A DNA stretch of 49,189 nucleotides, taken from contig JAFVGI010000003.1 of assembly GCA_017475005.1 (NCBI GenBank), positions 1-49,189 on the forward strand, given 5' to 3'. The notes beneath the pieces are model-generated. The model did no database searches. It had not been told where the DNA came from and worked only from the letters and a program-made list of their open reading frames with translations. A program made the translations under genes and the position numbers. The DNA is from Prevotella sp. Lineage in GTDB: Bacteria > Bacteroidota > Bacteroidia > Bacteroidales > Bacteroidaceae. This document shows, piece by piece, positions 1 through 49,189 of this stretch; within the stretch, counting starts at the first letter, position 1; every line of letters starts with the position of its first letter.

Positions 1-200
1 AACTGAAGCCGGAAGGGTTCCGTACCAATCAGGCGAAACGTGACGAAGTCACTGCTACATGGTGCCAGCACAATGGCAAACAACGTGTCACGCAAGCAAA
101 ACATGATGATTGCCATAACCACCACGACCACCGCTATTCGCAGTATTGCTCCACGCAATACATCGAGGTGCTCCCAGAATGATAGTTCAGTATCAGCCAA
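1..200 (-). CDS. tatC: Sec-independent translocase TatC, N-terminal part (cut by window edge)
   Basis: TatC is the multispanning inner-membrane core of the twin-arginine translocase, which exports folded proteins. Only about the first 66 residues are inside the window. Translating the minus strand from the TTG at 200 gives the family's N-terminal signature with FWEHLDVLRGAILRIAVVVV, that is, the conserved F-x-x-H-L-x-E/D-L-R region followed by the first transmembrane helix. No in-frame ATG is available between this TTG and an upstream in-frame TAG at 216-218, so TTG is the probable start. tatA lies just upstream on the same strand, as usual in Bacteroidota, but 132 bases of tandem repeats separate the two genes. 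The call is confident; the exact start is less so. Confidence 0.87.
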   Translation of the reverse strand, partial: MADTELSFWEHLDVLRGAILRIAVVVVVMAIIMFCLRDTLFAIVLAPCSSDFVTFRLIGTEPFRLQ

Positions 201-332
201 AACTAAAAAAGGTCGCTAACCGTTTACAGTTTACGGTTTACATTTTACAGTTTACAGTTTCACTAATCACTAATCACTAATCACTAATCACTAACCGCTA
301 ACCGTTAACCGTTAACCTTTAACCTTTAACCT
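201..332. repeat. Tandem heptamer tract between tatC and tatA
   Basis: The gap holds several successive 7-bp tandem blocks of different sequence: one of CACTAAT, then ones of the ACCGTTA and ACCTTTA type, preceded by an imperfect TTTACAGT-like block. Base use differs from the neighbouring genes. The last codons of tatA (encoding Asn-Gly-stop) run into this tract. I see no promoter or gene here. Confidence 0.85.
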
Positions 333-521
333 TTAACCGTTACTTTTCACTTCCTTCTCTTCCTTCTCGTCGTCAATGTCTGTGACACCTTTCATGCCGT
401 CCTTGAAGCTCTTGACGCCAGTACCGAGGCCTTTCATCAACTCTGGTATCTTCTTGCCACCAAACAACAGCAGTACTACCAATGCGATAACAAGAATCTC
501 TGTTCCTCCTAATCCAAACAT
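333..521 (-). CDS. tatA: Twin-arginine translocase subunit TatA
   Basis: The 62-residue protein is the pore-forming TatA component that assembles with TatC to export folded, often cofactor-bearing proteins. It has one N-terminal transmembrane helix (about residues 5-20, rich in Leu and Val), the conserved FGGKKIPEL hinge, then an amphipathic helix with [14 protein letters not shown] and an acidic/basic tail. Length is typical. The ATG at 519-521 was chosen because a strong GGAGGAAA ribosome site sits just before it; a longer open frame upstream has no family similarity and crosses the promoter. The C-terminus ends inside the heptamer repeat tract. Confidence 0.95.
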
Positions 522-551
522 ATTATTTCCTCCGTTTATTAAAATTTGGGA

Positions 552-580
552 CAAATATACAAAAAAAATAGAACAAACAA
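552..580 (-). promoter_or_regulatory. Bacteroidota-type promoter for tatA
   Basis: Read on the minus strand, TATATTTG (552-559) matches the -7 consensus TAnnTTTG, with a TTG at 578-580 about 18 bp upstream as the -33 element. It lies about 30 bases before the tatA start and faces away from the promoter of the HMA gene. Confidence 0.6.
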
Positions 581-629
581 CGGAAAATGGAAATATTAAC
601 CACTTATTTCCCTTTTCAAAGAGTAAAAG

Positions 630-661
630 TTTGTATAAAAGGGAAAAAATGCGTATATTTG
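630..661 (+). promoter_or_regulatory. Bacteroidota-type promoter for the envelope metal operon
   Basis: TTTG at 630-633 and TATATTTG at 654-661 are separated by 20 bp, a good fit to the -33 / -7 promoter of this phylum. The predicted transcript starts about 20 bases before the ATG at 688. Confidence 0.75.
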
Positions 662-687
662 CAACCAAAAAAAATAAAGATGTACGT

Positions 688-1416
688 ATGCTAAAGAAAT
701 TATCAACACTTTTATTGTTCTTCGTAACAGTTAGCGCTGCTATGGCAGCCGGTATAGACACCCTCGTTGTTCGCATCAAAGCAATGCGTTGTGAGGATTG
801 CGCACACAATGTTAGCCTTGCCCTGAATGGTAAGCCAGGAGTCGAAGGGTTACAGTTCGACCTGGAAAAACGTACTGTAGCTGTGGCGTTTGACCCTGCA
901 AAGACGAATACTGACAGCATCTGTGCTACCCTTAAGGCAACGGGACGTTATAAGCCAAGCACCTATGACCCAAAGGAGAAAATCAGACGCGGTATGGGAC
1001 TGAAGGCGGATGAGATGAAGACAGAGGCTGATGCGGAGCTCATAAAGAAGAATCTCTACGAGATGGTGGGTATGGATAGCGTAGGTCCTAATCTTGCAAA
1101 GGGCTATATTTTCGTACGCTATGATGCCAACAAGACAACAAAAGCTACTATACGACAGAAGTTGTTGGATATGGGCTTTACACCAGTAAGCTACTATACC
1201 AGTAAGGAAATCAGTTTCGCATATTTCAAAATACCGGCAGAAGCTGCCAATGACGAGACGATAGAAACTGTATTGTCCCTGGACGGCGTGGATGACGTTA
1301 ACGTAAATCCTGCAAAAGGTTCCCTTGCCATTACCTACGTAAATACTGAGACTAATCCGGAAAAACTTTTGTCTGATATACAGGCTGAAGGTATTGAAGT
1401 GAAGAGTGAAGAGTGA
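688..1416 (+). CDS. Exported HMA-domain (heavy-metal-associated) protein, probably three HMA-like repeats
   Basis: This 242-residue protein has an N-terminal signal peptide (about 1-20, ending AMAA), then an HMA fold with the metal-binding motif MRCEDC at 33-38 (Cys35, Cys38). Two further stretches (about 110-165 and 170-235) have an HMA-like pattern ending in phrases such as [12 protein letters not shown] and [12 protein letters not shown] but lack the CxxC. HMA domains usually bind and pass Cu(I) or Zn(II). It is the first gene of the operon, 3 bp before the TonB-dependent receptor, so it may act as a periplasmic metal carrier for that system (inference). The ATG at 688 follows the promoter; upstream in-frame codons lie before the transcription start. 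The C-terminal residues EVKSEE are encoded by an AAGAGTG repeat that fills the junction. Confidence 0.8.
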
Positions 1417-1419
1417 AGA
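1396..1419 (+). repeat. AAGAGTG heptamer repeat at the HMA / receptor junction
   Basis: About three 7-bp units (GTGAAGA type) cover the stop codon of the HMA gene and the ribosome-site region of the next gene. The same heptamer family recurs at 10711, 20335, 36594 and 36755 in one or the other orientation. Confidence 0.75.
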
Positions 1420-4161
1420 ATGAAAAATAAGCGATATATACCTTTTGTGCTTTGTGTCCTGTACCTTGTACTTTGTACTCCGTACTTGTTTGCCCAGAAG
1501 AATGCACCGGTTTATGACGTAAGCGTAAGTGTCACCGATGCCCAGACCAAAGAGCCTATTATAATGGGTACTGTGCAACTGAATCCCTTGGGACAGTATG
1601 CTGTTACTGATGTGAAGGGTAAGGCAACGATTAAGAATGTGCCTCAGGGAACATACACCCTGTCGGTGACGTATGTGGGATACGAGACCTATACCACCAA
1701 TATTGCCATTACCAACAAGAACCTCGATCTGGCTATACGCATGTCGGAGGCTTCTTTGGCACTGAAGGAGGTTAGCGTGACTGCCAAGCAGAATGCGTCC
1801 GGCACATCTACTGCCAGCATCATAGGCAGACAGGCTATCGACCACCTTCAGGCATCGTCTCTGGCGGACATTATGCAGCTGGTGCCAGGTCAGCTGATGG
1901 GACATAATAACCTGATGTCGCAGACAAACCTGCAAATACGACAACTGGTCAACGACCCTACGGCAGCATTTGGTTCCAGCGTGATGGTTGACGGAGTGCC
2001 AATCTCCAACAATGGTTCGATGTCGCAGGGTCCTATGACCGAGTTTACTGGTACTGACCTGCGAAACATCTCTGCAGATGACATCAATGACGTAGAGGTG
2101 GTACGCGGTATTCCTTCAGCAGAATATGGTGACCTCAGCGGCGGTATGGTGATAGTACACTCAAAGGTGGGCGTCACTCCGTGGCAGGTGAAGGCAAAGG
2201 TAAATCCTGCCCTCATGAACTATTCTGTCGGTAAGGGTGCTAACATCGGAAAACTGGGTATCATAAACGGTAGTCTGGATTATGCACAGGCATGGGGCGA
2301 CCCACGATGGAAGACAAATTCATACCATCGTTATACTGCTTCATTCGGATGGAGTTATGACATCACCCGAAAATGGAATATGAACACCAAGATACGTTAT
2401 ATGATGGCGAAGGACTGGACTGGCGATGATCCGGATGCTACGGTAGAGGGCTCGGACAAAAAGAACAAAAACCAGACACTCTCCTTTACACATAACGGTC
2501 GCATACAGGTGGAGAAACTCTTTGCCCGTACAGTGAACTATACAATAGGACTGAGCTTCACTCGTAATGACAAGAGAGAAACGGGACTGGCAAAAATATC
2601 CGGTGGTTCTATAAATCCTATACTGACAGCTCGCGAAACAGGATATTACATAGTGCCTTATGAGAAGATAGCCTATCGTACAACAGCATATACGGAAAGT
2701 CATCCGGGTAATCTGTTTGCAAAGATAGGTAACAGTTTTTACGTAAAGGCTGGAAAGACACGTCAGACGTTCAAAGTAGGTGCGGAGTATCACTACGACT
2801 GGAATACCGGACGTGGCTATTACAATGAGGATGACCGCTATCCATTGGTGCCAAACAGTGACGGACGCCCAAGAGCATATAGCGATATCCCAGGACTGCA
2901 TCAGATTGCTGCATATGCAGAGGACCAGTTGGTATGGACGATGAACAAGGTAAATCGCCTGCGTACCACCTTCGGTTTGCGCTTTACTGCCATGCAGCCA
3001 TTCTCGAATGTTGCTACGACAGCTCTTTCTCCACGTCTTAATCTTTCATTCTCTGCAACAAAGTGGCTTGACATACGTGCTGGCATAGGTCTGAACTCTA
3101 AGACTCCCGGTCTGAATTATCTATATCCTGACAAGAAGTATGTTGACAGACCTGCTGCACCGGCAGACCAGAATGCTGCTACACAAGCTTATCATACGTA
3201 CGTCTATAATGTGGAATATTCGAGGAGTCTGAAAAATGCCACTACAACAAAGGTGGAGGCTGGCTTCGACATACGCCTGAAGAATGGCAAGAAACTGAGT
3301 CTTTTGGGATATATAGACAATACTCCTGACGGATTCGGTAATCTTACTGAGTTCCATACATATACTGCTAATTACTTTGCAAATCCTGATATGTCGGGTG
3401 CTCCACAGCGTTCAGATGTGGTGTTTATCACAACAGGAGCTATAGGCAACGTGGCACACACAAAGAATCGTGGTATAGAGGCTGATATGGACTTTGGTAC
3501 ATGGAAGGCTATACGTACATCGTTCTACCTCAGCGGTGCCTATCAGGAGTCAAAGACATGGTCAACAAACCTGAATGCATCGAATCTGAATAGCAAGTAT
3601 TTGCCGGAAATACCATATAAGAGAACAGACACACAGCCTTTCAAGTTGGTATATCCTAACGGTTTGGATGATAACTATTCAAAGTATCGTCGTTTGGTGA
3701 CAACCCTTCGTACTGTTACACACATACCAGAACTGCGTATGGTGGCATCACTGACAACACAGGTGATATGGCATAGCTGGAACCATTCGTATAACATGGA
3801 TAAGAATCCTATTGGATGGATAGACTCTCAGTGTAACTATCACGAGATATCAAACGAGATGCTGGCCGGATATCTGGGAATGGATGCTAACTATTATGCT
3901 ACAGCTCCTGTCGGTATAGACAATGTGCCTATCTATAAGCTGTTAAGCCGCTCAATAGATATGGAGACAGAGTCGAGTCCGATAACATGGAATGTGCAGG
4001 CACGTATTACAAAAGAACTTGGCAAAGTGGGGGGACTGTCGTTCTATGTGAATAATGCTCTTTATTACGAACCATTCCTGTATAACAACAGCCATAGCAA
4101 GACACGTTCGCAATACAATACAGGCTTCAGCTTTGGTGCAGAACTTTACTTTAATCTTTAA
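1420..4161 (+). CDS. TonB-dependent outer-membrane receptor (metal or chelate uptake candidate)
   Basis: A 913-residue outer-membrane receptor. It has a signal peptide ending near LFAQ (about residue 26), a carboxypeptidase-regulatory-like beta-sandwich (about 32-112, with PQGTYTLSVTYVGYET), a plug domain (about 115-245, with SSLADIMQLVPGQ and VEVVRGIPSAEYGDLSGG), and a long beta-barrel ending in an aromatic residue pattern (AELYFNL). There is no SusD partner, so it is not a glycan SusC/SusD pair. The neighbours (HMA protein before it, DUF4876 and DUF6850 families after it, FMN-binding protein at the end) suggest import of a metal or metal complex; the substrate cannot be read from sequence. 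The signal-peptide core is encoded by imperfect TTGTACT-like repeats (1440-1486). Confidence 0.88.
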   Translation: MKNKRYIPFVLCVLYLVLCTPYLFAQKNAPVYDVSVSVTDAQTKEPIIMGTVQLNPLGQYAVTDVKGKATIKNVPQGTYTLSVTYVGYETYTTNIAITNKNLDLAIRMSEASLALKEVSVTAKQNASGTSTASIIGRQAIDHLQASSLADIMQLVPGQLMGHNNLMSQTNLQIRQLVNDPTAAFGSSVMVDGVPISNNGSMSQGPMTEFTGTDLRNISADDINDVEVVRGIPSAEYGDLSGGMVIVHSKVGVTPWQVKAKVNPALMNYSVGKGANIGKLGIINGSLDYAQAWGDPRWKTNSYHRYTASFGWSYDITRKWNMNTKIRYMMAKDWTGDDPDATVEGSDKKNKNQTLSFTHNGRIQVEKLFARTVNYTIGLSFTRNDKRETGLAKISGGSINPILTARETGYYIVPYEKIAYRTTAYTESHPGNLFAKIGNSFYVKAGKTRQTFKVGAEYHYDWNTGRGYYNEDDRYPLVPNSDGRPRAYSDIPGLHQIAAYAEDQLVWTMNKVNRLRTTFGLRFTAMQPFSNVATTALSPRLNLSFSATKWLDIRAGIGLNSKTPGLNYLYPDKKYVDRPAAPADQNAATQAYHTYVYNVEYSRSLKNATTTKVEAGFDIRLKNGKKLSLLGYIDNTPDGFGNLTEFHTYTANYFANPDMSGAPQRSDVVFITTGAIGNVAHTKNRGIEADMDFGTWKAIRTSFYLSGAYQESKTWSTNLNASNLNSKYLPEIPYKRTDTQPFKLVYPNGLDDNYSKYRRLVTTLRTVTHIPELRMVASLTTQVIWHSWNHSYNMDKNPIGWIDSQCNYHEISNEMLAGYLGMDANYYATAPVGIDNVPIYKLLSRSIDMETESSPITWNVQARITKELGKVGGLSFYVNNALYYEPFLYNNSHSKTRSQYNTGFSFGAELYFNL
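1440..1486 (+). repeat. Imperfect TTGTACT-type repeat encoding the receptor signal-peptide core
   Basis: Successive units of the form CTTTGTG, CTGTACC, TTGTACT, TTGTACT and CCGTACT cover the hydrophobic stretch FVLCVLYLVLCTPYLF. Similar repeats are otherwise intergenic in this window. Confidence 0.6.
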
Positions 4162-4212
4162 TCGTCGTAATAACGTGATATCGTAATAACGAGATATCGT
4201 AATATCGAAATA
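4162..4212 (+). repeat. 16-bp tandem repeat (CGTAATAACG / GATATCG) before the lipoprotein gene
   Basis: Three imperfect units containing CGTAATAACG separated by TGATAT or AGATAT fill the 51-base junction between the receptor and the next gene. No promoter or terminator is visible, which fits a read-through operon. Confidence 0.7.
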
Positions 4213-5487
4213 ATGAAACATCTAAATAATCTCATCACTTCTCTAGCAGTGTTGCTGGTCACACTTGCCTCTTGCATCAATTATGATGATGCAGGCAGAT
4301 TAGTGAATGTTCAGGTTCACCTGAAGACTCCGGCAGACTTCAAGGCTGGTACTGCTTTGGATAATCAGGAGGTCAAAATAAAGAGTAAGACAGTAGAAAA
4401 GATTGCCCTGACAGACGAAAACGGTGTCGCAACATTTGAGGGCTGCATGCCAGGCGTATATGACATATCATCTTATGTAGAACTGACAGGTGAGGAATAT
4501 GCCCAAAAGACTGGCTCTGAAGACGCTGTAGAAGAATGTATAATAACTGCTACATTGAATGAACAACTGTTCGATGAGACACGTGAACAGTTGCCGATAG
4601 AAATGGAATCGGCTATTATGGCTATTACTCCCAAAGATCCTGGCCAAAAGACGAAATCTATAGTTATAAGTAAGATATACAGTTCGGGTTCAAAATATAA
4701 TGGTAACAAGAACTATATGGCTGGCAGGTATATAGAGCTATTCAATCAATCTGACCAGACAGCAGATGTTGCAGGTATGTATATCGGACTGTTGGAAAGT
4801 TCAAATCCCCAGCCATATACACTGGATAATCTGAAGAATGACCCAAATATAAACGGCACAATGGTCGTTGTAAAACAGGTGTACCGTATTCCTACCGACA
4901 AGGAATATCTGGTGGAGGGCGGAAAGAGTATTGTTATTACTAACAGTGCCGTAGATCACACTCTGACGGCTCAGAATCAGTTTGAAGCGGATCTCTCTGG
5001 AGCAGACTTCGAGGTAGTAGATCTTAATGATAAGTTGGAGCATAATGATAATGTCGTAAAGATGTTACGTGAATATTATGCCATTTCATCGCTGAAAGGA
5101 ATGAATCTGATGCAGGGTGGGCCATGTGGTATTATATTATTCGAGACGGATGAAGATATCAATACATGGCCAACAACGTATGGTTATGGGAAGACGTCTG
5201 GCACATGGGTGTATCTGCTTGTACCTAACAGCACGATAAAGGATGGTGTTGATTTTATCAAGAATACGAGTACGGGTCCGAATCTTTCGACAAAACGCCT
5301 GTACGACGAGATTGATGCAGGATGTACGCACATAGAAGCGACATTAGGCTATACAGGAGAAGTGGTGTATCGCAAGACAGCACGTGTATATCCCGATGGT
5401 CGTAAGAAATTGATGGATACGAATAACAGCAGTAATGATTTTAAGGTTTCAACAACGATAAAACCGCGAGAGTATGATGAAGAATAA
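4213..5487 (+). CDS. Cell-surface lipoprotein of the DUF4876 type
   Basis: A 424-residue lipoprotein with a type II signal peptide whose lipobox is LASC (Cys about residue 21). Residues about 28-120 form a carboxypeptidase-like or Cna-B-like beta-sandwich (ENGVATFEGCMPGVYDIS); residues about 140-420 contain the pattern KIYSSGSKYNGNKNYMAGRY and IELFNQSDQTADVAGMYIGL, resembling lamin-tail-like folds of the family. I recognise it as DUF4876, usually found between a TonB-dependent receptor and a DUF6850 protein; its function is not established. By position it probably works as a surface partner of the receptor. Its last 14 bases overlap the next gene, indicating translational coupling. Confidence 0.72.
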   Translation: MKHLNNLITSLAVLLVTLASCINYDDAGRLVNVQVHLKTPADFKAGTALDNQEVKIKSKTVEKIALTDENGVATFEGCMPGVYDISSYVELTGEEYAQKTGSEDAVEECIITATLNEQLFDETREQLPIEMESAIMAITPKDPGQKTKSIVISKIYSSGSKYNGNKNYMAGRYIELFNQSDQTADVAGMYIGLLESSNPQPYTLDNLKNDPNINGTMVVVKQVYRIPTDKEYLVEGGKSIVITNSAVDHTLTAQNQFEADLSGADFEVVDLNDKLEHNDNVVKMLREYYAISSLKGMNLMQGGPCGIILFETDEDINTWPTTYGYGKTSGTWVYLLVPNSTIKDGVDFIKNTSTGPNLSTKRLYDEIDAGCTHIEATLGYTGEVVYRKTARVYPDGRKKLMDTNNSSNDFKVSTTIKPREYDEE

Positions 5488-7102
5488 GAGATATATCACA
5501 ATATTGGCAATGGTGCTGACGACATGCACCATATATGCTCAGCAGACGGTATCAGCTCTCGGGGAGTATCGTTTTGACGATGCTACGCAGCTGTGGCGTC
5601 TTACTGATAATGCTGCGGGTCTTGGCATTGATACTACACGCAACCGTGGATATGCAGAGATAGGATATTACCATCACAGTGGTGACTATACCCGTGTGCA
5701 GGAGGGAACACGTAGTAACCAACTGCGTTTTGAGACGGAGAGATACCAGAAGATAGGAAAATACATATATGGTTACGGACGCTTTGATTTTGACTATGGA
5801 CGTGTGAACAACCGTACGTGGTGTGATGTGCGTCGTCCATATAATTCCAATCCTTATTTCTCGGGCAGTTCCATAGTGGGTAAGTATGACTTCCAGGACT
5901 TTAACTTTACTGCTGCTCTTGGTTCTGCTGCCATAGGAAAGTGGCACTTCGGTATGCGATTAGACTATAACGTGGGTGACCTGAGCCGCTTGCGCGACCC
6001 GCGTCCGCGTTCGCAGCTGCTGGAATATAAGATAATACCTGCTGTTACATATACCTTTGGCAAAAATACCTTCGGTCTCAGCGGTAATTATCATCGCAGA
6101 AAAGAGAAGATAGATGGAGTAAGGACTATCCAGTCGGATGCTACGATTATGTATTATAACATGACAGGTTTAGAGCATGCTATCGGTACTGTCAGCGGTT
6201 ATAGCGGCTACCAGAGAGAATGGGTGGACCATCGCTTCGGGGCAGAACTGACATACAGCTATAAGTCGGATAGGTATAATATGATTGCTGCTGCTAATAT
6301 AGAGCGTGGCTCAGAAAATATCCTGGGGCAGTATGAGAAGGAGGAGGGAAAATTTGTTGACTATAACTATGGATTCAGCATTCGCAATCGTATTAAGGCA
6401 GAGAACCTGTTACATGAAATAGACTTCTCGTTGGGCTATGAGCAGTCGTATGCGGATGAATATACCCAAAAATACAAGGCGGAGAATAATGACGAGATAA
6501 AGACAAAGACATATTCTTATGAGCACCGTCTTCCTGATGGAACAATAGAAATAAGAGACTCTACCATAACGCAGACATATCCTGTGTCATCACAGTATTA
6601 TGAGACAATGCTGGTGATGAAAAAGCGTTTTCAGGTGAAGATATTCAAGACGGATTTCCATTACCGCCTGAATTTCACCGATGGAGAAAGAGTGAACCGC
6701 TATGTTGGTGCTCGTTTTACAAGTTGTGATACTAAGAATAATTATCTGTTGCCAGAGTCAAGTCTGCACTATGACGGATACAACCTGTCCTTTGAAGGTG
6801 GTACGAGCCTGCTGAAGCAACGCCTCTGGATAGACGGTGGATTTACTATGCATTTCAACGGTACTGCTACGTTGGCTCTTAATGACCCGACGACAGACTA
6901 TGCTGTAGGGGTGCTGATACCTGACATGAAATACTATCGTTCCAACTATGTAAAGGGTAGCCTGAGCGTGACATATCAGTTCCCGATTACTTTTAAGAAA
7001 AAGCCAACTATGTGGTACGTCAGGGCTAATGGTGATTGGTTGAGAACCAACAGTAACCTTCATGCCTCAAGTTTCGGAGTAACGTTGGGAATGTTTAATT
7101 AG
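5474..7102 (+). CDS. DUF6850-type outer-membrane beta-barrel protein
   Basis: A 542-residue protein with a signal peptide (ending near TIYAQ) and a repeating alternation of aromatic and polar residues typical of a transmembrane beta-barrel, for example YGYGRFDFDYGRV, FNFTAALGSAAIGKWHFGMR and a C-terminal SSFGVTLGMFN ending in an aromatic strand. It overlaps the preceding lipoprotein gene by 14 bases. Two ATG codons are adjacent (5474, 5477); the second gives MKNKRYI, the same first seven residues as the TonB-dependent receptor. The family accompanies DUF4876 and TonB receptors, so it is assigned to the same uptake system, perhaps as a channel or scaffold. The role is inferred from context only. 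Confidence 0.7.
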   Translation: MMKNKRYITILAMVLTTCTIYAQQTVSALGEYRFDDATQLWRLTDNAAGLGIDTTRNRGYAEIGYYHHSGDYTRVQEGTRSNQLRFETERYQKIGKYIYGYGRFDFDYGRVNNRTWCDVRRPYNSNPYFSGSSIVGKYDFQDFNFTAALGSAAIGKWHFGMRLDYNVGDLSRLRDPRPRSQLLEYKIIPAVTYTFGKNTFGLSGNYHRRKEKIDGVRTIQSDATIMYYNMTGLEHAIGTVSGYSGYQREWVDHRFGAELTYSYKSDRYNMIAAANIERGSENILGQYEKEEGKFVDYNYGFSIRNRIKAENLLHEIDFSLGYEQSYADEYTQKYKAENNDEIKTKTYSYEHRLPDGTIEIRDSTITQTYPVSSQYYETMLVMKKRFQVKIFKTDFHYRLNFTDGERVNRYVGARFTSCDTKNNYLLPESSLHYDGYNLSFEGGTSLLKQRLWIDGGFTMHFNGTATLALNDPTTDYAVGVLIPDMKYYRSNYVKGSLSVTYQFPITFKKKPTMWYVRANGDWLRTNSNLHASSFGVTLGMFN

Positions 7103-7104
7103 GT

Positions 7105-7150
7105 GAAAGGTGTCCCATAAGCCCCATAAGACTCATTAGACCAATAAAAA
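7105..7150 (+). repeat. CCCATAAG-type 9-bp repeat before the LRR gene
   Basis: Units such as CCCATAAGC, CCCATAAGA, CTCATTAGA and CCAATAAA fill the start of the gap. The same family, reversed or varied, occurs at 23415-23458 and 24990-25035. No TAnnTTTG promoter was seen in this gap. Confidence 0.65.
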
Positions 7151-7185
7151 CTATAACTCACAATAAAAATTATTAACAAAAGCTT

Positions 7186-9078
7186 ATGAAAATTTTTACA
7201 CAGATTAAGATGCTGGCTCTCGTTGCCGGCATGATGTTTGCAAACATGGAATTGTTTGCACTTGATGTTACCACTACAGCAGGTGGTCAGTTGTCAAGTA
7301 AGATTGACTCAAGCGAGAAGCTCACCATTACAGAGCTTTCCGTAACGGGACCTTTGAACGGAGCAGACATCCTGTATATTCGCGAAATGGCAGGTGCAGG
7401 ATATGAGAGTAGCTCTACCACAGATGGCAAGCTTGTATCACTCAATCTTAAAAACGCTTCTATCGTTGACGGTGGCGAGTATTATAAGAATCAGATGTGT
7501 ATTGCCAACACCATTGGAAAGTATATGTTCAATAAGTGTAAGAACATCACCACACTCATCCTCCCTGACGGCATCACTGAGATTGCTGCCAGTGCTATGG
7601 CTACTGACGGTCCTTCTGTCACAGAACTCAACATCCCAGCGTCTGTAGCAAATATCGGCACAAGCGCCTTCGGAGGTCTGAAGACTCTGACGAAGGTTAC
7701 CTTCAGCGAGGGTTCAGCCCTGAAGACCATTGGTAACAGTGCTTTCAGCATTTCCAGTGGTGTGCTGGCTGACATCACTTTGCCTAACTCTGTTGAGTCA
7801 ATAGGCAACAGCGTTTTTACTTATTCTAAGCTTACAAAGTTTACCTTCCCTACCTCACTTAAGAGCATCGGCAACCTGGTATTCCAAAACGTGGAAACCC
7901 TCGCAGAGATTTCAGAGATACCAGCATCTCTCGAGACCATTGGCGACAATGTCTTCCAGGGCACATCAATAGCAGCAGTCAAGGTCAACAGCGGCAACAC
8001 CCACTTTAAAGTTGATAAGAACGTACTCTATAACTTTGACAAGACCATAGCAATATGGCTTCCTGCCAAGTCAACACAGGCAACTGTGGTACTCCCTGCT
8101 ACCGTTACCGAGATTAAGGGTTCTGCTTTCTTTGGCTGTGAGAATCTTATTCACATATCTCTTCCACAGGGATTAACTACCATCAATGGTGCAGCATTCA
8201 AGCAGAGCGGCATCATAGCAATAACATTGCCTGCTTCATTAACCACACTCAATGGCTCCAGTCAGTTCGAGAAGTGTGCCGACCTTAAATACTTCTGCAT
8301 GAAGGGCACCATAGAGAAACTCACCTCTATGATGCTGCAGAACTGTCCAAACCTCTCTATAATGGCTTTCGAGGATGCCACAGCACCTCATTTCTTTAAG
8401 AAGAGTATTGACGGCTGCGCAGACAATGTGACACTCTATGCACCAGAGGCAAGCCTCGAAGCATACAAGAGCGCTATAGAGACTGGTGACGCAGGTTCTG
8501 GCACACCTGGTCCTGCTACCAACAAGACCGTAACGTATGAGGCACTTGACCTGCTTACCCTCTACGACTTCATGAACAACAATATCGGTCATGCTATCGG
8601 CACAGGCACTTCTACCGAGGGCAACCTCGCCGGTGAGAGCATCAAGAAGGCTGACGTAACTTTCACCTGCACTGATGGCTTCACACCTACCCGTTACTTC
8701 TACGTTGCATCAAGAGGCAATGAGCTGCAGGTTTATAAGAATGGTACATTCACACTCACTGCTGACGAAGGCAAGTATATAAAAGCTGTTCACTTTGTAT
8801 TTGGCAACAGCCAAACAGGTCTCGATGCTGACAGCGGAACATACGCAGATGGCACATGGACTGGTAGTGCCAAGAGCGTTACCTTCTCAACCACAGGCTC
8901 ACGCTATATTTATACTATAGTTTTCGAGACAGAAGAAGGTACTCCTACTGCCGTTCAGACCGTAGAGGCTGCTAAAGCGCCTGCATCAAAGGAAATTTAC
9001 AATATTATGGGCGGCAAAGTAAACCTTATGCAGAAAGGTAACGTCTATATTATTGACGGAAAAAAGTATTTTAAATAA
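7186..9078 (+). CDS. BspA-like leucine-rich-repeat surface protein with C-terminal sorting-like domain
   Basis: A 630-residue exported protein. After a signal peptide (ending near LFALD) come about eleven BspA-type leucine-rich repeats (about 90-430), seen as I-x-x-x-A-F and L-P-x-S-V/L-x-x-I motifs such as LNIPASVANIGTSAFGGL and ITLPNSVESIGNSVF. Residues about 450-580 form a beta-sandwich common in exported proteins of this group. The last 35 residues (EIYNIMGGKV ... VYIIDGKKYFK) match the pattern of C-terminal domains used for type IX secretion or surface anchoring in Bacteroidota. BspA-like proteins bind host or matrix proteins. Here it sits inside a putative metal-uptake operon and is directly followed by the FMN-binding gene with no gap, so it may present that system at the surface; this is inference. 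Confidence 0.82.
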   Translation: MKIFTQIKMLALVAGMMFANMELFALDVTTTAGGQLSSKIDSSEKLTITELSVTGPLNGADILYIREMAGAGYESSSTTDGKLVSLNLKNASIVDGGEYYKNQMCIANTIGKYMFNKCKNITTLILPDGITEIAASAMATDGPSVTELNIPASVANIGTSAFGGLKTLTKVTFSEGSALKTIGNSAFSISSGVLADITLPNSVESIGNSVFTYSKLTKFTFPTSLKSIGNLVFQNVETLAEISEIPASLETIGDNVFQGTSIAAVKVNSGNTHFKVDKNVLYNFDKTIAIWLPAKSTQATVVLPATVTEIKGSAFFGCENLIHISLPQGLTTINGAAFKQSGIIAITLPASLTTLNGSSQFEKCADLKYFCMKGTIEKLTSMMLQNCPNLSIMAFEDATAPHFFKKSIDGCADNVTLYAPEASLEAYKSAIETGDAGSGTPGPATNKTVTYEALDLLTLYDFMNNNIGHAIGTGTSTEGNLAGESIKKADVTFTCTDGFTPTRYFYVASRGNELQVYKNGTFTLTADEGKYIKAVHFVFGNSQTGLDADSGTYADGTWTGSAKSVTFSTTGSRYIYTIVFETEEGTPTAVQTVEAAKAPASKEIYNIMGGKVNLMQKGNVYIIDGKKYFK

Positions 9079-9471
9079 ATGAAGAAAGTAATTAGTATTT
9101 TAGCATTGTTCTCACTCGTTGTCGTTCTTTCAAGCGCCAAAGGTGATGATGGAGTGATGACAAAGGAGAATGGTATGTATGTGGTTAACACTACTACATT
9201 AGGAAAGGATGTTATAGGATATGTTGGTGCTACACCACTGAAGATATACATCCAGAAGGATAAAATCGTGAAGGTTGAGGCCCTGAAGAATCAGGAGACA
9301 CCAAAGTATAACGCTAGGGTGAAGCGCCTCCTGCTTACCAAATGGGACGGCATGAAGGTAAAGGATGTCTCAAAGCAGAAAGTGGACGGCGTAACAGGCG
9401 CTACCATTACTTCTGATGCCTTTAAGAAAAATGTTCAACTGGGAGTAGATTACTATCTGAAACATAAATAA
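9079..9471 (+). CDS. Exported FMN-binding domain protein (covalent flavin carrier)
   Basis: A 130-residue protein with a signal peptide (about 1-20) and one FMN_bind domain. The motif DGVTGATITSDA near residue 105-116 contains the T-G-A-T-x-T signature at which the flavin transferase ApbE attaches FMN to a threonine in related proteins. Such domains carry electrons outside the cytoplasm. The gene starts at the base after the LRR stop codon, so the two are tightly coupled. In an operon with a metal-binding domain and a TonB receptor, a reductase role on the imported metal or its complex (for instance Fe(III) or haem) is a reasonable hypothesis. A strong terminator follows. No apbE is present in the window. 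Confidence 0.85.
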   Translation: MKKVISILALFSLVVVLSSAKGDDGVMTKENGMYVVNTTTLGKDVIGYVGATPLKIYIQKDKIVKVEALKNQETPKYNARVKRLLLTKWDGMKVKDVSKQKVDGVTGATITSDAFKKNVQLGVDYYLKHK

Positions 9472-9490
9472 AAATCCTATGATTATGATG

Positions 9491-9527
9491 ACAGGAGGAA
9501 ATGATTTTTTCATTTTCTCCTGTTTTT
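9491..9527 (+). terminator. Rho-independent terminator of the six-gene envelope operon
   Basis: ACAGGAGGAAATGA pairs with TCATTTTCTCCTGT around a short T loop and is followed by TTTTT. The long stem and U-tract mark the end of the operon. Confidence 0.9.
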
Positions 9528-9592
9528 ATTTGTCTTCTACAATATGTATGTGTATGTCATGCTGATGATTTTTAACAAAAACCTTAAAAACC

Positions 9593-9860
9593 CCTGACGA
9601 TGGTATAAGTCTTGTCAGACCTTCGCAGCACTTCAAGTTCTAAGTCCTTCATAAGCGAACTTCTAAGTCCTTATCCCTTGAACTCCTGTACCTTCCTTCG
9701 TCAGGTTATTCCATCGTCAGGCAAAAACAGTGAAAACCGAACTGATGGAGCAGCGAGCACAGAGTCAAGTTTAATTGAACTATGTCGAGTCGTGACAGAA
9801 GTCGATAAACATCAATAGCAGAGTCAAAATGCTTTTGAACTATGCTGAGGTGCATCCTGT
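9593..9860 (+). repeat. Long dispersed intergenic repeat, copy A (possible structured RNA)
   Basis: This stretch is similar to the reverse complement of 48975-49189 over roughly 200 bases; shared blocks include ATAAGTCTT, TTCAAGTT, AACTTCTA, ACCTTCCT, CGTCAGGTTAT, GTCAGGCAAA and TTTTGAACTATG/AATG. CCTGACGATGG (9593-9603) can pair perfectly with CCATCGTCAGG (9711-9721), closing a 107-base region that contains a smaller AAGTTC / GAACTT hairpin. After the stem, a GAGTCAA...TTGAACTATG...GAG module occurs twice (near 9762 and 9821). No plausible protein is encoded. It could be a noncoding RNA, a mobile repeat or a recombination site; the type is undecided. Confidence 0.6.
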
Positions 9861-9957
9861 TTTGCGCTAATGCGAAAAACACCGGTTTGTTCCAAACCTA
9901 AAAAACATATATTGCCGTATTGCAGCCTAGTAGAAAATTCTACTTAATACAACAATA

Positions 9958-10110
9958 AAAGTATTTCGCTATCCTATCATTGGCTTGTGCCAGCAGGTGC
10001 ATCGCGAATTGGGACCATACCTGAACGAATACATGTATCAGGAAGCGTTGGATATACTTTTCGAGGAAAACAATGTAGAGAAGGTGAGGGAATATTATAT
10101 AACTTTGCTC
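9958..10110 (+). pseudogene. Remnant of a GxxExxY-family gene (N-terminal part only)
   Basis: In the frame of 9985 the translation reads YPIIGLCQQVHRELGPYLNE and continues YMYQEALDILFEENNVEKVREY, which matches the N-terminal half of the GxxExxY family (the pattern V-H-x-x-L-G-P-x-L-x-E-x-x-Y-x-x-A-L). There is no start codon in a sensible place, the similarity stops near 10110, and the rest of the family (the nuclease-like PD-(D/E)xK-type core) is absent. I therefore call it a decayed fragment. The remaining sequence to about 10480 shows no recognisable gene. Confidence 0.55.
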
Positions 10111-10613
10111 CGACACGCGATCAATGTGAACGTTACTATCTGGACAACAAGACAGGTAATATGTTTGTCTTTTGAGTTGTTTTTGTTGTTCTTCTTGTTT
10201 GTATCGCAAGGGGGCAAATACAAAAATTCGGTTTTTCAGGTTCGATAGAACCGAGGTATTTGCCATTGGCAGGATGTTAGAACTCTGAAAAGAGGCAAAG
10301 AGGTAAGGCGGAGATTTTTATCTGGAAGCTTGCTTACAAATAAAAATATACGACTTGCATCACGAAAGGGCTGAAAGCACTTACATCCTGATAATGGTGT
10401 TTTTTATGTTTTTTTCCTAAAACCCACCCCGCGAGGCTAAAAAGGTTGGTTCAAGTGACCTGTTTTCTTGCATTATTTATAACTTGTTGGATGAAATTTT
10501 CACGTTCGATAAAATAAATACATTCATTTTCTTCTCACTTAATCAAATTTTTCGTATCTTTGACTTTATCAGTCGAAGATACTTCGTCATGGAAATAAAA
10601 AAAACGTTATTTT

Positions 10614-10645
10614 TTTGTATTTCTCATAACTTAATCGTATCTTTG
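10614..10645 (+). promoter_or_regulatory. Bacteroidota-type promoter before the GH53-cyclophilin gene
   Basis: TTTG at 10614-10617 and TATCTTTG at 10638-10645 lie 20 bp apart. A second TATCTTTG at 10555-10562 may be an additional upstream promoter. The predicted 5' leader to the ATG at 10687 is about 35 bases. Confidence 0.75.
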
Positions 10646-10686
10646 CACTCGGACCAGTCTGATAGCATAATCATATTATATATTAT

Positions 10687-12306
10687 ATGCGAGAACTTAG
10701 AGCAGTATTCTTATTATTCTTCACTCTTCATTCTTCACTCTTCACTCTCCAGCTGAAGGCGGAAGACTTCACTATGGGTGCTGACATCAGTTGGTGCACA
10801 GAGATGGAGGCGCGTGGGCAGAAGGTGTATAACTACCTTGGCGAGGAACGCGAGGCAACAGCCCTGATGAAGGAAATGGGTATGGATGCCGTACGCTTAC
10901 GGGTATGGGTTGATCCGACACAAGCACCCCTCGCCTCAAGGAGAGGGGACGGGGGTGAGGCCGGCAACTACTGCAATGCTGATGACGTGCTTGCGAAGGC
11001 TCTGCGTGCCAAAGCATTGGGAATGGATATAATGATAGACTTTCATTACAGCGACTGGTGGGCTGACCCTGGAAAGCAGAATATACCAAAGGCGTGGGAG
11101 AAGCATAAGTATAAGCAACTATGTGCAGACGTGGCGGAGCATACGAAGAGTGTACTGACACTACTGAAGGATAATGGGGTTACACCAAAGTGGGTGCAGG
11201 TAGGCAATGAGACAAGCAATGGCTTCCTGTGGCCTGTTGGAAAGATACGTGAGACGGATGGTGAACTGAAAGGCATGTGGATGGGGGAAGACCAGATGAA
11301 ACAATATGCCGGACTTTTTAAAGCGGGATACGACGCAACAAAGGCGGTATTCCCGGATGCCTTGGTGATAGTACACCTGGATAAGGGATATAATTCCGAA
11401 CTATACATGACGAACCTTGATGCCCTGAAGAATAATGGGGCGAAATGGGATTTGATAGGTATGTCATTATATCCCTATTGGGCTTTTGATAGCGGCTATA
11501 CGGGAACGATAGAGAGACTGTATTCGGAGTGTATGACGAATATAAAGGACCTCTATGCCCGATATGGAACGGAGTCGATGATAACGGAAACGGGATTTCT
11601 GGTAGATGAAACGGACCCTCAGACAACAGGGCAGGGTAGAGAGGATTTTCAACGCCTTATTACATTATGCAAAACAGCAACGGATGGGCACTGTAGGGGT
11701 GTGTTCTATTGGGAACCGACATGCAAACCGTCTAAATATAAATTAGGTGCTTTTCATGAAGATGGTACTCCAACAGATATAATGCGTGCTGTGACTATGG
11801 AGAAACTGTATGATGAAGGTGGACCTGCTCCGGAGAACTATGACCGTAAGATTATGGATATAGTTACCAATATGGGCACCATATCCATAGAGCTATACAA
11901 CGAAACACCTAAGCATCGAGATGCATATATTGCCAGTGCAAAGGCAGGAACGCTTAATGGTACACTGTTCCATCGTGTGATAAAGAATTTTATGATACAG
12001 GGCGGAAAGACCGGTGATGGAGCTACCATTGATGCGGAAATAGTGTATCCACGCTTCTGGCACAAGAGGGGCGCTGTTGCTGCTGCGCGAGAGAGTGATG
12101 AGAAAAATCCTACGTATAAGAGCAGGGCAAATCAGTTCTATATAGTATGGGATAATGCTTCGCATCTGGACAAGACTTATACTGTATTTGGAGAAGTGGT
12201 CGGTGGAATGGACGTTTTTGACAAGATTCGCCAGGTGCCGGTGGATCATGCACAAGGCGACAAACCAATAAACGAGGTGAAAATCATCAAGTGCAAAATG
12301 AGATAA
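10687..12306 (+). CDS. Fusion protein: GH53 endo-beta-1,4-galactanase plus cyclophilin-type peptidyl-prolyl isomerase
   Basis: One open frame of 539 codons. A signal peptide (about 1-25) precedes a full GH53 domain (about 27-375), which cuts beta-1,4-galactan side chains of pectin; the catalytic acid/base Glu175 lies in QVGNETSNG and the nucleophile Glu301 in ITETGF, and FHYSDWWADPGKQ is conserved. Residues about 386-539 are a cyclophilin with FHRVIKNFMIQGG (the catalytic Arg at 430), ANQFYIV and a YTVFGEV segment, usually a separate protein that isomerises X-Pro bonds. Only a short linker (EGGPAPENYDRK) joins them. The signal core [12 protein letters not shown] is encoded by a heptamer repeat, and residues about 79-93 come from a palindromic G-rich repeat. 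A lost stop codon between two former genes is the simplest origin. Confidence 0.87.
   Translation: MRELRAVFLLFFTLHSSLFTLQLKAEDFTMGADISWCTEMEARGQKVYNYLGEEREATALMKEMGMDAVRLRVWVDPTQAPLASRRGDGGEAGNYCNADDVLAKALRAKALGMDIMIDFHYSDWWADPGKQNIPKAWEKHKYKQLCADVAEHTKSVLTLLKDNGVTPKWVQVGNETSNGFLWPVGKIRETDGELKGMWMGEDQMKQYAGLFKAGYDATKAVFPDALVIVHLDKGYNSELYMTNLDALKNNGAKWDLIGMSLYPYWAFDSGYTGTIERLYSECMTNIKDLYARYGTESMITETGFLVDETDPQTTGQGREDFQRLITLCKTATDGHCRGVFYWEPTCKPSKYKLGAFHEDGTPTDIMRAVTMEKLYDEGGPAPENYDRKIMDIVTNMGTISIELYNETPKHRDAYIASAKAGTLNGTLFHRVIKNFMIQGGKTGDGATIDAEIVYPRFWHKRGAVAAARESDEKNPTYKSRANQFYIVWDNASHLDKTYTVFGEVVGGMDVFDKIRQVPVDHAQGDKPINEVKIIKCKMR
10711..10752 (+). repeat. CTTCACT heptamer repeat encoding a signal-peptide core
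   Basis: Four consecutive 7-bp units (CTTCACT, CTTCATT, CTTCACT, CTTCACT) lie inside the coding region and specify the hydrophobic part of the export signal of the GH53 fusion protein. A 7-bp unit read in codons gives a 7-residue protein period. Confidence 0.8.
10925..10960 (+). repeat. Palindromic G-rich repeat inserted in the GH53 coding sequence
   Basis: CACCCCTCGCCTCAAGGAG continues with AGGGGACGGGGGTGAGG. CCCCT and CCT can pair with AGG and AGGGG around a CA loop, followed by a G-rich half. The 36 bases equal 12 codons, so the frame is kept. A similar element sits between genes at 34961-34993. Confidence 0.7.
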
Positions 12307-12352
12307 TCCTTAATTATGAATTATGCATTGTGAATTATGCATTAATGTTTAA
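12307..12352 (+). repeat. AATTATG-type repeat between the fusion gene and rubredoxin
   Basis: Units of TTAATTATG, AATTATGCA and TTGTGAATTATGCA fill the 60-base gap. No terminator or promoter is obvious, so rubredoxin may be cotranscribed with the upstream gene. Confidence 0.6.
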
Positions 12353-12366
12353 CCTTATAAATTATT

Positions 12367-12531
12367 ATGGCTATGGCAAAGTATGTTTGTGAAGTGTGTG
12401 GTTGGGAGTATGATCCCGCAGTAGGAGTTCCAGAGGCTGGTATCGAGCCAGGTACACCATGGGAGGCTGTTCCCGAAGATTTTGAATGCCCTCTGTGCGG
12501 TGTTGGTAAAGACCAATTCTCTGAGGCATAA
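12367..12531 (+). CDS. Rubredoxin
   Basis: A 54-residue cytoplasmic electron carrier that binds one iron through four cysteines. Both cysteine pairs are present: [12 protein letters not shown] (Cys8, Cys11) and [13 protein letters not shown] (Cys41, Cys44), with the conserved G-x-P-W between them. In anaerobes rubredoxin passes electrons to peroxide- or superoxide-reducing enzymes. Two in-frame ATG codons exist (12367 and 12373); starting at the second would give the more usual 52-residue [10 protein letters not shown] form. A strong hairpin follows the stop codon. Confidence 0.95.
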
Positions 12532-12546
12532 AGAACTTAGAAAAAT

Positions 12547-12580
12547 AATTCCCCGACAGCTTTTGGTTGTCGGGGAATTT
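12547..12580 (+). terminator. Terminator hairpin after rubredoxin
   Basis: AATTCCCCGACA pairs with TTGTCGGGGAATT around GCTTTTGG. The T-run after the stem is weak, but the stem is long and G/C rich. Confidence 0.8.
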
Positions 12581-12589
12581 GTATTCGTA

Positions 12590-12809
12590 CCCTATCGTAC
12601 ACCTATCGTACACCTATCGTGCATCTATCGTGCATCTATCGTGCATCTATCGTGCATCTATCGTGCACCTATCGTGCATCTATCGTGCATCTATCGTGCA
12701 TCTACGTTACATCTACGTTACATCTACGTTGCATCTACGTTACATCTACGTTACATCTACGTTACATCTACGTTACATCTACGTTACATCTACGTTGCAT
12801 CTACGTTGC
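12590..12809 (+). repeat. Array of twenty 11-bp tandem repeats (two sequence blocks)
   Basis: Exactly 220 bases, 20 units of 11 bp. The first ten units are variants of ATCTATCGTGC or ACCTATCGTRC; the last ten are ATCTACGTTAC or ATCTACGTTGC. The switch from TATCGT to TACGTT occurs once, at about 12700, as if one block was replaced and then amplified. All three forward frames are open, but only because of the repeat (11-residue period), so this is not taken as a gene. It lies about 40 bp upstream of the promoter of the GH25 gene. Confidence 0.95.
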
Positions 12810-12847
12810 ATCCTCCGAAAAAAATAAAAGGTATTGTGCTTAGATTC

Positions 12848-12878
12848 TTGGTTATTTACTTATTTTTTAGTAACTTTG
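12848..12878 (+). promoter_or_regulatory. Bacteroidota-type promoter for the GH25 gene
   Basis: TTG at 12848-12850 and TAACTTTG at 12871-12878 with a 20-bp spacer. The start codon at 12889 is only about 10 bases further on, so the transcript has a very short leader. Confidence 0.75.
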
Positions 12879-12888
12879 CCCTCGTTTT

Positions 12889-13758
12889 ATGCGATTTCTG
12901 CTCATTATACTTATAGCAATACTGACGTCTGCGCTTAATGCTCCGTTTGCAAAACGACATCACAGGGTTCGCAGCGCTCATAAGGTTCATCACCATCATA
13001 TAATGCACCATCTGCCGGTTCCGATGGATGGTATAGATATTTCACGCCATCAACGTGAGATTATATGGGGGCAACTGATGAGCGGCGAGCATCGCCCGAA
13101 ATTTGTGTATGCCCGTTGTATGGGACTGGATTTGCGACATGATGTGAGGTATGACAGCTATGTTGACTCTGCGCAGCAATATGAAATTCCATTAGGGACT
13201 TATTTGTTCTACACCAATTACAATAAGAATTTTCTGGAACTTGAGGAGGATACATTATCTACAGACAGTATGCGTGGTAATATAAGGGCTGTCAGTGGGT
13301 CTGCTTTGATACACTTCCTGGAATTCAAAGAACGTGTTGATAGGAAAAAGCAGAAGTTGTTGCCCGTGATTGATGTGGAGGAACAGAGCGTATTCGACTT
13401 TGCCGAGGATAGGCAGATGGAACGCCCGTATGACAAATATCTGAAGTTTAATGTATTTATTCTGGCTTGTCTGCTGAGAGCAGAATATGGGGAACGCCCC
13501 ATAATATATAGTAATCAGAATTTCTATTCGCGCTTCTTGGCTCCTACATTTGATGACTACCCACTGTGGATAGCCCGTTACAGGACATTACACGTCCCGT
13601 CTCCAAAAAGCGACTTGCCTTTCCCGTATGCGGTAAAGCCTATAATGTGGCAGTTTACGGATCGTGGACTGTTGAGGGGTATTCCTCATTATGTGGATAT
13701 GGACCACTTCGTCAATGATGCTACATTAGAGACGATAAGGATAAAGGATAAAGGTTAA
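12889..13758 (+). CDS. GH25-family lysozyme (muramidase), exported
   Basis: A 289-residue protein with an N-terminal signal or anchor (about 1-18) and a basic, His-rich spacer (HRVRSAHKVHHHHIMHH), then a GH25 barrel (about 45-280). Recognisable parts are GIDISRHQ at the start of the domain, LLPVIDVEE with the acidic pair typical of the GH25 active site, RPIIYSNQNFY, YPLWIARY and PIMWQFTDRG. GH25 enzymes cleave the glycan backbone of peptidoglycan. It may act in the cell's own wall turnover or against other bacteria. The C-terminal IRIKDKG is encoded by an AGGATAA heptamer repeat, so the last residues are probably non-functional extension. Confidence 0.88.
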   Translation: MRFLLIILIAILTSALNAPFAKRHHRVRSAHKVHHHHIMHHLPVPMDGIDISRHQREIIWGQLMSGEHRPKFVYARCMGLDLRHDVRYDSYVDSAQQYEIPLGTYLFYTNYNKNFLELEEDTLSTDSMRGNIRAVSGSALIHFLEFKERVDRKKQKLLPVIDVEEQSVFDFAEDRQMERPYDKYLKFNVFILACLLRAEYGERPIIYSNQNFYSRFLAPTFDDYPLWIARYRTLHVPSPKSDLPFPYAVKPIMWQFTDRGLLRGIPHYVDMDHFVNDATLETIRIKDKG

Positions 13759-13896
13759 CGTTTATCGGTTATCGGTTAACGGTTAAAGACTTGAAACCTG
13801 AAACTTGAAACCTGAAACTTAAGACCTGAAACCTGAAACTTGAAACCCTTAAACTTCTTAAACCTTCTTTAAACGTTAAACGTTAACCTTTAAACG
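13743..13896. repeat. Composite heptamer tract between converging genes
   Basis: Several blocks follow one another: AGGATAA, then GGTTATC / GGTTAAC, then GAAACCT / GAAACTT repeated about ten times, then TTAAACG. All have a 7-bp period. The tract fills the whole 138-base gap between the stops of the GH25 gene and lpxH; no hairpin terminator is evident. Confidence 0.85.
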
Positions 13897-14655
13897 TTAC
13901 AAGAATGTCTCACCTTCTTCGTAATTTTCAACGAATAATCTCTCGCCATCGAAGACAGCATAAGTGAATTGTGCTATCCAGTCGCCTAAGATTACAACAC
14001 GCGAACTGTTTGGAAGAACAAGGTCGAGTTCGATGTGTCTGTGACCAAAGATGAAATAATCTATATCGGGATGGGTAGCAATATATTGTTTTGCAAAGAG
14101 TACAAGATGCTCTTTGTCTTCTCCCATATAGGCTGGCTCACCATTTAAATCATGCTTTATGCGCGAGTGTTTCGCCCATTGCAAGCCAAACGCTATGCCG
14201 AGGTCAGGATGTAGCCACGTAAATAATTTCTGACATATCTTGTTATGGAAGATATAACGGATAATCTTGAATGATTTGTTGGGGTCACCCATGCCATCGC
14301 CATGGGCAAGGAAGAATGTCTTACCGTAAAGGTCGAGGGTGAGGGGCTTACGATGGATGATGACACCGCATTCCTTTTCAAGGTAGTCGTATGCCCATAT
14401 ATCATGGTTTCCTGTGAAGTAATGCACCTCCACTCCGCTGTCGGTCAATTCGGAGAGTTTACCTAAAAAACGTGTGTAGCCTTTAGGTACTGCATGACGG
14501 TATTCGTACCAGAAGTCAAACATATCACCAAGAAGGTATATGGCTTCTGCGGTCGGTTTTATCTCGTCAAGAAAACGGACCAGACGGCGCTCCTGCATCC
14601 TACCGTGGGGAATAGCGAGGGAGCCTAAATGTGCATCACTGAGAAAATATATCAT
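13897..14655 (-). CDS. lpxH: UDP-2,3-diacylglucosamine diphosphatase LpxH
   Basis: A 252-residue calcineurin-like phosphoesterase of lipid A synthesis that converts UDP-2,3-diacylglucosamine to lipid X at the inner face of the membrane. The metal-binding blocks are visible: LSDAHLG, LGDMFDFWYE, TGNHDIW, LAHGDGMG and FGHRHIE. The ATG at 14653-14655 shares one base with the stop of the preceding gene (TAATG), which fixes the start; a longer frame upstream lies inside that gene. The gene is last of the efp operon and ends in the heptamer tract. Confidence 0.92.
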   Translation of the reverse strand: MIYFLSDAHLGSLAIPHGRMQERRLVRFLDEIKPTAEAIYLLGDMFDFWYEYRHAVPKGYTRFLGKLSELTDSGVEVHYFTGNHDIWAYDYLEKECGVIIHRKPLTLDLYGKTFFLAHGDGMGDPNKSFKIIRYIFHNKICQKLFTWLHPDLGIAFGLQWAKHSRIKHDLNGEPAYMGEDKEHLVLFAKQYIATHPDIDYFIFGHRHIELDLVLPNSSRVVILGDWIAQFTYAVFDGERLFVENYEEGETFL

Positions 14656-14975
14656 TATTCGAAACCTAATTCTACTCTTGCTTCTTCTGTCATCATGCTC
14701 TTGTCCCACTCAGGTTCAAAGACCATGTTTACATTTGCTGATGTGACTCCGGATACAGCGCTTACCTTGGTGCGCACATCCTCAATAATATAATCCGCTG
14801 CCGGACATGATGGGGCAGTGAACGTCATATCAATGTCCAACTTGCCATCGTCAGCAAGGTCAATCTTATATATAAGTCCGAGATCATAGATGTTAACAGG
14901 AATCTCGGGGTCATAGACTGTTTGCAGCACTTCTACGATGCGCTCTTCTATCTTTGTTCTTTCTTCTTGTGTCAT
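14655..14975 (-). CDS. DUF59 / MIP18-family iron-sulfur cluster assembly protein (SufT or PaaD-like)
   Basis: A 106-residue protein with the DUF59 fold. VYDPEIPVNIYDLGLIYKID is the family signature near residues 20-39, and TFTAPSCPAADYI carries the conserved cysteine. Members help mature Fe-S proteins. It overlaps radC by 4 bases (ATGA) and lpxH by 1 base (TAATG), so the three are translationally coupled. In Bacteroidota this gene can also be found outside a suf operon, as here. The name is family-level; the target enzymes are unknown. Confidence 0.88.
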   Translation of the reverse strand: MTQEERTKIEERIVEVLQTVYDPEIPVNIYDLGLIYKIDLADDGKLDIDMTFTAPSCPAADYIIEDVRTKVSAVSGVTSANVNMVFEPEWDKSMMTEEARVELGFE

Positions 14976-15685
14976 AGTTTTCCGTTTTCGCGGTAAGAGT
15001 AATAATTGCCATCTGTTATGATAACATGGTCGGCAAGATGGATTCTCATAGTTTTGCAGGCCTGCAATATGTGATTGGTCAGCGTATCATCATTACGGCT
15101 TGGTGTTATATTGCCGCTGGGGTGGTTGTGAACCAATGCAATGATTGTTGCTCCAGCCAGAAGGGCCTCCCTAAGCACTATCCTGACATCGACCGCTGTC
15201 TCTACCAGACCTCCTTGTGAGAGTTTTATCTTGGAGATAAGTTGGAAATTTGTCTTTAACAGCAATACGTAGGATTCCTCTACCTTCAGGTCGCACATTA
15301 TGGGGTGCATTAGGTTGTATATGTTCTGTGGTGTGTCCAGTTTGGGCACCTCGGGCATAGAACTCTGTTGCCTTCTCTTTCCCAGTTCGCATGCCGCTAA
15401 CAGCGTGATGGCCTTTGCTTCTCCAATGCCATTGTATTTCATCATCTCCTGGATGGACATCTTTCCAAGCATTGCAAGGCTGTCTTTGTTGTCGCGAAGC
15501 ATTCGCTTCATCAGGTCCACAGCTGTCTCGTTGCTGTTCCCGGAACCGATGAGTATTGCCAATAACTCTGCATTGCTGAGGGCTTCAGGGCCTTTCAACA
15601 TCAGTTTCTCGCGTGGGCGGTCTTCCTTTGCCCATTCCTTAACCCTCAAGCGATGTAATGGGTCCTCTCTTTCTACCTTGCTCAT
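14972..15685 (-). CDS. radC: RadC family protein (JAB/MPN metalloprotein)
   Basis: About 237 residues. An N-terminal helix-hairpin-helix-like part (GPEALSNAELLAILIGSG, NGIGEAKAITLLAACELG) is followed by the JAMM metal site, seen as ALVHNHPSGNITPSRND with the two His, Ser and Asp. The family is long called a DNA repair protein, but its biochemical role remains uncertain. The ATG at 15683-15685 overlaps the glycosyltransferase stop by 4 bases (ATGA), as at the next junction, and is preferred over the ATG four codons upstream. The gene continues the efp operon. Confidence 0.9.
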   Translation of the reverse strand: MSKVEREDPLHRLRVKEWAKEDRPREKLMLKGPEALSNAELLAILIGSGNSNETAVDLMKRMLRDNKDSLAMLGKMSIQEMMKYNGIGEAKAITLLAACELGKRRQQSSMPEVPKLDTPQNIYNLMHPIMCDLKVEESYVLLLKTNFQLISKIKLSQGGLVETAVDVRIVLREALLAGATIIALVHNHPSGNITPSRNDDTLTNHILQACKTMRIHLADHVIITDGNYYSYRENGKL

Positions 15686-16695
15686 TTCCCCATCCATGCT
15701 TTAATAAATCCTGTACCGTATCCTAACAGTTGGGTATATGATGTCGCAATACTTAGGAATCCCACCTTTAGGGAACGGTTGCGTATGGTCGAATCAACAA
15801 ATACTAATGCGGCGAAAAGCAATAGTGGTATCCAAGGTGCTGCGCACAGCCAATACCATTTATGAATTGCTGCCTGCGGAGAACCGGCGGAGTGGTCATA
15901 CTCCATCAGAACGCGTCCTACAGCCGAAATAAGTATCAGGACGCATACACCCACAGTGAATAGCATCGGTAGAAGATGTACCAGTTTCATTGTACCTGGG
16001 TGTAGTTTAGTCAGGGCTATACGGGCAGCACCGCTATGCTCTACCTGGCGGAAGAATGCCCTCAGGTCTGTTCTGCGCTTGTGCCATACCCATGCTTCGG
16101 GTATCAGCATTGTAGAAAATCCGCCTTCAACGATGCGATAAGAGAAATCGATGTCTTCTCCATAACGCATCTTCTTGAATCCCCCAAGCTGCATATATAC
16201 GTCACGTCGTATGCCCATATTGAAGGAGCGTGGGAAGAATTTGTCGAGCTTCGTTTTGCCGCCCCTTATTCCTCCTGTTGTGAAGAAGGATGTCATGGAA
16301 TAGCTTACAGCCTTTTGCATCGCGTTGAAATCGGGATGCGATGCATCAGGACCTCCGAAGGCTGCTATGTCTGGAGATGCGGCAATTCCGTCGTTCACAG
16401 AATTGAGGTAGGTAGGCGGTAACAAAACATCACTGTCAAGGATGATGAGCCACTCACCTTGTGCTCTTGCTGCTCCGTAGTTGCGGCTGTCGCCCGGACC
16501 GCCATTCTCCTTGGAGTAATAGTGTAGGGGAAGCATGCCGGTATATTTCCGACACACCTCTTCGCATGGTTCTGAGGAACCGTCTTCGACAACGATAACC
16601 TCAAAATCAGTAAAAGCCTGACGAGTGAGACTGCTGAGCAGTTCGTCAACCTCGTCAGGCCTATTATAAACCGGTATGATTACGGAATATCTCAC
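15682..16695 (-). CDS. Family 2 glycosyltransferase, membrane-associated
   Basis: A 337-residue GT-A enzyme. The N-terminal catalytic part shows YSVIIPVYNRPDEVDELLSS, VIVVEDGSSEPCEEV, the donor-binding LDSDVLLPP (D-x-D) and YGEDIDFSYRI (the ED acceptor-site motif). Two hydrophobic segments near 245-262 and 280-303 anchor it in the membrane. It probably transfers a sugar in lipid-linked glycan or cell-surface polysaccharide synthesis; the donor and acceptor cannot be told. It starts 15 bases after efp and overlaps radC. Confidence 0.85.
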   Translation of the reverse strand: MRYSVIIPVYNRPDEVDELLSSLTRQAFTDFEVIVVEDGSSEPCEEVCRKYTGMLPLHYYSKENGGPGDSRNYGAARAQGEWLIILDSDVLLPPTYLNSVNDGIAASPDIAAFGGPDASHPDFNAMQKAVSYSMTSFFTTGGIRGGKTKLDKFFPRSFNMGIRRDVYMQLGGFKKMRYGEDIDFSYRIVEGGFSTMLIPEAWVWHKRRTDLRAFFRQVEHSGAARIALTKLHPGTMKLVHLLPMLFTVGVCVLILISAVGRVLMEYDHSAGSPQAAIHKWYWLCAAPWIPLLLFAALVFVDSTIRNRSLKVGFLSIATSYTQLLGYGTGFIKAWMGK

Positions 16696-16710
16696 GATGA
16701 GAGTAAGATA

Positions 16711-17277
16711 CTATTCCTTCATTCTCTGAAGGTAGCTACCGTCACGTGTATCTACTTGTACCAATTCTCCTTCTTCGATGAACAGTGGTACACGGATTTC
16801 TACACCTGTCTCCAGTGTTGCTGGCTTCAGGGTGTTTGTAGCTGTATCGCCCTTAACGCCTGGCTCTGAATGAACTACGCGGAGGACAGTCTTCTGTGGC
16901 ATTTCTGCATAAAGCACTGTCTCTGTATCTGCGTCGCTTACTACTTCTACGATATCGCTTTCCTTCATGTACTCTACACCACTTACGAGGTCTGCAGGGA
17001 TAGGAGCCTGATCAAATGTCTCCTGATTCATGAATACGTAGTCCTCGCCCTCCTTGTAGAGGTACTGGTATGGACGACGCTCGATGCGAACATCCTCCAA
17101 ACGCTCACCGATATTGAAACGACGCTCGAGAACGCGACCGTCTGTTACATTCTTGAGCTTAATGTTCATGATAGTGTTACCTTTTCCTGGCTTACGGTGC
17201 TGGAAATCAATGCATACCCAGATGCCTCCGTCCATACGAACGGCTACACCCTTCTTAATGTCTTGTGATTGGATCAT
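16711..17277 (-). CDS. efp: Translation elongation factor P
   Basis: A 188-residue protein with the three beta-barrel domains of EF-P. It relieves ribosome stalling at polyproline stretches. The loop HRKPGKGN near residues 27-34 carries the lysine that is modified in many EF-Ps, and the C-terminal signature VRVPLFIEEGE-like segment (EIRVPLFIEEGELVQVDTR) is present. It lies first in a five-gene minus-strand group and diverges from rpmH, an arrangement common in Bacteroidota. Confidence 0.97.
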   Translation of the reverse strand: MIQSQDIKKGVAVRMDGGIWVCIDFQHRKPGKGNTIMNIKLKNVTDGRVLERRFNIGERLEDVRIERRPYQYLYKEGEDYVFMNQETFDQAPIPADLVSGVEYMKESDIVEVVSDADTETVLYAEMPQKTVLRVVHSEPGVKGDTATNTLKPATLETGVEIRVPLFIEEGELVQVDTRDGSYLQRMKE

Positions 17278-17350
17278 TTTAACTTATTTTATACTTGTGA
17301 TTGAAAAATACAACAACACATCAGCCCCTCTTCAGGGCTTAAAACGTGCG

Positions 17351-17358
17351 CAAAGGTA
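17351..17358 (-). promoter_or_regulatory. -7 promoter element for efp
   Basis: On the minus strand TACCTTTG fits TAnnTTTG, followed by GC as is frequent. It lies about 75 bases before the efp start. I did not find a convincing -33 TTG at the right spacing. Confidence 0.55.
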
Positions 17359-17430
17359 TTAAAATAATGTAGAAAAATGGATAAAAATCAATAAAAATGC
17401 TATTTAAATGCTTGTTTTCATGTCAAATAC

Positions 17431-17461
17431 TTGCGTAATTAAATTAAATATTGTACCTTTG
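17431..17461 (+). promoter_or_regulatory. Bacteroidota-type promoter for rpmH
   Basis: TTG at 17431-17433 and TACCTTTG at 17454-17461 with a 20-bp spacer, in an A/T-rich stretch; the rpmH start is about 50 bases downstream. Confidence 0.8.
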
Positions 17462-17510
17462 CACCTCGATTACGTGAAATAGGCGAAACAACAAACAAAA
17501 CATAAGAACA

Positions 17511-17666
17511 ATGAAAAGAACATTTCAACCCCACAATCGTCGTCGTGTAAACAAGCACGGTTTTCGTGAGCGTATGTCCACCAAGAATGGCCGCAGAGTA
17601 TTAGCATCTCGCAGAGCTCATGGTAGAAAGAAGCTTACAGTTAGCGACGAGCATCACGGAAAGTAA
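17511..17666 (+). CDS. rpmH: Large-subunit ribosomal protein L34
   Basis: A 51-residue, strongly basic protein. [20 protein letters not shown] is the start of L34, followed by [20 protein letters not shown]; the C-terminus has a short extension ([10 protein letters not shown]) as in other Bacteroidota. It is part of the 50S subunit. It has its own promoter and terminator. Confidence 0.98.
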
Positions 17667-17684
17667 GAGATTTCCGTTATACGA

Positions 17685-17728
17685 AAGGTCTGGCTTTCCA
17701 AATGGAGGAAAGACAGACCTTTTTTTTG
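17685..17728 (+). terminator. Rho-independent terminator after rpmH
   Basis: AAGGTCTGGCTTTCC pairs with GGAAAGACAGACCTT (one mismatch region) around AAATGGA and is followed by eight T. It lies between rpmH and dut, and supports the later dut start at 17780. Confidence 0.9.
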
Positions 17729-17779
17729 ATAGCAAGAAATTATTTGGATAATAAAAGCCGGAAATGGCACAAAAGAAAA

Positions 17780-18217
17780 ATGGTAAAGGTAAAAATCGTA
17801 AATAAGGGTCGCCAGCAATTGCCTGCTTACGCTACTTCCCAAAGTGCAGGTATGGACCTTAGAGCTGATATAGAAACGTCTATAGAGTTGCAACCGTTGG
17901 AGCGTCGTCTCATTCCTACTGGTCTGTTCATGGCTCTTCCCGATGGTTATGAGGCTCAGGTAAGACCTCGTTCGGGTCTTGCTCTTAAGCATGGTATTAC
18001 GGTTCTTAATACTCCTGGTACTATCGATGCTGACTATAGAGGCGAGGTGGGTGTAATCCTTGTTAACCTGTCGAATACTCCTTTTACCATAGAACCTGGT
18101 GAGAGAATAGCCCAGATGGTTATTGCGAAGTATGAGCAGGCTGCCCTGGAGGAAGTGGAAGTCCTCGATGAAACAGAGCGAGGTGCAGGCGGATACGGAC
18201 ATTCTGGAAGAAAGTAA
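17780..18217 (+). CDS. dut: Deoxyuridine 5'-triphosphate nucleotidohydrolase (dUTPase)
   Basis: A 145-residue trimeric dUTPase that removes dUTP and supplies dUMP. All five motifs are visible: SAGMDLRAD (1), [11 protein letters not shown] (2), [19 protein letters not shown] (3), [10 protein letters not shown] (4) and the C-terminal [11 protein letters not shown] (5). The ATG at 17780 ([10 protein letters not shown]) gives the normal length; in-frame codons further upstream lie in the rpmH terminator. It is followed by a TPR protein, a DUF4292 lipoprotein and an EnvC-like protein, a common order in this group. Confidence 0.96.
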
Positions 18218-18253
18218 GTTTCAGGTTTCAAGTTTCAGGTTTCAAGTTTCAAA
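18213..18253 (+). repeat. GTTTCAA / GTTTCAG heptamer repeat between dut and the TPR gene
   Basis: About five 7-bp units. The last unit provides the AAAGTGAGG stretch in which the GTG start of the next gene is found. The reverse complement of this heptamer (GAAACTT) is the one amplified at 13790-13850. Confidence 0.8.
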
Positions 18254-19744
18254 GTGAGGGGAATCGTATTAGCTATATTCCTTGTTGTGAATTTGCTGAC
18301 TCTAAGGGCTGGCAATTCTAAATATGATTACACATATCTCGAGGCTGTAAGGCAAAAGGATATGGGTAACTACGCCTTGGCTTTTGCTTTGTTCAAACGC
18401 TGCGTAGAGATGGCGCCGACAGCCTCGGAGGCTCATTATGGACTTGGGTCTATGTATATCGGACTGCATAATGACTCTCTCGCACTTGCTCATATAAAGA
18501 AATCAACGGAACTGGAGCCCGAAAACACTGAGTATCAGGAACGTCTGGCGCAGCTATATCTTTACAGCGACAAGATAGATTCTGCCGTTGTGGTGTATGA
18601 GGAGTTAGCGCACCAGGTGCCTGATAATACGGAATATCTCGGCATTCTGATTCAGATATATGAGCAGCAGCGTGACTACAAGAAGATGCTTGATGCTTTG
18701 GGCAGACTGGAGGTGCAGGAAGGCCAGAGTGAGCAGATAACGCTTGCAAAGATGCAGGCTCATTCTCTTTTAGGGGACAGCGATGGCGCATACAAGGAAA
18801 TAAAGCAGTTGGCAGATACTCATCCGTACGAAATGACATACAGGGTTCTTATGGGAAACTGGCTGTTGAACAATGGACGGAAGGAGGAAGCATTGAAGAC
18901 GTTTACGGACGTGTTAAAGGAAGCCCCCAACAATGCTCAGGCGCAGATGTCGCTCATGGATTATTATCGCACGGTGAAGAATGAGCAGAAAGCGGATAGC
19001 CTGCTGGAGGGTTTGCTCGTCAATCCAACAACAGACACCGGCACCCGTACCATTCTCCTCGGTGAATGGCTTAAAACACATGGCGATGCTTCTTCTGCTG
19101 ATACGAAGGAACTGTTGCAGAAGGTCCTTGATGTCGCTCCTGAAAATATTGCTGCTCGTTTACAACTTATCCAAATACTTTGGAATGACAGTATTGATGA
19201 GAACGTCGTCAAGGAATGTCGTAAGGCGGTAGAGTATATACCCGGTGAGGTGATGTTGTACTATTATCTTGGGGTAGCTCAGTTTGTAAACGATCATCCC
19301 GAAGATGCCATAAACTCGCTGAAGAGTGGCGTTGCAAACCAAAAGTCGGAAACTCCGAAGTCCCTTATGGGTGAGATATACAGCATTCTTGGGGATGCAT
19401 ATCATAAGATAGGCAATAAGCAGGCATCCTATGAGGCCTATGACAGTTGCCTGGTATATTCTCCAGACCTCGTGGTGTGCCTGAATAACTACGCATATTA
19501 CCTGTCAGTAGAGAAGGAAAATCTCAAGAAGGCAGAGCAGATGTCGTATAAGGCTATTACGGCAGAACCAAATAGTGCAATATACCTCGATACCTATGCA
19601 TGGATATTATATCAACAAGGTAACTATGCGGATGCCAAGACATATATCGATATGGCGATAAAGAATCTTGATCCGCCAGAGGAAAACGAAGATAACAAGG
19701 AAATATTCGAACATTTAAGAGCAATTAACGAGAAAATAAAATGA
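18254..19744 (+). CDS. Exported tetratricopeptide-repeat protein
   Basis: A 496-residue protein with a signal peptide (about 1-20, LAIFLVVNLLTLRAG) and about ten TPR units across the rest, for example YALAFALFKRCVEMAPTASE, ALAHIKKSTELEPENTEYQE and PEDAINSLKSGVANQ. The start is GTG at 18254; no better codon is available after the repeat. It overlaps the DUF4292 gene by 4 bases (ATGA). Neighbours (LPS or lipoprotein-related DUF4292 and an EnvC-like protein) place it in the envelope, probably as a periplasmic scaffold. Confidence 0.85.
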   Translation: MRGIVLAIFLVVNLLTLRAGNSKYDYTYLEAVRQKDMGNYALAFALFKRCVEMAPTASEAHYGLGSMYIGLHNDSLALAHIKKSTELEPENTEYQERLAQLYLYSDKIDSAVVVYEELAHQVPDNTEYLGILIQIYEQQRDYKKMLDALGRLEVQEGQSEQITLAKMQAHSLLGDSDGAYKEIKQLADTHPYEMTYRVLMGNWLLNNGRKEEALKTFTDVLKEAPNNAQAQMSLMDYYRTVKNEQKADSLLEGLLVNPTTDTGTRTILLGEWLKTHGDASSADTKELLQKVLDVAPENIAARLQLIQILWNDSIDENVVKECRKAVEYIPGEVMLYYYLGVAQFVNDHPEDAINSLKSGVANQKSETPKSLMGEIYSILGDAYHKIGNKQASYEAYDSCLVYSPDLVVCLNNYAYYLSVEKENLKKAEQMSYKAITAEPNSAIYLDTYAWILYQQGNYADAKTYIDMAIKNLDPPEENEDNKEIFEHLRAINEKIK

Positions 19745-20304
19745 AGATAAAAACTGCCCTACTTATTACTATCGGTGCCATCGTAATGACAGCGTGTAAG
19801 ACAACCAAGACAACGGAGAGTGTTCCGAAGCCTGTCGTGGTAAAGGATAATACTCCCAATGTCATAAATGTCACTGCTAAACTGGACGTAAATGTTAAGA
19901 CTCAGACAGATAACATAGACGTTGATGGCAAGTTGTTCATGAGGTATAATGAGATGATTAGAATCACCGTTGTTCCTTATGGCATTATGGAGGCAGCCCG
20001 TTTGGAGTTCACTCCTAACGAGGTTTTGCTGATAGATAGGATAAACAGGCAGTATGTCAGGGCGAAATATGAGGATGTGCCATTCCTGAAGAAGTATAAC
20101 CTCAATTTCCAATCACTTCAGCAACGTTTCTGGGACGAATATAAAAAGGAGCGCATTACTCTTGATATAGGCGCTGCAGTGTTAAACATAAAGCTCAGCA
20201 AGATAAACAATGATGCTACTTGGGATGCCAACATCACGAGTGTGTCATCAAGATATAAGGCTGTATCAGCCACAGAACTGATGAACAAATTCGGAGGATT
20301 TTAA
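19741..20304 (+). CDS. DUF4292 lipoprotein
   Basis: A 187-residue lipoprotein, lipobox MTAC with Cys about residue 19. The remainder has the LolA/LolB-like pattern of beta-strands that the DUF4292 family is thought to share (VTAKLDVNVKTQTDNIDVDG, LFMRYNEMIRITVVPYG, EAARLEFTPNEVLLIDRINR). It could handle lipoproteins or lipids between the membranes, but this is not shown. Translationally coupled to the TPR gene by ATGA overlap. Confidence 0.82.
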   Translation: MKIKTALLITIGAIVMTACKTTKTTESVPKPVVVKDNTPNVINVTAKLDVNVKTQTDNIDVDGKLFMRYNEMIRITVVPYGIMEAARLEFTPNEVLLIDRINRQYVRAKYEDVPFLKKYNLNFQSLQQRFWDEYKKERITLDIGAAVLNIKLSKINNDATWDANITSVSSRYKAVSATELMNKFGGF

Positions 20305-20334
20305 GTCAGAAGAAACCAATTAGTCCAGGACTAA

Positions 20335-20373
20335 GATTCTTCACTCTTCACTTTTCACTCTTCACTCTTAAAC
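20335..20373 (+). repeat. CTTCACT heptamer repeat before the EnvC-like gene
   Basis: TTCTTCACTCTTCACTTTTC and two more units lead directly to the ATG at 20374. Same heptamer as at 10711 and 36594. Confidence 0.8.
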
Positions 20374-22008
20374 ATGCGAATACGACTTCTTATATACATA
20401 ATGTTATTCGGCCTTTTGAGTCTTAATGCTCAAAAGAAGACTACTGCCAGGGGTACCAAGCAACGTACTGCTGTTCGTAAAACAACAACGCAAAAGACAA
20501 CCAAGACAACACAGAAGTCTGGTGCCAAGACTACTACGCAACAGAAGAACGGCAAGCAACCTGTTGTCACTAATTCTGCCATCAAGGGACTGCGTCAGGA
20601 GCAGGCCCAGATAAAGCAGAACATAAAAAAGCAGGAGCAGGCTCTCAGAGCCAACAAGGCCGAGGTGAGCAAGAAACTCAAGGACCTCGAGAGAATCAGC
20701 AGCGATATAAACAGACGTCAGCGTTCTATTGATTCTATTCAGCACGACATCTATCATATCAATGATGATATTGATATGCTCACCATGCAGTTAGAGAATC
20801 TTGAGGAGATGCTCGAGGAACGCAAGAAAAGCTATATCAAGAGCATGCAGTATATGGCACGCCACCATACCATTGGCAGCAAGATAATGTTTATCTTCTC
20901 AGCTGAGAACTTCAGCCAGGCATACCGTCGCATGCGCTTCATGAAGGATTATGCCACATATCAGCGAACGCAAGGTGAGGCGCTAAAGGAACAGAGGAAA
21001 AGAGTGGCAGAGAAGCAAAAACAACTCGGCGATGCAAAGAAATATAAGAATGTGCTCCTGAATAAGGATGCCAAGGAGAAGCAGGCGTTGAGTGTCCAGA
21101 AGCAGGAAGGTCAGCAGATTGTTGCGTCTCTTAAGAACCAGCAGAAGACGATACAAAGTGTCATTGAAGATCAGAAGAAGCGTGATGCTGTCTTGAATTC
21201 GCGCATTGATGCCCTTATAGCAGAAGAAGTGGAACGCGCCCGCCAGCGTGCTATTGCAGAGGCAAAGAAGAAGGCTGCTGAGGAAGCTCGCAGGAAGGCT
21301 GAGGCTAAGCGTAAGGCTGAGGAGTTGGCTCGTAAGAAAGCTGAGGCAGAGGCACGTGCCAAGGAGAATGCCCGTCGTATAGCAGAGGCAAAGGCGGCTG
21401 AGGAGAGAGCCAGAGCTGCTGCGGCACAGGCTGCCAATGACGAGGCAGCGCGGAAGCGTGCAGAGCAGCTGGCACGTGAGGCAGAATCTCATCGTATCGC
21501 AGCGGAGCGTAAAGCTGCCATTGATGCAGAACGCGACAGGCGTAATGTAGCAGAAGCAAAAAAGATGAATGAGGAAGCGACTGTCATGCTATCAACAGAA
21601 GACAGAGTCATCAGCGGTGGCTTTGAGGCAAACCGTGGCAGACTGCCGTCACCTGTTGCCGGTGGCAGAATAGTAAGCCATTTCGGTCAGCATGGCGTGG
21701 AGGGCTTGCCTGGAGTAGTATTAGATAATAAAGGTATAAATATACTTGGTGGACCTGGTGCAGCAGCTCGCTCAATTTATGACGGAGAGGTGAGTGCTGT
21801 ATTCAGCGTCGGTGGTTCTATGGGTGTGCTTATCAGGCATGGCTCTTATATTTCCGTATATTGTAATTTGGCAAGCGTCAGTGTGTCACGCGGCCAAAAG
21901 GTAACCGTAAGACAGCCAATTGGAACCATCGGAAAGGATAATATACTACAGTTCCAATTAAGAAAAGAACGTGCTAAATTGAACCCTGAGCAGTGGTTGG
22001 CAAGGTAA
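20374..22008 (+). CDS. EnvC-like murein hydrolase activator (coiled coil plus degenerate M23 domain)
   Basis: A 544-residue exported protein: signal peptide (ending near LNAQ), Thr/Lys-rich linker, a long coiled coil (about 70-270), a very Ala/Glu/Lys/Arg-rich helix (about 285-405), and a C-terminal LytM/M23 domain (about 420-544). The M23 zinc ligands appear lost: the usual G-x-D region reads GINILGG and the final H-x-H is QFQL. That matches EnvC, which is inactive itself but switches on amidases that split the septum. It closes the dut operon and ends 17 bases from the converging GH13 gene. Confidence 0.87.
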   Translation: MRIRLLIYIMLFGLLSLNAQKKTTARGTKQRTAVRKTTTQKTTKTTQKSGAKTTTQQKNGKQPVVTNSAIKGLRQEQAQIKQNIKKQEQALRANKAEVSKKLKDLERISSDINRRQRSIDSIQHDIYHINDDIDMLTMQLENLEEMLEERKKSYIKSMQYMARHHTIGSKIMFIFSAENFSQAYRRMRFMKDYATYQRTQGEALKEQRKRVAEKQKQLGDAKKYKNVLLNKDAKEKQALSVQKQEGQQIVASLKNQQKTIQSVIEDQKKRDAVLNSRIDALIAEEVERARQRAIAEAKKKAAEEARRKAEAKRKAEELARKKAEAEARAKENARRIAEAKAAEERARAAAAQAANDEAARKRAEQLAREAESHRIAAERKAAIDAERDRRNVAEAKKMNEEATVMLSTEDRVISGGFEANRGRLPSPVAGGRIVSHFGQHGVEGLPGVVLDNKGINILGGPGAAARSIYDGEVSAVFSVGGSMGVLIRHGSYISVYCNLASVSVSRGQKVTVRQPIGTIGKDNILQFQLRKERAKLNPEQWLAR

Positions 22009-22041
22009 CGGTTAGCGTATAGCGGTTATCGGTTATCGGGC
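22006..22041. repeat. GGTTATC heptamer repeat between converging genes
   Basis: CGGTTAGCGTATAGCGGTTA followed by TCGGTTATCGG. It spans the stop codon of the EnvC-like gene and reaches the last codons of the GH13 gene, so the C-terminal LPDNR of GH13 is repeat-encoded. Confidence 0.75.
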
Positions 22042-23414
22042 AGCAAAACGCGTTGTATTATCATCACTTTTCGTGCACTAAGTCGGAATGGCTTGGTGAG
22101 CGACACTGTTCGTCCGGAGATAATGTCTCGTCCCTCGCGGTGAGAGCCTATGACCTCAGCATATCTGGCTGGGGAGAAGAGGGCAGAGCCGTTGTTCCCG
22201 TTTGCGATTACCAGACAAGAATTTTCGCCCAGCCTACGTTCATAGACATAGATGCCACGGTATGGTATGAATTGTTTCATAGAACCGTATGCTATGAGAC
22301 GGCTGTTCTCTTTTCGCCAATGTAGAATCCTGCGTAGATATCGGTGCATGTCATTTTCATCGGCAGTACGTCCTTCGCGTGTAAGGCAACGTTTGGGGAA
22401 GGGCTTGCGCACCTTGCTGTCGGACTTATCGATAATGCCTCCCATCAGTACCTCTGTGCCGTAGTATATCTGCGGTATGCGCGGCAGTGTCAGGAGTATT
22501 GCGAGTGATGCCTTGAGAGCCTTCAGCATCATTGGCGCATTGGGAGAATAGGGGTATATATCTTCTATATAACGGTTTACGTCATGATTGTCCAAGAATG
22601 CCATGACCATCGCGGGATTCTTGTACAGGTAGTCATAGCAGAGCGTGTTGTAAATGCGATTCAAACCGCTCCATACCTCATGCGTCTCTTCATGTTTCGC
22701 ATATCCGAAGGCTGTAAAAAGTGCGAAGTCCATAGGGATGTCGAGACCACTCTGTTGCATGCTTGCAGAAAAAGGAGTGTCGCACACCCATGTCTCACCA
22801 ATCACGTTGATGTTAGGATGACGGGAATGTACTTCCTGTAACCACGTTGTCATAGCATCCTTATCCGCATATGGAAAGGTGTCCATGCGTATGCCGTCAA
22901 TGCCGGTATTCTCTATCCACCAGTCTGTGCATTTGATGAAATATTCCAGAAGGTGCGGATTCTTGAGATTCAGGTCGGGCATAGAACGTACAAACCAGCC
23001 ATCTACGGTCTGCCGCTTGTCATACTCAGATGCGTATGGGTCCACGACGGTGGTAAGACGGTAGTTGGTTATAGCTTGGGTGACAGAATTATTAAACCAG
23101 TCTTTTTCTGGTGGGTTAGAATACCATGGATGCTCTATGCCGCAATGGTTAAGGACAATGTCCATGATAATCTTCAAACCGTGCTCGTGAGCCTCCTGAA
23201 CCAGTGCCTTATAGTCATCAATGGTGCCATAGCGTTTATCGATGTCATAATAGTCCGTTATGTTATATCCATGATACGACATAGACTTAAAAACTGGAGT
23301 CAGCCAAAGCGCTGTCACACCGAGGTCTGCGAGATAATCCAGTCGCTTGCGGATGCCGTTGATACCTCCGTATCGCGCGGGCATGATAAGGTATATGACG
23401 TCTTCGTTAAGCAT
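22026..23414 (-). CDS. GH13 alpha-amylase family enzyme without N-terminal domain or signal peptide
   Basis: A 462-residue catalytic barrel. Region I is DIVLNHCG, the nucleophile Asp178 lies in GIDGIRMDTFPYAD, the acid/base Glu207 in VIGETWV and the third acid Asp278 in FLDNHDVNR, so it should be active. Close relatives (cyclomaltodextrinase, neopullulanase, SusA type) have an N-terminal beta domain and a longer loop after the DVIYLIMP motif; here the protein starts at MLNEDVIYLIMPARYGG, and that loop is gone. With no signal peptide it is probably cytoplasmic. malQ lies in the same minus-strand run, so a role in maltodextrin or glycogen breakdown is likely. A CCCATAAG-type repeat abuts the start codon. 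Confidence 0.85.
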   Translation of the reverse strand: MLNEDVIYLIMPARYGGINGIRKRLDYLADLGVTALWLTPVFKSMSYHGYNITDYYDIDKRYGTIDDYKALVQEAHEHGLKIIMDIVLNHCGIEHPWYSNPPEKDWFNNSVTQAITNYRLTTVVDPYASEYDKRQTVDGWFVRSMPDLNLKNPHLLEYFIKCTDWWIENTGIDGIRMDTFPYADKDAMTTWLQEVHSRHPNINVIGETWVCDTPFSASMQQSGLDIPMDFALFTAFGYAKHEETHEVWSGLNRIYNTLCYDYLYKNPAMVMAFLDNHDVNRYIEDIYPYSPNAPMMLKALKASLAILLTLPRIPQIYYGTEVLMGGIIDKSDSKVRKPFPKRCLTREGRTADENDMHRYLRRILHWRKENSRLIAYGSMKQFIPYRGIYVYERRLGENSCLVIANGNNGSALFSPARYAEVIGSHREGRDIISGRTVSLTKPFRLSARKVMIIQRVLLPDNR

Positions 23415-23458
23415 AGGGCTTATGGGACCTATATGACTTATTGGACCAATGGGAATTA
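23415..23458. repeat. CCCATAAG / CCAATAAG 9-bp repeat upstream of GH13
   Basis: On the minus strand, units CCCATTGGT, CCAATAAGT, CATATAGGT and CCCATAAGC precede the GH13 start codon and follow the PD40 gene stop. Confidence 0.75.
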
Positions 23459-24973
23459 TTTATAACTCGCTTTTCGCGCTTCTGTCTTAGCTACCGTAGC
23501 AAACTCCTTTGGAGAGATGGTAACAGGTTGTCTCATAAACTCTGGACGGTTGTAGGACTTCGTCAGGAGAATATTATATTCGGGATTCTTCTGTGGTACA
23601 GCAAATGCCTTGCAACATTTAGGAACTTGTCCAGCCGCAGGCTTGGGGAAATAAGAGATGTATGGTCTGGTATAGTTGCCGTCTTCACGTCGTGAGTCTG
23701 TCATTATCCAACGTCCGTTGCTTGAGAAGGAGGGATAACTCTCGGATAGTGATGAGTTCAGACCATTGAGGCGGTATATGCTATCTGGTTGCTGAAGGTC
23801 GACAAGATAGATATCGGCCTCATTATGCCATACGTGGAAACATCCGAAATCACCCAATGCAAACACCAGATATCGTCCATCGGGCGACAGACGAGGCAGG
23901 GTTGCCGACTTATCGCGAGAGGCAGCATCAAAGACCATCTCTGCTTCTCCGAAGGTATGTGTATGTGGATTGAAGGAACGGCGCATAATATTATATTTTA
24001 TCTCACCGAAGCGTTGAATCACCTGTCTCTCCTTAGACGTGGTGTCATTAGCAGCATACTCAAAAAGAGCATCACAGTAATATAATGTCTTACCGTCAGG
24101 ACTCCATATTGGGAAAGACTCAAGATGGTTGCTGTCATTGCATATAGTGCTGACAGTATTCTTATCAACATCGTAGAGAATGAGATCAGAAGCAGTATCA
24201 AAAACCTCTATCTTTCCATTGTCCTTCATACGGAAAGTCTGCATGGTATTATTGGTGGAAAAGGCAACGAGGTTAAGGGATGGATGCCAAGCAGGATATA
24301 CACCGCTACTGATAGTTCTGTCGGTCTTCAAATCAACCTTTTGTATCTTGCCGTTGTCAACAATCATCGTTCCACCCCAGTTCTGTCTCATGTGAAAGAG
24401 CATACGGGAGGTGGAGTAGTTCTGGTAGGAATGACAATTGATGCACTGTCCTTTTTCCTCTGTCTGTACCAAGCGATTGGTGTAAATGTCTGATTCGTCA
24501 AAGTTGGTTATGTTGCGCTGTGCCAGGACGAGATCTTCGTATGCCACATAGGATGGTTGAATGAGACGATATGAGATATATGGGTCAATAGTGTCATTGG
24601 AGATATACAGTTGGAATGGCGCGTATGCCTTCCAAGAATCTCCATTATTGCAAAAGACCTCAACAGTAATACTCTTACCTTTCGCAGCATCGCGTATTGT
24701 TGCCCAGTCATCATCGTCAATGATAACCTTATTGTCTTCGCCAAAGACGTATTCCATATTCTCAAAGGAGAACCGTGCAACTACTTCCTGTGCATCCTTT
24801 ACCATAAAGTTGGGGGCACACAGATTTGCCGGAAGCGTTACGTCGGTATAGTCAGGATATATGGATGGCTTGGAGTCTATACGCTGAGCATTCTCTGGTA
24901 CGGAGGGACCGGAACAGGAAAAAAAGAAGTATGATGTAAGAAGTATGATGTAAGATGTGAGATGCTTATACAT
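23456..24973 (-). CDS. PD40 beta-propeller lipoprotein with a c-type haem motif
   Basis: A 505-residue lipoprotein (lipobox FFSC, Cys20). Residues about 40-150 form a beta-rich domain. CINCH at 177-181 is a classical CxxCH haem c attachment motif. From about 215 to 480 there are TolB-like PD40 blades such as GVYPAWHPSLNLVAFS, SFPIWSPDGKTLYYC, LPRLSPDGRYLVFA and SYPSFSSNGRWIMT. It sits just after a DUF6057 membrane protein, its usual neighbour. The combination suggests a surface or periplasmic redox-linked protein of unknown task. The signal core (SYIILLTSYFFF) is encoded by a 14-bp repeat. Confidence 0.8.
   Translation of the reverse strand: MYKHLTSYIILLTSYFFFSCSGPSVPENAQRIDSKPSIYPDYTDVTLPANLCAPNFMVKDAQEVVARFSFENMEYVFGEDNKVIIDDDDWATIRDAAKGKSITVEVFCNNGDSWKAYAPFQLYISNDTIDPYISYRLIQPSYVAYEDLVLAQRNITNFDESDIYTNRLVQTEEKGQCINCHSYQNYSTSRMLFHMRQNWGGTMIVDNGKIQKVDLKTDRTISSGVYPAWHPSLNLVAFSTNNTMQTFRMKDNGKIEVFDTASDLILYDVDKNTVSTICNDSNHLESFPIWSPDGKTLYYCDALFEYAANDTTSKERQVIQRFGEIKYNIMRRSFNPHTHTFGEAEMVFDAASRDKSATLPRLSPDGRYLVFALGDFGCFHVWHNEADIYLVDLQQPDSIYRLNGLNSSLSESYPSFSSNGRWIMTDSRREDGNYTRPYISYFPKPAAGQVPKCCKAFAVPQKNPEYNILLTKSYNRPEFMRQPVTISPKEFATVAKTEARKASYK
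24926..24966 (-). repeat. 14-bp repeat (TTACATCATACTTC) encoding a signal-peptide core
   Basis: Two near-perfect copies plus a partial one, read on the minus strand, specify the hydrophobic part of the PD40 lipoprotein signal. Confidence 0.75.
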
Positions 24974-24987
24974 TGCTTGAAAAATTT

Positions 24988-25036
24988 TTTAATAGGACGA
25001 ATAGGTTCAATAGGACTAATAGGACCAATAAATTAA
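24988..25036. repeat. AATAGGACT-type 9-bp repeat between PD40 and DUF6057 genes
   Basis: Units AATAGGACG, AATAGGTTC, AATAGGACT and AATAGGACC occupy the junction, related to the CCCATAAG family. Confidence 0.75.
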
Positions 25037-26745
25037 TAATATGTCGAGCCGTGAACGAAATAGTATGTCCACCAGAAGGTGTCGCTGTATTGTGTGCGCA
25101 TCGCTTCGCCTACTGCCTTTTCGTCCATACCGCTACGCATATATTGTGTTGCTGTTTCCATAAACTGTGGATAACGGTCCAGAATGCGTGCTTTGTCGTA
25201 TGGCATGCGTGAAGAATCGACAGTCTGAGGTTCAAGTTTCCCATATAACAGGGCTGCCTCCTGATAATGTATTGGCATTTCCATATTCTCCCTTTGAGCG
25301 GCAAAACGGAAAAATTGTGTCCAGAAGGTTTTTATGTCCTTGGACATTAGAGCGTATGCCAATCCCATTTCGGTCAGGTAACGGGATGGGGTAGGAGGGA
25401 TGGTGCTGAAGAAGTCGATGAGGAATTTCTCGATGAGACCATTGTCACTACCGGCAAGCTCCGGAAGATGTTCTCGCAGTTCACTGATCTTTTTCGTGTT
25501 TGGCATCTTCCAGTCTTTATAGAACATGGTATGCTGGAGCATGTTAATATATTTCTGTGCCAAGGCCTTTTCCCCATTCACCATGCAAGCTGTTGCCATC
25601 ACCTTGATGTGAGCGATGTTAAGTCCTTGCTCCACGGAATTCTCCATTGCCCAACGATATGCATAGTTTGTCATACCGTGATGGAGATAGATAATAGGTC
25701 CTGCGGTATTTGCAAGACATACCCTAAGCGAATCGCCTGTCTTGGGATGTACTCCATCATCGGGGTAGTTATACATTTCGTTACCGATAGTGCCCTTGTT
25801 AAAGAGCGCGATATTCTTCATCACGATTAGTTCGCGTGTGATATCACATTTCATACGGGCTATTGCATCGAGGGCATCATCCCATCGTTCCTCGTCAATC
25901 GCACGATATACCTTACACTCGGTCCGAAAGGCTTCATCAGAGAAATTATATGCCTGAAGAAAAAGCCCATAGCCGACGAACAATATAATATATAAAGGAG
26001 AAAGAAAGAACAGTGCCTTGCGGCTTTTTAGCTTCAATTCTGGTAACTTGTGCAGCAAAGGCATCAAGAATAAGGCAACGAAGAGGATATGGAAAGGATA
26101 GCCTTTCGAATAGTTCGTATATCCGCTATACTCGAAAACGGGAATGCTGATAGTGAAGGTCTTGGATGTCGGATATGTATCGTACAACGTTGTCCACAAT
26201 ATGGGGGCCGCTATCGTCGCTACCGCCGCCATTGCTCCAAGACTCCATCGCTTATTGAGAAGTAGCATGAATGCAGTACATGCCATCGCCAAGGGGGCGT
26301 AGGAACCGATAAGAGGATAGGAAAGTGCCGTTATGAGACATCCTATAGCTGAAAGATATTTGTTGCTTGAGGTAGAAAGCCATACAAGCAACGATACACA
26401 TAACACACCTAAAGAACCATAGAAATAGTAGCCGGGGAATTTAAGATAGTATATCCAATATCCAAACTGTATGTCTGATGCTATAAGACAAACGATAGGT
26501 ATCAGAAGCAGTGGTGTCCATGCTAACTTAACTTTAAAGGCTTGTTTGAGGGTTAGCAAGGAGGTACACCATATTAGAATCAAGGCTGTAATACCCAGCC
26601 ATGGATAATAGAATAGCTGCGTCAGCCATAATCCTAACCACCTTAATAAACCACCTGGATACTCCATGCATTGATTGAAAAATTCTGGAGTATCAGAGAA
26701 GTACGAACGTAGTTGGGCTACATATAAAATGTCTTCATAATTCAT
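25033..26745 (-). CDS. DUF6057 multispanning membrane protein
   Basis: About 570 residues: roughly ten hydrophobic segments in the first 300 residues (for example LGITALILIWCTSLLTL, GVLCVSLLVWLS, FLSPLYIILFVGYGLFL) followed by a soluble helical half with TPR-like character (WDDALDAIARMKCDITRELI, EKALAQKYINMLQHT). I recognise it as DUF6057, whose gene is often followed by a PD40 lipoprotein as here. The function is unknown. The ATG at 26743-26745 is preferred; three codons earlier is a TTG inside a repeat that spells several ATG and ATT triplets. Confidence 0.75.
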   Translation of the reverse strand: MNYEDILYVAQLRSYFSDTPEFFNQCMEYPGGLLRWLGLWLTQLFYYPWLGITALILIWCTSLLTLKQAFKVKLAWTPLLLIPIVCLIASDIQFGYWIYYLKFPGYYFYGSLGVLCVSLLVWLSTSSNKYLSAIGCLITALSYPLIGSYAPLAMACTAFMLLLNKRWSLGAMAAVATIAAPILWTTLYDTYPTSKTFTISIPVFEYSGYTNYSKGYPFHILFVALFLMPLLHKLPELKLKSRKALFFLSPLYIILFVGYGLFLQAYNFSDEAFRTECKVYRAIDEERWDDALDAIARMKCDITRELIVMKNIALFNKGTIGNEMYNYPDDGVHPKTGDSLRVCLANTAGPIIYLHHGMTNYAYRWAMENSVEQGLNIAHIKVMATACMVNGEKALAQKYINMLQHTMFYKDWKMPNTKKISELREHLPELAGSDNGLIEKFLIDFFSTIPPTPSRYLTEMGLAYALMSKDIKTFWTQFFRFAAQRENMEMPIHYQEAALLYGKLEPQTVDSSRMPYDKARILDRYPQFMETATQYMRSGMDEKAVGEAMRTQYSDTFWWTYYFVHGSTYY

Positions 26746-26777
26746 GATGTTCAATCTTCATTATTCAATGTTCAATA
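26746..26777. repeat. TTCAATGTTCAAT-type repeat upstream of DUF6057
   Basis: TTCAATCTTCATTATTCAAT and a further TGTTCAAT unit fill the 36-base junction between malQ's stop and the DUF6057 start region. Confidence 0.65.
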
Positions 26778-26781
26778 AACT

Positions 26782-29394
26782 TTACCTGCCTGATTGGATT
26801 ATCATTTCAGCAATGTCGTCACAGAAACGGTGATTCTGCATCATATCATCTATATTCAAGTGCATGCGATATCGCCAATAATGGTGTGGGTTTGCGGGAA
26901 TATTAATACGTTCTGCATTAGCATCTGGCAAACGTAGCTCTTCACTTATAGCCAGCCAGTCCTGCATGGAAATGATGCACAGCATAGAGGCTGATTGTAG
27001 GTTTCGCAGCATGATATCACGTGCCAACCATGCTGGTAACGGGTGTGGTGCATCATCGTGGCGACCGAGGACGGTGCTGTAGTAGTTGTGTGCTCTGTCG
27101 TAATCCTCATCCCACCACATACGCAGCGTTGGCATGTCATGCGAGTCCAGGGTACAGACAGAACGATATGGGTAACGCTCCGGTTGCCCGAACTGCAGTC
27201 CGAACTCTTTTGGCATTGATTGTACCTCGAGGGATAGAATACGAAGGTCATTGAGTACTGTTGGTACACAGTCGGGAATCATTCCCAAGTCTTCGGCACA
27301 TACTAACATACGTGTGGCTTCAACAAGACGAGGTAGTTTCTTCATTGCCTCCGTTTGCCAATATTGCGTGTTGCGGCGATAGAAGAAATCATCATACAAG
27401 CGATTGAATGCCTTTTTGTCGCTGTCGCTCAAAAGTATTCTATATATATAACTTTGCTGGGCAGCAATGCGTGGATGATAGAGTTCCGGATTCTTGTGGT
27501 CTTTCAGGAAGAGCACATTGCTAATCAGTGTGTATAATCCATCGCAGAGGTTATCATCATTGGTTACGGCAGCTTCAACCTTACGTTGTGTGTTGTATGC
27601 CTCCTTCATTAGGTATAGGCCGTCCTTATATGGCTCTACGAAGGTGTCGCGCACATAGCTTGCCCTGTCGCCAAAGATGTCTTCGAGGATTTCTTTGGTA
27701 ATATATGGTCGGGTGAAACGCCCTTTTCGCATGTGAAGTCCGTATGCCTCTATCTCGCTGACGGTAAGAGGGAGCGCTGGCTGGAACTGTCCCAACAGTC
27801 CGTGAACGGAATGAACGGGAATTTCCCAAATGCGGAAGAATCCCAGGACATGGTCGATACGGTATGCATCAAAATATTTTTGCATATTGCGGAATCTGCG
27901 TACCCACCACAGGCATCCGTCTTTCAGCATCTCGTCCCAGTTGTATGTTGGGAATCCCCAGTTCTGACCGTTTATAGAGAATTCATCAGGTGGAGCACCG
28001 GCGCTGCCATTGAGGTTAAAGTAGCGAGGGTCTTGCATTACGTCACAGCCATTGCGATGTACGCCAATTGGAATGTCGCCTTTTAGTATTACACGCTTGT
28101 AACGGGCATATTCGTGAGCTTCACGCATTTGCTTTGCAAGCAGGAACTGAACAAAACAATAATACCCATGAGATGCCGGCATATATGCCTTGTCACGAGC
28201 GACACAGAATTTGGCATAGGTGTCAAGCCAGAAATGCTCCTCCTCATACCATGATTTATATTCTGCTGAAGCAAGTACCTTCTTGCCTTCTTGGCGGAAG
28301 AGCATCAGCAGGTATTCATTCTTGGCATTATTGACACGTTCATAGTCTATCTGACGAAGGGCGTTGAGTTCCTGTCTTAATGTTTCAAAGCGCTTTGCTT
28401 GCTCTGCATCCTTCAGTGGAGGTAGCTGTCTAAGGTCGATGTATTGAGGATGTAGCGCAAAGACGCTGATACAAGAGTATGGATATGAGTCTGTCCATGT
28501 GTGTGTGACGGTTGTGTCGTTGATAGGCAATAGTTGCAGGATGCGTTGTCCCGTATAGGCTATCCAGTCTATCATACGTTTTAAATCACCGAAGTCACCG
28601 ACACCGAAGCTGCCCTCTGTGCGTAATGAGAAAACAGGAATCAGAGTGCCTGCTTTCTTTACATTCCATATCTCAAAGAATGCCTGCGGGAGTTCGTACT
28701 CTACTATTTCTCCCTTTCTCATTCGTGGTACTACGATGTGACGGTTATCACATGTTTCCCACATTACGTTTTGCTGAATTACAGGGAAATTGGTGTTAGC
28801 GCGAACTGCTGCAAACTTATATTCCAAATCCTCGCCAACGGTATATTCTGCATCGATGTCACATATCCATTCATTTGGGGCTTGCTCATAACATGGTATG
28901 CCCCTTGAGGTATCCCATTCTCCCAATACAGGATGGCTGCCTGTAAGGATGAGTTTCTCGTCACCACGCAACTGTGGAGCACGAACCTTCAGACGCAGAA
29001 TAGTGGGCGATGTCCTGCGATAACGGGTGACCTTTTCTCTGCGGTTGATGCATTGTGTGAAGGCGGAGCTATAGAGATATGTGTCATGAGGGATTTCAAT
29101 CCATGTGTCATATACAGTGTATTGCTGTACACCTGTCTGGCCTAAGTCAAGACGATGAGCCTGTGTGGTCCATTCCTGTCTCAGTATTTTGTCATCCGAC
29201 TGCAGACTATAGTAATAGTCGAATGGCTCGCTGCCATACTGCCGGAGCTCTGCATCGTTTATTCTCAGTTCAAACGACCAATTGCCGCCAACTTGGGTCA
29301 TCTTATGTACTGTGACTCCATTTCCTTGGCGAATATTAAGACAGATATATTCCCCTTGATTTACTCCGTAGTATATGTTGAAAATTATGTTCAT
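26782..29394 (-). CDS. malQ: 4-alpha-glucanotransferase (GH77) with N-terminal starch-binding domains
   Basis: About 870 residues. The first ~230 hold two carbohydrate-binding modules of the CBM20 type (the second has LILTGSHPVLGEWDTSRGIP), as in plant DPE2-like enzymes. The GH77 barrel follows, with GSFGVGDFGDLKRMIDW, the nucleophile in YRIDHVLGFFRIWEIP, the acid/base in VCAEDLGMIP and the third acid in LDSHDMPTLRMWW. It moves glucan segments between maltodextrins. The ATG at 29394 overlaps the stop of the exchanger gene by 4 bases (ATGA), which decides the start. Together with the GH13 enzyme 5 kb downstream it suggests intracellular maltodextrin use. Confidence 0.93.
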   Translation of the reverse strand: MNIIFNIYYGVNQGEYICLNIRQGNGVTVHKMTQVGGNWSFELRINDAELRQYGSEPFDYYYSLQSDDKILRQEWTTQAHRLDLGQTGVQQYTVYDTWIEIPHDTYLYSSAFTQCINRREKVTRYRRTSPTILRLKVRAPQLRGDEKLILTGSHPVLGEWDTSRGIPCYEQAPNEWICDIDAEYTVGEDLEYKFAAVRANTNFPVIQQNVMWETCDNRHIVVPRMRKGEIVEYELPQAFFEIWNVKKAGTLIPVFSLRTEGSFGVGDFGDLKRMIDWIAYTGQRILQLLPINDTTVTHTWTDSYPYSCISVFALHPQYIDLRQLPPLKDAEQAKRFETLRQELNALRQIDYERVNNAKNEYLLMLFRQEGKKVLASAEYKSWYEEEHFWLDTYAKFCVARDKAYMPASHGYYCFVQFLLAKQMREAHEYARYKRVILKGDIPIGVHRNGCDVMQDPRYFNLNGSAGAPPDEFSINGQNWGFPTYNWDEMLKDGCLWWVRRFRNMQKYFDAYRIDHVLGFFRIWEIPVHSVHGLLGQFQPALPLTVSEIEAYGLHMRKGRFTRPYITKEILEDIFGDRASYVRDTFVEPYKDGLYLMKEAYNTQRKVEAAVTNDDNLCDGLYTLISNVLFLKDHKNPELYHPRIAAQQSYIYRILLSDSDKKAFNRLYDDFFYRRNTQYWQTEAMKKLPRLVEATRMLVCAEDLGMIPDCVPTVLNDLRILSLEVQSMPKEFGLQFGQPERYPYRSVCTLDSHDMPTLRMWWDEDYDRAHNYYSTVLGRHDDAPHPLPAWLARDIMLRNLQSASMLCIISMQDWLAISEELRLPDANAERINIPANPHHYWRYRMHLNIDDMMQNHRFCDDIAEMIIQSGR

Positions 29395-30371
29395 ATAACG
29401 AGATATGTGTAATAAGCAATTGCCATAATGACCAGGATGGCCCCTTCTGTTCGTGTTATAATGAGTGTTTTCTGTCCAAAGGCTGTCAGTATCCAAAGCA
29501 GTACGGATGCTCCGAGCAATGCGAGAATGTCTGTCGCTGTAACGCCTCCAATACCAAGAGGGAAGATAACTGCTGATGTTCCTAGGACGAAGAATACATT
29601 GAAGACAACGCTACCGACCACATTACCTAAGGCCATAGCGGTGTCGCCTTTTTTTGCTGCCATAACAGATGCTGCCAACTCCGGTGCTGACGTACCGGCA
29701 GACACAATAGTCAGTGCGATAACCGATTCGCTGATTCCTATCCAACGTGCTATGCCGGAAGCTCCCTCAACAAGTCCGTCTCCACCAGCAACGAGTAATA
29801 CCAAACCGATGATTGCCAAAAGAATGTTTTTCCATAATGGCTTTGGCTTGATATTGTTATCGTTGTCGTCGGTGTTGTTTTGATCTTTTTTTGCAATGGA
29901 CATGGTGTATGCCATAAAGACAACGAATGTGCATAGCATCAGCAAACCATCACTTCGTGAAATGGAATTATTCACAGGATTCCCATTGCCTTCAAAGTAA
30001 CTGTCAAAAGCAGTAATCGCGATGAATAGACTGGAGAGTACGACAAAAGGAACGTCGTATTTCATGTTCCGTCTATCGATTGTTATCGGCATTACGAGAG
30101 CTGTTATTCCTACGATACCGAGAATATTAAAGATATTAGAACCGACAACATTACCCAGAGCCATATCCACATTTCCCTTGATTGCAGAAACGACGCTGAC
30201 CACAAATTCGGGTGCAGAACTGCCTACTGCAACAATGGTAAGTCCCACCACTATGGTTGGGATGCCAAAGTGGTGGGCTATTGATGCTGCTCCGTCGGTG
30301 AGCCAGTCAGCTCCTTTGATGATAGCTACCAGCCCAATGACGAACTCTAATACGAGGATTAGTTCTTGCAT
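29391..30371 (-). CDS. Calcium/sodium antiporter (CaCA family, YrbG-like)
   Basis: A 326-residue inner-membrane exchanger with ten predicted helices. The two alpha repeats are clear: VGSSAPEFVVSV with NVVGSNIFNILG in the first half and AGTSAPELAASV with NVVGSVVFNVFFVLG in the second. The central loop is acidic/basic (KKDQNNTDDNDNN). It exports Ca2+ in exchange for Na+ or H+. Its ATG shares one base with the fumarase stop (TAATG), and it overlaps malQ by 4 bases. Confidence 0.92.
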   Translation of the reverse strand: MQELILVLEFVIGLVAIIKGADWLTDGAASIAHHFGIPTIVVGLTIVAVGSSAPEFVVSVVSAIKGNVDMALGNVVGSNIFNILGIVGITALVMPITIDRRNMKYDVPFVVLSSLFIAITAFDSYFEGNGNPVNNSISRSDGLLMLCTFVVFMAYTMSIAKKDQNNTDDNDNNIKPKPLWKNILLAIIGLVLLVAGGDGLVEGASGIARWIGISESVIALTIVSAGTSAPELAASVMAAKKGDTAMALGNVVGSVVFNVFFVLGTSAVIFPLGIGGVTATDILALLGASVLLWILTAFGQKTLIITRTEGAILVIMAIAYYTYLVI

Positions 30372-31990
30372 TAAAATTTCTTGAAGAAATCATTGCCCTT
30401 GTCATCAACGAGGATGAAAGCAGGGAAGTTCTCAACACGTATTTTCCAGATAGCCTCCATACCTAACTCCGGATATTCCACGCATTCAATGCTCTTGATA
30501 TTGCTGGAAGAGAGGTATGCTGCTGGTCCACCGATAGAACCGAGATAGAAACCACCATGCTTCTTGCAGGCATCGGTGACTACCTGTGTGCGGTTACCCT
30601 TTGCTATCATTACTAATGAACCACCATTGTCCTGGAATTCGTCGCAGTATGGATCCATACGGTTTGCTGTTGTTGGTCCCATAGAGCCGCAAGGCATTCC
30701 TGCTGGTGTCTTGGCTGGTCCGGCATACAGTACAGGATGGTCCTTGAAATATTGTGGCATACCCTCACCGGCATCCAGACGTGCCTTAATCTTTGCGTGA
30801 GCAATATCACGGGCAACAATGATGGTGCCGTTGAGGCTTACACGTGTTGATACAGGATATTTTGAGAGTTCCTTACAAACCTCTGATATTGGCTGGTCGA
30901 GATTTATCTGTATAGCATCTCCTTCGCCTGCCTGACGCAGTGCTTCTGGAATCAGCTCGTATGGTTTGTCGTCCATCTTCTCAATCCAGATACCATCCTT
31001 GTTTATCTTTGCCTTGATGTTACGGTCGGCAGAACAAGAAACACCGAGTCCGATAGGACATGATGCTCCGTGACGTGGTAAACGTACTACTCTTACGTCG
31101 TGAGCGAAGGCAGTACCACCGAACTGTGCTCCGAAGCCAATCTTCTTTGCTTCTTCAAGAAGTTGTTTCTCGAGTTCTACATCACGGAAGGCACGTCCTG
31201 TCTCGTCACCTGTTGTTGGCAGAGAGTCATAGAACTTTGTAGAAGCCAGCTTCACGGTCAGCAGATTCTTCTCTGCAGAGGTGCCACCGATTACGAAGGC
31301 GATGTGGTATGGTGGGCATGCTGCTGTGCCGAGACTCTTCATCTTCTCAACGAGGAAAGGAACAAGAGTGCCTGGATTCTGTATGCGGGCCTTTGTCTCT
31401 TGATAAAGGTATGTCTTGTTTGCAGAACCGCCACCCTTTACAACACACAGGAACTTATACTCCATGCCGTGCGTTGCCTCGATGTCTATCTGTGCTGGCA
31501 GGTTACACTTTGTATTTACCTCGTTATACATATCCAGAGGAGCGTTTTGAGAATAGCGCAGATTGTCTGAGGTGTATGTGTTATAGACACCCTTTGCCAG
31601 TGGCTCTTCGTCTTCAAAACCAGTCCATACCTGCTGTCCCTTCTCGCCGTGAATGATGGCAGTACCGGTATCCTGACAGAAAGGTAACTGTCCCTTGCAT
31701 GCCACCTCTGCGTTGCGGAGCATTGTCAGTGCTACATACTTATCATTATCGCTGGCTTCCGGGGAGTTGAGGATGCTTGCCACCTTCTCGTTGTGCTCAC
31801 GGCGGAGCATGAAGTTTACATCATGAAAAGCCTGTGTGGTGAGCAGCTCCAAAGCTTCTTTGCTGACCTTAAGGATTGGGGTACCCTCAAATTCGCTTAC
31901 GCTGACGCCGTCCTTTGAAATAAGACGATACTCTGTCTTGTCCTCGCCCAACTGGAACATTGGGGCGTACTTAAATTCTACGTTTGCCAT
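30371..31990 (-). CDS. Class I fumarate hydratase (4Fe-4S)
   Basis: A 539-residue iron-sulfur fumarase that interconverts fumarate and malate; in anaerobic Bacteroidota it serves the reductive branch leading to succinate. Cysteines for the cluster are in [27 protein letters not shown] and [17 protein letters not shown], and the C-terminal beta domain ends [20 protein letters not shown]-like. It lies 20 bases after the M16 peptidase gene and is translationally coupled to the exchanger. Oxygen-sensitive by nature of its cluster. Confidence 0.95.
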
Positions 31991-32010
31991 AATGTTTTTA
32001 TATTTTTGGT

Positions 32011-34923
32011 TTATTTGTAACTTGGGAAAATATCATCTAATGTGAGTCGCTTAACAGGACCGAGTTCCTCGAGGGCTTTGATGTCGAGGTCTGCCTCCTT
32101 GCCTAATACGAGATATTTCATTGGTTTGCCCTTGATGTTCTCCTGCTCGAAGTTTACGATGTCCTGCAATGTTATCTTTGGTACTGCCTCCCAATACATC
32201 TTATTGATATCATAATCGATGCCGAGTCGGCGTGCGCTGAGATATCTGTTTATTGCGCCAGCCTTTACGGTGCGCTGTGCTGCAATACTCTTCAGCATAT
32301 TCTGCTTGGCAGTATTGAAGGCTGCTTCTGACAGTGGTATGGTGTCAGTGATGGCCTTAAAGGTATTTATGCAGTCAACCATCTTGTCGTTCTGTGAGAT
32401 GATATGCTGCTGATAATACTCTGTGTCACCCTTGCGTGAAGGTGTGTTGTATGTTGCCCATGCGTTGTATGCCAGACCGCGTGTTTCGCGCAGCTCCTGG
32501 AACACGATGGCATTCATGCCGCCGCCGAAGTATTCGTTGAACAATGAAATGAGAGGAAGTTTCTCAATGTCCAGAGGCTTTCCCTCGCTATGCACCATGC
32601 GCATATTGATGTTAGGAGCATCGTATGGTGCAAGATATACTTCATTCGTAGGAGTATTCAGTTTTGTGTAGTATTTGTTTTCAGGTACGTCCTTGAAGTC
32701 CTTTATCTTTGCGCTCGGACATTTGGCGAGAATGTTCTTCAGCTGACTCAGACTTGCCGGGCCCCAGTATATCACCTCGTGCTTCATTGAGGTAAGACCT
32801 TTCAGCAGTTCGGTAAATGTTTCCGGATTCATCTTGCGCATTTCGCTGACACTTGGCATGTTGTTGGTAGGGTTGCATTCACCGTAGATGCCGTAGCTTA
32901 CGAGCGCGCCGTAGCAGTTGCTCTGCTTGTTGCGTCTCTCCATGCGTGATTTTGCTGTCTGGTCGAGCAGCTTGTTATACACCGCTGTGTCAGACTTTAG
33001 GTTCTGCAGCAGGTCTTCCATCTTGGCGATAGCCTTAGGCATATTCTCCTGCAGACCGGCAATAGAGATTGATGTCGCATCATCGCCCACGTTGACATTG
33101 TAGTTGCATGCTATGTCGTAGAAGTCACGCTGTATCTGCTCCAGTGTCTCCTTGTCTGTACCGAGGAGGTCCATGTATCCGGCTGCTATGTCATAGCGCT
33201 GGTCGGCAAGATCGCCGAAGGCAAAGCGGTAGGTCAGGGAGAAACGCTCGTCGCTGGTGTTCTGCTTGTAGATTATTGGCAGACCGTTCTTCGTGGTGCT
33301 GAAGGTCAGTTCCTTCTTGAAGTCGATGAACTGTGGCTGGATATCCTCTACCTCCTTTGCCATAAAGTCCTCCATGAACTTACTGCGCATATTGCGGTTG
33401 CTTGGTATCGGGGTAATCTCCGGCTTGTCAATCTTTACTATTGTGGTATCCTCACCCTTGCGTTTGTAGAGTGCCACATATCCGTCATTGATATGTTCAT
33501 TAGCCCATGCTATGATGTCGGCCTTCGTCAACTTGCTTATGCGGTCCAACTGGTTAATGTTCTGCTCCCATGGAACGTCGTCAATGAAGCAATCTACCAT
33601 CTGGCGTACGCGGCTCTGGTTGTTGTCCAGGCTGTTCAGCTGTGCCAGCTTTGCGTTGTCAACGATGCTCTTCATCATGCTCTCGTCCCATTCGCCGTTC
33701 TTCAGTTTTTCTATTTCCTGCAGCAGGAGGGCCTTAACCTCGTCAAGGGTCTGTCCCTCGTTGGGCGCAGCAGAAAGTACGAAGACGCCGTAGTCTTTTA
33801 GATTCATGGCGCTGCTGCCTGCTCCCAGAGTCTTCATCTTGTTGTTGAGGTCGGTGTCTATAAGTCCCACTCTGCCGTTCGACAGGAGCATATCGACCAT
33901 TGCCAGGGTGTCGCACTGCAGCGACGAAGCACCTTTCATGCGCCATGCCAGTGCCAGATTCTCTATCTCCTTGCCCAACACGGTGGTGTCCTGCGGGGTC
34001 GTGAAGTTTGGCTGCACAGGGAATGTGCGTCCCGGAACCTTGGTCTTTGTGCCGTCGTTCTTCCAACTGCCGAAGTAGCGCTCGATGAGGTCCATCGTCT
34101 GGTCAGGATCAAGGTCGCCGGACATGCAGATGGCAACGTTGTTAGGCACATAGTATTTCTTATAATAGTCCATGATGGCTACCTGTGACGGATTCTTCAA
34201 ATGCTCCTGTGTGCCGATGGTTGTCTGTGTGCCGTATGAGTGGGATGGGAACAGTTTGCTGAACATGGCGGTGTAGGCCTTGTTGTTGTCCTTGGTCATG
34301 TTGATGTTCTTCTCCTCATATACTGCCTCCAACTCGGTATGGAATCCGCGTATCACCATATTCTGGAAACGGTCGCTCTGTACCATACACCATCTCTCCA
34401 GCTCGTTGGATGGAATATTTTCCACGTAGCATGTGTAGTCGTAGGAGGTAAAGGCGTTGGTGCCCTGACTGCCGATGGCGGTCATCATCTTGTCATATTC
34501 GTTTGGTATGAAGTACTGTGCTGCAAGCTGCGACACAGAGTCTATCTCGTGATACTTCGCCTTCCTCTGTGCGGGGTCGGTGAGGGCACGATGCTCCTCG
34601 TAGAGTTGGCTTATCTTGTCCAGCAGGGGTTTTTCTGCGGCATAGTCGGACGTACCGTAGGTTTTAGTACCCTTGAACATCAGGTGCTCCAGATAGTGTG
34701 CCAGACCAGTCAGTTCGGCAGGGTCATTCTTGGAACCCGTATTAACTGCTATCTGGGCTGCTATGCGTGGGCGCTCCCTGTTGACGGAGAGATATACCTT
34801 CAGTCCGTTGTCAAGGGTGTAGATGCGTGTCTTCATTGGATCGCCCTTTACCTCTTCGTAGCTGCGGGCCATAGAGGTGACACTTATCAGGGCGCAACAA
34901 ATAAACAGAAAAACTTTCTTCAT
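32011..34923 (-). CDS. M16-family (insulinase/pitrilysin-like) zinc peptidase, exported
   Basis: A 970-residue periplasmic or outer-membrane-facing peptidase with a signal peptide ending near TSMA. It has the inverted zinc motif HYLEH in [14 protein letters not shown] with the third ligand in LEAVYEEKN, then three further M16 domains (about 200-500 and 540-960) of which the second half lacks an HxxEH site, as normal. [18 protein letters not shown]-like sequence ([18 protein letters not shown]) is the conserved R/Y region. Such enzymes degrade peptides in a closed chamber. It probably heads the transcript that continues into fumarase, exchanger and malQ. Confidence 0.92.
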
Positions 34924-34960
34924 ATCAAACTTTTATCTTTTAACTTTAAACTTTTAACTT
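34924..34960. repeat. CTTTTAA-type heptamer repeat upstream of the M16 gene
   Basis: Units of CTTTTAT, CTTTTAA, CTTTAAA and CTTTTAA run from the M16 start codon toward the next element. Confidence 0.7.
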
Positions 34961-34993
34961 CTCCTCCCATAACTGGGGGAGGTTGGGAGGGGG
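34961..34993. repeat. Palindromic G-rich repeat element (intergenic copy)
   Basis: CTCCTCCCATAACTGGGGGA continues with GGTTGGGAGGGGG. CCTCCC can pair with GGGGGAGG around AACT, followed by a G-rich arm. Same layout as the copy inside the GH53 coding sequence at 10925-10960. It starts 3 bases after the stop of the DUF4954 gene, where it could act as a processing or termination structure. Confidence 0.7.
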
Positions 34994-34995
34994 CC

Positions 34996-36573
34996 TTAGC
35001 TCAACGAGCTGATAAAATCCTGTACCATGTCTTCGGAGACGTCTCCCATGTCGTACTCTTTCTCGGCATCTCTGCGTATGTAGTTCAGCCACTCTTCGTG
35101 TGCCTGCTCCATATCGCCATCGTTGTCGGAGAATCCTTTCCATTGTGCGTAGCTGTCAAAGACGTCGCTGAATCTCTCTTCAAGGGTGTTGATAGACGGA
35201 ATGTCGCCATTCATGATGTCTTCCTTTATTTGGTCGAGGGCCTCTGTCGGCATCAGGAGTCCGAGCATATCGGTCCATTCGCCCGGGGTGTTGGCATTGC
35301 CGTACATCCTCAGTGCGAGATCATAATACTGCAGACCTTTTGCCAGGGCGTTGGAGGGAATGATGAATCCGTCACCTTTATAATATTCGGCATCATAGCC
35401 CTGCTCGTCCTGCAGTGCTTCGAGGTATTTTATGCCGTCCTTTACCTTCTGTATTACGAAAGGTGAGTGCCAGTCGAATGTGATGTATGACTTTCTGCCG
35501 CTCTGTGGGCGCTTGTCGCGCTTCGGCCATTTCATGACGTCGCGGTATGTTCCTACGGTGCACAGGTTGATACCCGGTATGACGACAGTCTTTCTGCCTT
35601 CGCCGATGACGTACGAGAATGGCAGCATCGAGGTGTCGGGGTGTGACTGTATCTTGTTCATGGCCATGCAGAAGGCACCGATGTGTGCCGGCCACAGTAT
35701 GTGTGCGCTGCTGGCTGTCTTTGCGCCACGCTCCATTGTGCCGTAGTGTATCGGGCCCATCTTGTAGGCATGGTTGGAGAAGTTTGTGCCCGAACCGGCG
35801 TTGTAGAAAGAGTATTCTCCACCGATGAGCAGCGAACTTTTGTGATGGCTTACGGAGAACGGTCCGCAGAAGGCTGCGCATGACTCGCCGTTGTCCATGT
35901 GGGAGTTGGCGAAGAAGACGGAGTTCTCGGAAGTGAATCCGCGTCCTATGTGGCATGCCTCGCCTACGAAGGTGTCATATATCTTTGCTCCGTCCACGAT
36001 AGTGGCGCCAGCCTGTGCTATGACATTCTCCATTATGACGTCGTCGCCGATGTAGATATTGGCCTCTGGGGTGGGGGACAGGGTGCAGTCCACGAGGCGT
36101 GATGCGCCGGAGAGTTCGCAGTATGGTCCGATGTTCACGTTGGTCAGTTCGCGGCAGTCGCTGATGGTGACGCCGTTGCCTATTGTGGTGCATGGCACGC
36201 CGTTCTCCTCTACGTGCTGGGCTACGAGTTTCTTTATCTTGTCGAAGAGGGGCTTGTTGTCCACGTTGCGCACCATGAGGGCTGCTGTCTGTGATGTCAG
36301 GCCGCTGTAGAGTATCAGGTTGCCGTCGCCGGCCTCGTTCTGTACGCTGATGGTGACGTTCTCGCCAAAGGTGGCGCCGTCGGTGGTGCGTATGATGCCG
36401 ACATTGCGGATGTGTACTCCGCTGCCGATGCGCACCTCGCCATCGAAGCCGGTATTGTGTATCGCAGCAGCGTCAAAGTCGTCTGCCACCGTCACTTGCT
36501 GCCAGTCGTTTGAAAAGCAGCCCTGAGCCTCAAGCTCTTCTACTTCATGCTGTAAAAGGTTTCTGTAGTTCAT
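34996..36573 (-). CDS. DUF4954-type left-handed beta-helix protein
   Basis: About 525 residues. The first two thirds consist of hexapeptide-like repeats of a left-handed parallel beta-helix (for example VRIGSGVHIRNVGIIRT, NIYIGDDVIMENVIAQAGAT, EACHIGRGFTSENSVFFANS), as in acyl- and nucleotidyl-sugar transferases; the rest is helical with SYITFDWHSPFVIQKVKDGI. I recognise DUF4954, which in other Bacteroidota is about 650 residues, so this copy may be shorter. The enzyme activity is unknown. The ATG at 36573 is preferred to a GTG at 36600 that lies in the flanking heptamer repeat. Confidence 0.75.
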   Translation of the reverse strand: MNYRNLLQHEVEELEAQGCFSNDWQQVTVADDFDAAAIHNTGFDGEVRIGSGVHIRNVGIIRTTDGATFGENVTISVQNEAGDGNLILYSGLTSQTAALMVRNVDNKPLFDKIKKLVAQHVEENGVPCTTIGNGVTISDCRELTNVNIGPYCELSGASRLVDCTLSPTPEANIYIGDDVIMENVIAQAGATIVDGAKIYDTFVGEACHIGRGFTSENSVFFANSHMDNGESCAAFCGPFSVSHHKSSLLIGGEYSFYNAGSGTNFSNHAYKMGPIHYGTMERGAKTASSAHILWPAHIGAFCMAMNKIQSHPDTSMLPFSYVIGEGRKTVVIPGINLCTVGTYRDVMKWPKRDKRPQSGRKSYITFDWHSPFVIQKVKDGIKYLEALQDEQGYDAEYYKGDGFIIPSNALAKGLQYYDLALRMYGNANTPGEWTDMLGLLMPTEALDQIKEDIMNGDIPSINTLEERFSDVFDSYAQWKGFSDNDGDMEQAHEEWLNYIRRDAEKEYDMGDVSEDMVQDFISSLS

Positions 36574-36593
36574 GTTGTTATGCTTGTTTATAT

Positions 36594-36625
36594 TCTTCAC
36601 TCTTCACTTTTCACTCTTCACTCTC
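36594..36625. repeat. CTTCACT heptamer repeat between DUF4954 and hflX
   Basis: TTCTTCACTCTTCACTTTTC plus a further unit. It contains the stop codon and last residues (ESEE) of hflX on the minus strand and a false GTG start for the DUF4954 gene. Confidence 0.85.
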
Positions 36626-37939
36626 CTGCCACAGGAAGTCGTTGTACGGATATTTCTGCACGTGCAGCTCTCTCACCCTCTTATATACCACTTCCCGGAA
36701 CTCGTCAACGTTCTCCTTTGTTTTCGCTGAGATGAAGATTGGGTCGGCAACGTATTTTTCACTCTTCACTCTTAACTCTTCACTCTTTGCCATCCATGTG
36801 CGCTTCAGCTCCTCCAGCGATATCTCGTTCTTCTTCACGGGGGTGAGGTCGTCCTCGTCCTTCTCGTCCCAAGTGTAGGCGTCTATCTTATTGAATATTA
36901 TCATTGACGGTTTGTCGGCGCATCCCAGGTCGGCGAGGGTCTTCTCGACGACGTTTATCTGGTCTTCAAAGTCGGGGTGTGAGATGTCTACGATGTGCAG
37001 CAGCAGGTCTGCCTCGCGTGTCTCGTCGAGGGTCGATTTGAAGGAATCGACAAGGTCGGTGGGCAGTTTCCGGATAAATCCTACGGTGTCGGCAAGCAGG
37101 AAGGGTAGGTTTTCTATCACCACCTTGCGGACGGTAGTGTCGAGGGTGGCGAAGAGTTTGTTCTCGGCAAACACCTCGCTCTTTGCAAGCATATTCATGA
37201 TGGTGCTTTTGCCGACGTTGGTATATCCCACCAGTGCTACGCGGATGAGCCTGCCCCTGTTCTTGCGCTGTGTCGTCTTCTGCTTGTCTATCTCTGCCAG
37301 ACGTTCCTTCAGGAGCGACATGCGGTGCAGGATGATGCGTCGGTCCATCTCCAGCTGTGTCTCACCTGGTCCGCGCAGTCCCACGGAGCCTTTTCCACCG
37401 CCGCTGCCGGAGCCGCCGCCCTGACGCTCAAGGTGTGTCCACAGCCTTTGCAGACGTGGCAGCATGTAACGGTACTGTGCCAGTTCCACCTGTGTCTTGG
37501 CGTTCGCCGTCTGGGCACGCATGGCGAAGATGTCGAGGATGAGGCTCGTGCGGTCCAGTATCTTCACCTTCAGTTCGTGTTCTATGTTGCGTATCTGCTT
37601 TGCTGAGAGCTCATCATCGAATATCACCATACCGACGGGCAGCGGACCGTCACCCTCTTCGGGGTAGTGCAGCTCCTCCTGCCATTCGTCGTAGGCTTTC
37701 TCCTGTGCCTCGATATATTCTCGTATCTCCTGAAGCTTTCCCGAACCGACATACGTCACACTCGAAGGGCCGTTCACCCTCTGCGTGAAACGCTTCACGG
37801 TTACAGCGCCGGCAGTATCGGCCAGAAACTCCAGCTCGTCGAGGTATTCCTCCGTCTTCGCCTCGTCCTGCTGAGGCGTAATGAGTCCCACCAGCACAGC
37901 CGTTTCCGCCTTCACTTCAGATATGACAAATTCCTTCAT
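36611..37939 (-). CDS. hflX: Ribosome-associated GTPase HflX
   Basis: A 442-residue GTPase that binds the 50S subunit and rescues or splits stalled ribosomes. The N-terminal HflX domain ends in the Gly-rich loop QGGGSGSGGGKGSVGLRG, then GPGETQLEMDRR. The G domain has G1 GYTNVGKS (238-245), G3 DTVGF (about 284) and G4 NKID (350-353). Residues about 384-395 (AKSEELRVKSEK), between G4 and the G5 region (ISAKTKEN), are encoded by a heptamer repeat (36755-36789) and look like an insertion; the C-terminal ESEE is also repeat-derived. It is first in the minus-strand run down to GH13. Confidence 0.94.
   Translation of the reverse strand: MKEFVISEVKAETAVLVGLITPQQDEAKTEEYLDELEFLADTAGAVTVKRFTQRVNGPSSVTYVGSGKLQEIREYIEAQEKAYDEWQEELHYPEEGDGPLPVGMVIFDDELSAKQIRNIEHELKVKILDRTSLILDIFAMRAQTANAKTQVELAQYRYMLPRLQRLWTHLERQGGGSGSGGGKGSVGLRGPGETQLEMDRRIILHRMSLLKERLAEIDKQKTTQRKNRGRLIRVALVGYTNVGKSTIMNMLAKSEVFAENKLFATLDTTVRKVVIENLPFLLADTVGFIRKLPTDLVDSFKSTLDETREADLLLHIVDISHPDFEDQINVVEKTLADLGCADKPSMIIFNKIDAYTWDEKDEDDLTPVKKNEISLEELKRTWMAKSEELRVKSEKYVADPIFISAKTKENVDEFREVVYKRVRELHVQKYPYNDFLWQESEE
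36755..36789 (-). repeat. Heptamer repeat inside the hflX coding sequence
   Basis: TTTTTCACTCTTCACTCTTA followed by ACTCTTCACTCTTTG on the plus strand: about four to five 7-bp units in the middle of the GTPase domain. The frame is kept. Confidence 0.85.
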
Positions 37940-38014
37940 GCTTATTGTTTAGTAAATATCGCGTGCAAAGATACGAAAAAAAAGTGAAGAGTAAGAAGAA
38001 AAACGCAAAAAAAT

Positions 38015-38047
38015 CACTCCCCAGCAGAAAAAATCTGCCAGGGAGTG
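38015..38047 (-). terminator. Terminator of the small broken gene (minus strand)
   Basis: CACTCCC and GCAGA pair with TCTGC and GGGAGTG around an A5 loop with a small internal bulge. On the minus strand the hairpin is followed by a run of T (ATTTTTTTGCGTTTTT), so it ends transcription coming from 38443. Confidence 0.8.
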
Positions 38048-38067
38048 GTTGTTATGGGCCGGAAGGC

Positions 38068-38128
38068 TAATTATGAATTATGAACTTTCCGGAGGCTAAT
38101 TGTTAATTATTAATTGTTAATTGAAAAC
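38068..38128. repeat. AATTATG / TTGTTAAT-type repeat
   Basis: Two blocks, one of GAATTATGAA and one of TTGTTAATTA, separated by TTTCCGGAGGC. Located between the terminator and the end of the small broken gene. Confidence 0.65.
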
Positions 38129-38129
38129 T

Positions 38130-38443
38130 AGCCTTCTTCTACGCCGCCGTTATCCGGATCACCGCCGCCGCCCGTGCCAGGGTCCGGTGTAGGCGTAGGT
38201 GTATCGCCACCGCCAGGTGTGTCACCACCATCGTCTATGATGTCATCCTCGTCAATTGCTGCGCCCGATGCATCAACGCGCTGCCATGACACATCGGCGG
38301 CAAACTGGGCGCTATACTTCTTGCTGCCGCGCCAGCTCTTTCGTCGGCATCTTCGAATACTTCTCCCTAATCTTCGGTCCGTCCACAGCCTCGCGAAACC
38401 GCCGCCCGGGCCGTTCTTTTCCGTTAGTGTTTTTTTCTTTCAT
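38130..38443 (-). pseudogene. Broken small gene with Gly/Pro/Asp-rich tail
   Basis: From an ATG at 38443 the minus strand encodes MKEKNTNGKERPGRRFREAV and continues to KMPTKELARQQEV before a TAG (43 codons). In the -1 or +1 neighbouring frame the sequence stays open and gives SKKYSAQFAADVSWQRVDAS, then an acidic stretch and repeats of GGGDTPTPTPDPG, stopping at a TAG near 38130. The tail resembles the Gly/Asp-rich tails of small Bacteroidota HU-like DNA-binding proteins, but I cannot confirm the family. The simplest reading is a frameshifted gene; a small intact gene of 43 codons followed by a remnant is also possible. Confidence 0.4.
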
Positions 38444-38470
38444 ATTGTTTGTTTTTACATGTATATACAA

Positions 38471-38504
38471 AAAAGCAGGAACCGCAATTACGCAGTTCCT
38501 GCCC
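38471..38504 (-). terminator. Terminator after the phosphate transporter fusion gene
   Basis: On the minus strand GCAGGAAC pairs with GTTCCTGC around TGCGTAATTGCG and is followed by TTTTTT. It lies about 45 bases after the stop codon at 38550. Confidence 0.9.
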
Positions 38505-38549
38505 TTAAGGTGTGTAAAATAGTCTTGTTGTTCTTGACTCTCCGTTTTC

Positions 38550-40511
38550 TTAAATTACTTCAAAAACATATCCGAAGCCTTGGCGACTGACGATGTTTTG
38601 TGCGTAAGGGCCGAGTTTCTTGCGGAGACGCGTGATGTTTACGTTTACCGTTCGATCTGTTACTATGACACCTGTCCAGATGGTGTCCATGAGTTGCTGG
38701 CGGGAGAATACTTGACCCTGGTTTGCAAGGAGCAAATGAAGCAGGGCGTACTCAGTGCGGGTTAGGCTGACTGTTGTGCCGTCGATGGAGACAGTCTTGT
38801 GGTCGAGGTTCATCTGCAAACCGCGATATACAAGCAAATGCTTACCAAGACGTGCCTCAACAATATTCATAACATAGTCACCCAATTCTTCGCAGGCGGA
38901 AATGAGGTCGCCATAGAGTGCACCGAGGGAATAGCTGTAATGTAGGGCATTGAGGTCACTTACTATTTCTGCTTTCAGTGCGTCGCGCATGGTATTGATG
39001 TCACGTTCTATTTCAAGTGAGGGAGCGATGGTGAGGTCTTCGCGTCTGCCGCTAATAACAACCAACATCTGTGTAAGAGCCTCGTTTACCAGCTGAAATA
39101 TGTCGTGCAGATTAGCATATTGCTTGGAAGTGAAATCCTCGTGATTGTTGCGCAGGTGCTGAATGGTACGGGCAGCTTTGAAACATACATCGCCAATGGA
39201 TTCCAATTCACCAATCTGACGGAGTATTATACGAATTTTCTCTTTCGTATCGTCCGACAAGTGCTCATTGCCCACCTGTCCAAGATATTCGGCAATTTCT
39301 ATTTCCATGTTATCGGAAATGGTTTCGTACTTGCTGATACGTTCATACTGACGCTCAAATTCCTTCTTGTCCTTTTCGTCGATGAGAGCACGTGTCATGC
39401 CGAACATACGCTGTATGCGCTCAGCAAAGTGTACGATTTCTTTCTGTGCCTGAAACACAGCTATTTCCGGCGTCTGCATCACACCGTCGTTAATGAAGTG
39501 CAGCGTAGCAGGCTGTTTGGACTTTTCTGTACCATCGGGCAGCAGTCGGCATACAAGTCGTTCCATTTGAGGTATGAAGCCTATGAGCAGGGCGGTATTA
39601 AGCACGTTGAAACACGTGTGGAACATTGCCAGCATAATGGGAAACTTTGTCGTTTGTCCCGGCAATGCGGAATTGTAACCAACAATTTCACATACCATAT
39701 CGACAAATGGATAGAATACTGCAAGCACCCAGATAACACCGAAGACATTGAACAGCAAGTGAGCCAGCGCAGCCCTCCGTGCTGCTGTGCCAGCGCCAAG
39801 AGCAGCAAGGTTGGCAGTCGCAGTGGTACCGATGTTCTCACCCATGACCAGCGCAATACCCATATAGATAGGAAGCACCCCAGTGGAGCATAGCAGAATG
39901 GTGATGGCCATGACTGCCGCTGAAGACTGTACGATACATGTGATAATAGTGCCCGCAGTAAGAAAGGCTAGGATGGTAAGGTAGCTACTGGTGTCGAACG
40001 AAGCAAAAAAAGACATCACGTCAGCGTTATGCGCCAAGTCCATGTCGCGTCCCACATTGCTCAGCATCACAAGCGACCAGAACATAAACGCCAGTCCGAA
40101 GAGGAATTCGCCCGCCACGCTATGACGTTTCTTGTAAATAAGCACCATGCCAACAAGGAATGCAGGGAACACAACAGTCGTAAGATCAACGTTATAGCCC
40201 AGTGACATAATCCATGCTGTCAGTGTAGTGCCGATGTTTGCTCCCATGATGACAGAGATGGCTTGTGCCAGTGTCAACAGGCCGGCACTCACAAAGGAAA
40301 CCGTCATAACCGTCGTTGCTGATGATGACTGGACAGCACAGGTTACAATCATTCCTGTCAGCATGCCGCTGAATCGGTTGCCAGTCATACGTCCCAGAAT
40401 ATGTCTAAGACCCGGTCCCGCCATTTTCTGCAGTGAGTCGCTCATCGTCTTCATGCCGTAAATGAGCAGTGCCAGAGAACCAAGCAATCTGAATGTAATG
40501 TCAATTGTCAT
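38550..40511 (-). CDS. Na+/phosphate cotransporter fused to PhoU and an OmpR/PhoB-type DNA-binding domain
   Basis: A 653-residue protein with three parts in one continuous frame. Residues about 1-320 are a NptA/PNaS-type Na/Pi transporter with both QSS motifs (VQSSSATTVMT near 60-70 and IVQSSAAVMA in the second half). Residues about 350-560 are helical and PhoU-like (ISKYETISDNMEIEIAEYL, ELESIGDVCFKAARTIQ, ELGDYVMNIVEARLG). Residues 572-653 are a winged helix of the response-regulator C-terminal type: LTRTEYALLHLLLANQGQVF, SRQQLMDTIWTG, recognition helix VTDRTVNVNITRLRKKLG and the wing RQGFGYVFEV. Transporter-PhoU fusions are common, but the added DNA-binding domain is unusual. The ATG at 40511 follows the promoter at 40542-40573; upstream in-frame ATGs lie beyond it. 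Confidence 0.9.
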   Translation of the reverse strand: MTIDITFRLLGSLALLIYGMKTMSDSLQKMAGPGLRHILGRMTGNRFSGMLTGMIVTCAVQSSSATTVMTVSFVSAGLLTLAQAISVIMGANIGTTLTAWIMSLGYNVDLTTVVFPAFLVGMVLIYKKRHSVAGEFLFGLAFMFWSLVMLSNVGRDMDLAHNADVMSFFASFDTSSYLTILAFLTAGTIITCIVQSSAAVMAITILLCSTGVLPIYMGIALVMGENIGTTATANLAALGAGTAARRAALAHLLFNVFGVIWVLAVFYPFVDMVCEIVGYNSALPGQTTKFPIMLAMFHTCFNVLNTALLIGFIPQMERLVCRLLPDGTEKSKQPATLHFINDGVMQTPEIAVFQAQKEIVHFAERIQRMFGMTRALIDEKDKKEFERQYERISKYETISDNMEIEIAEYLGQVGNEHLSDDTKEKIRIILRQIGELESIGDVCFKAARTIQHLRNNHEDFTSKQYANLHDIFQLVNEALTQMLVVISGRREDLTIAPSLEIERDINTMRDALKAEIVSDLNALHYSYSLGALYGDLISACEELGDYVMNIVEARLGKHLLVYRGLQMNLDHKTVSIDGTTVSLTRTEYALLHLLLANQGQVFSRQQLMDTIWTGVIVTDRTVNVNITRLRKKLGPYAQNIVSRQGFGYVFEVI

Positions 40512-40541
40512 AATCTTGTCTGTTTTGCATTTTTCTGTGTG

Positions 40542-40573
40542 CAAAGGTACAAAATCTGAGACAAACAGGCAAA
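40542..40573 (-). promoter_or_regulatory. Bacteroidota-type promoter for the transporter fusion gene
   Basis: On the minus strand TTTG (40570-40573) and TACCTTTG (40542-40549) are 20 bp apart, giving a leader of about 25 bases to the ATG at 40511. This supports the shorter start. Confidence 0.75.
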
Positions 40574-40618
40574 TAATGTCGGTTACGATTTGGTTACAAT
40601 TCTCCACAAAACCATTTC

Positions 40619-40647
40619 GGGAGGACCCGCACATTGCGAATCCTCCC
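40619..40647. other. Inverted repeat upstream of the transporter promoter
   Basis: GGGAGGA and TCCTCCC flank CCCGCACATTGCGAA; GCA/TGC can extend a smaller inner stem. It lies 46 bp upstream of the -33 element. It may be part of termination of the thioredoxin gene or an operator; the sequence does not decide. Confidence 0.4.
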
Positions 40648-40689
40648 AAATTTATATTCCATAGTTTTGTTCTTTCTTTGACAAAAAAA

Positions 40690-40718
40690 ACGGATAGTAC
40701 CGCCGCCGGACTATCCGC
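40690..40718 (-). terminator. Terminator after the TlpA-like gene
   Basis: On the minus strand CGGATAGT pairs with ACTATCCG around CCGGCGGCGGT and is followed by eight T. It lies about 70 bases after the stop codon. Confidence 0.9.
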
Positions 40719-40785
40719 TAATTGTTTTACCTTTATAATATATATCGTAATTGAATGTCAGTTTATAGACTAAAGTTGGGCACTT

Positions 40786-41313
40786 TTACTGGAACAGCTC
40801 GTCGAGGTATTTGTAGAACGCTGGGTCTTCGCCTATGACAATCTTCTCGATGCGGCCTTTGGGGTCGATGATAATCTTTGTCGGGTAGCCCTGTATGCCA
40901 TAGTCGGCTGTCAGACGAGTGCCCTTGGGGTTATAGACGTGTTTCCAGGGCATGTCGTAGGCTGCTACGGCTGCCTTCCACTTGTCAACGGGGTCGTTGC
41001 AGTCGATGCCGATAATCTCAAACTTGCCGCTGTACTTCTCGTAGTATCTCTTCATCTCGGGAATGCCCTTGATTCACCACGGGCACCATGAGCCCCAGAA
41101 GTCGAGCACCACATACGTGCCTCGGAATGACGACAGCGTCAGCGGCATACCATAGATGTCGTTGAGCGTAAAGTCCGGCGCCATCATGGCATCCGTATCG
41201 TCCTGCTCCACACGTGTAGTGGTCTCAGAGTTATTTACAGCGGCATTGTTGTGCCTGGCAACGCATGCGCAAACAACAGCAGCACACACAAGGGTAAAAA
41301 GAATCTTCTTCAT
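40786..41313 (-). CDS. TlpA/ResA-like thioredoxin with in-frame TGA at the second active-site Cys position
   Basis: The minus strand encodes a lipoprotein-like signal (LVCAAVVCAC), a short linker, then an AhpC/TSA-TlpA thioredoxin fold: APDFTLNDIYG, YVVLDFWGSWCPW, a TGA codon (41074-41076), and then IKGIPEMKRYYEKYSGKFE, GYPTKIIIDPKG with the cis-Pro, ending DELFQ. The two halves are in the same frame and together make 175 residues, normal for the family. Relatives have W-C-P-W-C at this place, so TGA replaces the second catalytic cysteine (position 80). Either it is read as selenocysteine (C-x-x-U), or the gene is inactivated, or two pieces are made with restart at the ATG at 41055. No convincing bacterial SECIS hairpin was seen by eye. 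Confidence 0.7.
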
Positions 41314-41324
41314 AGTTTATAATT

Positions 41325-41405
41325 CTCAACTTTCAATTATCAATTATCAATTATCAATTGTCAACTCCTAACTCTTAACTTTTAACTCTTAACTCTTAAC
41401 TAACT
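41325..41405. repeat. AATTATC then CTCTTAA heptamer tracts
   Basis: First four AATTATC units, then an imperfect switch (AATTGTCAACTCCTAACTCT), then CTCTTAA / CTTTTAA units up to the recG stop codon. Confidence 0.85.
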
Positions 41406-43496
41406 AATCGCTCCCCAGTCGATGGATGACTTCCTGAGTTCTGCGAGGCGGTTCCACAGGATGGCGTGCTCGGGCAGGTTGCAGTCGGGGTCTTTCGCTA
41501 TAATCTCCTGTGCCTCGTCGCGTGCCATCTGCACCAGCTGTCCGTCGGTGGCGATGTTGGCAATCTTCAGGTCGAAGGCCATACCGCTCTGCTGCGTTCC
41601 CTCAAGGTCGCCCGGGCCGCGCAGCTTCAGGTCGGCCTCGGCAATGCGAAAGCCGTCGTTGGTCTGGCACATGATGTCGAGACGCTTGCGTGTTTCGGAG
41701 GATATCTCATAGCCGCTGACGAGGATGCAGTATGACTGGTCGGCACCGCGTCCTACACGCCCTCGGAGCTGATGCAGCTGCGACAGGCCGAAGCGCTGCG
41801 CCTCCATGATGACCATCACGCTGGCATTGGGCACGTTGACGCCAACCTCGATGACGGTAGTGGCAACGAGCATCTGTGTCTCACCACGTACAAAGGCCTG
41901 CATCTCGGCTTCCTTCTCGGCAGACTTCATCTTGCCGTGCACCTTGCTCATCTTGTAGGTGGGGAACACCGCCTGCAAATCCCTGAAGCCGTCTTCAAGA
42001 TTCTGGAGGTCCATCTTCTCGCTCTCCTTAATCAGCGGAAAGACCACATACACCTGTCGGCCTTTCGCCACTTCGCGACGGATGCCTTCGTAGAGGCTTG
42101 TCTTCTGGTTGTCGTATTTATGCAGCGTCTGTATGGGCTTGCGACCTGGCGGCAGTTCGTCGATGACACTCACGTCGAGGTCGCCGTATAGCGTCATGGC
42201 AAGGGTGCGGGGAATAGGTGTTGCCGTCATGACGAGGATATGGGGCGGATTGTCGTTCTTGCCCCATAGCTTGGCCCTCTGTGCCACGCCGAAGCGATGC
42301 TGCTCGTCAATTACGGCAATGCCGAGATTGCCAAACACCACGGTGTCCTCTATCACGGCATGTGTGCCGACAAGTATCTTCACGTCGCCGTTGGCAAGGC
42401 CGTCCAGTATCTCGGTCCTTTTCTTGCCCTTCACGATGCCCGTCAGCAGTTCTACGCGGACGTCCATACCCTTCATGAATTCCTGTATGGTGGCAAGATG
42501 CTGCTCGGCAAGTATCTCAGTGGGCGCCATCATGACGGCCTGGAAACCGTTATCGACGGCAATGAGCATCGCCATCAGTGCCACCAGTGTCTTGCCGGAA
42601 CCGACATCGCCCTGTATCAGGCGGTTCATCTGACGGCCCGTATTCATGTCCTTGTGAATCTCGTGCATCACACGCTTCTGGGCGCCGGTGAGCTCGAAAG
42701 GCAGGTTATTATGATAGAACTCATGAAACGCCTTTCCCACCTTCGGCATCAGGTAGCCCTTGTACTTCTTCCTGTTGTTCGCCACATAGCGCACAATATT
42801 CAGCTGCACGTAGAAGAGCTCCTCGAACTTCAGCCTCTCACGGGCGTGCTGCATCTCATATTGGTTGTGGGGATAGTGGATGCAGCGGATGGCTTCGTCG
42901 CGGCTGATGAAGTGATGCTTCTTGACGATGAAGTCGGGCAGCGTCTCACGCAGCGGAAGCAACTTCTGCAGCATGCCCTTCATGATGCGCTCAATGCTAC
43001 GCGACGTCATGCCGGCCTTCTTCATCTTCTCCGTAGTATGATAGTGAGGCTGCAGACCCATGTCGTCGAGCGTCATGCTGTTGACGTCGTCGATGTCGGG
43101 ATGGCTTATCTGAAAGCGGTTGTTGAAAATACCGGGACGTCCGAAGACGATGTACTCACGGTTTACCTTATAAGATTTAATAATATACTGCACCCCCGAA
43201 AACCATACCAGGTCGATTACACCGGTGCCGTCAGAGAAATGGGCCACGAGACGCTTCTTCTTTATTCCCATGTCGAAGGTCTCGTAGGACAATATCTTAC
43301 CCCTTATCTGCACAAAGGGCATATCGGTCGTCAATTCGTTGATGGTATAGACCTTGGAACGGTCCACATACTTGTAGGGGTAGTACTCTATCAGGTCGCC
43401 GACACTCATGATGCCCAACTCCTTGTTGAGCATCTGCTGACGGCTGGGGCCTACGCCTGCAATGTATTTTATGTCCTGATCAAGAATTGATGACAT
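41400..43496 (-). CDS. recG: ATP-dependent DNA helicase RecG
   Basis: About 698 residues. The wedge/OB domain (about 60-150, with [20 protein letters not shown]) precedes two helicase domains; Walker A is [14 protein letters not shown], Walker B is [10 protein letters not shown], and [12 protein letters not shown] plus the C-terminal [18 protein letters not shown] motif VI are present. RecG reverses stalled forks and processes recombination intermediates. The ATG at 43496 is preferred to a TTG two codons upstream; either way the gene overlaps ispD by 17 or more bases. Its stop codon lies in the heptamer tract. Confidence 0.97.
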
Positions 43497-44157
43497 CGGC
43501 AATCTTAAGGTCGAACGGGGTGGTTATCTTTATGTTTTCACGATTACCCTCTACCATAGTGACTTTCTGCCCGAAGGCTTCTACAACGCTGGCATCATCG
43601 GTGAAGGCTTCGGAATAGGGCTGTCGGTTTGCCGCCTTCAGCAGTTGTATGTCGAAGGTCTGAGGGGTTTGTACTATCTTATAGTTCTCGCGATAGACAT
43701 TCTTGCCCTGTGTCACATCGCGGAGGGTTTCTGTGACAGGTATCACGGGTATTACGGCTTTCTTCACGCGAGCCTCCTCATAGCAGCGCTCTATGACATC
43801 GAGGCTCACAAAAGGTCTCACGCCATCGTGGATGCCGACAACGCCTTCTGCGAAATCGGGAATGGCTTTCAGGCCGTTCTGCACAGAGTGGAAACGTGTC
43901 TCACCGCCATTGACAACAGTGTGGGAGGCCTTGCAGGAATATTTCTGGCATAGCTCGGCCCAGTATTCGTGCTGCTCCTTGGGAAGCACCAGAATAATCT
44001 CCAATCCCTCAATGCCGGCCAAACTCTCGCCATAACGCTTGAACTTCTCAAGCGTATGCATCAGGATGGGCTTCCCCGCAACGGGAATAAACTGCTTGGG
44101 AATTTCTCCTCCCATACGAAGACCCTTCCCACCAGCAACAATGATAGCGTAATCCAT
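43480..44157 (-). CDS. ispD: 2-C-methyl-D-erythritol 4-phosphate cytidylyltransferase
   Basis: A 225-residue enzyme of the non-mevalonate isoprenoid pathway that joins CTP to [23 protein letters not shown] at the N-terminus is the nucleotide-binding signature, [10 protein letters not shown] is the conserved metal/substrate site, and [13 protein letters not shown] and [10 protein letters not shown] complete the family pattern. It overlaps recG. Confidence 0.96.
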
Positions 44158-44167
44158 AGCTTTTTCA

Positions 44168-44247
44168 CTCCCTTTTTTCTTAACTCTTAACTCTTAACTC
44201 TTAATTCTTAACTCTTAACTCTTAATTCTTAATTCTTAACTCTTCAT
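44168..44247. repeat. CTCTTAA / TTCTTAA heptamer tract
   Basis: At least nine successive 7-bp units (TCTTAACTCTTAACTCTTAA and variants with ATTCTTA) cover the gap between ispD and the DJ-1 gene and include the latter's stop. Confidence 0.9.
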
Positions 44248-44799
44248 TAACTTATTAAACATCATCCCTTCTCTCAATGCGTCGGCTTCTTGACTCAAGC
44301 CCAGCATCTCAAGAATTGCGTACGCGTATGGCAGGGTCGCTGCAGGTCCGCAACCGGTGATGACATTGCCGTCAACGGTGTAAACGTCCGCTGTGTATGT
44401 AGCGCCAATCATCTGGTCTTCACAACCCGGGTAGCACGTAGCTTTCTTGCCGTCGAGCAGTCCGAGACCGCCCAGAATGATGGGAGCGGCACAGATGGCA
44501 CCGTATTTCTTTCCGGCTTTGGCGTGCTTTAACACAGCCTCCTTCAGACCCTCATGGTCGTTCAGATTGTATGTTCCGGGTAGTCCGCCAGGCAGCAGCA
44601 GCATGTCGGCATCGCTGAAATCAGCATCGGCAAATGCAAGGTCGCAAAGCATTTTCACACCATGTGACAACTCTACTGCTTCTGTGTCATTGATACTGAC
44701 AGTCTTAATGTCCACTCCGGCTCTCTTTAAAACGTCAACAACGGTCAGAGCTTCTATCTCTTCTGAGCCATTTGCAATGAATTCGTAAACTTTAAGCAT
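44236..44799 (-). CDS. DJ-1/PfpI-family protein
   Basis: A 187-residue protein of the DJ-1 branch of the glutamine amidotransferase-like fold. The reactive cysteine lies in YGAICAAPIIL (about residue 104) with the acidic partner in GSEEIEALTVVD, and the LLLPGGLPGTYNL loop is typical. Such proteins act on glyoxals or protect against oxidative damage; the exact substrate is not settled. It diverges from NAD kinase. Confidence 0.92.
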   Translation of the reverse strand: MLKVYEFIANGSEEIEALTVVDVLKRAGVDIKTVSINDTEAVELSHGVKMLCDLAFADADFSDADMLLLPGGLPGTYNLNDHEGLKEAVLKHAKAGKKYGAICAAPIILGGLGLLDGKKATCYPGCEDQMIGATYTADVYTVDGNVITGCGPAATLPYAYAILEMLGLSQEADALREGMMFNKLMKS

Positions 44800-44816
44800 A
44801 TTTTTTTAGGCTTTTA

Positions 44817-44847
44817 TTTGTTTTGTCAATTTAAAAATGTATCTTTG
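44817..44847 (+). promoter_or_regulatory. Bacteroidota-type promoter for NAD kinase
   Basis: TTTG at 44817-44820 and TATCTTTG at 44840-44847, spacer 19 bp, about 40 bases before the start at 44888. Confidence 0.75.
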
Positions 44848-44887
44848 CAGCGGCAAAATTACAAAAAAAAATTGAAAGTATAGCAAA

Positions 44888-45772
44888 ATGACACAAAAAA
44901 TTCGTTTCGCCATCTTTGGAAATGTATATCAAAGAAAAAAGTCGCAGGCAATATTCAAACTTATTGCCATATTGCAGCGTTATGATGCAGAAATCTATGT
45001 GGACCGCCCTTTTTATGAGTTTATTACTGAGGGACAGCACATGGACGTGAAGGTTGATGGCATCTTTGATGGCGACGATTTTAATGTCGATTATGCCATT
45101 TCTATGGGCGGTGACGGTACGCTGCTCAAGACGGCTGCAAGGGTGCATAGCAAGGATACGCCGATTATAGGCGTTAACATCGGAAGACTGGGTTTCCTGG
45201 CTGATGTGGTGCCTTCGGAGATAGAGAATGCGATATCTGATATCTACGCAGGGAACTATCGCGTGGATGAACATTCAGTCATCAAAATCGAAACTTCCGG
45301 CGATGAGAAACTGGAAAGCGGACCGTTTGCCCTCAATGATATCGCTATCCTGAAGAGGGATAACGCATCAATGATATCAATAAGAGCCAGTATCAATGGC
45401 GAATATGTCACAACATATCAGGCTGACGGACTGATTGTCACGACACCAACGGGTTCTACGGCATATAATCTTTCTAATGGCGGACCGATTATCGCTCCTG
45501 GAACAGGTACGTTGTGTCTCACGGCAGTAGCGCCTCATAGCCTGAATATCCGCCCGATTGTCGTGCCTGACACGTCTGTGATATCCTTGAAGGTCGAGAG
45601 CCGCAGCCATTCTGTGCTCGTTGCCGTCGATGGAAAATCTACAAGCCTGCATGACGCTATGGAGATGCGCATATTGAAGGCAGAACATAATGTTTGCATA
45701 ATACGTTTCTCAGACCGTAAGTATTACTCTACGTTGCGTGAAAAGATGATGTGGGGACTTGACCAGAGATGA
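44888..45772 (+). CDS. nadK: NAD kinase
   Basis: A 294-residue enzyme that makes NADP from NAD and ATP. The GGDGT motif is present in AISMGGDGTLLKTAARV, followed by GVNIGRLGFLADV, and the second domain has TPTGSTAYNLSNGGPIIAPG. Length and motifs are standard. Its stop overlaps the start of the ABC transporter by 4 bases. Confidence 0.97.
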   Translation: MTQKIRFAIFGNVYQRKKSQAIFKLIAILQRYDAEIYVDRPFYEFITEGQHMDVKVDGIFDGDDFNVDYAISMGGDGTLLKTAARVHSKDTPIIGVNIGRLGFLADVVPSEIENAISDIYAGNYRVDEHSVIKIETSGDEKLESGPFALNDIAILKRDNASMISIRASINGEYVTTYQADGLIVTTPTGSTAYNLSNGGPIIAPGTGTLCLTAVAPHSLNIRPIVVPDTSVISLKVESRSHSVLVAVDGKSTSLHDAMEMRILKAEHNVCIIRFSDRKYYSTLREKMMWGLDQR

Positions 45773-47436
45773 GAATACCACGCCCAAATACTACGTACAG
45801 CATAGGTCGGATATCACGCTGGATATGGGATTCCTCCAGAGATAACCGGCTTCAGGCTATCCTGAATACTTCCATAGGATTGCTGGATGTGGTATTGGCG
45901 CTGTTGTCTGTATGGACGGTGCAGCGGGCTATAGATATCGCATCCCATCATCTTGACGGGGATGTTATCATGGCGGTTGTATGGATGGCATTGGTGATAT
46001 CTGGTACTTTCGTCCTCGACTTCTGCTCTACGTGGGTAAAGAACTATTACGGCGTCCGTGCGCAGAACCGTATGCAGCGACGTATGCTGGGACATATCCT
46101 GCATTCGGAATTTCAGGGAAGGAACTCAATGCATAGCGGCGATGTGATAAATCGTCTCGAATCAGATGTGAATACCGTCGTCAATTTCGTAGCAGAGACA
46201 ATTCCTAATGCGGTGTCGGTGTTCTGCCTTTTCGTGGGTGCCTTCGTGTACCTTTATTCTCTGGACAGCCGATTGGCTATCATAATTGTCATAATGTTCC
46301 CCCTCTTCTTGCTGGTGAGCAAGATATATGTCAGTCGCATGCGTGAGCTGTCACGTGACGTCCGCAACTCTGACAGTATGGTGCAGAGCCTCTTGCAGGA
46401 GTCTATCCAGAACCGTATCCTTGTAAAGACCTTGGAGGGAGAGGATACTATTATCGATAAGCTTACGACTCAACATGATACCCTGCATCGCAAGGTGATT
46501 CGTCGTACAAAGTTCTCTGTATTCTCGAGCATGCTGGTGAGCATCGGCTTCGCATCCGGATACATCGTGGCTTTCGCATGGGGCGCTTTACGACTGGCGG
46601 CAGGGACATTAACCTATGGCGGAATGTCGGCCTTCCTGCAGTTGGTGAATAGGGTGCAGCGTCCTGCCAGGGCACTGACAAACCTGGCACCACAGTTCGT
46701 TTCTGTCTTTACAGCAGCCGAACGCCTGATGATACTCGAAGATGTGCCATTGGAGAAACAGGGTAAACAGATTTCGCTCACTGGACCTTGCGGCATAGCC
46801 GTCCGTAATGTGACATTCGCTTATCCGGATAATCCTGACAAAGTCGTAATCAATAATCTTTCGTTTGATTTCAAGCCCGGCACATGTACAGCCGTCATTG
46901 GTGAGACGGGCGCAGGAAAAACGACCCTGATTCGTATGATTCTGGCGTTGCTGAAACCTGTTGAAGGCAGTGTTAATATATATAATGTAGAGAAGGATAT
47001 ACCCGTTTCTCCGCAAACTCGTTGTAACATCATATATGTTCCGCAGGGCAATACAATGATGTCCGGCACGATACGTGAAAACCTGCAGATGGGAAATGTT
47101 GATGCGACGGATGCCGAGATGTACGAGGCTCTTGATACCGCCTGCGCAGATTTCGTCCGTTCTCTCCCGGACGGCTTGGATACCGCGTTCTCCGAACAGG
47201 GTGGGGGACTTAGCGAGGGACAAGCGCAGCGCATCTGTGTTGCAAGGGCTTTGCTGCGCAATTGCCCGCTGATGATTCTCGATGAGGCTACCAGCGCTCT
47301 GGATAGTGAGACAGAAAAGAAGCTTCTTAACAATCTTCTCACTGATAAGTCACGAACCATCATTTTTATCACACACCGACAGGTTGTGCTGGACTATTGT
47401 GATGATTCCCTCCATTTAATACGAAAAAGACAATAA
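45769..47436 (+). CDS. ABC exporter, fused membrane and ATPase domains
   Basis: A 555-residue half-transporter of the MsbA/lipid or drug exporter type. Six membrane helices (about 30-300) precede an ATPase domain with Walker A GETGAGKTTLIR, Q-loop VPQGN, signature LSEGQAQR, Walker B LMILDEATSALD and the H-loop ITHRQ. It would work as a homodimer to move a lipid, drug or peptide out of the cytoplasm; the substrate is unknown. Translationally coupled to nadK by ATGA overlap. Confidence 0.93.
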   Translation: MRIPRPNTTYSIGRISRWIWDSSRDNRLQAILNTSIGLLDVVLALLSVWTVQRAIDIASHHLDGDVIMAVVWMALVISGTFVLDFCSTWVKNYYGVRAQNRMQRRMLGHILHSEFQGRNSMHSGDVINRLESDVNTVVNFVAETIPNAVSVFCLFVGAFVYLYSLDSRLAIIIVIMFPLFLLVSKIYVSRMRELSRDVRNSDSMVQSLLQESIQNRILVKTLEGEDTIIDKLTTQHDTLHRKVIRRTKFSVFSSMLVSIGFASGYIVAFAWGALRLAAGTLTYGGMSAFLQLVNRVQRPARALTNLAPQFVSVFTAAERLMILEDVPLEKQGKQISLTGPCGIAVRNVTFAYPDNPDKVVINNLSFDFKPGTCTAVIGETGAGKTTLIRMILALLKPVEGSVNIYNVEKDIPVSPQTRCNIIYVPQGNTMMSGTIRENLQMGNVDATDAEMYEALDTACADFVRSLPDGLDTAFSEQGGGLSEGQAQRICVARALLRNCPLMILDEATSALDSETEKKLLNNLLTDKSRTIIFITHRQVVLDYCDDSLHLIRKRQ

Positions 47437-47479
47437 GAGAAATAAAACTCTAACCTAACATTTAACATTAATAATAATT

Positions 47480-48463
47480 ATGATGAACAAAAAAGTATTT
47501 TCGCTCGCACTGTTTATGATGGTGGCAGCTGTTTCTTCTGCTTTTGCGCAGAAAGGAAAAAATGAGATGGTGGCATATCTGTTTACCTATTTTAATGGCA
47601 ATAGCCCTAAACAGGAACAAATATGTTATGCCCTGAGTGATGACGGATATAATTTCACTCCGCTGAATGGTGGGGAACCCGTTATCAAAAGTGATACTAT
47701 TGCATTGACCCAATGCGTCCGTGACCCGCACATACTCAGGTGTGAGGATGGAAAGACTTTTTATATGGTTGTTACAGATATGCGTTCCGAATTGGGCTGG
47801 TCAAGCAATAGGGGTATGGTGTTGCTTAAGTCAAAAGACCTGATTAACTGGGAACATCATACTATAAACTTCCCCACTCGTTATACTAAAACATGGCACA
47901 ACGTAATCCGCGTATGGGCTCCAGAGACCATATATGACCATAAGGCAAAAAAATATATGGTGTTCTACTCTCTTCGTACAAGCGACAGAGACTCGTATGA
48001 TAAAATCTATTACCAATACGCCAACAAAGATTTTTCTGACCTGGAGGGAGAGCCCAAATGGCTGTTTGATGCAGGAAATGCTACCATCGATGGAGATATA
48101 GTATATAATGATGCCGACAAAATGTATCACCTGTTCTATAAACAGGAGTCAGGACGCGGCATCTATCAGGCTGTAGCAAAGCAACTCACAGACAAGTGGG
48201 AAATGCTTCAGGGAAATGTGGAGCAGACAAAAGAAGCGGTAGAAGGCGTCGGTGTTTGTAAGGCAATAGACGGAAAGTCCTGGATAGTAATGTATGACTG
48301 TTACGGAAGCGGGCACTATCAGTTCTGCCGTTCAGAAGATTTGAAGACATTCCAGTTCGTGCAGAATACAGCTACAAAGGGAGTCTTCACCCCACGACAT
48401 GGTACAATTATACCTATAACACTCGCAGAAAAAGAGCGCCTTCTCTCGGCCTACGGAAAGTGA
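47480..48463 (+). CDS. GH43-type beta-propeller glycosidase, exported
   Basis: A 327-residue protein with a signal peptide (ending near SAFAQ) and a five-bladed propeller of GH43 type: YLFTYFNGNSPKQEQICYAL, VRDPHILRCEDGKTFYMVV (the catalytic base Asp), RVWAPETIYDHKAKKYMVFY and ATIDGDIVYNDADKMYHLFY. Members remove arabinose, galactose or xylose from plant polymers. Along with the GH53 galactanase it fits use of pectic arabinogalactan. The gene starts about 44 bases after the ABC gene; MM at the start leaves two possible ATG codons. Confidence 0.85.
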   Translation: MMNKKVFSLALFMMVAAVSSAFAQKGKNEMVAYLFTYFNGNSPKQEQICYALSDDGYNFTPLNGGEPVIKSDTIALTQCVRDPHILRCEDGKTFYMVVTDMRSELGWSSNRGMVLLKSKDLINWEHHTINFPTRYTKTWHNVIRVWAPETIYDHKAKKYMVFYSLRTSDRDSYDKIYYQYANKDFSDLEGEPKWLFDAGNATIDGDIVYNDADKMYHLFYKQESGRGIYQAVAKQLTDKWEMLQGNVEQTKEAVEGVGVCKAIDGKSWIVMYDCYGSGHYQFCRSEDLKTFQFVQNTATKGVFTPRHGTIIPITLAEKERLLSAYGK

Positions 48464-48475
48464 TGGAAGAAGATT

Positions 48476-48603
48476 TTAGTTGTTAGTTATTAGTTGTTAG
48501 TAACTAGAAACTAAAGACTAGAAACTAGAAAAAGTTATCGGTTAGCGTTGAGCGTTAACCGATAACCTATAGCCTATAACCGATAACCGTTAACCGTTAA
48601 CCG
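48476..48603. repeat. Composite heptamer tract after GH43
   Basis: Blocks GTTAGTT / GTTATTA, then ACTAGAA, then GGTTAGC / GGTTATC-type units and CCGTTAA units. It ends at the stop codon of the smalltalk gene. Confidence 0.85.
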
Positions 48604-48702
48604 TTACATCGGTCCATATCCCATGCAACTTGTAGTTGTTATAGCTGTCAGTGCGGCTACTATCACCTTCGCCAGCATCTGCCAAAAATTCTTTTTTTCC
48701 AT
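48604..48702 (-). CDS. Smalltalk-family peptide
   Basis: A 32-residue peptide: basic start MEKKNFWQML, a hydrophobic helix AKVIVAALTAITTTSC and a short tail MGYGPM. This matches the very small smalltalk family of Bacteroidota, which usually sits next to an HU-like DNA-binding protein; here no such intact neighbour is seen. The Cys after TTTS could be a lipobox. The function is unknown. An AAATAAAGG-like site precedes the start. Confidence 0.72.
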   Translation of the reverse strand: MEKKNFWQMLAKVIVAALTAITTTSCMGYGPM

Positions 48703-48868
48703 AACCTTTATTTAATTTTTAATATTAACAAAAACCAAGAAAACCCTTTTCGATGTTTGTATGTTCCGTTGGAACTTTGTGTTAAGTGCTATGTCTTTGT
48801 CTTTAAAAGTAAACTTTTACGCCTAAGTCACATCCCTTACCACATAACTATCGTTATTACAACCCTCG

Positions 48869-48900
48869 AAAAGAAAACCCCGCTCGTTGAGCGGAAAAAC
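48869..48900 (-). terminator. Terminator on the minus strand after repeat copy B
   Basis: CCGCTC and GAGCGG flank GTT or AAC; read on the minus strand the stem is followed by GGTTTTCTTTT. Its position suggests that a transcript crossing the long repeat copy B ends here. Confidence 0.65.
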
Positions 48901-48939
48901 CGCTGCGCATAGACTCTTAAACTATTAAGCTACTAAGCC

Positions 48940-49189
48940 AGTCAAGTACATTGTTGGGTTTTTAAGGTCGGCGTTGACTTTGTCGAAGTTGCTCACGCTC
49001 GGCATTGTTCAAAAGCGATTTTGACACTGCTCTCGCTTAATCGCAACATTGAGCTCAGACCTTGGGTTCTTTGCCTGACAAGGGCATAACCTGACGTAGG
49101 AAGGTGTAGGATTTCAAGGAAAAGGGACATAGAAGTTTACTTATAATGGCACTTTAACTTGAAGAACTACAAAGTCTGAAAAGACTTAT
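48940..49189 (-). repeat. Long dispersed intergenic repeat, copy B (cut by window edge)
   Basis: The reverse complement of this stretch aligns with 9605-9860: ATAAGTCTTTTCAGAC, TTCTTCAAGTT, AAACTTCTATGTCC, CACCTTCCTACGTCAGGTTA and GTCAGGCAAA are shared in order, followed by the GTCAAAATCGCTTTTGAACA module. The 3' half of the closing stem (CCTGACAAGGG on the plus strand, 49074-49084) is inside; its partner should lie just past the window end. Distance between copies is 39 kb and they are in opposite orientation. Confidence 0.6.

Follow-up and report, generated by a model that had tools for sequence, protein, structure and literature searches.

A Na/Pi transporter joined to a PhoB-type winged helix in Prevotella: a putative phosphate importer that may control its own gene

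Domain structure and distribution of the fusion

The window (the whole stretch of Prevotella sp. DNA that was analysed, 49,189 nucleotides) contains, on its minus strand, a single intact frame in which an SLC34/NptA-type Na/Pi transporter is followed by a PhoU helical bundle and a winged helix of the PhoB type. A preliminary description of this DNA had proposed one uninterrupted transporter-PhoU-winged-helix frame; this was confirmed, and the same junction was found in relatives. The features of the locus are as follows.

38550..40511, minus strand: fusion gene, 653 aa plus stop (Na/Pi transporter, PhoU, PhoB-type winged helix)
39537..40511, minus strand: transporter part, residues 1-325 (Pfam PF02690, TIGR00704), with two Na_Pi_cotrans repeats
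38844..39479, minus strand: PhoU-like six-helix domain, residues 345-556
38559..38843, minus strand: PhoB-type winged helix, residues 557-651 (NF053854, secondary structure, fold match)
38595..38657, minus strand: predicted recognition helix, residues 619-639 (DSSP on the model)
40582..40599, minus strand: Pho-type box TTGTAACCAAATCGTAAC, two half-sites with an 11-bp period, 13 of 14 consensus bases
40542..40549, minus strand: -7-like promoter element TACCTTTG, 32 bp downstream of the box

In a profile search the transporter part matched PF02690 in two stretches (182.9 bits, cut-off 29.1), and it also matched TIGR00704 (215.3 bits, cut-off 210.1) and NF037997 (186.1, cut-off 50). Its closest solved relative by sequence is zebrafish SLC34A2, and each repeat has a QSS motif (Q61-S63 and Q195-S197) that is invariant in the 18 fused proteins aligned; we take the presence of this motif in both repeats to be a mark of the NptA/SLC34 family. 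The transporter part is, from its sequence, a putative Na/Pi importer. The region behind it has the six-helix fold of PhoU, with a Pfam PhoU match of 20.4 bits that lies under the gathering score of 23.5; one unfused operon relative scored 39.5 bits, i.e. over it.

The C-terminal domain is a winged helix of the PhoB type that aligns to positions 130-225 of NF053854 and matches in fold the PhoB-Pho box complex 1gxp. As the preliminary description had claimed, there is no receiver domain: a Pfam search of the fusion protein gave no match to Response_reg, and its full-length NF053854 score was 111 bits against a cut-off of 270. Without a receiver and under the family score, the fusion protein is by definition not a PhoB; its C-terminal domain is expected to act as PhoB's output half does. 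In the recognition helix V624, R628 and R630 are invariant, and R620 and T621 occur in at least 90% of the 18 relatives; here the contact positions are those matching the PhoB residues that we assume to touch DNA. The structural list from VIA-align holds mostly PhoU and winged-helix rows and hardly tests the transporter part, and the placement of the domains is unsure because the model has a pTM of 0.49. Judging from the role of PhoU and from the box, the winged helix would be cytoplasmic.

The fusion was present at full length and free of stops in at least 18 of the 200 genomes sampled from the genus (its own included), a count taken from matches listed best first, among which diverged copies could be missed. 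A second collection gave at least 591 stretches and at least 568 relatives, of which the best 80 loci were analysed; the two collections share records and their counts are not additive. A single frame, 600-760 aa long, is present in 74 of these 80 loci; one locus has a longer, open-ended frame (L106) and five have partial frames (L047, L092, L100, L109 and L111). The titles name Prevotella, Prevotellaceae, Bacteroidaceae and other Bacteroidales and include named strains, e.g. Xylanibacter ruminicola D31d. Tags of the RUG, RGIG, RUI, reindeer or red deer kind stand in 64 of the 80 titles, a count from which we draw no link to a habitat; RUG and RUI presumably denote rumen surveys. The bearers of the fusion are some Prevotella-like bacteria, of which many are known from ruminant guts. 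At the level of the family, 27 of 301 genomes matched at 1e-40 or better, and 24 of these, from six genera, have open frames of at least 655 aa; two have short frames (G261 and G349) and in one (G327) the match covers the winged helix alone. Beyond the own genome there was no match in 295 genomes of the order (at 1e-40) or in 296 of the phylum (at 1e-35).

The preliminary description had called for a search for other transporter-PhoU proteins with this C-terminal domain and for their gene neighbours. Such relatives were found and a shared neighbourhood was not: the 80 loci mostly have different neighbours, and some neighbours are shared within a few small sets of loci. In the window itself, a thioredoxin/AhpC-TSA-like gene at 40786-41313 (minus strand) consists of two ORFs that form one frame interrupted once, by an in-frame TGA located at the position of the second CxxC cysteine (WCPW-TGA-IKG). 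This gene is a candidate selenocysteine redoxin or carries a nonsense change; a search for SECIS elements gave no family match, and its hairpin was no better than those of shuffled sequences.

A tandem box at the fusion promoter

The promoter comparison started from 102 upstream regions, which were reduced to 79 by removing near-copies and to 69 by setting aside ten regions from a genus with divergent loci (g24, see below). The box TTGTAAC-N4-TTGTAAC was present at 11 or more of its 14 bases in 64 of the 69 fusion promoters versus 26 of 445 other genes in the 80 loci, and at 12 or more bases in 58 of the 69 versus 12 of the 445. In 63 of the 69, all among the 64 with 11 or more bases, it was combined with TAnnTTTG, which we take to be the Bacteroidetes-type -7 promoter element, 31-34 bp downstream. 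At 12 or more bases, control periods of 9, 10, 12 and 13 gave 4, 1, 2 and 0 matches in the 69 promoters, mononucleotide shuffles gave none in 345, and five of the 69 promoters had no good box. The two unfused paralogues of the own genome scored only 9 and 10 of 14. The box search also surfaced overlapping ATGTAACGTAG units with an 11-bp period at 12706-12789 (minus strand), and this array looks like a simple tandem repeat.

A strict pattern of box plus promoter was scanned in 34 chosen unfused relatives (21 PhoB-bearing, 13 PhoB-less). Sites were found in 18 of the 21 PhoB-bearing genomes, the other three having none, and in none of the 13 with neither PhoB nor the fusion. The 22 sites precede phoB (6), Na/Pi transporters (5), Pit transporters (7), phosphate-selective porins (2), TerC (1) and, once, no clear gene; since they mostly precede phoB, phosphate transporters and porins, the box behaves as the Pho box of the genus. 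The 18 fusion genomes held 15 strict sites in 14 genomes, 12 of them at the fusion gene, and one each before a broken Na/Pi remnant (G071), at a contig end (G175) and inside a frame (G119). The reversed pattern, used as a control, matched once in the 18 fusion genomes and four times in the 34 others. Six fusion genomes had no strict site at the fusion gene (G001, G005, G037, G119, G151 and G175); looser boxes (11-13 of 14) were found there in G005, G037, G119 and G151, and in G001 and G175 not even a looser box was found. The broken Na/Pi gene behind the strict box in G071 has a phoB-like fragment next to it (L253, G071:C77); this locus may be a decayed remnant or contamination. Elsewhere in the own genome, a perfect box is found upstream of a radical-SAM/UPF0004 gene (L212, G000:C58:70611), where no -7 element stands at the distance typical of the fusion promoters.

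A wider regulon was sought in the own genome at two or fewer mismatches, and the 27 matches, compared with 25 for the reversed control, were at background. As to the targets named in the preliminary description, 12 of the 15 strict sites lie at the own promoter, and the strict box does not point to a wider phosphate gene set. The strict box points to the own promoter as the probable main target of the fusion; the strict pattern may miss diverged sites, and a one-gene regulon is one reading.

The gap between box and -7 element was 32 bp at 20 of the 22 sites in PhoB-bearing relatives (30-36 bp allowed), and the 12 sites at fusion genes have a gap of 32 or 33 bp. In the PhoB-bearing relatives PhoB is expected to activate, as it does in E. 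coli. Because the spacing equals that of PhoB-type promoters, activation at low phosphate is favoured, and by analogy the fusion protein would activate its own gene. A box at the own promoter would also suit an autorepressor, i.e. a winged helix that blocks its promoter from the same box when phosphate is ample or transporter is in excess. We consider this unlikely, as the box is placed on the upstream side of the promoter core and its gap to the -7 element matches that in the PhoB-bearing relatives.

PhoB, PhoR and the unfused relatives

PhoB scored above its curated threshold in 109 of the 200 genomes, i.e. in two of the 18 with the fusion (G073 and G171) versus 107 of the 182 without it (Fisher p 9.8e-5, with genomes counted as independent and relatedness not corrected); PhoB loss may track phylogeny. 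PhoR and PstB were searched for in 40 hand-chosen genomes (18 with the fusion, 13 with neither, nine PhoB-bearing). A PhoR-like kinase (1e-50 or better) was present in all nine PhoB-bearing genomes, in none of the 13 with neither and in two of the 18 fusion genomes, the same two that keep PhoB. PstB was found in eight of the 40, i.e. three of the 18 fusion genomes (below the curated score) and five of the 22 others. Among the fusion genomes are many drafts, with a completeness of 74-99%; neither PhoB nor a PhoR-like kinase is present in the 99%-complete G117 (one contig) and G055.

These distributions bear on whether the C-terminal domain contacts DNA at all. It might be a mere remnant, or a module for protein contacts that adjusts transport, with another OmpR-type regulator using the box; a membrane tether hinders access to DNA, and PhoB is still present in two fusion genomes. 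However, dN/dS is low and the likely DNA-contact positions are kept in the 18 relatives, so the loss of contact residues that the preliminary description had allowed for was not seen. In addition, PhoB is lacking in 10 of the 12 fusion genomes whose fusion gene has a strict site, and none of the 13 genomes lacking both has a site, although each has other regulators that match the PhoB profile. A role off DNA is therefore improbable.

Regulated proteolysis of membrane-bound regulators is an established scheme, and the winged helix could in principle be cleaved from the membrane under some condition to act as a soluble regulator. In the model, however, there is no long linker: the first winged-helix strand (residue 559) begins four residues past the final PhoU helix (residue 555), whose end is conserved, with E552, R554, L555 and G556 invariant in the 18 relatives, and we regard cleavage as very improbable. 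The joining of two genes by sequencing error or misassembly, a concern raised at the outset, the window being a contig from a draft genome (81% complete, 72 contigs), is ruled out for practical purposes by relatives with the same junction, which recurs in 17 further genomes of the genus and lies intact in 74 of the best 80 loci of the second collection, named strains among them.

The unfused relatives suggest how the fusion came about. Two unfused paralogues are present in the own genome, with 52-53% identity across residues 5-572 and 1-553. A complete phoB lies directly behind a related transporter, in the same orientation, in at least 23 of the 200 genomes of the genus, the spacing between the two genes ranging from -15 to 230 bp. 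Eighteen of these loci were fetched: in 14 the gene after phoB encodes a kinase of 297-319 aa, three have no following kinase (L121, L170 and L173) and one (L172) falls outside the gene call. HisKA and HATPase_c were found in all three of the 14 short kinases that were searched. These kinases (L164-L169, L171 and L174-L180) compare with lengths of 451-521 aa beside phoB in most other fetched loci, and the operon transporter may be the sensor for the short kinase.

In the fusion a complete transporter-PhoU runs on into PhoB at about its position 130, the receiver being absent; the likeliest source is a transporter-phoB(-short kinase) operon that lost the receiver. In the winged-helix tree, 32 of the 33 fused rows outside g24 form a supported branch with one operon PhoB, nested in a supported branch with 10 further operon PhoBs. 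On the transporter tree, grouping all 39 fused rows in one clade is rejected (4 changes, p-AU 0.00023), as is a clade of the 32 fused rows that are left without g24 and L112 (p 0.00123), whereas the winged-helix trees do not reject one fused clade (p-AU 0.208 and 0.282). Repeated fusion and repeated splitting would both be compatible with these trees, which cannot tell them apart. In g24 (L192-L203, 12 loci fetched, six in the trees) the fused domain is more divergent and groups elsewhere in both trees; nine of the ten promoters analysed have a box-like repeat of the opposite orientation and the tenth has one half-site. This group is perhaps a second, independent fusion.

The comparative evidence thus supports the earlier proposal that import, sensing and gene control are joined in one chain that replaces PhoR-PhoB, because (i) the winged helix belongs to the same type as that of PhoB, (ii) the separate transporter-phoB arrangement occurs in relatives, (iii) PhoB and a PhoR-like kinase are both absent from 16 of the 18 fusion genomes and (iv) the promoter region 40540-40660 contains a conserved Pho-type box.

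Proposed mechanism and related systems

In our best reading, which we consider probable, the fusion is a one-protein phosphate homeostat, i.e. a self-regulating importer that carries the DNA-binding half of PhoB on a sensor-transporter. The transporter-PhoU part would read the flux or the supply of phosphate. Under phosphate shortage PhoU would let go of the winged helices, and a pair of fused proteins would bind next to each other on the 11-bp tandem box, some 32 bp upstream of the -7 element, to activate transcription of the fusion's own gene. When phosphate is ample the winged helix would be held back and expression would drop. We infer from the sequence features that the fusion protein binds its own box under phosphate control. 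Two winged helices side by side would require two fused proteins, and since there is no receiver, pairing or release would have to come from the transporter or the PhoU part. Most fusion genomes lack PhoB and PhoR, and the recognisable boxes would have shrunk to the own promoter.

In S. aureus the C-terminal PhoU domain of NptA modulates PhoPR (PMC13170248), and the PhoU of the fusion is therefore a plausible phosphate reader. NptA-type transporters (SLC34 relatives, e.g. S. aureus NptA) resemble the fusion in their repeats, QSS motifs and C-terminal PhoU; the unfused relatives compared here end after PhoU, whereas the fusion adds its own DNA-binding domain, and S. aureus NptA, unlike the fusion, works via a separate two-component system (PMC13170248). 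Bacteroidetes PhoB (NF053854) has in common with the fusion the winged helix, the likely DNA-contact positions and the box before the gene; the fusion differs in being attached to a membrane transporter and in having no receiver and therefore no phosphorylation site.

Regulators of the ToxR/CadC type likewise have an OmpR-type winged helix on a membrane tether and no phosphorelay. Their winged helix is N-terminal, with one membrane helix and a periplasmic sensor, and CadC requires a separate transporter as co-sensor. In the fusion, by contrast, the winged helix is C-terminal, behind transporter and PhoU, the tether is a complete transporter, and sensing is expected from transporter and PhoU. 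CbrA, a transporter-histidine kinase fusion, also joins a transporter-like part to a signalling output, but its output is a kinase with a separate regulator whereas that of the fusion is a DNA-binding domain. Among the titles and opening lines of abstracts listed from an open-access library, we found no description of a Na/Pi transporter fused with a DNA-binding domain.

To our knowledge, how the state of transporter and PhoU reaches PhoR/PhoB is an open question of phosphate control. With kinase and receiver gone and PhoU directly on the DNA-binding domain, the transporter-PhoU signal could be studied in one chain, alongside a candidate operator at a known place. On balance we lean, by a little, towards a transporter that is its own gene's transcription factor, with the pathway of sensor, kinase, regulator and transporter in one protein that was probably invented more than once in Bacteroidales, and with the Pho regulon reduced to one promoter. 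The fusion would then be a natural example of a signalling pathway of several genes that has contracted to one, with relatives at the operon stage that survive, and would offer a compact way to make expression in gut bacteria respond to phosphate.
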